This document shows positions 1 to 43,293 of a DNA stretch of 43,293 nucleotides, piece by piece. Made by a program: the position numbers and the translations under genes. The DNA is from Hymenobacter sp. (lineage in GTDB: Bacteria; Bacteroidota; Bacteroidia; Cytophagales; Hymenobacteraceae), in NCBI GenBank assembly GCA_025353745.1, contig JANXOE010000215.1:1-43293 (forward strand), in the 5' to 3' direction. The stretch's first letter is position 1. Each line of letters starts with the position of its first letter. The notes beneath the pieces are model-generated. The model was not told the DNA's origin and did no database searches. It saw nothing but the letters and a program-made list of their open reading frames with translations.

Positions 1-1007
1 ACCGGGCCCTGGCCGAGATGCAGCGCCTGGGCATTACCCCGATTCTGGACCTGATGCACTTCGGGGTGCCCGACTGGGTGGGCAACTTCCAGAACCCCGA
101 GTTGCCGGTGCATTTCGCGGCCTACTGCGAAGCCGTGGCCCGGCGCTACCCCTGGGTGCGCTACTACACGCCGGTGAACGAGATTTACGTAACGGCCAAG
201 ATGAGCGCCAAGGACGGCCTCTGGAACGAGCAGCTCCGGTCCGACAAGGCCTTCGTGACGGCCCTCAAGCACTTGGTGGCGGCCAGCATCATGGGCACGC
301 AGCGCATCGCCAAGCACCGGCCCGATTGCGTGATCGTGCAGAGCGAGTCCGCTGAGTTCACGCACGAGCTGCGCGCCGAGCACACGCCCGAGGTGCAGCT
401 CCAGAACAAGCTGCGCTTCGCCTCGCTCGATTTGCTGTACGCCCACCACCCCGAGGGCGAAGTTCTCAACTACTTATACGACAACGGCATGACCCGCCGC
501 GAGTACGACTGGTTCATGGCCGGCGAGCCGCCCGGCTACCAGATCATGGGCAACGACTACTACGGCCGCAACGAGAAAATCATGCTGCCCGACGGCACCG
601 TCGTCACCAGCATGGACGTGCTGGGCTGGTACAACATCACCCACGACTACTACCAGCGCTACAAAAAGCCGGTGATGCACACCGAAACCAACGTACTCGA
701 AGCCAAAGACGCCCCCACCTGGCTCTGGAAGCAGTGGGTGAACGTCCTGCGCATGCGCCAGGAAGGCGTGCCGGTGCTGGGCTTCACGTGGTACTCGCTC
801 ATCGACCAGATTGATTGGGACAAAGGCCTGGGGCGCAAGGTGGGCACCGTGAACCCGTGCGGCCTTTACGACCTCGACCGCCGGCCCCGGCCCGTGGCCG
901 AAGCCTACCGGATGCTGCTCCGCGAGTACGGCCAGATCACCATCGTGCCCCACGGCGAGCTGTTTGAGGTGACCGAACGGCCGGCTACGCTCAAGGTAGA
1001 AGTATAG
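1..1007 (+). CDS. Glycoside hydrolase family 1 (beta-glucosidase-like), 5' end missing
   Basis: C-terminal part of a GH1 (COG2723) retaining beta-glycosidase that hydrolyses beta-linked glucosides or galactosides. The frame is open from the left edge (RALAEMQRLG...), so the true start lies outside the window and the Met at base 18 is internal. Visible motifs are DLMHFGVPDW, the acid/base region YYTPVNEIYV (Glu of NE), a nucleophile-region HTETN where classical members have TENG, and GFTWYSLIDQIDWD near the C-terminus, matching the family's WSLxDNFEW region. The substrate cannot be told. It converges on the secreted protein that ends at 1112. The TETN variant suggests a divergent GH1 branch. 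Confidence 0.85.
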   Translation, partial: RALAEMQRLGITPILDLMHFGVPDWVGNFQNPELPVHFAAYCEAVARRYPWVRYYTPVNEIYVTAKMSAKDGLWNEQLRSDKAFVTALKHLVAASIMGTQRIAKHRPDCVIVQSESAEFTHELRAEHTPEVQLQNKLRFASLDLLYAHHPEGEVLNYLYDNGMTRREYDWFMAGEPPGYQIMGNDYYGRNEKIMLPDGTVVTSMDVLGWYNITHDYYQRYKKPVMHTETNVLEAKDAPTWLWKQWVNVLRMRQEGVPVLGFTWYSLIDQIDWDKGLGRKVGTVNPCGLYDLDRRPRPVAEAYRMLLREYGQITIVPHGELFEVTERPATLKVEV

Positions 1008-1111
1008 CCGGGGCCCCGGCTGGCCTTGCAGGGCCCCCGGGCCAAGCCCCCGCTTTTGCCCCGGGTGGGCCGGAGCGCAGGCGGGGGCCTGGCCGTTGCG
1101 GCAGGGAAAAG

Positions 1112-3847
1112 CTAGTTTTTGATCAGCTTGAGGGTTCGCGGGCCGGCGGCGGTTTGCAGCTGCGCCAGGTACACGCCGGCGGGCGCGGCGCTCAGGTCGC
1201 AGCGGAGGCTGCCGGATTGGCCCGCGGCAGGCAACAGGTGCAGCACCCGGGCCCCGCGCGCGTCGAACACGTCGGCGCGCAGCACGGGGCCGGCGGCCGT
1301 CAGCTCGAAAACGCCCGTGCTGGGGTTGGGCGCGGCGGAGGCCGTGGCGTTGCCGGCCGCGGGGGCCGTGCCCAGCGCGAGCACCGACGAGGCCATTTGG
1401 ATGTCGCCGCCCAAGGGCCCGGTGCCGGTCATCTCCCGGATGTTGTCGGCCCCGTCGACGCGCCAGCGGTGCAAGCCGCCGTGAATGGCCTCGTCGACGC
1501 AGTACACATAAAGCTTGTTGCCGGCCCGCGCCATGAACATGGTGGCGATGTTGTTAGCGAAGCCGGCCACGGCCTGGCGCCGGTCTTTGAACTGGGCACT
1601 GCCGTCGTTGGCTTGCCCGAACTGGCCCACAAACAGGCCGTCGTCGTAGTAGTGCATCCACTGGCTGGAAAAGCTGCCGTTCTGCCCGTCGTAGCCGTAC
1701 ACCACGTTGCGGCCTTCGGCAAACACGCTCACGCCGTTGTGGCCCCCAAAGGCGTCCACGTCCGGGAACGTGCCCTGGCCGTCCGGGGCCGTGATTTGCC
1801 CGCCGGGGCTGGCGTTCCACAGCCAATCGCCGGAATTTAGCTTGATGCCGCCCAAGTGCATGCTCGGCCCGCTGTGGTTGGCCTGCGGGTTGAACGACAC
1901 GAGCACCCCCGATTCGGTGATGGGCAGGCGGTTGGTCATGCCCCAGGCGTAGTTGGCCACCGGGTCCTGGCTGTGCCGGTAGTCGGTGCTGCTCACGTTG
2001 GCCGAGCCCAGCAGGGCAGCAGGCCCCCACTGGGGATTGCCGGCCGCATCGAATCCGGCCAGGGCCTGGCGGTAGCCTTTTTGCACGTTGTTGGCCACGG
2101 TCAGGCCCACGTCCCAGTAGCGCAGGTCGCCGTTGGCGTAGAGGTTGTGGGCCTTGCCGCCGTCGTACCAATCCGACACCTGCACGCCGGTCAGGCGCAG
2201 CGGGCCCTGGGCGGGCAGCTCCACGATGGCCAACTGCTTGGGGCTGGACGTGTTGCCGTCGGAAACCTGCCCGTAGGTGCGGCCGTTGCTCAGCGTCACC
2301 ACCGTGTTGAAAGGCGTGAACCGCTTCCAGTCGAGGCCGGCGGCCCAGTTCTTTACCAGCTTCCAGCTGCTGCCGCCCGTAGCGCTGGGGTCGCCCGGCT
2401 GCAGCGCTTGGGTGTTGTCGACCCGAAATTCCAACCAATCGCTGAACACCCGGCTCGGATTGTTGGGGTCGACGGTGGTGTGGTGCTTGTCGGCGATGTA
2501 AGCAATTTGCTCCAGGTACGCCCGGTTGGCCGCGAAATGCAGCAGCCGGCAGTTGCCGCGGTCGCCGAGCCAAAACGAGCCATCGGCCGCAAACGCCACG
2601 AAGGCCGTTTCGGTCCCAGCCGGGTCGCGGTCGGTAGCGTCGTAGTCGAGCGGGTCCTGGTCCAGGAAGAAAAACTTATCGTTGGTCACGTCCGGCCCGT
2701 TGGTGGCGTAGCCGCCGGCCTGCCCGTAGGTCCACTGCACCGCGCCGGTGCGCGTGTAGGCCTTCACCTGCTGGCTACTGCCGCCGTCGGCCACCAGCAC
2801 CAAATCGTCGTTGGCCGGGTCTACGGCCACGCCCAGGGCGCCTACCACGCCGGGCAGCGTGTTTTGCAGCTGAAAATCGGGGGCTTGCGCCGAGAGGCCG
2901 GCGTTGTGGTACCGGCTCACGGCCCCGGCGCTAATAACCCACAAATCGCCGTTGGGCGCAAATGCCAGCCGGCCGGGTTGGGCCACGGCCAAGGCGCCCA
3001 GCGCCGCGCCGCTCGTTTTATCGAACAGCCGCACCACGCCCAGGCGGCCGTGGGCCACGGCCAGCACGTTGCCCGTTTTTTGCACCGCCAGCCCGGAAAT
3101 GGCTTGCTGCCGGGAAAAGGCGGCGTTGCGCCGGCCTTTCTGCTGCACCAGATCGACGACGCCGTAGTAGATATTACTACCCAGAAACTGCACGTTTTGG
3201 CCCTTCGGCAAGGGCATTCCGCCGCTGGTAGACACCCGGTTGGCCACCACAAAGCTGGAGTTGTCGGGGTCCCAGCCGCTGTTGTTGGAGGCAGAATAAT
3301 ACGCCACCCCATCGGTGGCCACCGCCACCCAGGTATCGTTGCGGTCGGGGCCCTGGGCCTCGGGGGCCACCTGCGGGGTTTTGGTATTGAAGCGCTTCAT
3401 GGCCGGGCCACCTTCGTTGTAGCCCAGTGCCACAAACCCGTCGGTGTCGGTGAAGGCCGCATCGTATATCCCCACGTAGCTCCGCCACACGTCGCGGGTG
3501 AAGCTGGCCGACGTGTTTCCTACCACGCCTTCCCACACGTAGCGCACGTTGTGTGTCAGCACTTTCACTTGGTAGTTGCCCGCGGGCACGGCGTGGCCGT
3601 CGTCGTCGAGGCCGTCCCAAATGGCTTGGTGGGGCCCAGCTGCGTAATCGGCACGGCGCCACAGCGTGCGGAGCAGCGTGCCATTGGCTGCGTACACGCC
3701 CGCGCTCGTCGAATAGCTGCGGCCCAGTGTGAAATTAATGGTAGTCGGGGCCCCGCCCGAGCCCTGTGCCCGGACGGCGGGGCCACCCAGGGCCCCCAAT
3801 AAGACTAATAGCCCCGCCAAACGCGGAGACGAAGGTGAATGCCGCAT
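1112..3847 (-). CDS. Secreted T9SS cargo protein with FlgD-like Ig and beta-propeller-like region
   Basis: A 911-residue protein predicted to be exported by Sec and then by the type IX system. I chose ATG 3847 because it starts a clean signal peptide (MRHSPSSPRLAGLLVLLGALGGPAVRAQ); the frame runs 24 codons further upstream without signal character. Residues about 37-100 look like a FlgD-type Ig domain (WDGLDDDGHAVPAGNYQVKV). The middle (about 150-800) has many short repeats of the NHL/propeller kind (GALGVAVDPANDDLVLVADG, ISGLAVQKTGNVLAVAHG). The last ~73 residues are a type A sorting domain beginning APNPSTG and ending LKLIKN. The neighbouring glycosidase hints at carbohydrate-related work, but the function is unknown. 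Confidence 0.85.
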   Translation of the reverse strand: MRHSPSSPRLAGLLVLLGALGGPAVRAQGSGGAPTTINFTLGRSYSTSAGVYAANGTLLRTLWRRADYAAGPHQAIWDGLDDDGHAVPAGNYQVKVLTHNVRYVWEGVVGNTSASFTRDVWRSYVGIYDAAFTDTDGFVALGYNEGGPAMKRFNTKTPQVAPEAQGPDRNDTWVAVATDGVAYYSASNNSGWDPDNSSFVVANRVSTSGGMPLPKGQNVQFLGSNIYYGVVDLVQQKGRRNAAFSRQQAISGLAVQKTGNVLAVAHGRLGVVRLFDKTSGAALGALAVAQPGRLAFAPNGDLWVISAGAVSRYHNAGLSAQAPDFQLQNTLPGVVGALGVAVDPANDDLVLVADGGSSQQVKAYTRTGAVQWTYGQAGGYATNGPDVTNDKFFFLDQDPLDYDATDRDPAGTETAFVAFAADGSFWLGDRGNCRLLHFAANRAYLEQIAYIADKHHTTVDPNNPSRVFSDWLEFRVDNTQALQPGDPSATGGSSWKLVKNWAAGLDWKRFTPFNTVVTLSNGRTYGQVSDGNTSSPKQLAIVELPAQGPLRLTGVQVSDWYDGGKAHNLYANGDLRYWDVGLTVANNVQKGYRQALAGFDAAGNPQWGPAALLGSANVSSTDYRHSQDPVANYAWGMTNRLPITESGVLVSFNPQANHSGPSMHLGGIKLNSGDWLWNASPGGQITAPDGQGTFPDVDAFGGHNGVSVFAEGRNVVYGYDGQNGSFSSQWMHYYDDGLFVGQFGQANDGSAQFKDRRQAVAGFANNIATMFMARAGNKLYVYCVDEAIHGGLHRWRVDGADNIREMTGTGPLGGDIQMASSVLALGTAPAAGNATASAAPNPSTGVFELTAAGPVLRADVFDARGARVLHLLPAAGQSGSLRCDLSAAPAGVYLAQLQTAAGPRTLKLIKN

Positions 3848-3900
3848 AGCTGTATAGAAAAATAATGATCGCAGTGGCTTAGTGCCACCCTTACAGGGGG

Positions 3901-3908
3901 CAAATCTA
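3901..3908 (-). promoter_or_regulatory. -7 element for the T9SS cargo gene
   Basis: On the minus strand this reads TAGATTTG, matching the Bacteroidota -7 consensus TAnnTTTG about 53 bases upstream of ATG 3847. No TTG lies at the expected -33 spacing. The short leader between can form a small GTGGC/GCCAC hairpin. Confidence 0.4.
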
Positions 3909-4642
3909 AACTCCCCCAATAATTATATATTACCAATATTTTGGCTTTACCAAATTTTATGATAAGAATGTAATTCTATCGTAAAAAATCCTATTAAAAA
4001 ACTCATAAAACGTTTAATTAGCAACATTTTTCTTCAAAACACAATAATAATTATCATTATTTATAAGATTTTATTTAATTTTATTCAATGTATAATTGTA
4101 TAATTTTTATATAATCACAGGATTTAACCCGACATATTGTTGAGAGGGCCTCTTGGTGCGCACCGCTGAAGCAAACCAAGAGCGCCCGACGCGCCCGGAC
4201 CCGTTCGCTCAGCTTGAGCTCAACAGTAGGGCCCCGGGCCGGACACGCCGCAGCCAAGACTGGCCCAAAGCAGCATTTCCTGCATTGGCAATCTGACAAG
4301 AACCATAAAATAAATTCGAAAGGTGAAATCGCGGATTTGGATAAGTCGCCGCGTATGGGCACCGGTCGGCCCAGTTTGTTGGGGCCGAGGGCAGCCCTTG
4401 CAATGCCAACGATTGCCTCAGGTTTTAGGACATTCTGCAATACTGAACAAAATAACAATTATATTATTGGTTTTCAAATACTTATTCAATAATTTTATTA
4501 TTTTAAGATCTAATATGAACATCGGGGACGTATGGTAGCGGCCGGTGCTGAAGCGGACAGTAGTGCCCTTGCGAAATACAATTTTTATAATAATTATTTA
4601 CAGAATATTTTTATTAAAATACCGCGATAGTGAATTATTTAC
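3909..4642. other. AT-rich non-coding gap with a GC-rich foldable island
   Basis: No convincing gene lies between the T9SS cargo gene and the polysaccharide cluster. Bases about 3905-4135 and 4440-4700 are very AT-rich for this genome. An island at 4138-4225 is GC-rich and self-complementary: GGGC+CTCTTGGT (4146-4157) pairs with ACCAAGAG+GCCC (4175-4187, one bulged C), inside TGTTGAG (4138-4144) / CTCAACA (4219-4225). This could be a structured RNA or a remnant of foreign DNA. Open frames here show no recognisable protein. Confidence 0.35.
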
Positions 4643-4672
4643 TTGACAAAAGACAACCCGTGACTATATTTG
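4643..4672 (+). promoter_or_regulatory. Promoter of the exopolysaccharide cluster
   Basis: TTG at 4643-4645, then 19 bases, then TATATTTG at 4665-4672. Both match the Bacteroidota sigma-ABfr consensus (TTG ... TAnnTTTG) with correct spacing. Transcription would start near 4679 and leave a leader of about 225 bases before ATG 4904. The 13-mer TGACTATATTTGC at 4661-4673 recurs at 15631-15643. Confidence 0.65.
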
Positions 4673-4903
4673 CTGTATAAGGAGTTATCAAATATTTTTT
4701 TGGATTCAGTGCAGTAAATAGTACTAATCCAAGCCACAAACGTACCCGGGGCTCAGTTCCGGTTCACAAGTCGGCTTCGCATCGCCGGCTACTCCGACGC
4801 GTGCATCGCCTTGCCTTGCAGGCCCTCTGCAACCTTGTTGCCTTTTCACATCCTGTCATCGCCGCCTTTGAAATTAACTTTCTACAACGCAACATTCTCA
4901 GCA

Positions 4904-5581
4904 ATGGAGTATAACCTTCTGCTCTCCGAAAACAAGCGCTCGGCTACTACCTACGAAGGGCACCGCGCCACCAAAACCCGCCCGGTGCGGGCGCTTCCCA
5001 TCAAGCGGACCTTTGACGTAGTGTTTGCTTTTTTGGTAGTGGCTCTGCTGCTGAGCTGGCTGGTCCCGCTGATAGCCCTCATCATCAAGCTTGAATCCAA
5101 GGGCCCGGTGTTTTTTAAGCAGTTGCGCACTGGCAAAGACAACCAGCCGTTCTATTGCTTTAAATTCCGGAGCATGCAGGTCAACGACGAGGCCCACCAC
5201 CGGCAAGCCAGCAAAGGGGACGCACGCATCACGCGGGTCGGGGCCTTCATCCGCAAGACCAACATCGACGAATTGCCGCAGTTCATCAACGTGCTCCGGG
5301 GCGAAATGTCCATCGTTGGCCCGCGCCCCCACATGCTCAAGCACACGGAGGAATACTCCCAGGTGGTGAGCGGCTTCATGCAGCGCCACACCGTTACGCC
5401 CGGCATCACGGGCTTGGCGCAGGTGCGGGGCTTCCGGGGCGAAACGAAGGAAACCATCGCGATGGTCAAGCGCGTGGAGCTCGACATCTGGTATATCGAA
5501 AATCGGTCGTTTCTGCTTGATTTGGAAATAGTGGCCATGACGGTGGTACAGGCGGTCAAAGGCAACGAGAATGCTTTTTGA
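4904..5581 (+). CDS. Undecaprenyl-phosphate sugar phosphotransferase (WcaJ/PglC-type)
   Basis: A 225-residue initiating enzyme that transfers a sugar-1-phosphate to undecaprenyl phosphate on the inner membrane, the first step in building the repeat unit. ATG 4904 is chosen over an in-frame TTG upstream because family homology begins soon after it. Motifs: KRTFDVVFA leading into one hydrophobic segment (about 34-60), GPVFFKQLRTG, FYCFKFRSM, the catalytic-type Asp-Glu of NIDELPQFINVL, MSIVGPRP, and PGITGLAQVRG. It has only the catalytic half, without the long N-terminal four-helix domain of WbaP/WcaJ, so it is the short monotopic form. It is the first gene of the cluster, separated from the next by a 512-base gap. 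Confidence 0.9.
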   Translation: MEYNLLLSENKRSATTYEGHRATKTRPVRALPIKRTFDVVFAFLVVALLLSWLVPLIALIIKLESKGPVFFKQLRTGKDNQPFYCFKFRSMQVNDEAHHRQASKGDARITRVGAFIRKTNIDELPQFINVLRGEMSIVGPRPHMLKHTEEYSQVVSGFMQRHTVTPGITGLAQVRGFRGETKETIAMVKRVELDIWYIENRSFLLDLEIVAMTVVQAVKGNENAF

Positions 5582-5983
5582 GCGTGACGCGCACAATTAA
5601 AGTTAAAGTACCAAACCGGCTGATGCCCTGGGCCGGAGCACAACGCCGTTCCGTCCAATTTAAGCCCGACAGGTTCTTGTTTTGGGCCGCAGACCACATG
5701 CCCCGCCGCTGATGCCCAACGCTCGTTTGCCGTTCCAGCCAACGCCTTAGGGCGCGGGCTCGCGGCGGACGGGCGTTGGGCATCGCCGGGGGTGGTGCCC
5801 GGCGGGCGCGTGAGTATTTGGCGGCGGACGGCGGCCTGAAAGAAGGCCAGAACCGCAAACGCCCGACTTTGGCCCGCACAGGTCTCCGGCGCTCGGAATG
5901 CCAGGGCCCCGGCATCTCTTCGCTATTGGCATGCCGCTGGCTTACGCCGACCCCACCTTACGCCAGGTGTCTAGTTGATAACG
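5582..5983. other. Gap inside the polysaccharide cluster with a 12-bp inverted repeat
   Basis: There is no supported gene here. GATGCCCAACGC at 5711-5722 is perfectly inverted as GCGTTGGGCATC at 5773-5784, around a 50-base GC-rich loop. There is no T-run directly after, so it is not a standard terminator. Translated frames match nothing I recognise. Confidence 0.4.
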
Positions 5984-6011
5984 TTGGTATTAGATTTTTT
6001 TGATATCTTTA
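5984..6011 (+). promoter_or_regulatory. Possible second promoter, upstream of the export genes
   Basis: TTG at 5984-5986, 17 bases, then TATCTTTA at 6004-6011, one base off TAnnTTTG. It lies 83 bases upstream of ATG 6094 and would let the export genes be transcribed apart from the initiating transferase. Confidence 0.35.
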
Positions 6012-6093
6012 GGAGGCCGCGCTTCAGCCAGTTTTTACGGCTCACGCAACCTTGATTCCACAGTCCAATTTATCAATTTTAACCCTGCCCTGT

Positions 6094-6924
6094 ATGTTCG
6101 CAAAAAATACAAAAACCACGATTTTTCCTTTCACCGGGCATTTAAAATCTGTACTTTTTCTGACGATAATTTTTTTGGCATCATGCACTACCGGACGAAA
6201 CCTCGTCTACTTCAGTGACCTGAAAAGCGAGGCTTCGAACCAAACCCCTGTCGCAAACAACATAGAGCCCAAAATTCAAACCGACGATTTGTTGGGCATC
6301 GTCGTAAGCAGCCAGAACGCCGAATCTAACCTGCTCTTCAACAGCGGCATGTTATTACCAGCCGGCCCCATAGCCGGAGCCAACGCAGCGGCCAGTCGAC
6401 CGAGTGAAGGCTACTTGGTGGATTCAAACGGGGAAATCAATTTCCCAATCGTGGGAAAAATAAAGCTGGCCGGCCTGACGAAGGAGGAGGCAACCGATAA
6501 AATCACCGGTATTATCGGGAAATCCGTAAAAATGCCCATTATAACCGTCCGGTACTTAAATTTTCGGGTCACAGTCATCGGCGAGGTAAGCAAGCCCGCT
6601 AGCTTCATCGTGCCAACCGAAAAAATCAACCTTTTGGAAGCTTTGGGGCTGGCCGGCGACATGACCGCGTATGGGCGACGCGACAATGTATTGATCATCA
6701 GGGAAAAAAATAACATTCGGAGCACTACGCGCGTCAACTTAAATAATAAGGCCCTGCTGAATTCTCCGTATTTTTATTTACAGCAGAATGACATAGTGTA
6801 CGTAGAGCCGGACAAAGTCAAGGCCTTGCAAGTCAGCGCCCGAAATACCAATCTGCCTATTTATCTGTCTTTTATTTCCCTCGCAGCCATTTTGCTCGCC
6901 AATTTCCGCTATCTCCGCAATTAA
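6094..6924 (+). CDS. Polysaccharide export lipoprotein, Wza-like
   Basis: A 276-residue outer-membrane/periplasmic export protein of the Wza (Poly_export/SLBB) family that would form the channel for the polymer. ATG 6094 gives a lipoprotein signal: the hydrophobic segment SVLFLTIIFLASC ends in a lipobox with Cys near residue 32. The Poly_export domain follows (IQTDDLLGIVVSS ... YLVDSNGEINFPIVGKIKLAG), then an SLBB-type domain (VTVIGEVSKPASFIVPTEKI). A single hydrophobic helix sits at the C-terminus (PIYLSFISLAAILLANF), as is usual in Bacteroidota members. It is 17 bases from the co-polymerase gene, so the two are co-transcribed. GC content is visibly lower than in the glycosyltransferase genes downstream. 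Confidence 0.9.
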   Translation: MFAKNTKTTIFPFTGHLKSVLFLTIIFLASCTTGRNLVYFSDLKSEASNQTPVANNIEPKIQTDDLLGIVVSSQNAESNLLFNSGMLLPAGPIAGANAAASRPSEGYLVDSNGEINFPIVGKIKLAGLTKEEATDKITGIIGKSVKMPIITVRYLNFRVTVIGEVSKPASFIVPTEKINLLEALGLAGDMTAYGRRDNVLIIREKNNIRSTTRVNLNNKALLNSPYFYLQQNDIVYVEPDKVKALQVSARNTNLPIYLSFISLAAILLANFRYLRN

Positions 6925-6941
6925 ATTAATAAGCATTCGCC

Positions 6942-9281
6942 ATGGAAATGTTTCCACTTGAGTCTGAGCAGTCCAACGCCAAAAGCATCGGCGCCATTCT
7001 TGCCGGTTACCTGCGGTATTGGTATTGGTTTTTGCTGGGCGCGTTGATTGCCATTGGCTGCACTTTCATGTATTTGCGCTACTTGGCGGTGCCCCAGTAC
7101 TACGTTACCAGCGTCTTGCTGGTTAAAAACAACAAATCGGCCCCCGATTTGTCAGGAGCTGGAAAATTTGCAGCGTCCGACATGCCGCAGCAAACGAAAA
7201 GTGTAGACGACGAAATAGAAGTTTTAAAAGCAAAAAGTTTAATGCTGCGCGTAGTGACCGAGTTGTCGCTGAACACCAGCTATTATATCAAGGGCCGGTT
7301 TAAGGACGTGGAAGTTTATGAAAAATACTTGCCTATAAAGTTGATCGTTAATAACTTGGATTCTACCGCTTACGACAAAACGGTCATCGTTCAGTTGACG
7401 TCCAATAATTCTTTCCGCTTGGATGAGCATACTGGCGGTGTGCACAGCTACGAGTTTGGCCAGCAGATTACCCGGCCTTACGGCACGTTTACAATTGTTT
7501 CGACGCCTGATTTCGCTAAATTTCAACATTCCAAGGACAAGAAAATCATTATTCGCTTCCGCAACCCCCACGACCTCGTAGCCCAGTTCAGCTACAACCT
7601 GGTGGTGGCGCCCGTGAAAAAAGAAAGCAACGCCTTGCGTGTGAGCTTGGTGGAAGCATTGCCCGAACGAGGCATAGCCATCATCAACAAGCTGTTGGAA
7701 GACTACAACAAGGAGGCCCTGGAAGACAAGAATCTGATGGCCACAGGTACCATTGCTTTTCTCGACAATCGCCTGCGCAATCTCACGGCCGAGCTGAACG
7801 GCGTAGAGAAAAATGTGGAGCAGTACAAGCGCCAGAACGAAGTGGCCGACGAAAGCTCCCAAGCCACGAACTACGTGGCGCAAGCCAGCGACAATAGCCA
7901 AAAGCTGAACGACTGGGCCACTCAGATAGATGTGCTTGAATCGATTGAAGACTACCTCAAGCAGGGCAACGGCCAGTCGCAGATGGTGCCCAGCACATTG
8001 GGCATCCAGGACCAAACGTTGCTGGGGCTCATCACCAAGTTCAACGACTTGCAGATGGAGCGCGAACGAATGCTGCGCACCAGCGAGCCCGGCAACCCGC
8101 TCGTGGTGACCATGAACGAGCAGATTGCCAATTTGCGGTCCAACATTCTGGAAAACCTGCGCAACATCAAAAACGGACTAACCATCACAAGCAACCGACT
8201 GAGGGCCAGCTCGCGCCAGTTTTCTTCGCGCATCCGCAACGTGCCGGTGATCCAGCGCGAGCTGTTGGAAATCAGCCGCCAGCAGGCCATCAAACAAACC
8301 TTGTACGAGTACCTGCTGCAAAAGCGGGAAGAGGCGGCCCTGGTGCTGGCGGCCACCATTTCCAATTCGCGCGTCATCGACCAGGCGATGCTGATGGACC
8401 CGTACCCCATCAGCCCCAACAAGCAGCTGCTGTACCTGGTGGCGCTAATGGTGGGCCTGGCCGTGCCGTTTGGCGGCATTTATATGAAAGGCCAGCTCAA
8501 CGACAAGGTGCAAATCCGCCAGGATGTGGAACAGCTGACGCGCACGCCCATTCTGGGCGAGTTGGCCCACCACACCGGCGGCACCCTGGCCGTGACCAAG
8601 AACAACCGCAGCCCAACCGCCGAGACGTTCCGCTTTATTCGCGCCAACCTATCATTTGCAGCCGGGGGCCGCGAAAACAAGGTGTTGCTGGTGACGTCGG
8701 GCATGGGCGGCGAAGGCAAAACTTTTTTCAGCATCAACCTGGGAGCCAGCCTGGTGCTGGCGGGCCAGCGGGTAGTTTTGCTGGAGTTGGACCTGCGCAA
8801 GCCGGCCCTGTCGCAAGAACTCGACCTGACGGCTGGACCCGGTCTGACGGACTACATTGTTTCGAACAGCGTGTCGGTTCACGATCTGGTGAAGGCCTCC
8901 AACAAAGTACCCGGCCTGATGGTGGTCAGCTCGGGGCCCATTCCGCCCAACCCGGCCGAGCTGATGATGTCGCCGAAGCTGGCCCACCTGATAGCCGAGC
9001 TGCGGCAAAGCTTCGACTACGTCATCATCGACACCGCACCCGTGGGCTTGGTGGCCGACGCCCTGGGCCTGAGCCCGCTGGTGGACTCGTCCATTTACAT
9101 GGTGCGCTACAATTACACTTACAAAAAGCAGTTGGCCACCGTTGACAACATTTACCGGACCAACTCGCTCAATCACATTGTGATTGTGTTGAACGACGCC
9201 CCTGGCACCGAAACCTACGGCTACGGCTACGGTGAGCCAACTGCTAAAAATGCTGATAACCCGGTTATCGTAAAAGTATAG
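6942..9281 (+). CDS. Polysaccharide co-polymerase with tyrosine autokinase domain, Wzc-like
   Basis: A 779-residue inner-membrane protein that controls chain length and couples polymerisation to export. It has a first TM at about 25-48 after a short cytoplasmic N-terminus, a Wzz-type periplasmic domain with a long coiled-coil (about 260-420), a second TM at about 503-525 preceded by the proline-rich PYPISPNKQ, then a cytoplasmic BY-kinase. The kinase shows Walker A SGMGGEGKT (about 585), Walker A' LLELDLRKP (about 610) and Walker B YVIIDTAP (about 692). The C-terminal tail carries only a small tyrosine cluster (YGYGYG), the likely autophosphorylation site. It follows the Wza-like gene directly, the standard pairing. 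Confidence 0.9.
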   Translation: MEMFPLESEQSNAKSIGAILAGYLRYWYWFLLGALIAIGCTFMYLRYLAVPQYYVTSVLLVKNNKSAPDLSGAGKFAASDMPQQTKSVDDEIEVLKAKSLMLRVVTELSLNTSYYIKGRFKDVEVYEKYLPIKLIVNNLDSTAYDKTVIVQLTSNNSFRLDEHTGGVHSYEFGQQITRPYGTFTIVSTPDFAKFQHSKDKKIIIRFRNPHDLVAQFSYNLVVAPVKKESNALRVSLVEALPERGIAIINKLLEDYNKEALEDKNLMATGTIAFLDNRLRNLTAELNGVEKNVEQYKRQNEVADESSQATNYVAQASDNSQKLNDWATQIDVLESIEDYLKQGNGQSQMVPSTLGIQDQTLLGLITKFNDLQMERERMLRTSEPGNPLVVTMNEQIANLRSNILENLRNIKNGLTITSNRLRASSRQFSSRIRNVPVIQRELLEISRQQAIKQTLYEYLLQKREEAALVLAATISNSRVIDQAMLMDPYPISPNKQLLYLVALMVGLAVPFGGIYMKGQLNDKVQIRQDVEQLTRTPILGELAHHTGGTLAVTKNNRSPTAETFRFIRANLSFAAGGRENKVLLVTSGMGGEGKTFFSINLGASLVLAGQRVVLLELDLRKPALSQELDLTAGPGLTDYIVSNSVSVHDLVKASNKVPGLMVVSSGPIPPNPAELMMSPKLAHLIAELRQSFDYVIIDTAPVGLVADALGLSPLVDSSIYMVRYNYTYKKQLATVDNIYRTNSLNHIVIVLNDAPGTETYGYGYGEPTAKNADNPVIVKV

Positions 9282-9343
9282 CCGCGGGCGGCGCTAGCAT
9301 TGGCCCTTGTTATGCTACCGGCCCCGCCATTATCCTTGTGTTT

Positions 9344-10684
9344 ATGTTGCTACCCACTTCCCCGCACCAGGCAAAGGGCGTTTTCCAACGCCTGACGGCC
9401 CATCCCAAGTACTCCAAGGTGATGGACTGGGGCCGGCTGGCCAGCATTACGGGCTCGGCGCAGATGGTGGTGCAAGGCGTCAGCTTCGCCAGCGGCATCC
9501 TCGTAATCCGGCTGCTGCCGACCAAAGAGTACGCACTGTATACGCTCGCCAATACCATGCTCGGGACGGTAATTGTACTGGCCGACGGCGGCATCACCAA
9601 CGGGGTGATGTCGCAGGGCGGCCGGGTGTGGCAAGACCGCACCCGCATGGGGGCCGTGCTGGCCACCGGGCTCGAGCTGCGCCGAAAATTTGCTGTCGTC
9701 AGTTTGCTGGTAGCCGTTCCTGTGCTGGTGTACTTGCTGCGACACCACGGCGCGAGCTGGCCGATGGCCGCCCTGTTGGTGGCCGCGCTCGTGCCGGCCT
9801 TTTTCACGGCCCTCTCCGGGGGGCTGCTGGAGGTGGCACCCCGCCTGCATCAAGACATTGTGGCGCTCCAGAAAACGCAGGTCGCGGTCAACTTCGGGCG
9901 GCTGGCAGTGGTGTGCGCGACGCTCTTTGCGTTTCCGTGGGCCGCCGTGGCCATAGCCGGGGCCGGCCTGCCGCAGGTGTGGGGCAACCGGCGGCTGCGA
10001 CGCATCTCACTGGCCTACGCCGACTGGCACCAGCCGCCCGATCCTGCGGTGCGCCGGGAGATTCTGGGCATTGTCAAGCGGCTGCTGCCCGACGCCATTT
10101 ATTATTGCTTGTCAGGACAAATTACCGTGTGGCTTATTTCCCTGGCCGGTTCCACGGCCGCCGTGGCGCAGGTCGGGGCCCTGGGCCGGTTGACGGTGGG
10201 CCTGAGCTTGTTCGGGGCGATGATCAGCACGCTGATCACGCCCCGGTTTGCCCGCTTGCCCAGCGATTCACCTTTGCTGCTGACGCGGTATTTCCAGCTG
10301 CTGGGCGGCTTGGTGGTGCTGGGCCTGTGCATTGTAGGCGGCGCGTGGCTATTTGCCGACCAGCTGCTTTGGATATTAGGCAAAAACTACGCAAACCTGC
10401 ACACTGAGCTGGTACTCAACATGGCAGCCGGCAGCATCGGCCTGATGTACGGCGCCTCCTTTGCCTTGTGCACGTTCCGGGGCTGGGCCATCAATCCCCT
10501 GATTTTCATCCCAATCAGCATCTTGTCCATTGCCACCGGCATCGCTTTTTTTGACGTTTCCACCCTTAAAGGCATCATCACCCTCAACCTTTTCGTCGTC
10601 ACCATTCAAGTGATCATGCTGGTTACCTACGGCACCCTTAAAATGCGGCAGGCGCGGCGGGCAATGCAGCTGGTGGCGATTTGA
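9344..10684 (+). CDS. Polysaccharide flippase-like membrane protein (Wzx/MATE superfamily)
   Basis: A 446-residue multi-spanning protein with about 12 hydrophobic segments, probably moving the lipid-linked repeat unit across the inner membrane. ATG 9344 is used; a GTG two codons upstream is possible. The N-terminal region WGRLASITGSAQMVVQGVSFASGILVIRLLPTKEYALYTLA resembles the opening helix of oligosaccharide flippases (a conserved RxLxxxEYGLY-like motif). The assignment rests on topology, that motif and position after the Wzc-like gene. Its 3' neighbour is a GT2 gene 51 bases away. Confidence 0.75.
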   Translation: MLLPTSPHQAKGVFQRLTAHPKYSKVMDWGRLASITGSAQMVVQGVSFASGILVIRLLPTKEYALYTLANTMLGTVIVLADGGITNGVMSQGGRVWQDRTRMGAVLATGLELRRKFAVVSLLVAVPVLVYLLRHHGASWPMAALLVAALVPAFFTALSGGLLEVAPRLHQDIVALQKTQVAVNFGRLAVVCATLFAFPWAAVAIAGAGLPQVWGNRRLRRISLAYADWHQPPDPAVRREILGIVKRLLPDAIYYCLSGQITVWLISLAGSTAAVAQVGALGRLTVGLSLFGAMISTLITPRFARLPSDSPLLLTRYFQLLGGLVVLGLCIVGGAWLFADQLLWILGKNYANLHTELVLNMAAGSIGLMYGASFALCTFRGWAINPLIFIPISILSIATGIAFFDVSTLKGIITLNLFVVTIQVIMLVTYGTLKMRQARRAMQLVAI

Positions 10685-10735
10685 GCCGGTCCGGCAGCTT
10701 CTTTTAATTTATATAAGTTCAGCTATTTGTCTTCT

Positions 10736-11809
10736 ATGAACCTTAGCGTCATCGTTCCCACTTACAAACGCACTAACGACCTGCGCCGGCTGCTCGATTC
10801 GCTTTTCCAGCAAACCGTGCCGGTTGCGCAGGTATTGGTGGTGGTCGGGCCCGGCGACGAGGAAAGCATGGCCCTGGCGCGCGAGTGGCAGGCCGGCCAG
10901 CCCGCCCTGACGGTGCTGCCGGCCACGCGGCGCAGCGTGGTGCACGCCCTCAATCTTGGGCTGGCGCGCGTAACGGGCGACATTGTGTGCCTGCTCGACG
11001 ACGACGTGTGGCTTCCCGCCGAGTGGGCCGCCCGCATCGCGGGCGCGTTCCGGGCCGATGCCGGGCTGGGGGCTTACGGCGGGCGCGACCGCCTACAAGT
11101 CAACGACCCGAAGCTGGCCAACCCGCCGCTGGCCAGCGCGATTGGCCGGTTCCGCTGGGACGGCGCCCTGAACGGCGGCCACCACTGCGGGTCCACGGTG
11201 TCGCCGGTCCACGTCGACGTTCTCAAGGGCTGCAACCTGTCGTTTCGGCAGGCAGCGTTTCCCGCCATGGAGGTCGACCCCGGCCTCGAAAGCCAGGGTG
11301 CCGAAGTGTGCTGGGAGGTCGACATCTGCCAATGCATCGGCCGAACCGGCTACGGCTTGCTGTACGATAACGACAACTACGTTTTGCACTACGCCTCGGC
11401 GCGGCCGGCCGACGACGACCGCGGCAACATGTTTTTGCCCGCCTGGGCCAAGCGCACCTTCAACGAGGGGCTGGTCACGGCCAAGTACCGGCCGCTGCCG
11501 GAGTTGGTGCTGCTCGGCTTGCGGAGCTTCTTGGTGGGCACGCGCATGCAGCCGGGCCTGGTTTGGGGGGCGCTGCTACTGCGCAAATACCCGTCCTGGC
11601 CAGTACTGAAGCTGCCTTGGCACTACGCTTATGCTTTCTGCAAAGGCGCAGCTTACGGCTGGCGCCGGCGCAGGGCCCTCAACACCGTTGGCCCCGCACC
11701 CAGCCCCAGCGCCGAAGCGCTGGCCAGCGGCCACAGCAAAATTCTGATCGCCAATCAATTTAAAACCAATGGAATAACGGGCCAAGAACTACTTAGAAAT
11801 GACCGGTAA
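10736..11809 (+). CDS. Glycosyltransferase family 2
   Basis: A 357-residue inverting GT-A enzyme adding a sugar to the lipid-linked intermediate on the cytoplasmic face. The N-terminus is the classical LSVIVPTYKRTNDLRRLLDSL. The nucleotide-sugar/metal site is CLLDDDVWLP (about 84-93). An acidic WEVDIC motif near residue 190 is a candidate for the catalytic base region. ATG 10736 is preferred to a TTG three codons earlier. The 3' end overlaps the next gene by 11 bases, so the two are translated from one message. Donor and acceptor sugars are unknown. Confidence 0.85.
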   Translation: MNLSVIVPTYKRTNDLRRLLDSLFQQTVPVAQVLVVVGPGDEESMALAREWQAGQPALTVLPATRRSVVHALNLGLARVTGDIVCLLDDDVWLPAEWAARIAGAFRADAGLGAYGGRDRLQVNDPKLANPPLASAIGRFRWDGALNGGHHCGSTVSPVHVDVLKGCNLSFRQAAFPAMEVDPGLESQGAEVCWEVDICQCIGRTGYGLLYDNDNYVLHYASARPADDDRGNMFLPAWAKRTFNEGLVTAKYRPLPELVLLGLRSFLVGTRMQPGLVWGALLLRKYPSWPVLKLPWHYAYAFCKGAAYGWRRRRALNTVGPAPSPSAEALASGHSKILIANQFKTNGITGQELLRNDR

Positions 11810-13037
11810 GCTCGTTTTTTCGCACCCTACCGGTAACGCCAACGTGCGCGCCGCCGCCGCTGGCTTGGCTCAGACCGGGCAGTTGGCGGCGTTCCACACC
11901 GCCATTGCCGCATTTCCGGGCAGTTGGCTCGACCGCCTGGGTGCGGCGGGCCCGCTGACTGCCCTGCGCCGCCGGCGCTTCGACGCCCAGCTGGCGCCCC
12001 TCACGCATACCTGGCCTTGGCGCGAGGCGGGCCGCATGCTGGCCGACCGGGCGGGCCTTGCGACACTGATACGCCCCGAAGCCGGTTTCTTCTCCCTCGA
12101 CGCCGTGTACCAAAGCCTTGACCGGCGGGTGGCCACCAGCCTGCCGCGCGCTGCCCGGCAGGGCGCGGGGGGCGTGTACGCCTACGAAGACGGGGCCGCT
12201 GATGCCTTTTTGGCGGCCAAGGCTTTGGGTATGAAATGCTTTTACGACCTGCCTATCGGGTATTGGCGAGCGGCGCGCCGGCTGCTGGCCCCCGAGCGCG
12301 AGCGGTGGCCCGAGTGGGCCCCCACCCTCGCGGGCTTCGGCGACTCGGACGCCAAGCTGGCACGCAAGGACGAAGAGTTGCGCCTGGCCGACCGGATTTT
12401 TGTGGCCAGCCGCTTCACTGCCGCCACGCTGCGCGACTACCCTGGCCCGCTGGCCCCGGTTGAAATCATTCCGTACGGCTTCCCGCCCGTGGGCGGAGCC
12501 CGCGCCCGCGGGGGCCCCGGCAACCGGCCCCTGAAGCTGCTTTTCGTGGGCAGCCTTTCGCAGCGCAAGGGCGTGGCCAACTTGTTCGCGGCGGCGGCTG
12601 CGCTGGCACCGCGCGTCGAGCTGACCGTGGTGGGACAAAAGGCCGGGGGGCCCTGTCCGGCCCTCGACGCGGCCCTGGCCCGCCACCGCTGGATTCCGAG
12701 CCTGCCGCACGCCGACGTGCTGCGCCTGATGCGGGCCCACGACGTGCTGGCCTTCCCGTCGCTGTTCGAAGGCTTCGGGCTGGTCATCACCGAGGCCATG
12801 TCGCAGGGCACGCCCGTGATAACCACCGACCGCACGGCCGGCCCCGACCTCATCGAACACGGCCACAGCGGGTGGCTCGTCGAGGCCGGCTCCACCGAGG
12901 CCTTGCAGGCCGCCATTGCCGAGCTGCTGCACCGGCCCGCCGCCGTGGCCCGGGCCGGCGCGGCCGCCCAGGAAGCCGCCCGCCGCCGGCCGTGGGCGGC
13001 CTACGGACAAGAATTGGCCGACGCCCTGGCCCGGTAA
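11799..13037 (+). CDS. Glycosyltransferase family 4 (GT-B fold)
   Basis: A 412-residue retaining glycosyltransferase. The C-terminal half has the Glycos_transf_1 pattern: LKLLFVGSLSQRKGVANLFAA, then FPSLFEGFGLVITEAMSQGTPV with the EX7E motif around residues 325-333, then GPDLIEHGHSGWLV. The N-terminal half is rich in Ala and Arg and recognisable only by position. The start overlaps the preceding GT2 gene by 11 bases. Which linkage it makes cannot be read from the sequence. Confidence 0.85.
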   Translation: MTGKLVFSHPTGNANVRAAAAGLAQTGQLAAFHTAIAAFPGSWLDRLGAAGPLTALRRRRFDAQLAPLTHTWPWREAGRMLADRAGLATLIRPEAGFFSLDAVYQSLDRRVATSLPRAARQGAGGVYAYEDGAADAFLAAKALGMKCFYDLPIGYWRAARRLLAPERERWPEWAPTLAGFGDSDAKLARKDEELRLADRIFVASRFTAATLRDYPGPLAPVEIIPYGFPPVGGARARGGPGNRPLKLLFVGSLSQRKGVANLFAAAAALAPRVELTVVGQKAGGPCPALDAALARHRWIPSLPHADVLRLMRAHDVLAFPSLFEGFGLVITEAMSQGTPVITTDRTAGPDLIEHGHSGWLVEAGSTEALQAAIAELLHRPAAVARAGAAAQEAARRRPWAAYGQELADALAR

Positions 13038-13061
13038 TCGGGGCCCTATTTTCTTTTCGCC

Positions 13062-14444
13062 ATGACGCCCTCCCTCACCCACTTTTCCGCCGCGGCCCGG
13101 CCCACGCCCCCCGCACGGGCCCTGGCCGCTGTCGACCCCCTCCGGGATCTCAAGCGGGGCATCTGGGCATATTTTCTGCTGTTGATTTTTGAGGGTGCGC
13201 TACGCAAATGGGTGTTGCCAGCCTTGGATGCGCCGCTGCTTGTCGTGCGCGACCCGCTGGCGCTGTGGCTCATCGTGGCCACCTGGCGGCGCGGGCTGCT
13301 GGCCACCAACTTTTACCTTGCCGGCATGACCGTGGTGGCCGTTATTGCCTTTTTTACGGCCTTGCTGCTCGGCCACGGCAACCTGTCCGTGGCCGTGTAC
13401 GGCGTGCGCATCCTGCTGCTGCATTTTCCGCTCATCTTCGTCATCGGGCGCGTATTCGACCGGGCCGACGTGGAACGCATCGGCCGGGCCATGGTTTGGA
13501 TTTCCATTCCCATGACCGTGCTCATCGCCCTACAATTCTATAGCCCGCAGTCGGCCTGGGTGAACCGCGGTGTGGGAGGCGACCTGGAGGGGGCGGGATT
13601 CAGCGGCGCGCTGGGATTTTTCCGGCCACCCGGCACCTTCTCGTTCACCAACGGCAACTCCTTCTTTTACAGTCTGCTGGCCTGCTTTGCACTCTACTTT
13701 TGGCTCACCCCGCGGAGCATGAACCGGCTGGTGCTGGCCGCGGCCACGGCCGGGCTGCTGGCGGCCGTGCCGTTTTCCATTTCGCGCACTCTGCTGTTTC
13801 AGGTGCTCGTCACCGTGGCGTTCGCGCTGTTTGCCGCCTCGCGCCGGCCCCGCTACATGGCCCGCATTCTGCCGGCGCTGGTGGGGGGCACGGTGCTGCT
13901 GGCCGCGCTGAGCCAAACGCCCTTGCTGCAAACCCCGCTGGAGGCCTTCTCTACCCGCATCGATCAGGCCAGCGACTACGAGGGCGGGGTAAAGGGCACG
14001 CTCGGCGACCGGTACCTGGGCGGCATGATGAGCGCCCTTACCGGGGCGGGCTCGGCCCGGGAGCCCTTTTTCGGCTACGGCATCGGCATGGGCACCAACG
14101 TGGGCAGCAAGCTGCTTTCGGGCGACCGGGGTTTTTTGCTGCCCGAAGAAGAGTGGGGCCGGCTCATCGGCGAGATGGGCGTGGTGCTGGGCCTGGCCAC
14201 CATCCTGATCCGCCTGTCGCTCACCGTTAGGATTGCCCTGGCCGGCTACCGCCAGCTCGCCGACGGCCAGTTTCTCGCCTGGCTGCTGATCAGCTTCGGC
14301 GCCACCACCATCCCGCAGGGGCAATGGGCCCAGCCCACGGCTTTGGGATTCAGCGCGTTGATGGGCGGACTAATGCTGGCGGCCCTGCGCCCGCCCCGCG
14401 CTGCACCGGCCCCAACGCCCGGGGGCCCAACGCCCCCGCGCTAA
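13062..14444 (+). CDS. O-antigen polymerase/ligase-like membrane protein (Wzy candidate)
   Basis: A 460-residue polytopic protein with about ten to twelve hydrophobic segments and a large polar loop at about 280-360 (ASDYEGGVKGTLGDRYLGG ... FFGYGIGMGTNVGSK), the arrangement seen in O-antigen ligase/polymerase proteins. The N-terminal FEGALRKWVLP ... LLVVRDPLALWL is a motif I associate with this group in Bacteroidota and other phyla. It is the only such protein in the cluster, so it is the natural candidate for repeat-unit polymerisation. It starts 24 bases after the GT4 stop and ends 13 bases before the next GT4 start. Confidence 0.75.
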   Translation: MTPSLTHFSAAARPTPPARALAAVDPLRDLKRGIWAYFLLLIFEGALRKWVLPALDAPLLVVRDPLALWLIVATWRRGLLATNFYLAGMTVVAVIAFFTALLLGHGNLSVAVYGVRILLLHFPLIFVIGRVFDRADVERIGRAMVWISIPMTVLIALQFYSPQSAWVNRGVGGDLEGAGFSGALGFFRPPGTFSFTNGNSFFYSLLACFALYFWLTPRSMNRLVLAAATAGLLAAVPFSISRTLLFQVLVTVAFALFAASRRPRYMARILPALVGGTVLLAALSQTPLLQTPLEAFSTRIDQASDYEGGVKGTLGDRYLGGMMSALTGAGSAREPFFGYGIGMGTNVGSKLLSGDRGFLLPEEEWGRLIGEMGVVLGLATILIRLSLTVRIALAGYRQLADGQFLAWLLISFGATTIPQGQWAQPTALGFSALMGGLMLAALRPPRAAPAPTPGGPTPPR

Positions 14445-14457
14445 TCCTTTGGCCCCG

Positions 14458-15633
14458 ATGAACATCGTTTTTTTCGCGCACCCTGCCTTTCTGGGCCACC
14501 AAAGCATGCCGCGCTTTGCCCAAATGCTGGCCGAGGGCATGGCCGCCCGCGGCCACACGGTGGCCGTGTGGGCTCCAGAAGCAGTGTTTTCGCGGCTGCC
14601 GGCGCCGGGGGCCCTCCGCAAGTGGCTGGGCTACCTCGACCAGTACGCCGCGTTTCCGGCGCAGGTGCGGCGGCGGCTGCGGGCCTGCCCGCCCGATACG
14701 CTGTTCGTGTTCACCGACCACGCCCTGGGGCCCTGGGTGCCGCTGGTGGCCGGCCGCCCCCACGCCGTGCATTGCCACGATTTTCTGGCCCAGCGCTCGG
14801 CCCTGGGCGAGATTCCCGAAAACCCTACCGGCTGGACCGGCCGCCGCTACCAGGCCCTTATCCGGCGCGGCTACGCGCAGGGCCGGAATTTTATCTCGGT
14901 GTCGCGCAGCACCGAGGCCGATTTGCGGCGCTTCCTGCCGACGCCCCCGGTGCGCTCCGAAGTGGTGTACAACGGCCTGAACCAAAACTTTACGCCCCAA
15001 GACCCGGTGACGGCCCGGGCCCGGCTCGTCCGCCAAACCGGCCTGCCCCTGGCCAACGGCTACCTGCTGCACGTGGGCGGCAACCAGTGGTACAAGAACC
15101 GGCAGGGCGTGCTGGCGCTCTACAATGCCTGGCGGGCCCGCAGCGCGCGCGCCTGGCCCCTGCTCTTCGTCGGGCAGGCCCCCGACGCGGCCCTGGCCGC
15201 CGCCCACGCCGCCGGCCCCTACCGCGCCGACGTGTATTTTCTCGCCCACGCCGACGACGAGCTGGTGCGCCTGGCCTACGCCGGGGCCCAGGCGTTCCTG
15301 TTCCCGTCGCTGGCCGAAGGCTTCGGGTGGCCCATTGCCGAGGCCATGGCGTCGGGCTGCCCGGTCGTCACCACCGCCGAGGCCCCCATGACGGAGGTGG
15401 CGGGCACGGCCGGCTTCCTGGTGCCGCGCCGCCCGATCGCCGACGGCCCCGCCGCCGCTTGGGCCGCCGAAGCGGCCCGCACCGTGGAGCAGGTAGCCGC
15501 CCTGGCACCTCCGGTGCGGGCAGAGGCGGTGGCCGCGGGCCTCGCCAATGCCCGGCGTTTCGAGGCCGCGCGTTCCCTCGACCGGATCGAAATCATTTAC
15601 CAGGATATTGTCCGTAGCCCAGTTTCTATATGA
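14458..15633 (+). CDS. Glycosyltransferase family 4
   Basis: A 391-residue GT-B enzyme. It has an N-terminal MNIVFFAHPAFLGHQSMPRFAQMLAEGM Rossmann-like start, LLHVGGNQWYKNRQGVLALY (about 203-222), and the family EX7E region FPSLAEGFGWPIAEAMASGCPV (about 282-303), followed by EVAGTAGFLV. ATG 14458 is taken rather than an in-frame TTG three codons upstream. It is the last of the high-GC run of transferases before the promoter-like sequence at 15635. Confidence 0.85.
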   Translation: MNIVFFAHPAFLGHQSMPRFAQMLAEGMAARGHTVAVWAPEAVFSRLPAPGALRKWLGYLDQYAAFPAQVRRRLRACPPDTLFVFTDHALGPWVPLVAGRPHAVHCHDFLAQRSALGEIPENPTGWTGRRYQALIRRGYAQGRNFISVSRSTEADLRRFLPTPPVRSEVVYNGLNQNFTPQDPVTARARLVRQTGLPLANGYLLHVGGNQWYKNRQGVLALYNAWRARSARAWPLLFVGQAPDAALAAAHAAGPYRADVYFLAHADDELVRLAYAGAQAFLFPSLAEGFGWPIAEAMASGCPVVTTAEAPMTEVAGTAGFLVPRRPIADGPAAAWAAEAARTVEQVAALAPPVRAEAVAAGLANARRFEAARSLDRIEIIYQDIVRSPVSI

Positions 15634-15634
15634 C

Positions 15635-15642
15635 TATATTTG
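15635..15642 (+). promoter_or_regulatory. -7 element upstream of the WcaI-like gene
   Basis: TATATTTG matches TAnnTTTG and lies in the same 13-mer (TGACTATATTTGC) as the cluster's first promoter. The nearest upstream TTG (15608-15610) is 24 bases away, longer than ideal. It sits in a 95-base gap, so a second transcription unit could begin here. Confidence 0.4.
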
Positions 15643-15728
15643 CAAAGCATGCTTTGTTTTATTAGTAATAACTAAATGCTAAAGAACTATTCGCTACTTG
15701 CCCCGCCACCGCTTCGTTCCGCTTCCTT

Positions 15729-16994
15729 ATGAAACTATTAGTAAGCAGCATGACCTTCGCCCCTGACCACAGCGGCATTTCCCTGTACGCCACTGATTTT
15801 GCGGCCTATGCAGCAGAGCAGGGCCACCAGGTAACGGTGGTGACGGCGTTTTCGTGGTACCCCAAATGGGCGAAAAGGCCGGAAGACGAAAGGACTTTGT
15901 TCCGAACGGATTTTTACAAAGGCATGAAAGTGCTTCGGGGGTATTTGTACGTCCCCAAAAAGGTGACGACGATAACCCGCATGCTACAGGAAATTTCCTT
16001 TTTACTATTTGCTTTAATTAATTTTGTGCGCGCCGGCAAGCACGACGCCATCGTTCTGTTCACCACGCCCATCAACCTGGGCTTAGTTGGGGTCTTGTTT
16101 CGCAAGCTGTGGGGGGCCAAGCTGGTGATAAATGTGCAAGACCTTCAGCTAGATGCGGCCAAATCGTTGGGCATGGTCGGGAAGTTGCCGATTGTGCAAG
16201 TGATGAACGGCATCGAGAAATACAGCTACGAGCACGCCGACCTGGTGACGTCCATTTCGACCGCCATGGTGGACATCATCAAGAGAAAAGGCGTCGCGGA
16301 AGAGAAATTGTACCTGTGGCCCAATTGGATCAACGTTTCCGAAGCCAACGGCCAGGGCGCCAAAGGCGCATTCCGGGAGAAATTTCCGGAATACCGCGAC
16401 AAAACCATCGTCGGCTACGCCGGCAACATCGGGATTAAGCAGGGACTGTCGGTATTGATAGATTTAAGCAAAGAGTTTGAGCACCGCTACGAGCTGGTTT
16501 TCTTGATAATTGGCCAGGGCGGCGACATCGTGAATCTCAAGGCTTACGCCCAGCAAAAGCAGGCCAAAAACCTCCATTTCATTGACTTTTTATCGCAGGA
16601 AGACTACTTTAATTTTCTTTCTGACGCTGACATTGTTTTCCTGTCCCAGAAAAAAGATTCCGGCGACGTTTATTTTCCGTCGAAATTACTGGGCATAATG
16701 GCGAAAGAGAAATTAATCTTTGTTTCGGCTGACAAAGAATCAGAAATTTATAAAGTCGTTACCAACAACCAAGTAGGAGCATCGGCAGACTTTGGCGACA
16801 TTGCCCAAATGCGACGTTTGCTGAACGATTATCTGCTCGACAAGCAACGGTTCGAGCTGTATAAAACGAATGCTTATAAATTCGTCCAGCAGTACGACCG
16901 GGAAGTCGTGTTGAAAGAATTATTTAATCGGGTAGACGAGTTGTACTCCAGCCGTCAAAAGCCAGCCAGTACACTCATTGCCAATGGTTTATAG
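15729..16994 (+). CDS. Glycosyltransferase family 4, WcaI/WbuB-like
   Basis: A 421-residue GT-B transferase of the WcaI type (colanic acid and related polymers). Its N-terminus KLLVSSMTFAPDHSGISLYATDFAAYAAEQGHQVTVVTAF has the family's pattern of an early Gly-rich acceptor loop, followed by WYPKWAKRPEDE. The C-terminal half has VGYAGNIGIKQGLSVLIDLSKEF and FLSQKKDSGDVYFPSKLLGIMA. That segment, with FPSK, replaces the usual EX7E motif and is characteristic of WcaI-like enzymes. GC content is clearly lower than that of the genes just upstream, pointing to a different origin within a mosaic cluster. Confidence 0.85.
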   Translation: MKLLVSSMTFAPDHSGISLYATDFAAYAAEQGHQVTVVTAFSWYPKWAKRPEDERTLFRTDFYKGMKVLRGYLYVPKKVTTITRMLQEISFLLFALINFVRAGKHDAIVLFTTPINLGLVGVLFRKLWGAKLVINVQDLQLDAAKSLGMVGKLPIVQVMNGIEKYSYEHADLVTSISTAMVDIIKRKGVAEEKLYLWPNWINVSEANGQGAKGAFREKFPEYRDKTIVGYAGNIGIKQGLSVLIDLSKEFEHRYELVFLIIGQGGDIVNLKAYAQQKQAKNLHFIDFLSQEDYFNFLSDADIVFLSQKKDSGDVYFPSKLLGIMAKEKLIFVSADKESEIYKVVTNNQVGASADFGDIAQMRRLLNDYLLDKQRFELYKTNAYKFVQQYDREVVLKELFNRVDELYSSRQKPASTLIANGL

Positions 16995-17052
16995 ATGATT
17001 TTTAGCATCGTTTCATCCTAAAATAAATCTGTCATAAATAAATTTTCGCAAC

Positions 17053-18108
17053 ATGAAAAAAATTCTAGTTACTGGCTCCAGTGGACTAATCGGGAGCGAA
17101 GTGGTGAGGAGGTATTGCCAGAACGGCTGGAAGGTCTACGGAATTGACAATAACATGCGCGCCGATTTTTTTGGCCCCAACGGCGATACCCGGTGGAACC
17201 AAATGCGCCTGTTGGCCGACCATAAAAACTTTGAGCACATTGAGTTGGACATCCGCGACCGGAAGGCGGTGGGCGAAACGCTTGCCTCGCTCCGCCCGGA
17301 CGCCATCGTGCACACCGCGGCCCAGCCCAGCCACGATTTGGCGGCCAGCCGGCCGTTCGACGACTTCGACGTGAACGCCGTGGGCACACTCAACCTGCTG
17401 GAAGCCACGCGCCAGCACTGCCCGGAGGCCACGTTCGTGCACATGTCCACCAACAAGGTGTACGGCGACGCTCCTAACCGGCTGAACCTGGTGGAAAAAG
17501 ACACGCGCTGGGATTTTGCCGACGCCGAATACCACGACGGCATCAAGGAATCGTTCAGCATCGACCAGTCGAAGCACTCCGTTTTTGGGGCCTCCAAGGT
17601 GGCCGCCGACGTGATGGTGCAGGAATACGGCCGGTATTTCGGCATTCCTACCTGCTGCCTGCGGGGCGGCTGCCTCACGGGGCCCAACCACTCGGGCGTG
17701 GAGCTGCACGGGTTTCTGAGCTACCTCATCAAGTGCAACTTAGAGGAGCGCAAGTACACCATTTTCGGGTACAAAGGGAAGCAGGTGCGCGACAACATCC
17801 ACTCGCACGACGTGGTGCGCTTTATGGAAGAATTCATTGAAACGCCCCGCGTGGGCGAGGTGTACAACATCGGCGGGGGCCGGGACAACTCGATTTCTAT
17901 CCTGGAAGCGTTTCAGCTCATCGAAGATATTTCGGGCAATAAAATGCTGTATGACTACGTGGACCAAAACCGGTCGGGCGACCATATCTGCTACATCTCG
18001 GACCTGAGCAAGATGAAGGCGCACTACCCAAATTGGGACATTACCAAAAACCTGCGCACCACTTTTGAGGAAATCCATCAATCGTGGACGGCCCGGATTA
18101 GCGCTTAG
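17053..18108 (+). CDS. NAD-dependent nucleotide-sugar epimerase/dehydratase
   Basis: A 351-residue extended SDR related to CDP-paratose/tyvelose epimerases, probably supplying an activated sugar. The NAD site is [10 protein letters not shown] (about 7-16). Other motifs: [24 protein letters not shown] (about 128-139) and [19 protein letters not shown] (about 174-192). The classical YxxxK motif reads FGASK, so Phe stands where the catalytic Tyr is expected while the Lys is kept. I recall HSLFGASK in close relatives, so this is probably a subfamily trait. [18 protein letters not shown] and [13 protein letters not shown] are also typical. It follows the WcaI-like gene by 58 bases. Confidence 0.85.
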
Positions 18109-18183
18109 TCCGGCCCGGCCCGGAATCGGGCCCCTTTCTCCACTCGAAACGCTGCACCCGGATTGCGTCCGTCGCCCCGCCGC

Positions 18184-19353
18184 ATGACCATTTTGCACAT
18201 CACCGCCGACATGGACCCGCGGGCGGGGGGCGTGTGCCAGGCCGTGCGCACCATGGTGGCGGGCCTGGCCGCCCGCGGCGTGCGCAGCGAAGTGGCCAGC
18301 CTCGACGACCCCGCCGCGCCCTACGTGGCCGCGGAGCCGTTCCCAATGCACGCCCTGGGGCCGGGCCGAGGGCCCTGGGCCTACAGCCCGCGCCTGGGGC
18401 CCTGGCTCGACGCCAACCTGGGGCGCTTCGACGCGGTGCTGGTGCACGGCTTGTGGCTGTACGCGGGCTACGCCGCCCGGCAGGCCTGGCGCCGCCGGGG
18501 CGCGGCGCGGCCGCCGCTCTTTGTGATGCCCCACGGCATGCTCGACCCCTACTTCCAGCGGGCCCCGGGGCGGCGGCTCAAGGCCGCGCGCAACTGGGCC
18601 TACTGGAAGCTGGTGGAGGGCCCCGTGGTGAACGAGGCGACGGGCGTGCTTTTCACGTGCGAGGAGGAGCGCCGGCTGGCCCGCGTGCCGTTTCGCCCTT
18701 ACCGGCCCCGGCGCGAGCTGGTGGTGGGCCTGGGCGTGGAGGAGCCGCCCGCCTTCGCCCCGGCCATGCGCGCCGCCCTGGCCGACATCCTGCCGACGGC
18801 CCCCGAACGTCCGTACCTGCTGTTTCTGAGCCGCCTGCACGAAAAAAAGGGCGCCGACTTGCTCGTCCGGGCTTACGCGGCCGGGGCGGCCGGCCCCGAC
18901 GCGCCGCCCCTCGTGGTGGCCGGCCCCGGCCTCGACACGCCCTATGGCCGGGCGGTGCGGGCGCTGGCGGCGGGGGGCCCGGCGGGCGCGGTGGCGTTTC
19001 CGGGCATGGTGGCCGGGGCGGGCAAGTGGGGCGCGTTCTACGGCGCGGCGGCGTTTGTGCTGCCCAGCCACCAGGAAAACTTCGGCATTGCCGTGGTGGA
19101 GGCCCTGGCCTGCGGCAAGCCGGTGCTCATTTCCAACCAGATCAATATTTGGCGGGAAATTGAAGCGGCGGGCGCGGGCCTGGTGGCCGACGACACCCCC
19201 GCCGGCACCCACGACCTGCTGGCCCGCTGGGCCCGCCTGCCGGCCGCCGAGCAGCAAGCCATGGGCCGGCGGGCCCGCGCCGCGTACGAGCAGTATTTTG
19301 CCATCGGGCCCGCCGCCGACCGCTTGCTAGCCGCCCTGGCGTCGGTTTCCTGA
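18184..19353 (+). CDS. Glycosyltransferase family 4
   Basis: A 389-residue GT-B enzyme of very high GC content. The N-terminus MTILHITADMDPRAGGVCQAVRTMVAGL has the Gly-Gly acceptor loop. MPHGMLDPYFQ (about 119-129) is typical of Bacteroidota GT4 proteins. The donor half has LLFLSRLHEKKGADLLVRAY and the EX7E region LPSHQENFGIAVVEALACGKPV (about 293-314). ATG 18184 is preferred to a TTG seven codons upstream. The sharp return to high GC after the two lower-GC genes marks another mosaic boundary. Confidence 0.88.
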   Translation: MTILHITADMDPRAGGVCQAVRTMVAGLAARGVRSEVASLDDPAAPYVAAEPFPMHALGPGRGPWAYSPRLGPWLDANLGRFDAVLVHGLWLYAGYAARQAWRRRGAARPPLFVMPHGMLDPYFQRAPGRRLKAARNWAYWKLVEGPVVNEATGVLFTCEEERRLARVPFRPYRPRRELVVGLGVEEPPAFAPAMRAALADILPTAPERPYLLFLSRLHEKKGADLLVRAYAAGAAGPDAPPLVVAGPGLDTPYGRAVRALAAGGPAGAVAFPGMVAGAGKWGAFYGAAAFVLPSHQENFGIAVVEALACGKPVLISNQINIWREIEAAGAGLVADDTPAGTHDLLARWARLPAAEQQAMGRRARAAYEQYFAIGPAADRLLAALASVS

Positions 19354-19398
19354 GCACACCTTCCTTTATTTCCATCTTTCCCACGCCTGCCAAGTTTC

Positions 19399-19866
19399 AT
19401 GCGCACCACGCCCCGCCGCACCAAGCCCCTTCCCAAATTCCTCATCCGGCTGGCGCTGACGCTCTACAGCGCGCTGTTGATCTACGTCGTGTTCTTTTCC
19501 CGCCGCCGTCACGGGCTGGTGTGGTCAACCGACCTGGTGAACGTGGTGCCGCTGCTGGGCACCATCCGCGACCACGACAACATCGCGGGCATCGGGTTTT
19601 GGAATTATTGGGACAACATCTTCGGCAACATCGCCCTGTTTGTGCCCCTGCCTCCGCTGGTGGCCGGCAGCACCGGCTTGCGCGAGCGGCGGTGGCTGCT
19701 GGGCATCGGCGTGGCGGTGAGCGTGTTCATCGAGGTGACGCAGTACGTGATGAAAATTGGGGTGCCGGACATCGACGACGTTATTCTTAACAGCGCCGGG
19801 GCCCTTCTGGGGGTGGCGCTGTGGGAGCTGGTGTTCCGCAAAATTCAGCGCCGGCTGGCCTACTAA
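19399..19866 (+). CDS. VanZ family membrane protein
   Basis: A 155-residue protein with four hydrophobic segments, all in the VanZ pattern: LALTLYSALLIYVVFFSRR, then DLVNVVPLLGTI, NIFGNIALFVPLPPLV, VSVFIEVTQYVMKIGVPDIDDVILNSAGALLGVAL. The IDDVILNxxGALLG ending is the family hallmark. VanZ proteins are named from a teicoplanin-resistance locus, but their biochemical role is unclear. In polysaccharide clusters they are frequent accessory genes. It lies between a GT4 and the acetyltransferase with gaps of about 40 bases, so it is part of the same unit. Confidence 0.85.
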   Translation: MRTTPRRTKPLPKFLIRLALTLYSALLIYVVFFSRRRHGLVWSTDLVNVVPLLGTIRDHDNIAGIGFWNYWDNIFGNIALFVPLPPLVAGSTGLRERRWLLGIGVAVSVFIEVTQYVMKIGVPDIDDVILNSAGALLGVALWELVFRKIQRRLAY

Positions 19867-19906
19867 CGGCCCGACCCGCCGCCTTTTCTAACCGACAGCT
19901 TCTCCC

Positions 19907-20458
19907 ATGCCGACCGACCTTTCGACCTTCGACCCCGGCGACTATCGCGCCGGCCCCCGGCTGAAGGTGCTGCTGTGGTACTTCGTTAATTACTACGTGT
20001 TCGCCAGCGCGTTTCCTTGGCCCTACAGGCTGAAAACGTGGCTGTTGCGGCAGTTTGGGGCGCGGGTGGGCGCGGGCCTGGTCATCAAGCCCAACGTGCG
20101 CATCAAAAACCCCTGGCGGCTGACCATCGGCGACCATTGCTGGATCGGCGAGTCGGTGTGGATCGACAACCTGGCCGACGTGGCCATCGGCAGCCACGTG
20201 AGCGTGTCGCAGGGCGCGATGCTGCTCACCGGCAACCACGACTACACCGTGCCGAGCTTTCCGTACCGCCTGGGGCCCATCCGGCTCGGGGACGGCGTGT
20301 GGGTGGGGGCCCAGGCCGTGGTGTGCCCGGGCGTGGTGTGCGGCGCGCACGCCATCCTCACGGTGGGCTCGGTGGCCACCAAATCGCTCGAAGACTGGGG
20401 CATTTACGCCGGCAACCCGGCGGCCTTCGTGCGGGCCCGCCAGATGCGGGCGGGCTGA
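19907..20458 (+). CDS. WcaF-type acetyltransferase (left-handed beta-helix)
   Basis: A 183-residue hexapeptide-repeat acetyltransferase, likely adding an O-acetyl group to the polymer or its repeat unit. The N-terminal part (DYRAGPRLKVLLWYFVNYYVFASAFPWPYRLKTWLLRQFGA) is the WcaF signature. Hexapeptide turns run from about residue 60 to 160 (VGAGLVIKPNVRIKNP, LTIGDHCWIGESVWIDNL, ADVAIGSHVSVSQGAML). LTGNHDY holds the catalytic-type His, and VWVGAQAVVCPGVVCG and VAT/AGNPA follow. It is the last gene of the polysaccharide cluster. Confidence 0.92.
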   Translation: MPTDLSTFDPGDYRAGPRLKVLLWYFVNYYVFASAFPWPYRLKTWLLRQFGARVGAGLVIKPNVRIKNPWRLTIGDHCWIGESVWIDNLADVAIGSHVSVSQGAMLLTGNHDYTVPSFPYRLGPIRLGDGVWVGAQAVVCPGVVCGAHAILTVGSVATKSLEDWGIYAGNPAAFVRARQMRAG

Positions 20459-20502
20459 GCGGCCCTCACCCCGCCGGCCGGGGCCCGCGGGCTGAGGGCC
20501 GC
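20459..20502 (+). terminator. Hairpin after the polysaccharide cluster
   Basis: GCGGCCCTCA (20459-20468) pairs perfectly with TGAGGGCCGC (20493-20502). It starts directly after the acetyltransferase stop codon but has no T-run, so it may be a weak or factor-assisted terminator, or an mRNA-stabilising hairpin. Confidence 0.4.
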
Positions 20503-20677
20503 TTGAAGCCATTGCAGCCCGTCGCACGCAGCGGCCGCGGCATCGAAACGAGCCCGCGCAACGGTTGCGCTAAAAAAATACCCGCGCGGGCCCGGAACTA
20601 CTTGGGAGGGCCAGTACCTTGCGTAACTTGCGTACCCCCTCTTCGCACCGCTTTCGGCTGGGCCTATTCTACCTTCC

Positions 20678-23200
20678 ATGAAATTTTTAGCTCCGCTGCT
20701 GCTGGTGTACCTTCTGGGGCTCCCGGCTGCGGCCCAGCGAATTGTATTGCGCGGGCAAGTGGTCGAAGCGGCTACCGGCGAACCGGTGCCCTTCGCGTCG
20801 GTATTCGTGCCGCACACGAGCACCGGCACCACGGCGGACCTCGAAGGACGGTTTAAGATGGCCGTGAGCGGGGCCCCCGACTCGGTGGCGGCCTCGTCGC
20901 TGGGCTTCCTCACGGCCCGGCGCAAGCTCACCGATGCCCCCGAGCAAACCGTGCTGCTGCGCCTCAAAAAAGGCGGGGGCGTGGCCCTGACCGAAGTGAT
21001 GGTGCACCCCAGCGAAAACCCCGCTTTTCGCATCCTGCGCGAAGTGCAGCGGCACAAGCCCCAAAACGAGCGCAGCGCCCTCACCGCCGCCGAGTACGAC
21101 GCCTACAACCGCATCGAGGTGAGCCTGGCCGAGCTGCCCCCCAGCCTGGCCAAGCGCAAGGTGGTGCGCGACATCCGGGCGCTGGCCGTGCGCCAGGGCG
21201 CCGCCGCCGCCGCCGACCCCGACGCGCCGCTGCCGCTGTTTGCCTCCGAGGTGGGCTCGCGGGTGTACCAGCGCTACGGCCCCCTGCGCCGCCGCGAAGA
21301 CCTGCTGCACAAGCAGATGCGCGGCGCCGGCCCCCGCGAGGGCTCCATCCTCTCGCAGATGCTGGGCTCGAATTTTCAAAACTTCGATTTTTACCCCAAC
21401 TGGCAAAGCATTCTGGGTAAAGACTTTATATCGCCCATTGCCGAGGGCGGACGCCTTACTTATATCTACGAGCTGGTCGATTCGGTGCGGGTGGGCCAGG
21501 ACTGGTGCTACAAGATAACGGTGGCCCCCAAGCGCAGCCACGACCTGGCTTTCCAGGGCACCGTCTGGATTACGATGGAAAGCTACGCCCTGCGGCGCGT
21601 GGACCTGGCGGCCAATCCCGACGCCAACATCAACTTCGTAAGCGACTTGCGCATCTTTCAGGACCTGACGCCGCCGGCCGACGGCCCCGGCCTGGCCGCC
21701 CGCACCAAGCTGGTGATAAGCGTGCGGCCCTCGGAGAAGCAGGCCGCCATGCGGGTGCGCTTCACCACGGTGGCCACCAACGTGGTGCGCAACCAGCCGC
21801 ACGAGGCCTCTTTCTACAACGTGCCCATCGTGTCGAGCATCATGGAGCCGGCGGCGGACGGCGGCAGCGGCGGGCTGGGCCTCATCAGCGGGCAGGCCAA
21901 GGCGGGCGACGGCTACTTCGACCAGCACCGGCCCGACACGCTGAGCCTTTCGGAGCAGCAGACGTTTGCCGTGCTCGACTCGGCCCGCGAGCTGCCGTCG
22001 GTGCGCAGCACCCTGGACTGGATCGACTTGTTTGTGAACGGCTACAAGCGGGTGGGCAACTGGGAGCTGGGGCCCATCATCAACGCGTACGCCCACAACA
22101 CCTTCGAGGGCAACCGCTTCCGGGTGGGCTTCCGCACCACCCCCGGCATTAGCCGCGACTGGCTGACCCAGGCCTACCTGGCCTACGGCACGCTGGACGG
22201 CCGCTTCAAGTACGGGCTGCGCACGAGCTACATCTCCGAGCGCCGCCACTGGACGGTGTTTTCCGCCGAGCACAAGCACGACGTGGAACAGTTTGCCCTG
22301 CTCGACAACGACTTTCTGCCCGACAACAACCTGTTCGTGGCCGCCTCGCGCTGGGGGCCCTTTCGCCAGGGCGGGCCCATCGCGCGCGACCTGTCGCTGG
22401 TGAGCGCCCAGCGCGACTTGTTCCACGGCTTCACCCAGTCGCTGACGCTGCGCTACCAGGACATCCACCCCCAGTTTGCGCTGCGCCCGCGGCATCCTTC
22501 GCCGCGGCCCGCCCCGCCCTCCGACACCGATCCTTCCGATTTGCACCTCACCGAGCTGGTGGTGGAGTCGCGCTACGCACCCGACGAAAACCTGGTGCAA
22601 AGCGAGAACCGCCGCCGCGCCATCGGCCTCAAGAAGCTGCCCGTGTTCACGCTGCGCTACACGATGGGCACCGTCGACTGGTTCCGGGGCAACTACGTGT
22701 ACCACAAGTTCAACCTACTGGTGACGCACAGCTTGTCGGCGGGCCACCTCGGGCGGCTCAACTACCGGGTAGAGGGCAGCTACATTCCCACCGCGGTGCC
22801 CTACCCCGTGCTGCGGGCCCCGCTGGGCAACCAGACGCTTTTCTTCAACGTCAACGCATTCAACGTGATGAATTACCTCGAATTCATCACCGACCGCTCC
22901 GTGACGCTGCGGCTTGACCACCACTTCGAAGGGGCCCTGCTGAACGCGCTGCCGGGCGTGCGCGCCCTCAACTGGCGCCTGGTGGCCACGGCCAACGTGC
23001 TCTACGGCACCCTCTCCGACCGCAACCGGTCGGGCTTCGAGCTGCCCGCTCCCGGCCACCGGCCCTACGTGGAGGCCGGCTACGGCATCGAGAACATTTT
23101 TCGGTTTTTGCGGGTCGATTTCATCCACCGCATCACCTACCGCGAATCGCCCGGTGCCACCAACTTCGGCATCCGCCTGGGGGCCCAGTTCCGGCTCTGA
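20678..23200 (+). CDS. DUF5686 outer-membrane protein with carboxypeptidase-like N-terminal domain
   Basis: An 840-residue envelope protein. A signal peptide (MKFLAPLLLVYLLGLPAAAQ) leads into a CarbopepD_reg_2 domain at about 24-105 (LRGQVVEAATGEPVPFASVFVPHTSTGTTADLEGRF). The rest fits DUF5686, a Bacteroidota family thought to include a C-terminal beta-barrel: repeated amphipathic strands from about 450 and a final aromatic residue pattern (IRLGAQFRL, ending after F). The molecular role is unknown. It has its own unit: a 219-base gap and a hairpin separate it from the polysaccharide genes, and it converges on the ThiF gene. Confidence 0.85.
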   Translation: MKFLAPLLLVYLLGLPAAAQRIVLRGQVVEAATGEPVPFASVFVPHTSTGTTADLEGRFKMAVSGAPDSVAASSLGFLTARRKLTDAPEQTVLLRLKKGGGVALTEVMVHPSENPAFRILREVQRHKPQNERSALTAAEYDAYNRIEVSLAELPPSLAKRKVVRDIRALAVRQGAAAAADPDAPLPLFASEVGSRVYQRYGPLRRREDLLHKQMRGAGPREGSILSQMLGSNFQNFDFYPNWQSILGKDFISPIAEGGRLTYIYELVDSVRVGQDWCYKITVAPKRSHDLAFQGTVWITMESYALRRVDLAANPDANINFVSDLRIFQDLTPPADGPGLAARTKLVISVRPSEKQAAMRVRFTTVATNVVRNQPHEASFYNVPIVSSIMEPAADGGSGGLGLISGQAKAGDGYFDQHRPDTLSLSEQQTFAVLDSARELPSVRSTLDWIDLFVNGYKRVGNWELGPIINAYAHNTFEGNRFRVGFRTTPGISRDWLTQAYLAYGTLDGRFKYGLRTSYISERRHWTVFSAEHKHDVEQFALLDNDFLPDNNLFVAASRWGPFRQGGPIARDLSLVSAQRDLFHGFTQSLTLRYQDIHPQFALRPRHPSPRPAPPSDTDPSDLHLTELVVESRYAPDENLVQSENRRRAIGLKKLPVFTLRYTMGTVDWFRGNYVYHKFNLLVTHSLSAGHLGRLNYRVEGSYIPTAVPYPVLRAPLGNQTLFFNVNAFNVMNYLEFITDRSVTLRLDHHFEGALLNALPGVRALNWRLVATANVLYGTLSDRNRSGFELPAPGHRPYVEAGYGIENIFRFLRVDFIHRITYRESPGATNFGIRLGAQFRL

Positions 23201-23217
23201 GGCGAGGCGAAGAAACA

Positions 23218-23277
23218 GTGATTCAGTGAAATGGCAACGGGGCCCGACCTGACCCAACTACCATTTCACTAAATCAC
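23218..23277. terminator. Bidirectional terminator between the DUF5686 and ThiF genes
   Basis: GTGATTCAGTGAAATGG (23218-23234) pairs with CCATTTCACTAAATCAC (23261-23277) with one mismatch. The right arm is followed by TTTTT for the + strand, and the left arm is preceded by AAA for the minus strand. It lies between two convergent stop codons. Confidence 0.7.
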
Positions 23278-23281
23278 TTTT

Positions 23282-24382
23282 TCACCACTCCGCCAAGCCG
23301 CCGCGCAGCGAGTACACCTCGCGGAAGCCGTTTTCCAGCAGCAGCCGGGCGGCGCGCTGGCTGCGCGTGCCGCTGGCGCAGTGCACCACGGTGGGCACGT
23401 CGGCGGGCAGGGCGCCGAGGGCCCCGGCCAGCTGGCCCAGCGGCACGAGGCGGCCCCCGATGTGGCCCCGGGCGTGCTCGTGGGGCTCGCGCACGTCGAG
23501 CAGCTGCAACGGCTGGCCGCTGGCCTGCCACGCGCGCAGCTCGGCGGCGCTGATTTCGGGCGCGGGCAGCGCGTCGGGCGGGGCCTCGCCGCAAAAGGCG
23601 GCGTAGTCGGCTTCCAGGGCCGTGCGCTGCTGCTGGGCGGACACGGCCGCGAAGCGCAGGGTTTGGAAGCGCATGCCCAGCGCGTCAATCACCAAAAGCC
23701 GCCCGCTGAGCACGTCGCCGATGCCGACGATTATTTTGAGGACTTCGGTGGCCTGCAAGGTGCCCACCAGGCCGGGCAGCACGCCCAGCACCCCGATTTC
23801 GGCGCAGCTGGGGGCCTCGCCCGGGGCCGGGGGCGCGGGGTAGAGGCAACGGTAGGTGGGGCCGTTTTGGTAATTGAACACCGCCACCTGCCCGTCGAAT
23901 TTAAAGATGGCCCCGTACACGAGCGGCTTGCCCAGCACCACGCAGGCGTCGTTGACGAGGTAGCGGGTGGCGAAATTATCCGAGCAGTCCACCACCAGAT
24001 CGTAGCCGGCGAGCAACGCCAGGGCGTTGGCCGTGGTCAGCACGTTTTGGTGGGGCACGAGGGACACGAGCGGGTTTTGGGCCCCCAGCCGGGCGGCGGC
24101 GGCCAGGGCCTTGGGCCGGCCCACGTCGGCAGTGGTGTAAAGCACCTGGCGCTGGAGGTTGCTTTCATCGACGACGTCGAAATCGAGCAGGCCGAGGGTG
24201 CCCACGCCGGCGGCGGCCAGGTATTGCAGCACCGGGCAGCCCAGGCCCCCGCAGCCCACCACCAGCACCCGCGCCGCCTTGAGGCGGAGCTGGCCGGCAG
24301 CCCCAACTTCGGGCAGCAGCAAGTGGCGGCTGTAGCGGCGGGTTTCGGCAGCGGAAAGCGGTTCGGCGGGGGCGGTGGGCAT
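23282..24382 (-). CDS. ThiF/MoeB-type adenylyltransferase fused to a rhodanese domain
   Basis: A 366-residue E1-like enzyme that adenylates the C-terminus of a small sulfur-carrier protein (ThiS or MoaD) and, through its rhodanese domain, may also pass sulfur to it. Start ATG 24382 gives MPTAPAEPLSAAETRRYSRHLLLPEVGAAGQ, the usual beginning. The ATP site is GCGGLGCPVLQYLAAAGVG with DFDVVDESNLQRQ (about 38-75). The Cys-containing segments TYRCLYPAPP and SCAEIGVLGVLPG follow. The rhodanese domain covers about 265-366 (LLDVREPHEHARGHI), with active-site loop CASGTRS. No thiamin or molybdopterin genes sit nearby, so the partner carrier is unknown. It is probably co-transcribed with the pentapeptide gene 77 bases upstream. 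Confidence 0.9.
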   Translation of the reverse strand: MPTAPAEPLSAAETRRYSRHLLLPEVGAAGQLRLKAARVLVVGCGGLGCPVLQYLAAAGVGTLGLLDFDVVDESNLQRQVLYTTADVGRPKALAAAARLGAQNPLVSLVPHQNVLTTANALALLAGYDLVVDCSDNFATRYLVNDACVVLGKPLVYGAIFKFDGQVAVFNYQNGPTYRCLYPAPPAPGEAPSCAEIGVLGVLPGLVGTLQATEVLKIIVGIGDVLSGRLLVIDALGMRFQTLRFAAVSAQQQRTALEADYAAFCGEAPPDALPAPEISAAELRAWQASGQPLQLLDVREPHEHARGHIGGRLVPLGQLAGALGALPADVPTVVHCASGTRSQRAARLLLENGFREVYSLRGGLAEW

Positions 24383-24459
24383 ACGGGCAAGCACTAAGCG
24401 GCAGGGGCAGAACCGCCGCGCCGGGCCAGGGGTTTCGGGCGCCGGCGGCGGAGTCGCGC

Positions 24460-25065
24460 TCACTCCACCACCAGCCCGTGCTTGCCCAGCAGGCCCGGCA
24501 GGCCGGCCAGCGCGAAGCGGGCCCCGGCCAGGCCGTTGGCGGCGGGGTCGAGGGCGTAGCCGGTGGCGGTGCGGAAATCGGCCCCCGCCAGCCGGGTGTC
24601 GTGGAAGACGGTGCCGGCCAGGGTGCAGTCGGCAAACACGGCCCCGCGGAGGTCGGCGTTGGTAAAATCGGCTTCGTCGAGGGCGCAGTGAGCGAAGCGC
24701 GTGGCCGGCATCGTCCGGCCCCTGAACAAGGCGTAGCGCAGCTGGCAGTGGTCGAAATGCACCCCGAACAGCAGGTCGCGACAGTCCCCGAAGGGCACGC
24801 CCAGCAGCTTGCATTCAGCGAATGCCACGTTTTGTAGGGCCGTGTTGGCCAGTTGTACCGACGACAGGTTGCAGCGCTCGAAGCGACAGTCGGTGAAGCG
24901 CAGGCGGTTCAGGCCGGCGCCTGCCAAATCGCAGCCGATGAAGTGGTACTGCTCGAATTCGGGGCCCTGGGCCAGCAGCTGGCGGGCGTCCCAGCGGTCG
25001 GCCACGTTTTCGGGCAGAAAGTGGGCGGGCGGGCGCAAGGCCAAGGGTTTGCGGGAAGGTTTCAT
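24460..25065 (-). CDS. Pentapeptide-repeat protein
   Basis: A 201-residue protein built of A(D/N)LxX-type pentapeptide repeats that would fold as a right-handed quadrilateral beta-helix. Repeats run from about residue 40 to 170: CDLAGAGLNRLRFTDCRFERCNLSSVQLANTALQNVAFAECKL, then ALDEADFTNADLRGAVFADCTLAG. The layout resembles Qnr/McbG-like proteins that mimic DNA and bind gyrase, but many family members have no known function, so resistance should not be assumed. It lies upstream of the ThiF gene on the same strand, with a TACTTTTG promoter element ahead of it. Confidence 0.85.
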   Translation of the reverse strand: MKPSRKPLALRPPAHFLPENVADRWDARQLLAQGPEFEQYHFIGCDLAGAGLNRLRFTDCRFERCNLSSVQLANTALQNVAFAECKLLGVPFGDCRDLLFGVHFDHCQLRYALFRGRTMPATRFAHCALDEADFTNADLRGAVFADCTLAGTVFHDTRLAGADFRTATGYALDPAANGLAGARFALAGLPGLLGKHGLVVE

Positions 25066-25088
25066 GGGGCTTGGCGGGAAGCGTCACC

Positions 25089-25096
25089 CAAAAGTA
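25089..25096 (-). promoter_or_regulatory. -7 element for the pentapeptide gene
   Basis: The minus strand reads TACTTTTG (TAnnTTTG), with its 3' end 24 bases from ATG 25065. The same octamer stands before lysA and the MFS gene. No TTG is found at -33, as is common in GC-rich members. Confidence 0.5.
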
Positions 25097-25212
25097 TACC
25101 TCCTGCGGCGGGCACGCCGCCGACTGCGGCTGCGGAGCGCCCGCCGCCCCGCCGTCGCCAGACAAGCCAAGCCCCGTTCACCCCCTCCTCGCACGGTTCA
25201 AGGCGCGGCGCT

Positions 25213-26286
25213 TCATTCGCGGCGCGGCTTGGCACGCTCGTACTGCACGGGCCACGCCACATCGGCCCCCAGCGCGTGAGCGGCGTGCAGCGGGAAGTAC
25301 GGGTTGCGCAGCTCCTCGCGGGCCAGAAGCACGAGGTCGGCCTGGCCCTGGGCCACGATTTTTTCGGCCTGGGCGGGGCTGGTGATGAGGCCGACGGCCC
25401 CCGTGGGCACGCCGGACTCGCGCCGGATGCGTTCGGCGAACTGCACCTGGTAGCCGGGGGCCACGGGAATTTTGGCGTCCGGCACGTTGCCGCCCGTCGA
25501 GGCGTCGATGAGGTCAACGCCTTCATTATTCAGCACTTGGGCCAGGCGCACCGATTCTTCAACGGTCCAGCCGCCTTCCGTCCAGTCGGTGGCCGAGATG
25601 CGCACGAGCAGCGGCAGCTCGGCGGGCAGCACTTCGCGCACGGCGCGGGCCACGTCCACGGTCAGGCGGATGCGGTTTTCGAACGAGCCGCCGTACTCGT
25701 CGGTGCGGCGGTTGCTGAGGGGCGAGAGGAACTCGTGCAGCAGGTAGCCGTGGGCAGCATGGATCTCAATCACCTGAAAACCAGCCGCCAGGGCCCGCAC
25801 CGTCGCGGCCCGGAAGTCGGCCACCACCTTCTGAATGCCGGCCGCATCGAGGGCCCCCGGCGTGGGATAATCGTCGGCAAACGGCAGCGCGCTGGGGGCC
25901 ACCGGCTGCCAGCCGCCGTCGGCCGCGGCCACGGCCCCGTGGCCTTTCCACGACGTGTAGGTGCTGGCCTTGCGCCCGGCGTGCGCCAGCTGAATGCCCG
26001 GCACAGTGCCCTGAGCGGCAATAAACGCGGTGATGCGCCGCAGAAAGTCGATGTGCTCGTCTTTCCAGATGCCGAGGTCGTCGGGGGTGATGCGGCCCTC
26101 GGGCGAGACGGCCGCCGCTTCGGTGAGGATGAGGCCCGCGCCGCCCACGGCCCGGCTGCCCAGGTGCACCAGGTGCCAGTCGTTGGCGAAGCCGTCGGTG
26201 CTGCTGTACTCGCACATGGGCGACACCACAAGGCGGTTTTTGAGGGTGACGCCGCGCAGAACGAAAGAATCAAACAGGGAGGACAT
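25213..26286 (-). CDS. Old-yellow-enzyme family NADPH:flavin oxidoreductase (NamA/YqjM-like)
   Basis: A 357-residue FMN enzyme that reduces activated C=C bonds of enals, enones or nitro compounds using NAD(P)H. ATG 26286 gives MSSLFDSFVLRGVTLKNRLVVSPMCEYSSTDG. The Cys in SPMCEYS is the flavin-tuning Cys of the YqjM class. QLAHAGRKAS and IEIHAAHGYLLHEFLSPLSNRRTDEYGGSFENR hold the substrate His and Tyr residues. VRISATDW and VGLITSPAQAE follow. Length and motifs match the thermophilic-like OYE subgroup. The physiological substrate is unknown. It is divergent from the Gfo/Idh/MocA gene. Confidence 0.93.
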   Translation of the reverse strand: MSSLFDSFVLRGVTLKNRLVVSPMCEYSSTDGFANDWHLVHLGSRAVGGAGLILTEAAAVSPEGRITPDDLGIWKDEHIDFLRRITAFIAAQGTVPGIQLAHAGRKASTYTSWKGHGAVAAADGGWQPVAPSALPFADDYPTPGALDAAGIQKVVADFRAATVRALAAGFQVIEIHAAHGYLLHEFLSPLSNRRTDEYGGSFENRIRLTVDVARAVREVLPAELPLLVRISATDWTEGGWTVEESVRLAQVLNNEGVDLIDASTGGNVPDAKIPVAPGYQVQFAERIRRESGVPTGAVGLITSPAQAEKIVAQGQADLVLLAREELRNPYFPLHAAHALGADVAWPVQYERAKPRRE

Positions 26287-26460
26287 GGTGGTAAGGTTAG
26301 GGCGGAACGTGTTTTTGACGCCAAACGACGTTCTCAACCGGCCCGGGCAGCCAGGGTTTACTCCGGCAAGGCTTGCCCAGGGATTTTTCGGTAAAGGCAA
26401 CGCGGCAACGGGCCCGGTACGTACAGCTTAGCCACTGCTTTCCTCCCATCATTTCCTGCT

Positions 26461-27807
26461 ATGTTCCAACAAACCACCACCGCCGGCCTTTTGGCCAGCC
26501 GCGGCCCGGCCCCGGCCGGCGCCCCCGACGCGTCGCGTCGCCAATTCATCAACCACGCCGGGCGCGGCCTGCTGGCCGTGGGCGTGGCCGGGGCCCTGCC
26601 CCTGGCCGCCGAGGCCGCGGCGGCCGGCCAAGCAGCCCCGCCGCCCCCGGGCCCGCTCGCCGTCAAGCTGCCGCCGCTCGAAGCGCCCACCGACCCCAAA
26701 GGCGCCGACCCGCTCAACCCCGACGCGCCCGCGCGCCGGGTGGGCTTCGCCGTGGTGGGACTGGGCCACCTCACCCTCAACGAGATACTGCCCGCCTTTG
26801 GGCAGTGCAAGCACGCCCGGGCCGTGGCCCTGGTGAGCGGCGACGCCGGGAAAATGGCCAAGGTGGCGCAGCAGTACGGCATCAAGCCCGCGAGCTGCTA
26901 CTCGTACCAGACCTACGACCAGCTCAAGGACAACCCCGAGGTGGAAGCCATTTACATTGTGCTACCCAATTCGATGCACCACGAGTTTACTTTGCGCGGG
27001 GCCCGGGCCGGCAAGCACATCCTCTGCGAAAAGCCGATGGCCAACTCGGTGCAGGAGTGCGAGGAGATGATTGCCGCCTGCCAAAAAGCCGGCAAACAGC
27101 TGATGATTGCTTACCGCATCCAGTACGAGCCGCTCAACCGCATGGCGCAGAAGCTGGTGCGCGACAAAGCCTACGGCCCCACCAAGCTCATCCAGATGAT
27201 GAACTGCCAAAACCAGGCCCACGACCGGCAGTGGCGCCACCAAAAAGCCCTGGCCGGCGGCGGCTCGCTGCCCGACGTGGGCCTGTACTGCCTCAACACC
27301 AGCCGCTTCCTGCTCGGCGAGGAGCCCATTGAAGTAACGGCCCAGATTTACAGTACGCCCGGCGACGACCGCTTCAAGGAAGTAGAAGAGAACGTGAGCT
27401 TTACGCTGCGTTTCCCCAGCGGCGTACTGGCCCAGTGCATGACGGGCTACGGCTCGTTCAACCACAAGAGCTACGCCGTGCACGCCGAAACCGGCACCAT
27501 CGTCATGGACCCCGCTTTTCCCTACCGTGGCCTCAAGCAGGAGCGCGTACACGCCCCCGGCGGCAAGCAGCTCACCGAGCAGCCCAGCAACCCCGACAAA
27601 GACCAGTTTGCCCTCGAAATGGACCACATGGCCGAGTGCGTGCGCCAGAACAAAACGCCCTATACCCCCGGCGAAGAAGGCTTGCAAGACCAACGCATCA
27701 TGGAGGCCATCTACCTGTCGGCCAAAGAGAACCGCCCGGTAAAGCTACCCGCCGCAAGCAAAATGGATGCCTTCCGCGGCGCACCGCCCACGGAGGAGCC
27801 GGCGTAG
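26461..27807 (+). CDS. Gfo/Idh/MocA family oxidoreductase with Tat-type signal
   Basis: A 448-residue NAD(P)-dependent sugar or polyol oxidoreductase exported in folded form. A twin-arginine motif SRRQFI (about 22-27) precedes a hydrophobic stretch GLLAVGVAGALPLAAEAAAAG, indicating Tat export to the periplasm with bound cofactor. The Rossmann domain starts at VGFAVVGLGHLTLNEILPAF (about 93). The EKPMANS motif (about 190) carries the Lys typical of the family. DVGLYCLNTSRFLLGEEP lies in the C-terminal alpha/beta domain. Such exported members are close to glucose-fructose oxidoreductase-like proteins. The substrate is not known and no partner genes are adjacent. Confidence 0.9.
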   Translation: MFQQTTTAGLLASRGPAPAGAPDASRRQFINHAGRGLLAVGVAGALPLAAEAAAAGQAAPPPPGPLAVKLPPLEAPTDPKGADPLNPDAPARRVGFAVVGLGHLTLNEILPAFGQCKHARAVALVSGDAGKMAKVAQQYGIKPASCYSYQTYDQLKDNPEVEAIYIVLPNSMHHEFTLRGARAGKHILCEKPMANSVQECEEMIAACQKAGKQLMIAYRIQYEPLNRMAQKLVRDKAYGPTKLIQMMNCQNQAHDRQWRHQKALAGGGSLPDVGLYCLNTSRFLLGEEPIEVTAQIYSTPGDDRFKEVEENVSFTLRFPSGVLAQCMTGYGSFNHKSYAVHAETGTIVMDPAFPYRGLKQERVHAPGGKQLTEQPSNPDKDQFALEMDHMAECVRQNKTPYTPGEEGLQDQRIMEAIYLSAKENRPVKLPAASKMDAFRGAPPTEEPA

Positions 27808-27819
27808 CCCGGCCGACGC

Positions 27820-27856
27820 GGCCCGAGCCCCGGCGCACTGGCGCCGGGGCCCGGCC
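27820..27856 (+). terminator. Strong GC hairpin after the Gfo/Idh/MocA gene
   Basis: GCCCCGGCGC (27827-27836) pairs with GCGCCGGGGC (27841-27850) across an ACTG loop, extended by GGCC/GGCC outside a small internal loop. It lies 12 bases after the stop codon without a U-run. It probably insulates the next unit, though termination is not certain. Confidence 0.45.
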
Positions 27857-27942
27857 AAACGAAAGAAATTTTTAAAAAATCTCTTTCTTAATTTGGTTTT
27901 CCCGCCAACCCGGCGCAACTTGCCTTGGCAAACCCGCTCCTC

Positions 27943-27996
27943 ATGCTCCGCACCGGCTTCTTTTTTGGTTTTTATTATTTTTACGCCACCGCGTAG
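27943..27996 (+). CDS. Leader peptide 1 of the pheA attenuator (Phe/Tyr-rich, 17 aa)
   Basis: This short reading frame encodes MLRTGFFFGFYYFYATA. Eight of 17 residues are Phe (5) or Tyr (3), concentrated in codons 27958-27984. It is not a functional protein but a sensor: a ribosome short of charged tRNA-Phe or tRNA-Tyr would stall in the run. GAACGAGC (27996-28003) starts at the last base of the stop codon and can pair with GCTCGTTC (28028-28035), which occupies the loop of the following terminator. A ribosome reaching the stop would cover GAACGAGC, and a stalled one would leave it free. There is no Shine-Dalgarno sequence, which is normal for the phylum. It lies 245 bases upstream of the prephenate dehydratase start. 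Confidence 0.8.
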   Translation: MLRTGFFFGFYYFYATA

Positions 27997-28035
27997 AACG
28001 AGCCCCCGTGTAGCCCCTGCTAGCGCCGCTCGTTC
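27996..28035 (+). promoter_or_regulatory. Candidate antiterminator stem of attenuator 1
   Basis: GAACGAGC (27996-28003) pairs perfectly, 8 bp, with GCTCGTTC (28028-28035). The right arm lies in the loop of terminator 1 and shares 28029-28031 with that terminator's possible upper stem, so the two folds compete. By eye I cannot exclude that both form as a pseudoknot. Confidence 0.55.
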
Positions 28036-28053
28036 TTCGGGAGGCGCTTTTTT
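28022..28053 (+). terminator. Attenuator terminator 1
   Basis: AGCGCC (28022-28027) pairs with GGCGCT (28043-28048), with a possible upper extension C29-G41, T30-G40, C31-G39. It is followed by a run of T through 28053. It ends one base before the start codon of leader peptide 2 (28055). Confidence 0.7.
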
Positions 28054-28054
28054 A

Positions 28055-28162
28055 ATGCCGTTTTTTTCGCTTGTGATGCTTTTGGCCCCCGCTTTTTATT
28101 ATTTCGGCTACCGCTACTGCTTCTTTTTTGAGAAGAGCCGGGCCTGCCGTTGCGGATGCTAA
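28055..28162 (+). CDS. Leader peptide 2 of the pheA attenuator (Phe/Tyr-rich, 35 aa)
   Basis: A second short frame, MPFFSLVMLLAPAF then YYFGYRYCFFF, ending in a basic, Cys-rich tail (EKSRACRCGC). Eleven of 35 residues are Phe (7) or Tyr (4), most of them in codons 28094-28129. ATG 28076 is an alternative start. The tail codons for Arg-Ala overlap CCGGGCCT (28138-28145), which can pair with the 5' arm of terminator 2. A ribosome held at the Phe/Tyr codons would leave that segment exposed. It shares the 12-mer TTTTTATTATTT and the 10-mer TTCTTTTTTG with leader 1, in the opposite order. It ends 78 bases before the prephenate dehydratase start. Confidence 0.75.
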   Translation: MPFFSLVMLLAPAFYYFGYRYCFFFEKSRACRCGC

Positions 28163-28197
28163 CCTGAAAAGCACCCCCACCAACGCCAAGGCCCCGG
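28138..28197 (+). promoter_or_regulatory. Candidate antiterminator stem of attenuator 2
   Basis: CCGGGCCT (28138-28145), inside the last codons of leader 2, pairs with AGGCCCCGG (28189-28197) with one bulged C. The right arm is the 5' strand of terminator 2, so this pairing and the terminator cannot coexist. Confidence 0.55.
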
Positions 28198-28216
28198 ACC
28201 CCCGGAGGCCTTTTTT
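28188..28216 (+). terminator. Attenuator terminator 2
   Basis: AAGGCC+CCGG (28188-28197) pairs with CCGG+A+GGCCTT (28202-28212), loop ACCC, then T's through 28216. This is a strong intrinsic terminator placed 24 bases before the prephenate dehydratase start codon, where it can only act on transcription of that gene. Confidence 0.8.
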
Positions 28217-28240
28217 CATGCCCCTTTTTATTTCCCCGCC

Positions 28241-29122
28241 ATGCCCGCGCACGTTGCCATCCAAGGTTTTCAAGGCAGTTTCCACGAAGTCGCCGCCCGG
28301 CAATATTTCGGGGCGGCGCCGGCGCTGAATTTCTGCGCCACCTTCGGCGAGGTGGTGGCCCAGGTGGCTGATGGCCGCGCCGACGCCGCCCTCATGGCCA
28401 TGGAAAACTCGCTGGCCGGCAGCATCCTGCCCAATTACCTGCTGCTGGAGCGGGCGGCCCTCGTCGTCACCGGCGAGGTGTACTTGCCCATCCATCAGCA
28501 CCTGCTGGCGCTGCCCGGCACCGCGTTGGCCGACGTGCGTGCCGTGCACTCGCACCCGATGGCCCTGCGCCAGTGCGGCGATTTCCTGGCCCGCCACCCG
28601 CACTGGCTGCTCGTCGAAACCGAGGACACCGGCCTGAGCGCCCAACTGCTGGCAGAGCACCGCCCGCCGGGCGTGGCCGTGGTGGCTGGGGCCCAGGCGG
28701 CCGCTGCTTTTGGGTTGCAGCGGCTGGCCTCCGCCATCCACGACGACCCGCACAACTACACGCGCTTCCTGGTGCTGGAGCGGGCCCCGGAGGCCCGGCC
28801 CGGGGCCCGGCCCGACAAGGCGTCGCTGTACTTCTACACGTCGCACGCGCCGGGCTGCCTGGCCCAGGTGCTCATGCTGGTGGCCGCCTACGGCCTCAAC
28901 CTGAGCAAGCTGCAGTCGTGCCCGCGCCCCGGCCGGCCCTGGCACTACGGTTTCCACGCCGACGTGGAATTCGACGATCCGGCCCAGCTCGAAGCGCTGC
29001 TGCGCGAGCTGCCCGCCGTGACGGAAGAGCTTCGGGTGCTGGGAATTTATCGGCGGGGCGACATGGCCCTGGCCATGCAAAAATCGGCTGTCATTCCGAG
29101 CGCAGCGAGGAATCTGGGTTGA
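28241..29122 (+). CDS. pheA: Prephenate dehydratase
   Basis: A 293-residue monofunctional prephenate dehydratase that converts prephenate to phenylpyruvate for Phe synthesis. The catalytic PDT domain spans about 1-185: AIQGFQGSFHEVAARQYFG, MAMENSLAGSILPNYLLL, and NYTRFLVLER with the essential Thr-Arg-Phe. An ACT domain follows (about 200-275, KASLYFYTSHAPGCLAQVL). Its effector motif is LQSCPRPGRPW where Proteobacteria have ESRP, so feedback by Phe may differ; I recall similar QSLP forms in Bacteroidota. The last ten residues (284-293) and the stop come from a palindromic repeat that has captured the 3' end. It is the first gene behind the tandem attenuator. Confidence 0.93.
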   Translation: MPAHVAIQGFQGSFHEVAARQYFGAAPALNFCATFGEVVAQVADGRADAALMAMENSLAGSILPNYLLLERAALVVTGEVYLPIHQHLLALPGTALADVRAVHSHPMALRQCGDFLARHPHWLLVETEDTGLSAQLLAEHRPPGVAVVAGAQAAAAFGLQRLASAIHDDPHNYTRFLVLERAPEARPGARPDKASLYFYTSHAPGCLAQVLMLVAAYGLNLSKLQSCPRPGRPWHYGFHADVEFDDPAQLEALLRELPAVTEELRVLGIYRRGDMALAMQKSAVIPSAARNLG

Positions 29123-29188
29123 CGATTATCCCAGATTCCTCGCTGCGCTCGGAATGACAAGCCCGGGTTTATGACAAGGCCGATTTTT
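29079..29188. repeat. Nested palindromic repeat and terminator at the pheA 3' end
   Basis: A perfect 29-bp inverted repeat: the left arm (29090-29118) starts GTCATTCCGAGCGCAGCGAG, the right arm is 29130-29158, and the loop is 11 bases. It is nested in an outer 10-bp pair AAAAATCGGC (29079-29088) / GCCGATTTTT (29179-29188). ATGACAA is duplicated at 29154-29160 and 29171-29177. The CATTCCGAGCGCAGCGAGGAATC core is a kind of dispersed palindrome known from many bacterial genomes. It supplies the stop codon of pheA, and the outer stem with T5 looks like the original terminator. Confidence 0.85.
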
Positions 29189-29217
29189 CACTTTTTTCTT
29201 TCTTTATCAATATTAAG

Positions 29218-30429
29218 ATGAACGTCTCCCCCGCCAGCCGCCTGGCCCACACCGGCGAATACTACTTCTCGCGGAAGCTGCGCGAGCTGGCGGCCCTCAA
29301 CGCGGCGGGGGCCGACATCATCAGCCTGGGCATCGGCAGCCCCGATTTGCCGCCCCACCCGAGCGTGACGGCGGCCCTGGCGGCCGCGGCGGCGCGGCCC
29401 GGCGCCCACGGCTACCAGAGCTACCAGGGCACGCCGGCGCTGCGCGGGGCCCTGGCCGGTTTTTACCAGCGCCGCTACGGCGTGGCCCTGGACCCGGCCA
29501 CGGAAATCCTGCCGCTGCTGGGCTCGAAAGAGGGCCTGATGCACATTGGAATGACGTTTTTGGAGGCCGGCGACGCGGTGCTCATCCCCAACCCCGGCTA
29601 CCCGACTTACCGCGCGGTGGCCGAAATCTGCGGGGCCGAGGTGCGCGAGTACGCCCTCACCGCGGCCACCGGCTGGCTGCCCGACCTGGGGGCCCTCGCC
29701 CGCACCGACCTGTCGAACGTGAAAATGATGCTGGTGAACTACCCGCACATGCCCACCGGCACGGCCGCCGACCGGCCGTTTCTGGCGCGGCTGGTGGAAT
29801 TTGCCACGGCCCACGACATTCTGCTGGTCCACGACAACCCGTACGGCTTCATCCTCAACGAGACGCCGCCGACCAGCCTCTTGTCGGTGCCCGGCGCCCG
29901 CGCCGTGGCCCTGGAGCTGAACTCGCTCAGCAAGTCGCACAACATGGCCGGCTGGCGCGTGGGGGCCCTGGTGGGCCGGGCCGATTTGCTGGCCGCCGTG
30001 CTCCGCTTCAAAAGCAACATGGACTCGGGCATGTTCCTGCCCGTGCAGCAGGCCGCCGTGGCCGCCCTGGCGCTCGGCGACGACTGGTTTGAGGACCTGA
30101 ACGCCACGTACCGCGGCCGCCGCGCCTTGGTCATCGAGCTGCTGCGGGCCCTGGGCTGCGCGCCGGCCCCCGGCCAGGTGGGCCTGTTCATTTGGGCCCC
30201 GGTGCCGGCCGCCTTCGCCGACGGCTACGCCCTGAGCGACGCCGTGCTGGCCGAAGCCCGGGTGTTTCTGACGCCCGGCGGCATCTTCGGCAGCAACGGC
30301 CAGGGCTACGTCCGGGCCAGCCTGTGCCAGCCGGAAAGCGTGCTGCGCGAAGCGCTGGCCCGGGTGAAGGCAATGCATCCGCTGGAAATCGCAGCAACCG
30401 GCACCACCTGGCAAGCCCCCAAGTTATGA
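29218..30429 (+). CDS. Class I/II PLP aminotransferase (aromatic pathway)
   Basis: A 403-residue fold-type I aminotransferase, most likely making Phe and Tyr from phenylpyruvate and hydroxyphenylpyruvate, judged by its place between pheA and tyrA. Motifs: IISLGIGSPDLPPHP, GYQSYQGTPALRGALAGFY, the PLP-phosphate loop LLGSKEGLMHI, NPGYPTY, NYPHMPTG (the conserved Asn), HDNPYGFI (the Asp that binds the pyridine nitrogen), and the Schiff-base Lys in SLSKSHNMAGWRVG. Family members also include LL-diaminopimelate and aspartate aminotransferases, so substrate is inferred from context. Its stop overlaps the tyrA start (ATGA), so the two are translationally coupled. Confidence 0.9.
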   Translation: MNVSPASRLAHTGEYYFSRKLRELAALNAAGADIISLGIGSPDLPPHPSVTAALAAAAARPGAHGYQSYQGTPALRGALAGFYQRRYGVALDPATEILPLLGSKEGLMHIGMTFLEAGDAVLIPNPGYPTYRAVAEICGAEVREYALTAATGWLPDLGALARTDLSNVKMMLVNYPHMPTGTAADRPFLARLVEFATAHDILLVHDNPYGFILNETPPTSLLSVPGARAVALELNSLSKSHNMAGWRVGALVGRADLLAAVLRFKSNMDSGMFLPVQQAAVAALALGDDWFEDLNATYRGRRALVIELLRALGCAPAPGQVGLFIWAPVPAAFADGYALSDAVLAEARVFLTPGGIFGSNGQGYVRASLCQPESVLREALARVKAMHPLEIAATGTTWQAPKL

Positions 30430-31271
30430 CCGTCACCATCATCGGCCTCGGACTCATCGGCGGCTCGCTGGCCCTCAGCCTGCGCCAGCACGGGCTGGCC
30501 GCGCACCTCATCGGCGTGGAGGAGGGCCCCGACCACGCCCACCGGGCCCTGGCGCTGGGCCTGGTCGACGAAATCGCCGCCGACCTGCCCGCCGCCGTGC
30601 GCCGCGCCGACTTCGTGGTGGTGGCCGTGCCGATGGACGCCATGCTGGCCGTGCTCCCGCGCGTGCTCGACGCCACCGGCCCCCGCCAAACCGTGATCGA
30701 CGTGGGCTCGACCAAAGCGGCGCTGCTGGCGGCCGTGGCCGGGCACCCGCGCCGGGGCCGCTTCGTGGCCACCCACCCCATGGCCGGCACCGAAAATTCG
30801 GGGCCCGACGCGGCCGTGCCGGGCCTCTACGAAGGCAAAACCGTGGTGCTCTGCGACGTGGCGCACAGCGACCCCGACGCCGTGCAGCTGGTGGAAAAAA
30901 TTTACCAGGCCCTGCCCATGCGGCTGCTCTACCTCGACGCGGCGGCCCACGACTTGCACGCGGCCTACGTGTCGCACATCTCGCACATCACGTCTTTTGC
31001 CCTGGCCCTCACGGTGTTGGAGAAAGAAAAGGAGGAGCAGCGCATTTTCGACCTGGCCGGCGGCGGCTTTGCCTCGACGGTGCGGCTGGCCAAAAGCTCG
31101 TCGGCCATGTGGGTGCCCATCTTCCGCCAAAACCGGCTGAACGTGCTGGATGTGCTCGACGAGCACCTGCACCAGCTCCGGCACCTGCGCGAGCTGCTGG
31201 CGCGCGAAGACTACGCCGGGCTCGCGGAGCAGATTCACCAGGCCAACCACATCCGCAAGATTATTCCGTAG
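30426..31271 (+). CDS. tyrA: Prephenate dehydrogenase
   Basis: A 281-residue NAD(P)-dependent oxidative decarboxylase turning prephenate into 4-hydroxyphenylpyruvate for Tyr synthesis. ATG 30426 overlaps the aminotransferase stop by four bases and gives the expected N-terminal Rossmann motif VTIIGLGLIGGSLALSL. Other motifs: VVVAVPMDAM, DVGSTKAALL, THPMAGTENSGPDAA with the catalytic-type His, and HDLHAAYVSHISHITSFAL. The all-alpha dimerisation domain ends at HIRKIIP. It has no ACT domain, so Tyr feedback on this enzyme itself is not obvious. Confidence 0.93.
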   Translation: MTVTIIGLGLIGGSLALSLRQHGLAAHLIGVEEGPDHAHRALALGLVDEIAADLPAAVRRADFVVVAVPMDAMLAVLPRVLDATGPRQTVIDVGSTKAALLAAVAGHPRRGRFVATHPMAGTENSGPDAAVPGLYEGKTVVLCDVAHSDPDAVQLVEKIYQALPMRLLYLDAAAHDLHAAYVSHISHITSFALALTVLEKEKEEQRIFDLAGGGFASTVRLAKSSSAMWVPIFRQNRLNVLDVLDEHLHQLRHLRELLAREDYAGLAEQIHQANHIRKIIP

Positions 31272-31283
31272 CCGGCCTTCGCG

Positions 31284-31315
31284 GCGGGCGGGCGGCTTTC
31301 CCGCCGCCCGCCCGC
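31284..31315. repeat. Perfect 13-bp GC hairpin after tyrA
   Basis: GCGGGCGGGCGGC (31284-31296) and GCCGCCCGCCCGC (31303-31315), with a 6-base loop. There is no U-run after it. It lies 12 bases after the tyrA stop. Confidence 0.6.
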
Positions 31316-31360
31316 TAATCGTTGAATCGTTGGCGGGGGCCCTCATTGCCCCGGCGATTA

Positions 31361-31391
31361 CCGGGCGGCCGGCGAAAAGCCGGCCGCCCGG
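31361..31391. repeat. Perfect 13-bp GC hairpin before the DAHP synthase gene
   Basis: CCGGGCGGCCGGC (31361-31373) and GCCGGCCGCCCGG (31379-31391) close a GAAAA loop, 46 bases before ATG 31438. With no U-run it may be a processing or stability element or a second regulatory site in the aromatic operon. Confidence 0.6.
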
Positions 31392-31437
31392 GCCCAAACA
31401 TCAATAACAACACCCTAAGCACTAACCACCAAAAACC

Positions 31438-32508
31438 ATGTTCCGCGACCTTTTCAACCGCCAACCCAACGACAAGCCGTTCCTCATCTCGGGGCCCTGC
31501 TCGGCCGAAACCGAAGACCAGGTGCTCGAAACCTGCCAGCGCCTGGCCGCCACCGGCAAGGTGCAGGCCCTGCGCGCCGGCATCTGGAAGCCCCGCACCA
31601 AGCCCGGCGGCTTCGAGGGCGTGGGCGCCAAGGGCCTGCCCTGGCTGAAAAAAGCCGGCGAGCTGACCGGCCTGCCCGTGGCCGTGGAGGTGGCCACCGC
31701 CAAGCACGTGGAAGACTGCCTGGCCTTCGGCGTGGACCTGCTGTGGGTGGGCGCGCGCACCACGGGCAACCCGTTTTCGGTGCAGGAAATTGCCAACGCC
31801 CTGCGCGGCGTGGCGGTGCCGGTGCTGGTGAAAAACCCGATTCACCCCGAACTGGAGCTGTGGGCGGGGGCCGTCGAGCGCCTGCAAAAGGCCGGGCTGA
31901 AGCAGGTGGGGCTGATCCACCGGGGCTTTTCAAGCTACGGCAACCCCGATTTCCGCAACGCGCCGATGTGGCACCTGCCCATCGAAATGAAGCGCCGGAT
32001 GCCCGAGCTGCCCATCCTCAACGACCCGAGCCACATTTGCGGGCGGCGCGACACGCTGTTTGCCGTGGCCCAGCAGGCCCTGGACCTGGACTTCGACGGG
32101 ACGATGATCGAGAGCCACCGCGACCCCGACAACGCCTGGAGCGACGCCAAGCAGCAAATCACGCCCGAAGTGCTCGGCCAGCTCATCCACGACCTGGTGT
32201 GGCGCCACGAAACCACCGACAAAGCAGAATTTTTGACGGCCCTGGCCGGCCTGCGCGAGCAAATCAATAACCTCGACGCCGAGGTGCTGCTGCTGCTGGG
32301 CCGCCGCATGGCCGTGGCCGAAAAAATCGGGCAGTACAAGAAGGAAAACGACATCACCATCCTCCAAACCGGCCGCCTGACCGAAATTCTGGAGCGCAGC
32401 AAGCGCCAGGGGGCCCAGGTGGGCCTCACCGAAGCCTTCGTGGAGCGGTACATGGAAGCCGTTCACCTGGAGTCGGTGCTGCGCCAGGAGCGGGTGATGA
32501 ACGGGTAG
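31438..32508 (+). CDS. Bifunctional 3-deoxy-7-phosphoheptulonate synthase / chorismate mutase
   Basis: A 356-residue fusion that catalyses the first step of the shikimate pathway (PEP + erythrose-4-phosphate to DAHP) and the chorismate-to-prephenate branch step. The DAHP synthase domain (about 1-260, type I-beta/KDSA-like) has FLISGPCSAETEDQ, IWKPRTKPGGFEGVG, GARTTGNPFSVQEIA, GLIHRGFSSYG and MIESHRDPDNAWSDAKQQ. The chorismate mutase type II domain (about 265-350) has LREQINNLDAEVLLLLGRRMAVAEKIGQYKK, with the spaced Arg/Arg/Lys of the active site. It is the last gene of the aromatic group, after a 166-base gap with two hairpins. The prephenate made here feeds both pheA and tyrA. Confidence 0.94.
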   Translation: MFRDLFNRQPNDKPFLISGPCSAETEDQVLETCQRLAATGKVQALRAGIWKPRTKPGGFEGVGAKGLPWLKKAGELTGLPVAVEVATAKHVEDCLAFGVDLLWVGARTTGNPFSVQEIANALRGVAVPVLVKNPIHPELELWAGAVERLQKAGLKQVGLIHRGFSSYGNPDFRNAPMWHLPIEMKRRMPELPILNDPSHICGRRDTLFAVAQQALDLDFDGTMIESHRDPDNAWSDAKQQITPEVLGQLIHDLVWRHETTDKAEFLTALAGLREQINNLDAEVLLLLGRRMAVAEKIGQYKKENDITILQTGRLTEILERSKRQGAQVGLTEAFVERYMEAVHLESVLRQERVMNG

Positions 32509-32512
32509 CGGG

Positions 32513-32606
32513 ATTAATTAAAAATTAAAAATGAAGAATTAAAAATTAGGACAGAATTAAATTTCAGCGCTAATTTTTAATTCTTCATTTTTGAATTTTA
32601 ATTAAT
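32513..32606. terminator. 37-bp AT-rich inverted repeat, bidirectional terminator
   Basis: Arms 32513-32549 and 32570-32606 are inverted copies with only a two-base disagreement; the core is AAAATGAAGAATTAAAAATT and the loop is 20 bases. It fills the space between the convergent DAHP synthase and lysA stop codons. It works as a terminator by shape. The sequence type is also common as a dispersed palindrome in Bacteroidota. Confidence 0.75.
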
Positions 32607-33812
32607 TTACTCCTGCCCGGCCAGCAGGTCTTCGAACGTTTGGCGGCGGCGGATTTGGCGGAGCGCGCCGTTTTCGAGCAGCACCTCGGCGGGGCGCACG
32701 CGGGCGTTGAAGCTGCTGCTCATCTCGAAGCCGTAGGCCCCGGCGTTGTGGAAGGCCAGCAGGTCGCCCTCGTGGATTTCGGGCAGGCGGCGGTCCCAGG
32801 CGAAGGTGTCGGTTTCGCAGATGTTGCCCACCACGGTGTACACGCGCTCGGGGCCCTCGGGGTGGCTCAGGTTGGTGATGTGGTGGTAGGAGTCGTAGAA
32901 CATGGGCCGGATGAGGTGGTTGAACCCCGAATCGACGCCGGCGAACACCGTGGCCGGCGTCTGCTTCACCACGGCCACGCGCACCAGCAGGAAGCCGCTT
33001 TCGCTCACCAGGTACTTGCCCGGCTCGAACCAGGCTTGCAGCGGCCGGCCGTATTCCTGCTCGAATTCGGCGAAAGCGTCCGTCACGCGGCGGCCCAGCT
33101 CGTCGAGGTCGGTGGCCACGTCGCCGGGCTTGTAGGGCACCTTGAAGCCCGAGCCCAGGTCCAGAAATTCCAGGTCGGGGAAACGGCGGGCGGCCTCGAA
33201 CAGCACCTCCAGGGCCCTCAGGAACACGTCCACGTCCTTTATTTCCGAGCCTGTGTGCATGTGCAGGCCGCGCACCCGCAGGCCGGTGCCCTTCACCACG
33301 CGCTCAAGGTGGCGCATTTGGTGGATGCTGACGCCGAACTTGCTGTCGATGTGGCCGGTAGAGATTTTGTAGTTGCCGCCCGCCTCGATGTGCGGGTTCA
33401 GGCGGATGCACACCGGGTAGCTCCCGCCAAACGTGGTGCCGAAGCGCTCCAGCATCGAGATGTTGTCGATGTTCAGGTGCACGCCCAGGTCCTTGGCGGC
33501 CACGATTTCGGCAAACGTGACGCCGTTGGGCGTGAACAGGATGTTCTCCGGCGCAAAGCCGGCGTGCAGCCCGAGCCGCACCTCGTTGAGGCTCACGCAG
33601 TCGAGGCCCGCGCCCAGGGCTAGCATGTGGCGCAGCACGGCCTGGTTGCTGAGGGCCTTGCAGGCGTAGAACAGCCGCGTGGGGTGGCCGGTGAAGGCCG
33701 TTTTCAGCCGGTTGTACTGCCGGGTGATGGTTTCGGCCTGGTACACGTAGAGCGGGGTGCCGAACTGCGCGGCAGCGGCCAGCAGGCTTTCGGCGGGGAG
33801 GGGAGCGGACAT
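32607..33812 (-). CDS. lysA: Diaminopimelate decarboxylase
   Basis: A 401-residue PLP enzyme (fold type III) decarboxylating meso-diaminopimelate to lysine. ATG 33812 gives MSAPLPAESLLAAAAQFGTPLYVYQAETI. The PLP Lys is in RLFYACKALSNQAVLR. HMHTGSEI, DLGSGFKVPY, EPGKYLVSESG, GNICETDTFAWDR (the Cys of the substrate site) and NAGAYGFEMSSSFNARVRPAEV complete the pattern. The same frame continues far upstream on the minus strand, but that part has no homology character. A TACTTTTG promoter element stands just before the ATG, so the message may be nearly leaderless. Confidence 0.94.
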   Translation of the reverse strand: MSAPLPAESLLAAAAQFGTPLYVYQAETITRQYNRLKTAFTGHPTRLFYACKALSNQAVLRHMLALGAGLDCVSLNEVRLGLHAGFAPENILFTPNGVTFAEIVAAKDLGVHLNIDNISMLERFGTTFGGSYPVCIRLNPHIEAGGNYKISTGHIDSKFGVSIHQMRHLERVVKGTGLRVRGLHMHTGSEIKDVDVFLRALEVLFEAARRFPDLEFLDLGSGFKVPYKPGDVATDLDELGRRVTDAFAEFEQEYGRPLQAWFEPGKYLVSESGFLLVRVAVVKQTPATVFAGVDSGFNHLIRPMFYDSYHHITNLSHPEGPERVYTVVGNICETDTFAWDRRLPEIHEGDLLAFHNAGAYGFEMSSSFNARVRPAEVLLENGALRQIRRRQTFEDLLAGQE

Positions 33813-33818
33813 AGACCG

Positions 33819-33826
33819 CAAAAGTA
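33819..33826 (-). promoter_or_regulatory. -7 element of lysA
   Basis: The minus strand reads TACTTTTG, ending 7 bases upstream of ATG 33812. With the usual 5-7 base distance to the transcription start, the mRNA would begin at or within a few bases of the start codon. Confidence 0.5.
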
Positions 33827-33902
33827 CGGGGCCAGGGCCGTCCGGGCGGGAAGATTTCGCGCCGGGGCGGTTGTGTGCCCGGCCACTACGTGCCTCCCCA
33901 CC

Positions 33903-34424
33903 ATGCCCGACCACCTTCCCGAAGTGTGGCTGCGGGGGCCCCTGCCCGCCGTGCCGCCCCTGCTCCAGCCCGTGGCCCACGCCCTGCGCCAGGCCGAAAG
34001 CGACGTGGCCGCCGCCCTGGCCGCCTTTCCCGCCGCGCAGCTGTGGGCGCGGCCGGCCGGCGTGGCCTCGGTGGGCTTCCACCTCCAGCACCTGGCCGGC
34101 GTGCTCGACCGCCTGCTCACCTACGCCCGGGCCCGCGCCCTCAGCCCCGCCCAGCTGGCCTACCTTGCCGCCGAAGGCTGCCCCGCCGCGGCCGCCGCGC
34201 CCCCCGCCGCGCAGGTGGCCGCGCTCCAAAAAAACTTCGGGGACGCCGTGGAGCGGGCCCTGGCCCAGCTGCACCGCACCCCCGAAGCCACGCTCACCGA
34301 GTACCGGCCGGTGGGCCGGGCGGCGCTGCCGTCCACCGTCATCGGCCTGCTGGTGCACGCCGCCGAGCACACCCAGCGCCACGTGGGCCAGCTGCTGGTC
34401 ACGGCCCGCATTTTGGCCGGCTGA
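33903..34424 (+). CDS. DinB-like four-helix protein
   Basis: A 173-residue protein of the DinB/YfiT-like superfamily, often metal-binding and in some members thiol-dependent transferases. The His residues that would bind metal are in VGFHLQHLAGVLDRLL (about residues 59-74) and in VHAAEHTQRHVGQLLV near the C-terminus, matching the H...HxxxH triad. ATG 33903 is chosen because the upstream part of the frame overlaps lysA antisense. It is divergent from lysA. The function is not known. Confidence 0.8.
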   Translation: MPDHLPEVWLRGPLPAVPPLLQPVAHALRQAESDVAAALAAFPAAQLWARPAGVASVGFHLQHLAGVLDRLLTYARARALSPAQLAYLAAEGCPAAAAAPPAAQVAALQKNFGDAVERALAQLHRTPEATLTEYRPVGRAALPSTVIGLLVHAAEHTQRHVGQLLVTARILAG

Positions 34425-34481
34425 GGGCCCCACCCGGGCCGTTGCGCCCGTGGTGCAGCCATCCAAAAACTTTTGAGGGAT

Positions 34482-34760
34482 TCAGGCCAGCGCCGGCCCA
34501 AGGGGCTGCACGCCGCTGTATTTTTTGTTAAACGCCTGCACTTCCGGCGTTTTTGCGTTGGATTTGGTGGTGATGAGAAAGACTTTGCCGCCCGTTGCAA
34601 GACAGGTGCCACGGCCTGCGCCTGGGCGGCAAAACAGCCCAGGGCCACGACCAGGGGCCCTGCCAGCAGGCAGCCCAACCCCGCTTTGTGCCGCGTCGCG
34701 GCTGGTTCGCAGCTCCGAATTATTTGCCGGCAGGCAAAACGTTTGCATTGACAGCAAACC
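34482..34760 (-). pseudogene. Possible frameshifted remnant of a small secreted protein
   Basis: No intact gene fits 34425-34776. On the minus strand one frame encodes a signal-like stretch (KAGLGCLLAGPLVVALGCF then AAQAQA) with no ATG before it. A neighbouring frame ends GGKVFLITTKSNAKTPEVQAFNKKY and a stop at 34482, resembling the tail of TonB-plug-like sequences (NGVILITTK). One frameshift would join them. This is a weak call based on appearance only. Confidence 0.25.
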
Positions 34761-34776
34761 GGGCGCGGGCCGGCGG

Positions 34777-35205
34777 CTAGCGGGCCACGCGCTGGCTTTG
34801 CTGCTGGGCGTGCAGCCAGGCCACGGCCGCGCCTTCTTCGCCGAAAAAGGCCAGCGCAAACGGCCGCCCCGCGTAGGAATCGACGTCGGCAAAGCCGGGC
34901 GCTTCCCGAATGGCTTGGTGCAGGGCGGGGCTGGTGAGGTAGGCCACGCACAGCTGCGGCCCGAGCTGCGCGGCCAGGGCGGGGAAGTACTCGGCGAGCA
35001 GCCACTGCGTGGTAGCCGGGTCGTTGACGGAGCGGCGGCGGATGTCCTGCAACCAAAAGCGGGAGCCCGCCGCGTGCGCGCTGGCCGTCAGCTGCTCGTA
35101 GGCGGCAGGCAGGGCGGCGGGATCGGGCTGATAGCCCCAGCGCCCCACCAAAATGTCGAGGTCGGCGCGGTAGGCAAGCTCAAGCAAGGGTACCAGTTCG
35201 GGCAT
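34777..35205 (-). CDS. Hypothetical protein, 142 aa
   Basis: A soluble protein without signal or membrane segments. ATG 35205 (MPELVPLLELAYRADLDILVGRWGYQ) is selected as the first Met after a region that overlaps the MFS gene. The body has an alternating pattern suggesting an alpha/beta fold: DLDILVGRW, WLQDIRRRSVNDPATTQWLLAEYFPAL, LCVAYLTSP, then FALAFFGEEGAAVAWLHAQ. A STAS-like fold is imaginable (one beta start, a conserved-looking aspartate region and a final FxxxxxAxxWL helix) but unproven. It is downstream of the MFS gene on the same strand. Confidence 0.7.
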   Translation of the reverse strand: MPELVPLLELAYRADLDILVGRWGYQPDPAALPAAYEQLTASAHAAGSRFWLQDIRRRSVNDPATTQWLLAEYFPALAAQLGPQLCVAYLTSPALHQAIREAPGFADVDSYAGRPFALAFFGEEGAAVAWLHAQQQSQRVAR

Positions 35206-35234
35206 AAGCCAGCGGATATATTTTGGTAATGTAC

Positions 35235-35242
35235 CAAAGCTA
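35235..35242 (-). promoter_or_regulatory. Possible -7 element for the 142-aa protein
   Basis: The minus strand reads TAGCTTTG (TAnnTTTG), overlapping the MFS stop codon and 30 bases before ATG 35205. It could give separate transcription of the downstream gene. Confidence 0.3.
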
Positions 35243-36487
35243 CGACCGTGCCACCGCCCCGGCCACCGTCCCGGCTGCCCGCGTGCGGCGCAGCGTGCGC
35301 AGGGCCAGCCCGGCGCTGGCCAGCGTGAGCACGGCCCCCAGCGCAAACGGCGCCCCCGGGAACTGCACCGGCGCGCCGGGCCCGGTGAAGTAGGCGAACA
35401 AGTGCGTCATCAACAGGGGCCCCACCACGCCGGTCGCGCTCAGCAGGCTGGTGAGGGCCCCTTGCAGCTCGCCCTGCTCGGTGGGCGGCACCTGGGCCGA
35501 AATGGTGCCCTGCAGCGCCGGCCCCGCGATGCCGCCCAGGCAGTAGGGGGCCAGAAAGGCGAACATCATCCACCCCCGCGAAGCAAACGCGAACAGCACA
35601 AACCCCGCCGCGTAGCACAGCAGGCCGGTCACGATGGCCCGCGGCGCGCCCAGCTTCGGGAGGGCCACCCGCACCAGCCCGCCCTGCACCAGGGCCGTGA
35701 ACAAGCCGACGGCCCCCAGCGAGTAGCCCACCAGCCGGGGGCCCCAGCCGAACTTGTAGATGGTGTAGAACGTCCACACCGACTGCGTGGCCGAGCCGGC
35801 CAGGTAAATCAGCACCAGCGACGCCGCCAGGCCCAGGATGACCGGGTAGCGCCCCAGCCGCAGCAGCGAGGCCACGGGGTTGGCCCGCGCCCAGGCGAAG
35901 GGGCGCCGCCGCGCCGCCGGCAGCGACTCGGGCAGTATGAACAAGCCGTAGAGGAAGTTGCACAGGCTCAGGGCCGCCGCCGCCATGAACGGCACCCGGG
36001 GCCCCCAGGTGGCCAGCACCCCGCCCAGCGCCGGCCCGATGATGAAGCCCACCCCGAAGGCGGCCCCCACCAGCCCGAAGTTCTGGCCCCGCTTTTCGGG
36101 CGGGCTCACGTCGGCAATGTAGGCCGTGGCCGTGGTGAAGCTCGCCCCCGTGATGCCCGCCAGCACCCGCCCCACGAACAGCCACGCCAGCGTGGGCGCC
36201 AAGCTCAGGAACACGTAGTCCAGCCCCAGGCCCAGCAGCGAGGCCAGCAGCACCGGCCGCCGCCCCAGCCGGTCGCTGAGGCCGCCCACCACCGGCGCGC
36301 ACAGAAACTGGGCCCCCGCGTAGGCAAACGACAGCCACCCCGCGTACTCCGACACCCGGCTGATGCCCTGCCCCGTGAGCTGCTCCAGCAGCTTGGGCAG
36401 CACCGGGATGATGATGCCCAGCCCGATCACGTCGATGAGCACGGTGACGAAAATAAAACTCAGGGCGGCCGGGCGGGGAGCGGACAT
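35240..36487 (-). CDS. MFS exporter, TetA-like (TCR/Tet family)
   Basis: A 415-residue proton-coupled efflux pump with 12 predicted TM helices. ATG 36487 gives [37 protein letters not shown], where DxxGxGIIxPVLP is the Tet-family opening. Motif A is [14 protein letters not shown] between TM2 and TM3. Later motifs: [33 protein letters not shown] (motif C/D region) and [12 protein letters not shown]. The substrate may be tetracycline or another small molecule; many chromosomal Bacteroidota homologues are not resistance genes. A TACTTTTG promoter element lies 19 bases upstream of the start. Confidence 0.88.
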
Positions 36488-36505
36488 AAGCAGGGGAAAG
36501 GCCCG

Positions 36506-36513
36506 CAAAAGTA
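36506..36513 (-). promoter_or_regulatory. -7 element of the MFS gene
   Basis: The minus strand reads TACTTTTG, identical to the elements before lysA and the pentapeptide gene, giving a predicted leader of about a dozen bases. Confidence 0.5.
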
Positions 36514-36618
36514 GCCGCGCCGGCCCCGCCTTCGCTTTTTTTGGGCCTGATACTCACCCAGTCGGCCCGTTTTTGGTGTCTTTTAGGGCTGCCGGGTGGT
36601 ATTTCTTAATAATTTGCT

Positions 36619-36626
36619 TACCTTTG
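36619..36626 (+). promoter_or_regulatory. -7 element of the initiator tRNA gene
   Basis: TACCTTTG matches TAnnTTTG and ends 14 bases before the mature tRNA 5' end. Confidence 0.55.
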
Positions 36627-36639
36627 TCCTACCAAACAG

Positions 36640-36712
<73 letters not shown>

Positions 36713-36715
36713 CCT

Positions 36716-36749
36716 AAAAGGCCGTTTCCTACCAGGAAACGGCCTTTTT
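36716..36749 (+). terminator. Intrinsic terminator of the initiator tRNA
   Basis: A 15-bp perfect stem, AAAAGGCCGTTTCCT (36716-36730) with AGGAAACGGCCTTTT (36734-36748), ACC loop, and a T-run ending at 36749. Confidence 0.9.
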
Positions 36750-36946
36750 ATTTGTCCATCAGTCGGGTTTTAGGGTGGATTCGGCAATTGTCGTCCCAGC
36801 CGTTGGATAAACGGCCCAGCGCTTGTGCCTACCAAGTTGGGCCAAGGGCATTGCAAACGGCGGCGCTGCCCGCGCCCGGGCCGGATCCGGCGGGGTATGG
36901 ACGAGCTTTTGGGATGGATATTCGCCGCCGTATTCCTCCCCGTGCA

Positions 36947-39136
36947 ATGACCCTCTTCGAAAAAATTTCGCTGCTGGGCCTCGCGGCCGTGGCCGTTGTG
37001 GCCTCCGCGTCCGATTCTAACGTAATCATCCTGTGCGTCTGGGTCCTGGCCATGGCCTACGGGTTCGGGGCTTACTGGCTGTTTCGGCGGCGGCCGGGCC
37101 CCGTGGCCTGGGTGCGGGTGGCGGCCGGCATCGGTTTCGCCGTCGCGCTCATCGACTCGGTCAACAGCTTCCGACTGCGCCGGGGCTCGTTCGAGCAGTT
37201 GGGGCCGGTGCTGCCCGGGTTGGTTTGCCTGGGGCTGGGGGCGTACTTGCTCGCCCACCGGCGGGCGCCGGACCGCGTGGCGGCCTACCGGCCGCTTTTC
37301 GTGCGGGCCGCCGCGGTGTTCGGAGTGGTTGCAGTTTTCGCGTACTGCCCGGTCACGTTGGCCGCCTACCGGGCCGTTTTGTTCGCGCTCAACCAAGACC
37401 AGCCGTACCTGCTCGACAACCTGCGCATGTTCGACTACGCCCAGCGGACGGACCAGGCATTGGCGGAAAAAGACGGCCCCGCCGCGGTTGCGTATGCGCG
37501 GAGGAGCTACGCCGCGGGCAACCGGTGGCTGGGCCACGACTCGCTCGCCGAGCGCCGACGGGTCAGCATGACTTACACCAATTTGTACAAGGCGTACCGC
37601 TGCCTGGGCGACGCCGCCTACAGCCAGGCAAAATACGCGGAGGCGCTGCGCAGCTACCGGCTCGGGCACGCCTTCCTGGCGCGCAGCGACGACCGCTTGG
37701 ACGACGGGCCGCCCGCGTTGTTTTGGGAGGAAGAAAAAGCGTGGTCCCTCGAGAATCTGGGGTTATGCTGCCTGAAGCTGCACCGGCCGGCGCAGAGCGA
37801 TTCCCTGTTCGGGCGGGCGCTGGGCGCTTACAACCGCGCGCATCCGGCCCCCGACGTTTACACGGCGCGGTTTATCGCCGACCTGGCGCGCTCGCAGGCG
37901 GCGGGCCGGCACTGGGGGCCCTCGGCGCGGCTTTACCAACGGGCCAACCGGTTGTTGGCCACCCAGGCCGGGCCAGACGCGGCGGCCGCGCGGTTGGCGA
38001 ACAGCCTCAACTTGGTGCTTGCCTACCTCGCGCTCGACAGCCTCCGGCCGGCGCAACGCACGCTGGGGGCCCTGGCGCTGCCCGCCGGCGACTCCGCCAG
38101 CCGGGGCCTCCTGCGGTTGTACACCGGCACGTGCTATTTTAAGCAGGGCCGGTACGCCCCCGCCGACCAAATGTGGCGCACCGCCCTGCGCTACTACCAA
38201 GCCCTCGGCGACACCTACTGGGCACCGGTTTACGGCTGCGAGCTGCTGCTGGCCAAGAACAACCTGGTGCGGGGAGCCTATCCGCTGGCACGGCAGCAAG
38301 CCGAGACGGCCCAGTCGCTGGTCGTGCGCAAAATGGGGACCAAAGCGACGCAGTACGCTCAATGCGAGGGGGTGCTGGCCGGCGTGGACCAAGCCCTGGG
38401 CAAGTACGACGCGGCGGCCCGGCAGTACGCCGAAGTACTCGCCACTTACCAGCACGACGCCGAACAGAGCGAAACAATGGAGGCACACGCCGAGCTGGCC
38501 GAGCTGGCCCTGGTGCGGGGTAATTTGCCGGCGGCCCAGGAGCACGTCGCCGGGGCCCTGGCGCAGCTGGCCCGCGGCGAAACGCTCAGCCGCCCGGGCC
38601 AGACGGGCCTGCTCAACGTGGCGGCCGACGTGAGCTACGCCGCGGGCCGGTGGGCGACGGCCGGCGCGCAGTACCGCCAAACCCTGGCCATCAACGCCCG
38701 GTTCGACCAGCTGCGCAGCCCCACAACCGCCGCCGCCTGGAACGGCCTGGGCTTGCTGGCCACCGAGCAGCGGCACTGGGCCCGGGCCGATTCCTTGTTT
38801 GCGGGGGCCCTGGCACTCCAGGACGCTTTGTTCGGCGCGCAGCACCCCGCCACGGCCACCGTCTGCCTCAACTTCGCCCTGCTCCGAATCCGGCAAGGCC
38901 GGCTGGCGGAAGCGTCGGCGTTGATTGAGCGCGCCCAGCAAATTGCGGACGCCGCCCTGCCCCCGGACCACGACTTGTTCGGCAACCTCAGCGAAGCGCG
39001 CGGCGACGTGGCGCGGCGCCAACAGAACGCCGGGGCCGCCCGCGACTACTACAAGAACGCCCTTCTCATCTACGTCCGAAAGTTTGGCCCCGCGCATTGG
39101 CGGGCGCAGCAAGCCCACCGCAAACTATCGGCCTAA
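36947..39136 (+). CDS. Membrane-anchored tetratricopeptide-repeat protein
   Basis: A 729-residue protein. About five TM segments lie in the first 190 residues (KISLLGLAAVAVVASASD, VIILCVWVLAMAYGFGAYWLF, VAAGIGFAVALIDSV, VLPGLVCLGLGAYLLA, AAAVFGVVAVFAYCPVTLAAYRAVLF). A long helical TPR domain follows: YSQAKYAEALRSYRLGHAFLA, YQALGDTYWAPVYGCELLLAKNNL, YDAAARQYAEVLATYQHD, WARADSLFAGALALQDALFGAQHPATATVCLNFALL. The last type resembles kinesin-light-chain-like TPRs. ATG 36947 is chosen just ahead of the first TM; ATG 36914 is also possible. No kinase or DNA-binding domain is visible. It probably acts as a protein-interaction scaffold. Confidence 0.8.
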   Translation: MTLFEKISLLGLAAVAVVASASDSNVIILCVWVLAMAYGFGAYWLFRRRPGPVAWVRVAAGIGFAVALIDSVNSFRLRRGSFEQLGPVLPGLVCLGLGAYLLAHRRAPDRVAAYRPLFVRAAAVFGVVAVFAYCPVTLAAYRAVLFALNQDQPYLLDNLRMFDYAQRTDQALAEKDGPAAVAYARRSYAAGNRWLGHDSLAERRRVSMTYTNLYKAYRCLGDAAYSQAKYAEALRSYRLGHAFLARSDDRLDDGPPALFWEEEKAWSLENLGLCCLKLHRPAQSDSLFGRALGAYNRAHPAPDVYTARFIADLARSQAAGRHWGPSARLYQRANRLLATQAGPDAAAARLANSLNLVLAYLALDSLRPAQRTLGALALPAGDSASRGLLRLYTGTCYFKQGRYAPADQMWRTALRYYQALGDTYWAPVYGCELLLAKNNLVRGAYPLARQQAETAQSLVVRKMGTKATQYAQCEGVLAGVDQALGKYDAAARQYAEVLATYQHDAEQSETMEAHAELAELALVRGNLPAAQEHVAGALAQLARGETLSRPGQTGLLNVAADVSYAAGRWATAGAQYRQTLAINARFDQLRSPTTAAAWNGLGLLATEQRHWARADSLFAGALALQDALFGAQHPATATVCLNFALLRIRQGRLAEASALIERAQQIADAALPPDHDLFGNLSEARGDVARRQQNAGAARDYYKNALLIYVRKFGPAHWRAQQAHRKLSA

Positions 39137-39226
39137 AGCCGACGGGGGTTCACACCCAACGCCGGCCCAACCGCCGGCTTGCCTCACGGCGAACGCTTCG
39201 CGTTTTTCGCCCGGGCGCACGGCCGG

Positions 39227-40474
39227 TCAGCGCGGGCCGGCCGCGCCGGGCACGGTGAGCCGCGAAACCCCGCCGGCGCCGCCGCGGCGGGTCACTTCCA
39301 TCAGCGGGTGGCCCAGGGCCGTGACGTCGTCGTTGATGAGGGCGGGGTTGTACTGCCCGGCCTTGATGGCCCCGAACTGGAACACGGCCACGCGCGACGC
39401 CTGCTTGTCGCCGGCCCGCTCCCACCCGATGGCCCCGAGCAGCAGCTGCGTGATTTCGGTGTTCACCAGGGCCAGGCCGCGGGGCGAAACGCCGCGCACG
39501 TCGATGTTGTCGATGGTGAGCGTGTTGCACCCGCGCCCGTTGCGGAAGGGCAGGAAAACGACCCGGCCGGTGGGCTGCGCGTAAAAGCTGTTGTCGCCGT
39601 AGGGCCGGCCGCTGCCGTCGGCGTAGAGCACGTTTTTGTTGGGGCCGGGAAACGACGGCGCGCTCGGGCGCAGGATGCTGGCGACGAAAAACCGGTCAAA
39701 GTCGGCCTGCACCTGGGTGCCGAAGCTGCCGTAGCCGCCCACGTTCTGCCAGCGGAAGCCGTCGGTGTAATAGTTGTCGGTGCCCGCGTAGGGGCTGCCC
39801 TGGGGGAAGCACGTGGCGCTGCCGATAAAGGCGGTGCCGAGCGCCACCCCGCGGCAGTTCAGCAGGCTGTAGTTTTGGCTGCCCTGGTAGCACACGATGC
39901 CGGCGTTGCAGAAATTGAACGCGCACTCGTTGAACGTGGGCGAGTTATGGGTTTGCAAAAACGCCAGCGCGTAGCGAAAATCCTGAAACGTCAGGCCCAC
40001 GAATTTGCTGTAATACACCGTGCGGGTGAAGTAGAAGCAGGCGCCGCTGAGCGGGCCGGGGTCGGCGGCGGTGGGGTAGCGCAGGTCGGGCGGCGTGGGG
40101 CCGTCGATGCGGCGGGCCGCCTCGCTTTTGCCGCTGAAAACCACGCCCTCGCCGATGAACTGCACGTAGGGGCCGCCCACCACCACGGTGCGCGCCGGCG
40201 CGTAGGTGCCGGTGAGGTGCAGCGGCACGCGCAGGAGCTGCATGGCCGCCACGGCCTTGTCGAGGGCCAGGGCGTCGTCGTCCTGGGGCCCGCGCACGTC
40301 GCGGTCGAGCAGGAAGCCGCGGGCGGCAAACCCGGCGGTGGCCAGGCGCTGCACGGTCAGCCGCTGGGGGGCGGTGAGGGGCCCGTCCGCGGCGGCCACG
40401 GCTTGCGCCCGGGCCCGCCCGGACGGGCCAAGCAGCAGGCCGAGCAAACAGAACAACAGAGCTTTGGCTTTCAT
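39227..40474 (-). CDS. Secreted probable right-handed beta-helix protein
   Basis: A 415-residue exported protein. ATG 40474 starts a signal peptide (MKAKALLFCLLGLLLGPSGRARAQ). The region 45-110 (DGPLTAPQRLTVQRLATAGFAARGFLLDRDVRGPQDDDALALDKAVAAM) looks like the opening of pectate-lyase-like folds: one substitution-prone DD, then VPLHLTGTYAPARTVVVGGPYVQFIGEG. Repeated short strands with Asn and aromatic ladders follow (FVGLTFQDFRYALAFLQTHNSPTFNECAFNFCNAGIVCYQG). No catalytic residues can be assigned and there is no T9SS sorting domain. It could bind or cut a polysaccharide. Confidence 0.65.
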   Translation of the reverse strand: MKAKALLFCLLGLLLGPSGRARAQAVAAADGPLTAPQRLTVQRLATAGFAARGFLLDRDVRGPQDDDALALDKAVAAMQLLRVPLHLTGTYAPARTVVVGGPYVQFIGEGVVFSGKSEAARRIDGPTPPDLRYPTAADPGPLSGACFYFTRTVYYSKFVGLTFQDFRYALAFLQTHNSPTFNECAFNFCNAGIVCYQGSQNYSLLNCRGVALGTAFIGSATCFPQGSPYAGTDNYYTDGFRWQNVGGYGSFGTQVQADFDRFFVASILRPSAPSFPGPNKNVLYADGSGRPYGDNSFYAQPTGRVVFLPFRNGRGCNTLTIDNIDVRGVSPRGLALVNTEITQLLLGAIGWERAGDKQASRVAVFQFGAIKAGQYNPALINDDVTALGHPLMEVTRRGGAGGVSRLTVPGAAGPR

Positions 40475-40555
40475 GGGCGGGGGGAGGCGATTGGTAGCTG
40501 CGGGGCCCCGGGCAGGGCCCCCGCGCAAGTTTACAACCGGCCGCCGGCCCGGCCG

Positions 40556-41272
40556 CTAGGGGTTGGTGCTCCACATGCCGGCTTCCTTGATGAAAACGCG
40601 GCGGTTGAGCTTGAGCTGGGCAATAATTAATTCGGCCAGGTCCTCGGCCTGCATCACCTTGTCGGGGTTGCCGTCGGTGAGGTGGTTGCCGATGGCCAGC
40701 TCCGTGGCCACGGTGCTCGGCGTAAGGGCCGACACGCGGATGTTCTGCTTGCGCACCTCCTGCATCAGCGATTCCGTGAGGCCCAGCAGGGCAAACTTGC
40801 TGGCGCTGTAGGCGCTGGTGCCCGCCGCCCCGCGCTGCCCGGCCGTCGAGGCCACGTTGACGATGTCGCCGGTTTGCCGTTCGATCATGCCCGGCAGCAC
40901 GGCCCGCGTCACGTAATACACGCCAAACAAATTGACCCGCACAATCTCTTCCCACGCCTCCGGGGCCATGTCGAGAAACTTGGCAAACGTGCCGATGCCC
41001 GCGTTGTTAACCAAGATGTCGACGGGCCCCAGGGCTTGCCGGATGTACGCCACGGCGGCTTCCACGGCGGCGCGGTCGGCCACGTCGGCGGGGGCCACGG
41101 CGGTGCGCACGCCCAGGGCTTGCAGCTCCTGGGCTACTTCCTGGAGCTGGCTTTCGGTGCGGGCCAGCAGGCCCACGTGCACGCCTTCGCGGGCCAGGGC
41201 CACGGCCACGGCCCGGCCAATGCCTTTGCCGGCGCCGGTCACCAGCGCGATTTTTCCTTTGATGGATTCCAT
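40556..41272 (-). CDS. SDR-family oxidoreductase (3-ketoacyl-ACP reductase-like)
   Basis: A 238-residue classical short-chain dehydrogenase. It has [19 protein letters not shown] (cofactor site, about 12-30), [14 protein letters not shown] (about 87-100), the Ser of [10 protein letters not shown] and the catalytic Tyr-Lys of [13 protein letters not shown]. It resembles FabG and related 3-oxoacyl-ACP or sepiapterin-like reductases, but no fatty-acid genes are nearby, so the substrate is open. The start is ATG 41272, and the gene is divergent from the HAD gene. Confidence 0.92.
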
Positions 41273-41406
41273 GACGATTGCTGTCCGTTTGGGAGGGCCC
41301 TGTATAACCGGGCGGGCCGGCGGGGGTTTCGGGGGCTTAATTTGAGGATTAAAACACTTTCCGAGCCCGGGCAGCGGCAGCGCCTGCGCTCCTATTTTCT
41401 TTTCGC

Positions 41407-42078
41407 ATGCCCTATTCCGTTTTGCTATTTGATTACGACGGCACGCTCTGCGACACCCGTGCGGCCATCTACTACAGCCTGCGCCGCACGTTTGAGGTGC
41501 ACCACGCGCCCGTGCCCAGCCAGTCCGCGCTCGACGGCATCGTGACCCTGGGCCTGCCCATGCGCGAAACCCTGCAAGCCCTGCACCCCGAGGGCCCCGC
41601 CGCCGACGTGGCCGCCTGGGTGCCCGCCTACCGCGCCCTCTACGAGGCCGAGGGCGAGGCCCTGGTGACGCCCTTCCCCGGGGCCCGCGCCGTGCTGGCG
41701 CAGCTGCAAGCCCAAGGCCGAAGCATCGCCGTGGTGAGCAACAAGGGCATCAGCTCGCTCTGCAACTCCCTCGACCGGCTCGACTTGCGCCGGTTCGTGT
41801 CGCTCGTTGTGGGCGAGGGCAGCGTGCCCGGCCGGCCCTGGACGCCGAAGCCCGACCCCGCCCTATTCCGCGACGTGCTGCAGCCCCACTTCGCCCCCAC
41901 CCCCGCCGCCGACATGCTCATGATCGGCGACACGCCCTCCGACCTGCTCTTCGCCCGCAACGCCGGCCTGCCCGCCTGCTGGGCCGCCTACGGCTTCGGC
42001 GACGCCGCTACCTGCCGGGCCCTGGGGCCCCGGCACGAGATTGGCGCGCTGCGCGACGTGCTCGGGTTGGTGGGGTGA
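41407..42078 (+). CDS. HAD-family hydrolase (phosphoglycolate phosphatase-like)
   Basis: A 223-residue haloacid dehalogenase-superfamily phosphatase of subfamily I (alpha-helical cap). Motif [11 protein letters not shown] (nucleophile Asp and acid/base Asp) is at about 8-17, motif II VVSNKG at about 110, motif III Lys in [11 protein letters not shown] (about 145), and motif [17 protein letters not shown] (about 175). The cap region lies between motif I and II. Likely substrates are small phosphorylated metabolites such as phosphoglycolate. The stop lies 40 bases before the MITE-like element. Confidence 0.92.
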
Positions 42079-42118
42079 AAGCAGCGTGGACCCCAACTGG
42101 CGCGAGTTTAGGCGAACC

Positions 42119-42309
42119 AACTGGCGCGAGTTTAGGCGAAGCCGTAACTCGTGCCTACCATTCGGGCGAGGCTGCGCCTCGCAACAGAACGATGGAATCG
42201 GAAGAAGCCAGGCGGCGCGGTTCCGGTTTGCCGCTGGCGCGGCATTGGAGGCACAGCCTCCAAGTCATAATCGGCACGAGTTACGGCTTCGCCTAAACTC
42301 GCGCCAGTT
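42119..42309. mobile_element. MITE-like element with perfect 37-bp terminal inverted repeats
   Basis: The 191-bp element has arms 42119-42155 and 42273-42309 that are exact inverted copies (start AACTGGCGCGAGTTTAGGCG). The interior carries two small hairpins (GAGGC-TGC-GCCTC at 42168-42180 and GGAGGC-ACA-GCCTCC at 42247-42261) and no gene. The first 22 bases of the left arm are duplicated at 42095-42116, giving a 24-bp tandem copy outside the element. No clear target-site duplication was seen. It fills the space between the HAD gene and the AT-rich gene. Confidence 0.75.
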
Positions 42310-42370
42310 CGGGCGAGCTTTCCGAAATTAAATTTGATAGATTAAAAATTAATATCAATAATATTGATAC

Positions 42371-42799
42371 ATGAAGCAGCATCTATCGAACAGTAAATGG
42401 CTACAATATTACTTACCTGCAACACTATTGTTATTTCGGTTAATAACTGTTGAGCGTGTGGTGATAACAGATGATGGGGGATACGACAGACTCTACGGCT
42501 TTCCTTTCGCATTCAGGTCTAATTCATACGCTTGTTCCTTCTGTTATGATGTATACGTGGGGCCATTGCTATTGAATTTAACGATCGATTTGGTTTTAAT
42601 ATTACTGGTATTTAAAATTGTTAACAGAGCCGGATTAAAGATAAAAAGTTATAGATTCTCAACCTTATTTGGAATGTTAATTATTGGGCTTTCACTCGTC
42701 TCTTTTTATTCAATCACATTCGAAAGCTCTTTCCGATTAAGAAACACTACTCCTTTTAAGTTAGTGAGACAACAATTTCAATTCGCATTCCAACATTGA
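42371..42799 (+). CDS. AT-rich small membrane protein, unknown function
   Basis: A 142-residue protein with three hydrophobic segments: YYLPATLLLFRLITVERVV (about 14-32), GPLLLNLTIDLVLILLVFKIV (about 65-85) and LFGMLIIGLSLVSFYSITF (about 101-119). A polar, Cys-containing loop (YACSFCYDVYVG) lies between the first two. Base composition is far more AT-rich than the surrounding genes, and with the adjacent MITE-like element this points to recent acquisition. It matches no family I recognise. The last five codons overlap the left arm of a large inverted repeat shared with the neighbouring gltD end. Confidence 0.65.
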   Translation: MKQHLSNSKWLQYYLPATLLLFRLITVERVVITDDGGYDRLYGFPFAFRSNSYACSFCYDVYVGPLLLNLTIDLVLILLVFKIVNRAGLKIKSYRFSTLFGMLIIGLSLVSFYSITFESSFRLRNTTPFKLVRQQFQFAFQH

Positions 42800-42866
42800 T
42801 TAAAGCAGGAGGGGCCCCGGGAGCAATTACTTCCGGGGCCCCTGCTGCTTTAATCAATGTTGGAAT
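42787..42866. terminator. 34-bp inverted repeat between convergent genes
   Basis: Arms 42787-42820 and 42833-42866 match at 33 of 34 positions around a 12-base loop. The outer part is AT-rich (ATTCCAACATTGATTAAAGC) and the inner part is GGGGCCCCGG/CCGGGGCCCC. It includes the stop codon of the AT-rich gene and lies 3 bases from the gltD stop, so it can end transcription from both sides. Confidence 0.7.
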
Positions 42867-42869
42867 ACT

Positions 42870-43293
42870 TCACGCAAACATCCCCACCGCGTTTTTGCTC
42901 GGCAGGGCCGTTTGGCCCATCAGGAACAAGTCGATTTGGCGGGCGGCTTCGCGGCCTTCGGCGATGGCCCAGACGATCAGCGACTGTCCCCGGCGCATGT
43001 CGCCGCAGGCAAAGACGCCCGGTCGGCTGCTGGCGTAGTGGCTGTCGGATTTGACATTGCCGCGCGCATCCAGTTCTACTCCCAGGTCGGCCAGGAGACC
43101 TTCTTGCTGCGGATGCAGGAATCCCAGAGCGAGCAGAACCAGGTCGACTTCGATCTCGAACTCGGATCCCGGAACCTCCTCCATTTTGCGCCGTCCGCTT
43201 GCGTCGGGCGCAGCCCATTCGACCCGAATGCCGTGCAGTTTTTTGAGCTTGCCGTTTTCGCCGGAAAAAGATTTGGTGCTGATGCTCCAGTCG
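42870..43293 (-). CDS. gltD: Glutamate synthase small subunit-like protein, N-terminus beyond the window
   Basis: The C-terminal 140 residues of a GltD-type FAD/NAD(P)H iron-sulfur oxidoreductase, which passes electrons from NADPH to the large subunit making glutamate. The frame is open to the right edge (DWSISTKSFSG...). Recognisable parts are EFEIEVDLVLLALGFLHPQ, GVELDARGNVKSDSHYASSRPGVFACGDMRRGQSLIVWAIAEGREAARQID (the FAD-binding GD motif followed by the helix typical of GltD), and ALPSKNAVGMFA at the C-terminus. Related flavoproteins (NADPH-Fd oxidoreductase subunits) share the motif, but length and ending fit GltD. Confidence 0.88.
   Translation of the reverse strand, partial: DWSISTKSFSGENGKLKKLHGIRVEWAAPDASGRRKMEEVPGSEFEIEVDLVLLALGFLHPQQEGLLADLGVELDARGNVKSDSHYASSRPGVFACGDMRRGQSLIVWAIAEGREAARQIDLFLMGQTALPSKNAVGMFA

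What the first reader, a model, noticed from the sequence alone, without database searches (positions are those of the whole stretch)
27943..28216. Tandem Phe/Tyr leader-peptide attenuators in front of pheA
Two short frames, MLRTGFFFGFYYFYATA (8 of 17 residues Phe/Tyr) and a 35-residue peptide with 11 Phe/Tyr, lie one after the other upstream of prephenate dehydratase. Each is followed by a hairpin plus T-run: stems at 28022-28048 and 28188-28212. Each has an alternative pairing that could prevent that hairpin: 27996-28003 with 28028-28035, and 28138-28145 with 28189-28197. Stalling at Phe/Tyr codons would free the upstream antiterminator arms. Free passage would cover them and allow termination. 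Leader-peptide attenuation is classical for pheA/trp/his in Proteobacteria. Two complete attenuators in series, sensing both Phe and Tyr, in a Cytophagales-like genome without Shine-Dalgarno initiation is something I do not know to be described.
Basis: partly seen in the sequence, partly recalled or inferred. Interest (0 to 1): 0.93.

Follow-up and report, generated by a model that had tools for sequence, protein, structure and literature searches.

The report
Double Phe/Tyr attenuator before pheA
Before the phenylalanine/tyrosine-making operon of a Hymenobacter, and of most relatives examined in its genus, lie two short Phe/Tyr-rich reading frames one after the other, each followed by a terminator-like hairpin with a predicted competing fold; together they would likely act as two switches in series that let the operon be read only when these amino acids run short.

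Summary
Both frames, both hairpin/T-runs and both alternative pairings are at the stated places. A Phe/Tyr-rich short frame precedes pheA in 107 of 107 loci of the genus (Hymenobacter); 82 have two, 25 have one. The same criteria hit 1 of 107 antisense regions and 3 of 1070 shuffles. Module 1's hairpins covary. Native antiterminator arms pair better than arms swapped between sequence clusters (0 of 5000 permutations reach the native sum, either module). A Bacteroidota-type promoter motif stands before frame 1 in 89 of 107 loci, before frame 2 in 1 of 82, so both modules probably lie on one RNA. Best reading: two ribosome-mediated transcription attenuators in series, a doubled form of a single Phe/Tyr attenuator found before pheA in many, not all, other Bacteroidota examined. 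The single form was predicted before (PMC1173090; hinted in PMC9723704). Ten library searches showed no doubled amino-acid attenuator, but the library lacks most subscription journals. Doubling is seen in three lineages. No RNA, ribosome or starvation data exist; function is inferred. New variant of a known kind.

The parts
27892..27923 (+). promoter-like site TTTG-N20-CAACTTG (Bacteroidota type; consensus recalled)
   Evidence: score 8 of 9 in the window; 89 of 107 loci score 8 or 9, mostly 26 to 34 nt before ATG 1; control 9 of 535; before frame 2 1 of 82
27943..27996 (+). leader peptide 1, MLRTGFFFGFYYFYATA, stop TAG
   Evidence: stop TAG in 79 of 79 module-1 leaders counted
27979..27998 (+). 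hairpin A of module 1 (27979-27986 with 27991-27998), built from the last Phe/Tyr codons and the stop codon
27995..28003 (+). antiterminator arm 2 of module 1
   Evidence: swap test 0 of 5000
28028..28036 (+). antiterminator arm 3 of module 1, inside terminator 1
28022..28053 (+). terminator 1: hairpin 28022-28048 plus T-run 28048-28053
28055..28162 (+). leader peptide 2 (35 aa from 28055, or 28 aa from 28076), stop TAA
28120..28135 (+). hairpin of module 2 (CUUCUU..GAGAAG), built from Phe codons and the following Glu-Lys codons
28138..28152 (+). antiterminator arm 2 of module 2 (28138-28145 and 28148-28152)
   Evidence: swap test 0 of 5000
28181..28197 (+). antiterminator arm 3 of module 2 (28181-28185 and 28189-28197)
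28188..28216 (+). terminator 2: hairpin 28188-28212 plus T-run 28211-28216
28241..29122 (+). pheA, prephenate dehydratase (PF00800)
   Evidence: E 9e-51
29218..30429 (+). aminotransferase class I/II (PF00155)
30411..31271 (+). tyrA, prephenate dehydrogenase (PF02153, PF20463)
   Evidence: start codon not settled
31438..32508 (+). DAHP synthase fused to chorismate mutase (PF00793, PF01817)

Best explanation
The leader before pheA holds two modules in series, each a Phe/Tyr-rich short frame, a hairpin with a T-run and a predicted competing antiterminator fold, which likely act as two ribosome-mediated transcription attenuators that RNA polymerase would have to pass one after the other. Inferred working: when charged tRNA-Phe or tRNA-Tyr is short, the ribosome would stall in the Phe/Tyr run, break hairpin A, leave arm 2 free to pair with arm 3, and so prevent the terminator. 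When both are plentiful it would run on to the stop, cover arm 2, and the terminator would form. RNA that ends at terminator 1 does not contain frame 2, so the second test would be made only on RNA that passed the first. The two terminations would therefore multiply: low basal expression, and full read-through only if both leaders stall. Shown here: anatomy, conservation, covariation, one promoter motif, predicted folds. Inferred: translation of both frames, termination at both T-runs, the response to starvation.
For: 107 of 107 genus loci have a Phe/Tyr-rich frame and 82 have two. The detector finds both terminators in 78 of 82; in the other 4 (L051, L053, L056, L058) hairpins are visible by eye, behind a longer called frame or with a T-run broken by one C. 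Controls 1 of 107 antisense, 0 of 107 further upstream, 3 of 1070 shuffles. Module 1 hairpin A and terminator, 76 distinct of 79 sequences: 96.1% of 1283 cells paired, 55 cells changed on both sides against 17.1 in shuffles (0 of 500) and at most 8 when slid. Antiterminator arms change together: GAACGAGC/GCTCGTTC, GTCGAG/CTCGAC, GTCGGG/CCCGAC, GAGGC/GCCTC, and in 18 of 25 single-leader loci ACGAGT/ACTCGT. Native against swapped duplexes: -15.8 against -11.1 kcal/mol over 13 clusters (module 1), -19.1 against -17.1 over 23 clusters (module 2), 0 of 5000 permutations each; hairpin A 9 of 5000. Stall scan on the window: module 1 P(terminator) 0.00-0.04 with the A site on any codon up to the last Phe, 0.48 on the last Tyr, 0.96 beyond; module 2 falls to 0.36 inside the run and is 0.93-0.96 past it. 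Over all modules the antiterminator falls below half its best value 1-4 codons after the run in 79 of 79 module-1 leaders and 1-3 codons after it in 25 of 25 single ones. One promoter motif. The operon makes both Phe and Tyr. The same genome has a Trp-rich frame (WWW) before a probable trpE and a His-rich frame before hisG.
Against: No transcript, ribosome-profiling or expression data. Equilibrium folds of 9 of 82 tandem and 3 of 25 single species: P(terminator) drops below 0.5 on some Phe/Tyr codon in 11 of 18 tandem modules and 2 of 3 single ones; in the other 7 and 1 the terminator wins at every codon, so the scheme needs co-transcriptional folding. In the window's module 2 it is also 0.72-0.92 on the first four Phe/Tyr codons and 0.90 on the last. 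In module 2 the predicted switch comes within 2 codons of the run in 35 of 81, 4-8 later in 7 and 9-12 later in 39. With the stop codon in the A site some antiterminator pairs remain predicted (mean 2.3 and 2.4). Consensus folding of the module-2 alignment recovers only the small hairpin, so module 2's long pairings rest on the swap test and single folds. Not all arms fit: the best stem in L004 is cut by a mismatch and two loci give a stem outside the expected arms. In one search the number of further pair types is not above shuffles (142 of 500 reach it). The swap test does not fully correct for shared ancestry. Whether Bacteroidota couple translation to transcription tightly enough is not known to me.
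Confidence: 0.85

Rival explanations
1. Only one module is a working attenuator (most likely module 1); the other is a relic or serves another end, such as a back-up terminator or re-initiation of ribosomes.
For: Module 2's stall geometry is less clean, its alignment fold is weak, and 25 of 107 loci have a single leader, whose arms in 18 of 25 resemble those of module 1.
Against: Module 2 keeps its Phe/Tyr run, hairpin, arms and terminator over 23 sequence clusters, with native arms pairing better than swapped ones, 0 of 5000. Doubling also occurs in part of genus g5 and in a genus outside the order.
Confidence: 0.12
2. The two modules are driven by separate promoters and so are not in series: an upstream promoter feeds module 1 and an internal one feeds module 2.
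For: Some space lies between the modules (median 25 nt from T-run 1 to ATG 2), and 1 of 82 loci has a promoter-like score of 8 before frame 2.
Against: 89 of 107 loci score 8 or 9 before frame 1, 1 of 82 scores 8 before frame 2, control 9 of 535. A promoter of a type I did not scan for is not excluded.
Confidence: 0.04
3. The hairpins are ordinary terminators of the upstream gene and the Phe/Tyr frames are chance or encode functional small peptides.
For: The upstream gene ends at 27807 on the same strand and hairpins follow.
Against: The frames lie before the hairpins, keep Phe/Tyr content, and occur before pheA in many other genera; antiterminator arms covary.
Confidence: 0.02
4. A T-box, riboswitch or protein-binding leader senses Phe or Tyr directly.
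For: Such leaders regulate aromatic genes in other phyla (recalled).
Against: No Rfam family matches this stretch at gathering score, and only two far-below-cutoff matches on the other strand appear at E up to 5; the conserved feature is Phe/Tyr codons in frame.
Confidence: 0.01

Closest known systems
Leader-peptide (ribosome-mediated) transcription attenuators of amino-acid operons: E. coli/Salmonella trp, his, pheA (PMC1183508, one passage seen; mechanism otherwise recalled)
   Same: Short frame rich in codons of the operon's product, alternative hairpins, intrinsic terminator before the first gene.
   Different: Two complete units in one leader; both Phe and Tyr codons; Shine-Dalgarno-like motif before only 3 of 107 first and 0 of 82 second frames; no match to any Rfam leader family.
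Putative attenuator before pheA>hisHb>aroA-aroQ>tyrA in Bacteroides thetaiotaomicron (PMC1173090, passages incl. part of Table 7)
   Same: Same kinds of genes, same phylum, attenuator predicted upstream of pheA.
   Different: Taken there from a website of predicted attenuators; no leader peptide, codon run or doubling in the passages seen. The same paper mentions two attenuator units in a Streptococcus pneumoniae aromatic supraoperon.
5' element upstream of pheA in Flavobacteriaceae and clues for leader-peptide attenuation (PMC9723704, passages seen)
   Same: Phylum, gene, and leader-peptide attenuation proposed for amino-acid operons from transcriptome data.
   Different: No doubling in the passages seen; supplementary tables not available to me.
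Tandem attenuators of Salmonella mgtCBR (PMC3641672, abstract and one section read)
   Same: Two short frames in one leader controlling one operon; [quoted passage not shown]
   Different: Signals there are ATP and proline, the operon is not an amino-acid operon, and the stem-loops do not resemble intrinsic terminators; here both modules carry Phe/Tyr codons and hairpin/T-run terminators.
Tandem terminators of the rimP leader in some Gammaproteobacteria (PMC2965389, passages seen), tandem T-boxes (search listing only) and tandem metE riboswitches (as told in PMC3641672)
   Same: Doubled terminator or sensing units in series in one leader.
   Different: Not leader peptides with codons of the operon's product.

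Membership tests
Leader-peptide transcription attenuator of an amino-acid operon | Short frame rich in codons for the operon's end product(s) | tested here: met
   8 of 17 and 11 of 35 Phe/Tyr; 107 of 107 loci; operon makes Phe and Tyr
Leader-peptide transcription attenuator of an amino-acid operon | Intrinsic terminator-like hairpin between leader frame and first gene | tested here: met
   Detector: 79 of 82 module 1, 81 of 82 module 2, 25 of 25 single; the four missed ones seen by eye. Termination itself not measured.
Leader-peptide transcription attenuator of an amino-acid operon | Alternative antiterminator pairing that overlaps the terminator and covaries | tested here: met
   Swap tests 0 of 5000 for both modules; arm pairs changed on both sides; a few loci do not fit
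Leader-peptide transcription attenuator of an amino-acid operon | Protector hairpin (1:2) that includes the regulatory codons | tested here: met
   Module 1: 94.5% of cells paired, 2 of 7 pairs with double changes. Module 2: 6-pair hairpin, 2 pairs with double changes
Leader-peptide transcription attenuator of an amino-acid operon | Stalling in the run frees the antiterminator; reading past it favours the terminator | tested here: inconclusive
   Predicted folds: clean for module 1 and single leaders on growing RNA, mixed for module 2 and at equilibrium
Leader-peptide transcription attenuator of an amino-acid operon | Read-through rises when the cognate charged tRNA falls | not testable with these tools
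   Needs expression data
Tandem (two in series) attenuator | Both modules on one transcript | tested here: inconclusive
   Promoter motif before module 1 in 89 of 107, before module 2 in 1 of 82; no 5'-end data
T-box or riboswitch | Match to a known sensor family | tested here: not met
   No Rfam match in this stretch
mgtCBR-type tandem attenuator | Two leaders with different signals, no intrinsic terminators | tested here: not met
   Both leaders carry Phe and Tyr codons, both end in hairpin/T-run

The most novel reading that the evidence does not exclude
A two-input serial gate built from leader peptides: the first attenuator is weighted to Tyr (runs end mostly YYFYY or FYYFY, with the stop codon UAG pairing back onto the last Tyr codon), the second to Phe (runs end mostly YYFFF or YYFFY, pairing onto following Lys codons), so the shared Phe/Tyr operon is fully read only when both are short. 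A single mixed leader would respond to either. The doubling arose at least twice, perhaps three times, in Bacteroidota from a widespread single Phe/Tyr attenuator, and was lost again in two groups of Hymenobacter.
Probability: 0.35. Interest if true: 0.78.

Novelty: new variant of a known kind. Interest (0 to 1): 0.62.

Why it matters
Amino-acid attenuation is the textbook case of ribosome-coupled gene control, known mostly from Proteobacteria (recalled). The loci here show a Phe/Tyr version before pheA in many Bacteroidota, at frames without Shine-Dalgarno-like motifs in nearly all Hymenobacter loci, and a natural set of single and doubled forms in one genus. That makes an open question directly testable: what does a second attenuator in series buy (lower basal level, steeper response, or AND logic between two amino acids)? 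It also presupposes close coupling of ribosome and RNA polymerase in Bacteroidota, which these leaders could be used to test.

Tried and rejected
The built-in terminator and sigma-70 scans list none of the features described here. Rfam at relaxed threshold gave two matches far below cutoff on the other strand. An alignment-wide count for the antiterminators was dropped because arm 2 shifts register by one base between the two main sequence groups; I used arm swapping and best-stem listing instead. The first promoter scan used a pattern that missed the -7 box near the ATG (54 of 107 loci, control 58 of 535); the second gave 89 of 107 against 9 of 535. In one search minus-strand loci among L001-L030 were read in the wrong direction; corrected. 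The single-leader arm listing fails for 7 of 25 loci, whose stop codon moved. An RNA model of module 1 finds the pheA leader as the only strong hit in 8 of 12 genomes (E 2.5e-12 or better; 150 candidates scored per genome); weaker hits, several on both strands, were not pursued; it also finds the window's module 2 at E 0.04, and modules 1 and 2 align above mononucleotide-shuffled sequence (15.8 against -7.2): weak hints of duplication, not proof. PheA tree of 30 of 107 loci: the 16 single-leader loci fall on one side of a branch with weak support (75/56; 74% of bootstrap trees); the second single-leader group was not in the tree. Own-genome looks at homoserine dehydrogenase and acetolactate-synthase-type genes were uninformative: flank too short or no leader seen. 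Literature: 10 searches (listings of 15 of 150 and 15 of 34 papers); no listed title or abstract start showed a doubled amino-acid leader-peptide attenuator. Most subscription papers are missing, including Vitreschak et al. 2004 (FEMS Microbiol Lett 234:357; seen only as a reference), which I recall as predicting attenuators in some Bacteroidetes and could not read.

Full report
What is there. The window belongs to a genome of the genus Hymenobacter: its pheA matches titled Hymenobacter records at up to 87% identity, and the genus lies in Hymenobacteraceae, Cytophagales, Bacteroidota. The operon is pheA (28241-29122), an aminotransferase, tyrA and a DAHP synthase/chorismate mutase fusion. It thus makes both Phe and Tyr.

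Is it more than chance? I took pheA upstream regions from all 107 genomes of the genus (of 120 searched) that gave a pheA match, two of them fragmentary or weak (L105, L107). All 107 hold a short frame (8-60 aa) with at least 5 Phe/Tyr in 10 residues; the same criteria hit 1 of 107 antisense regions, 0 of 107 regions further upstream and 3 of 1070 block shuffles. 82 loci hold two such frames in tandem and 25 hold one. Spacing is tight: stop 1 to T-run 51-68 nt, T-run 1 to frame 2 14-29 nt, stop 2 to T-run 33-71 nt. My detector finds terminator 1 in 79 of 82 and terminator 2 in 81 of 82; the three missing first terminators have the hairpin but a T-run broken by a C, and the missing second one is present behind a longer called frame (seen by eye).

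RNA structure. In an alignment of 76 distinct module-1 sequences (3 of 79 were duplicates), hairpin A and the terminator pair in 96.1% of cells, with 55 cells changed on both sides (shuffles 17.1, 0 of 500 reach it; slid structures at most 8); the number of further pair types is not above shuffles (142 of 500). Hairpin A is made of the last Phe/Tyr codons and the stop codon, which is TAG in 79 of 79. The antiterminator changes letters in step between lineages: GAACGAGC with GCTCGTTC, GTCGAG with CTCGAC, GTCGGG with CCCGAC, GAGGC with GCCTC and, in 18 of 25 single-leader loci, ACGAGT with ACTCGT. A few loci do not fit (L004 has a mismatch; two have a best stem elsewhere). Swapping arms between sequence clusters weakens the duplex, from -15.8 to -11.1 kcal/mol in module 1 (13 clusters) and from -19.1 to -17.1 in module 2 (23 clusters); 0 of 5000 permutations reach the native sum in either; for hairpin A 9 of 5000 do. 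This control does not remove all effects of common descent. For module 2 the aligned consensus fold shows only the small hairpin of Phe and Lys codons.

How it would work. With a ribosome footprint imposed on the window's RNA, module 1 has P(terminator) 0.00-0.04 while the A site is on any codon up to the last Phe, 0.48 on the last Tyr, and 0.96 from the next codon on. Module 2 is at 0.72-0.92 on its first four Phe/Tyr codons, falls to 0.36-0.56 over the next stretch, is 0.90 on the last Phe and 0.93-0.96 beyond. Without a ribosome the values are 0.59 and 0.93. In nine tandem species that I chose (of 82), P(terminator) drops below 0.5 on some Phe/Tyr codon in 11 of 18 modules, and in 2 of 3 single-leader species (of 25); elsewhere the terminator wins throughout. 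On RNA cut off before the terminator's 3' arm, as it would be while being made, the antiterminator falls below half its best value 1-4 codons after the Phe/Tyr run in 79 of 79 module-1 leaders and 1-3 codons after it in 25 of 25 single leaders; in module 2 this comes within 2 codons in 35 of 81, 4-8 codons in 7 and 9-12 codons in 39. So module 1 and the single form behave like the textbook case on growing RNA, and module 2 less cleanly.

In series. A promoter motif TTTG-N19/20-TAnnTTG (Bacteroidota type; consensus recalled) scores 8 or 9 of 9 before frame 1 in 89 of 107 loci, against 9 of 535 control windows and 1 of 82 before frame 2. In the window the motif lies at 27892-27923, so a start about 12-16 nt before frame 1 is inferred. 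RNA ending at terminator 1 lacks frame 2. The two decisions should multiply. Shine-Dalgarno-like motifs stand before 3 of 107 first and 0 of 82 second frames.

Tyr and Phe weighting. Both leaders carry both amino acids, but the last three Phe/Tyr residues of the run hold on average 1.95 Tyr in module 1 and 0.77 in module 2 (79 and 81 leaders). Over 18 clusters module 1 is the Tyr-richer in 13, equal in 5 and poorer in none, while the Tyr share of the whole runs differs little (0.53 and 0.46). This may be cause or consequence of the hairpin sequences (Tyr UAC pairs with stop UAG; Phe UUC pairs with Lys AAG), so I hold it as the bold reading only. The five tandem loci of genus g5 do not show it: both runs end Phe-rich there.

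How widespread. Within the family: 3 loci examined of 4 in genus g6 are tandem; of 9 examined in g5, 5 are tandem with quite different peptides and 4 single; 8 of 8 in g2 are single; 15 of 15 in g4 are single. Of 20 loci from other families of the order, the frame detector flags 8; I accept 6 as single leaders with a hairpin seen by eye and reject two (L137, L138). Of 27 new loci among the best matches of a phylum-wide search (215 of 247 genomes matched; one, L181, is the genome of L130, and three lie in the order), 27 have a Phe/Tyr frame; 26 pass the terminator detector and L172 has a hairpin with only four T. One of the 27 (L179) is tandem, and so is the only other genome of its genus that is held (L219). 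Of 20 further phylum loci that I chose, 10 have a leader and 10 have none; nine of the ten without it have a more distant type of PheA and one (L209) a nearer type. Of 36 titled non-Hymenobacter loci, 20 have a leader with terminator, among them records titled Cyclobacteriaceae, Muribaculum and Bacteroidales, and 16 have none, some of these with little upstream sequence. So a single Phe/Tyr attenuator is widespread but not general, and doubling is seen in three lineages: Hymenobacter with g6, part of g5, and one genus outside the order. Whether the first two share an origin was not tested. In the PheA tree of 30 loci the single-leader group lies beside tandem ones in a way that fits a loss, at weak support and with a midpoint root.

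Against what is known. Single attenuators before this operon were predicted in Bacteroides (PMC1173090, passages) and hinted at in flavobacteria (PMC9723704, passages); leader-peptide-like small frames are mentioned for B. thetaiotaomicron (PMC7366714, passages). Tandem attenuators are described for Salmonella mgtCBR with other signals and without intrinsic terminators (PMC3641672, abstract and one section), and tandem terminators for the rimP leader of some Gammaproteobacteria (PMC2965389, passages). Ten searches of the held library listed no doubled amino-acid attenuator. I therefore file it as a new variant of a known kind. It works like a leader-peptide attenuator by anatomy; the defining physiological response is untested.

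Noticed in passing
window 29089-29159: A palindromic repeat overlaps the 3' end of the pheA frame and supplies its last codons; its 28-base arm occurs 53 times in the genome with up to 2 mismatches, often as inverted pairs.
   Followed up: partly
L150 (own genome): A frame MFSQLTSQAWWWPLRNSGPDSQCAR, with a hairpin seen by eye further on (the script listed none), stands before a chorismate-binding gene, probably trpE: a single Trp attenuator candidate.
   Followed up: partly
L148 (own genome, hisG): A short frame with GHGHRHHHRW stands before hisG: a His leader candidate; no T-run hairpin was found by the script.
   Followed up: partly
L179 and L219, about 360-100 nt upstream of pheA: A tandem pair of Phe/Tyr leaders with two terminators in both held genomes of a genus outside the order.
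   Followed up: partly
13 of 120 genus genomes: No pheA match was found in 13 genomes of the genus, 11 of them at least 90% complete and at most 5% contaminated; possible loss or replacement of Phe synthesis.
   Followed up: no
L182, L186, L188-L190, L195: Several leaders of other Bacteroidota also contain Trp among or beside the Phe/Tyr codons, e.g. NNWFYFFF, YFWFYYYY.
   Followed up: no
L052, L054, L055, L059, L060, L069, L107: In one single-leader group the old TAG of leader 1 is out of frame and the frame reads on through arm 2 (e.g. ...LPGSRAAVL); the effect on hairpin A is unclear.
   Followed up: no
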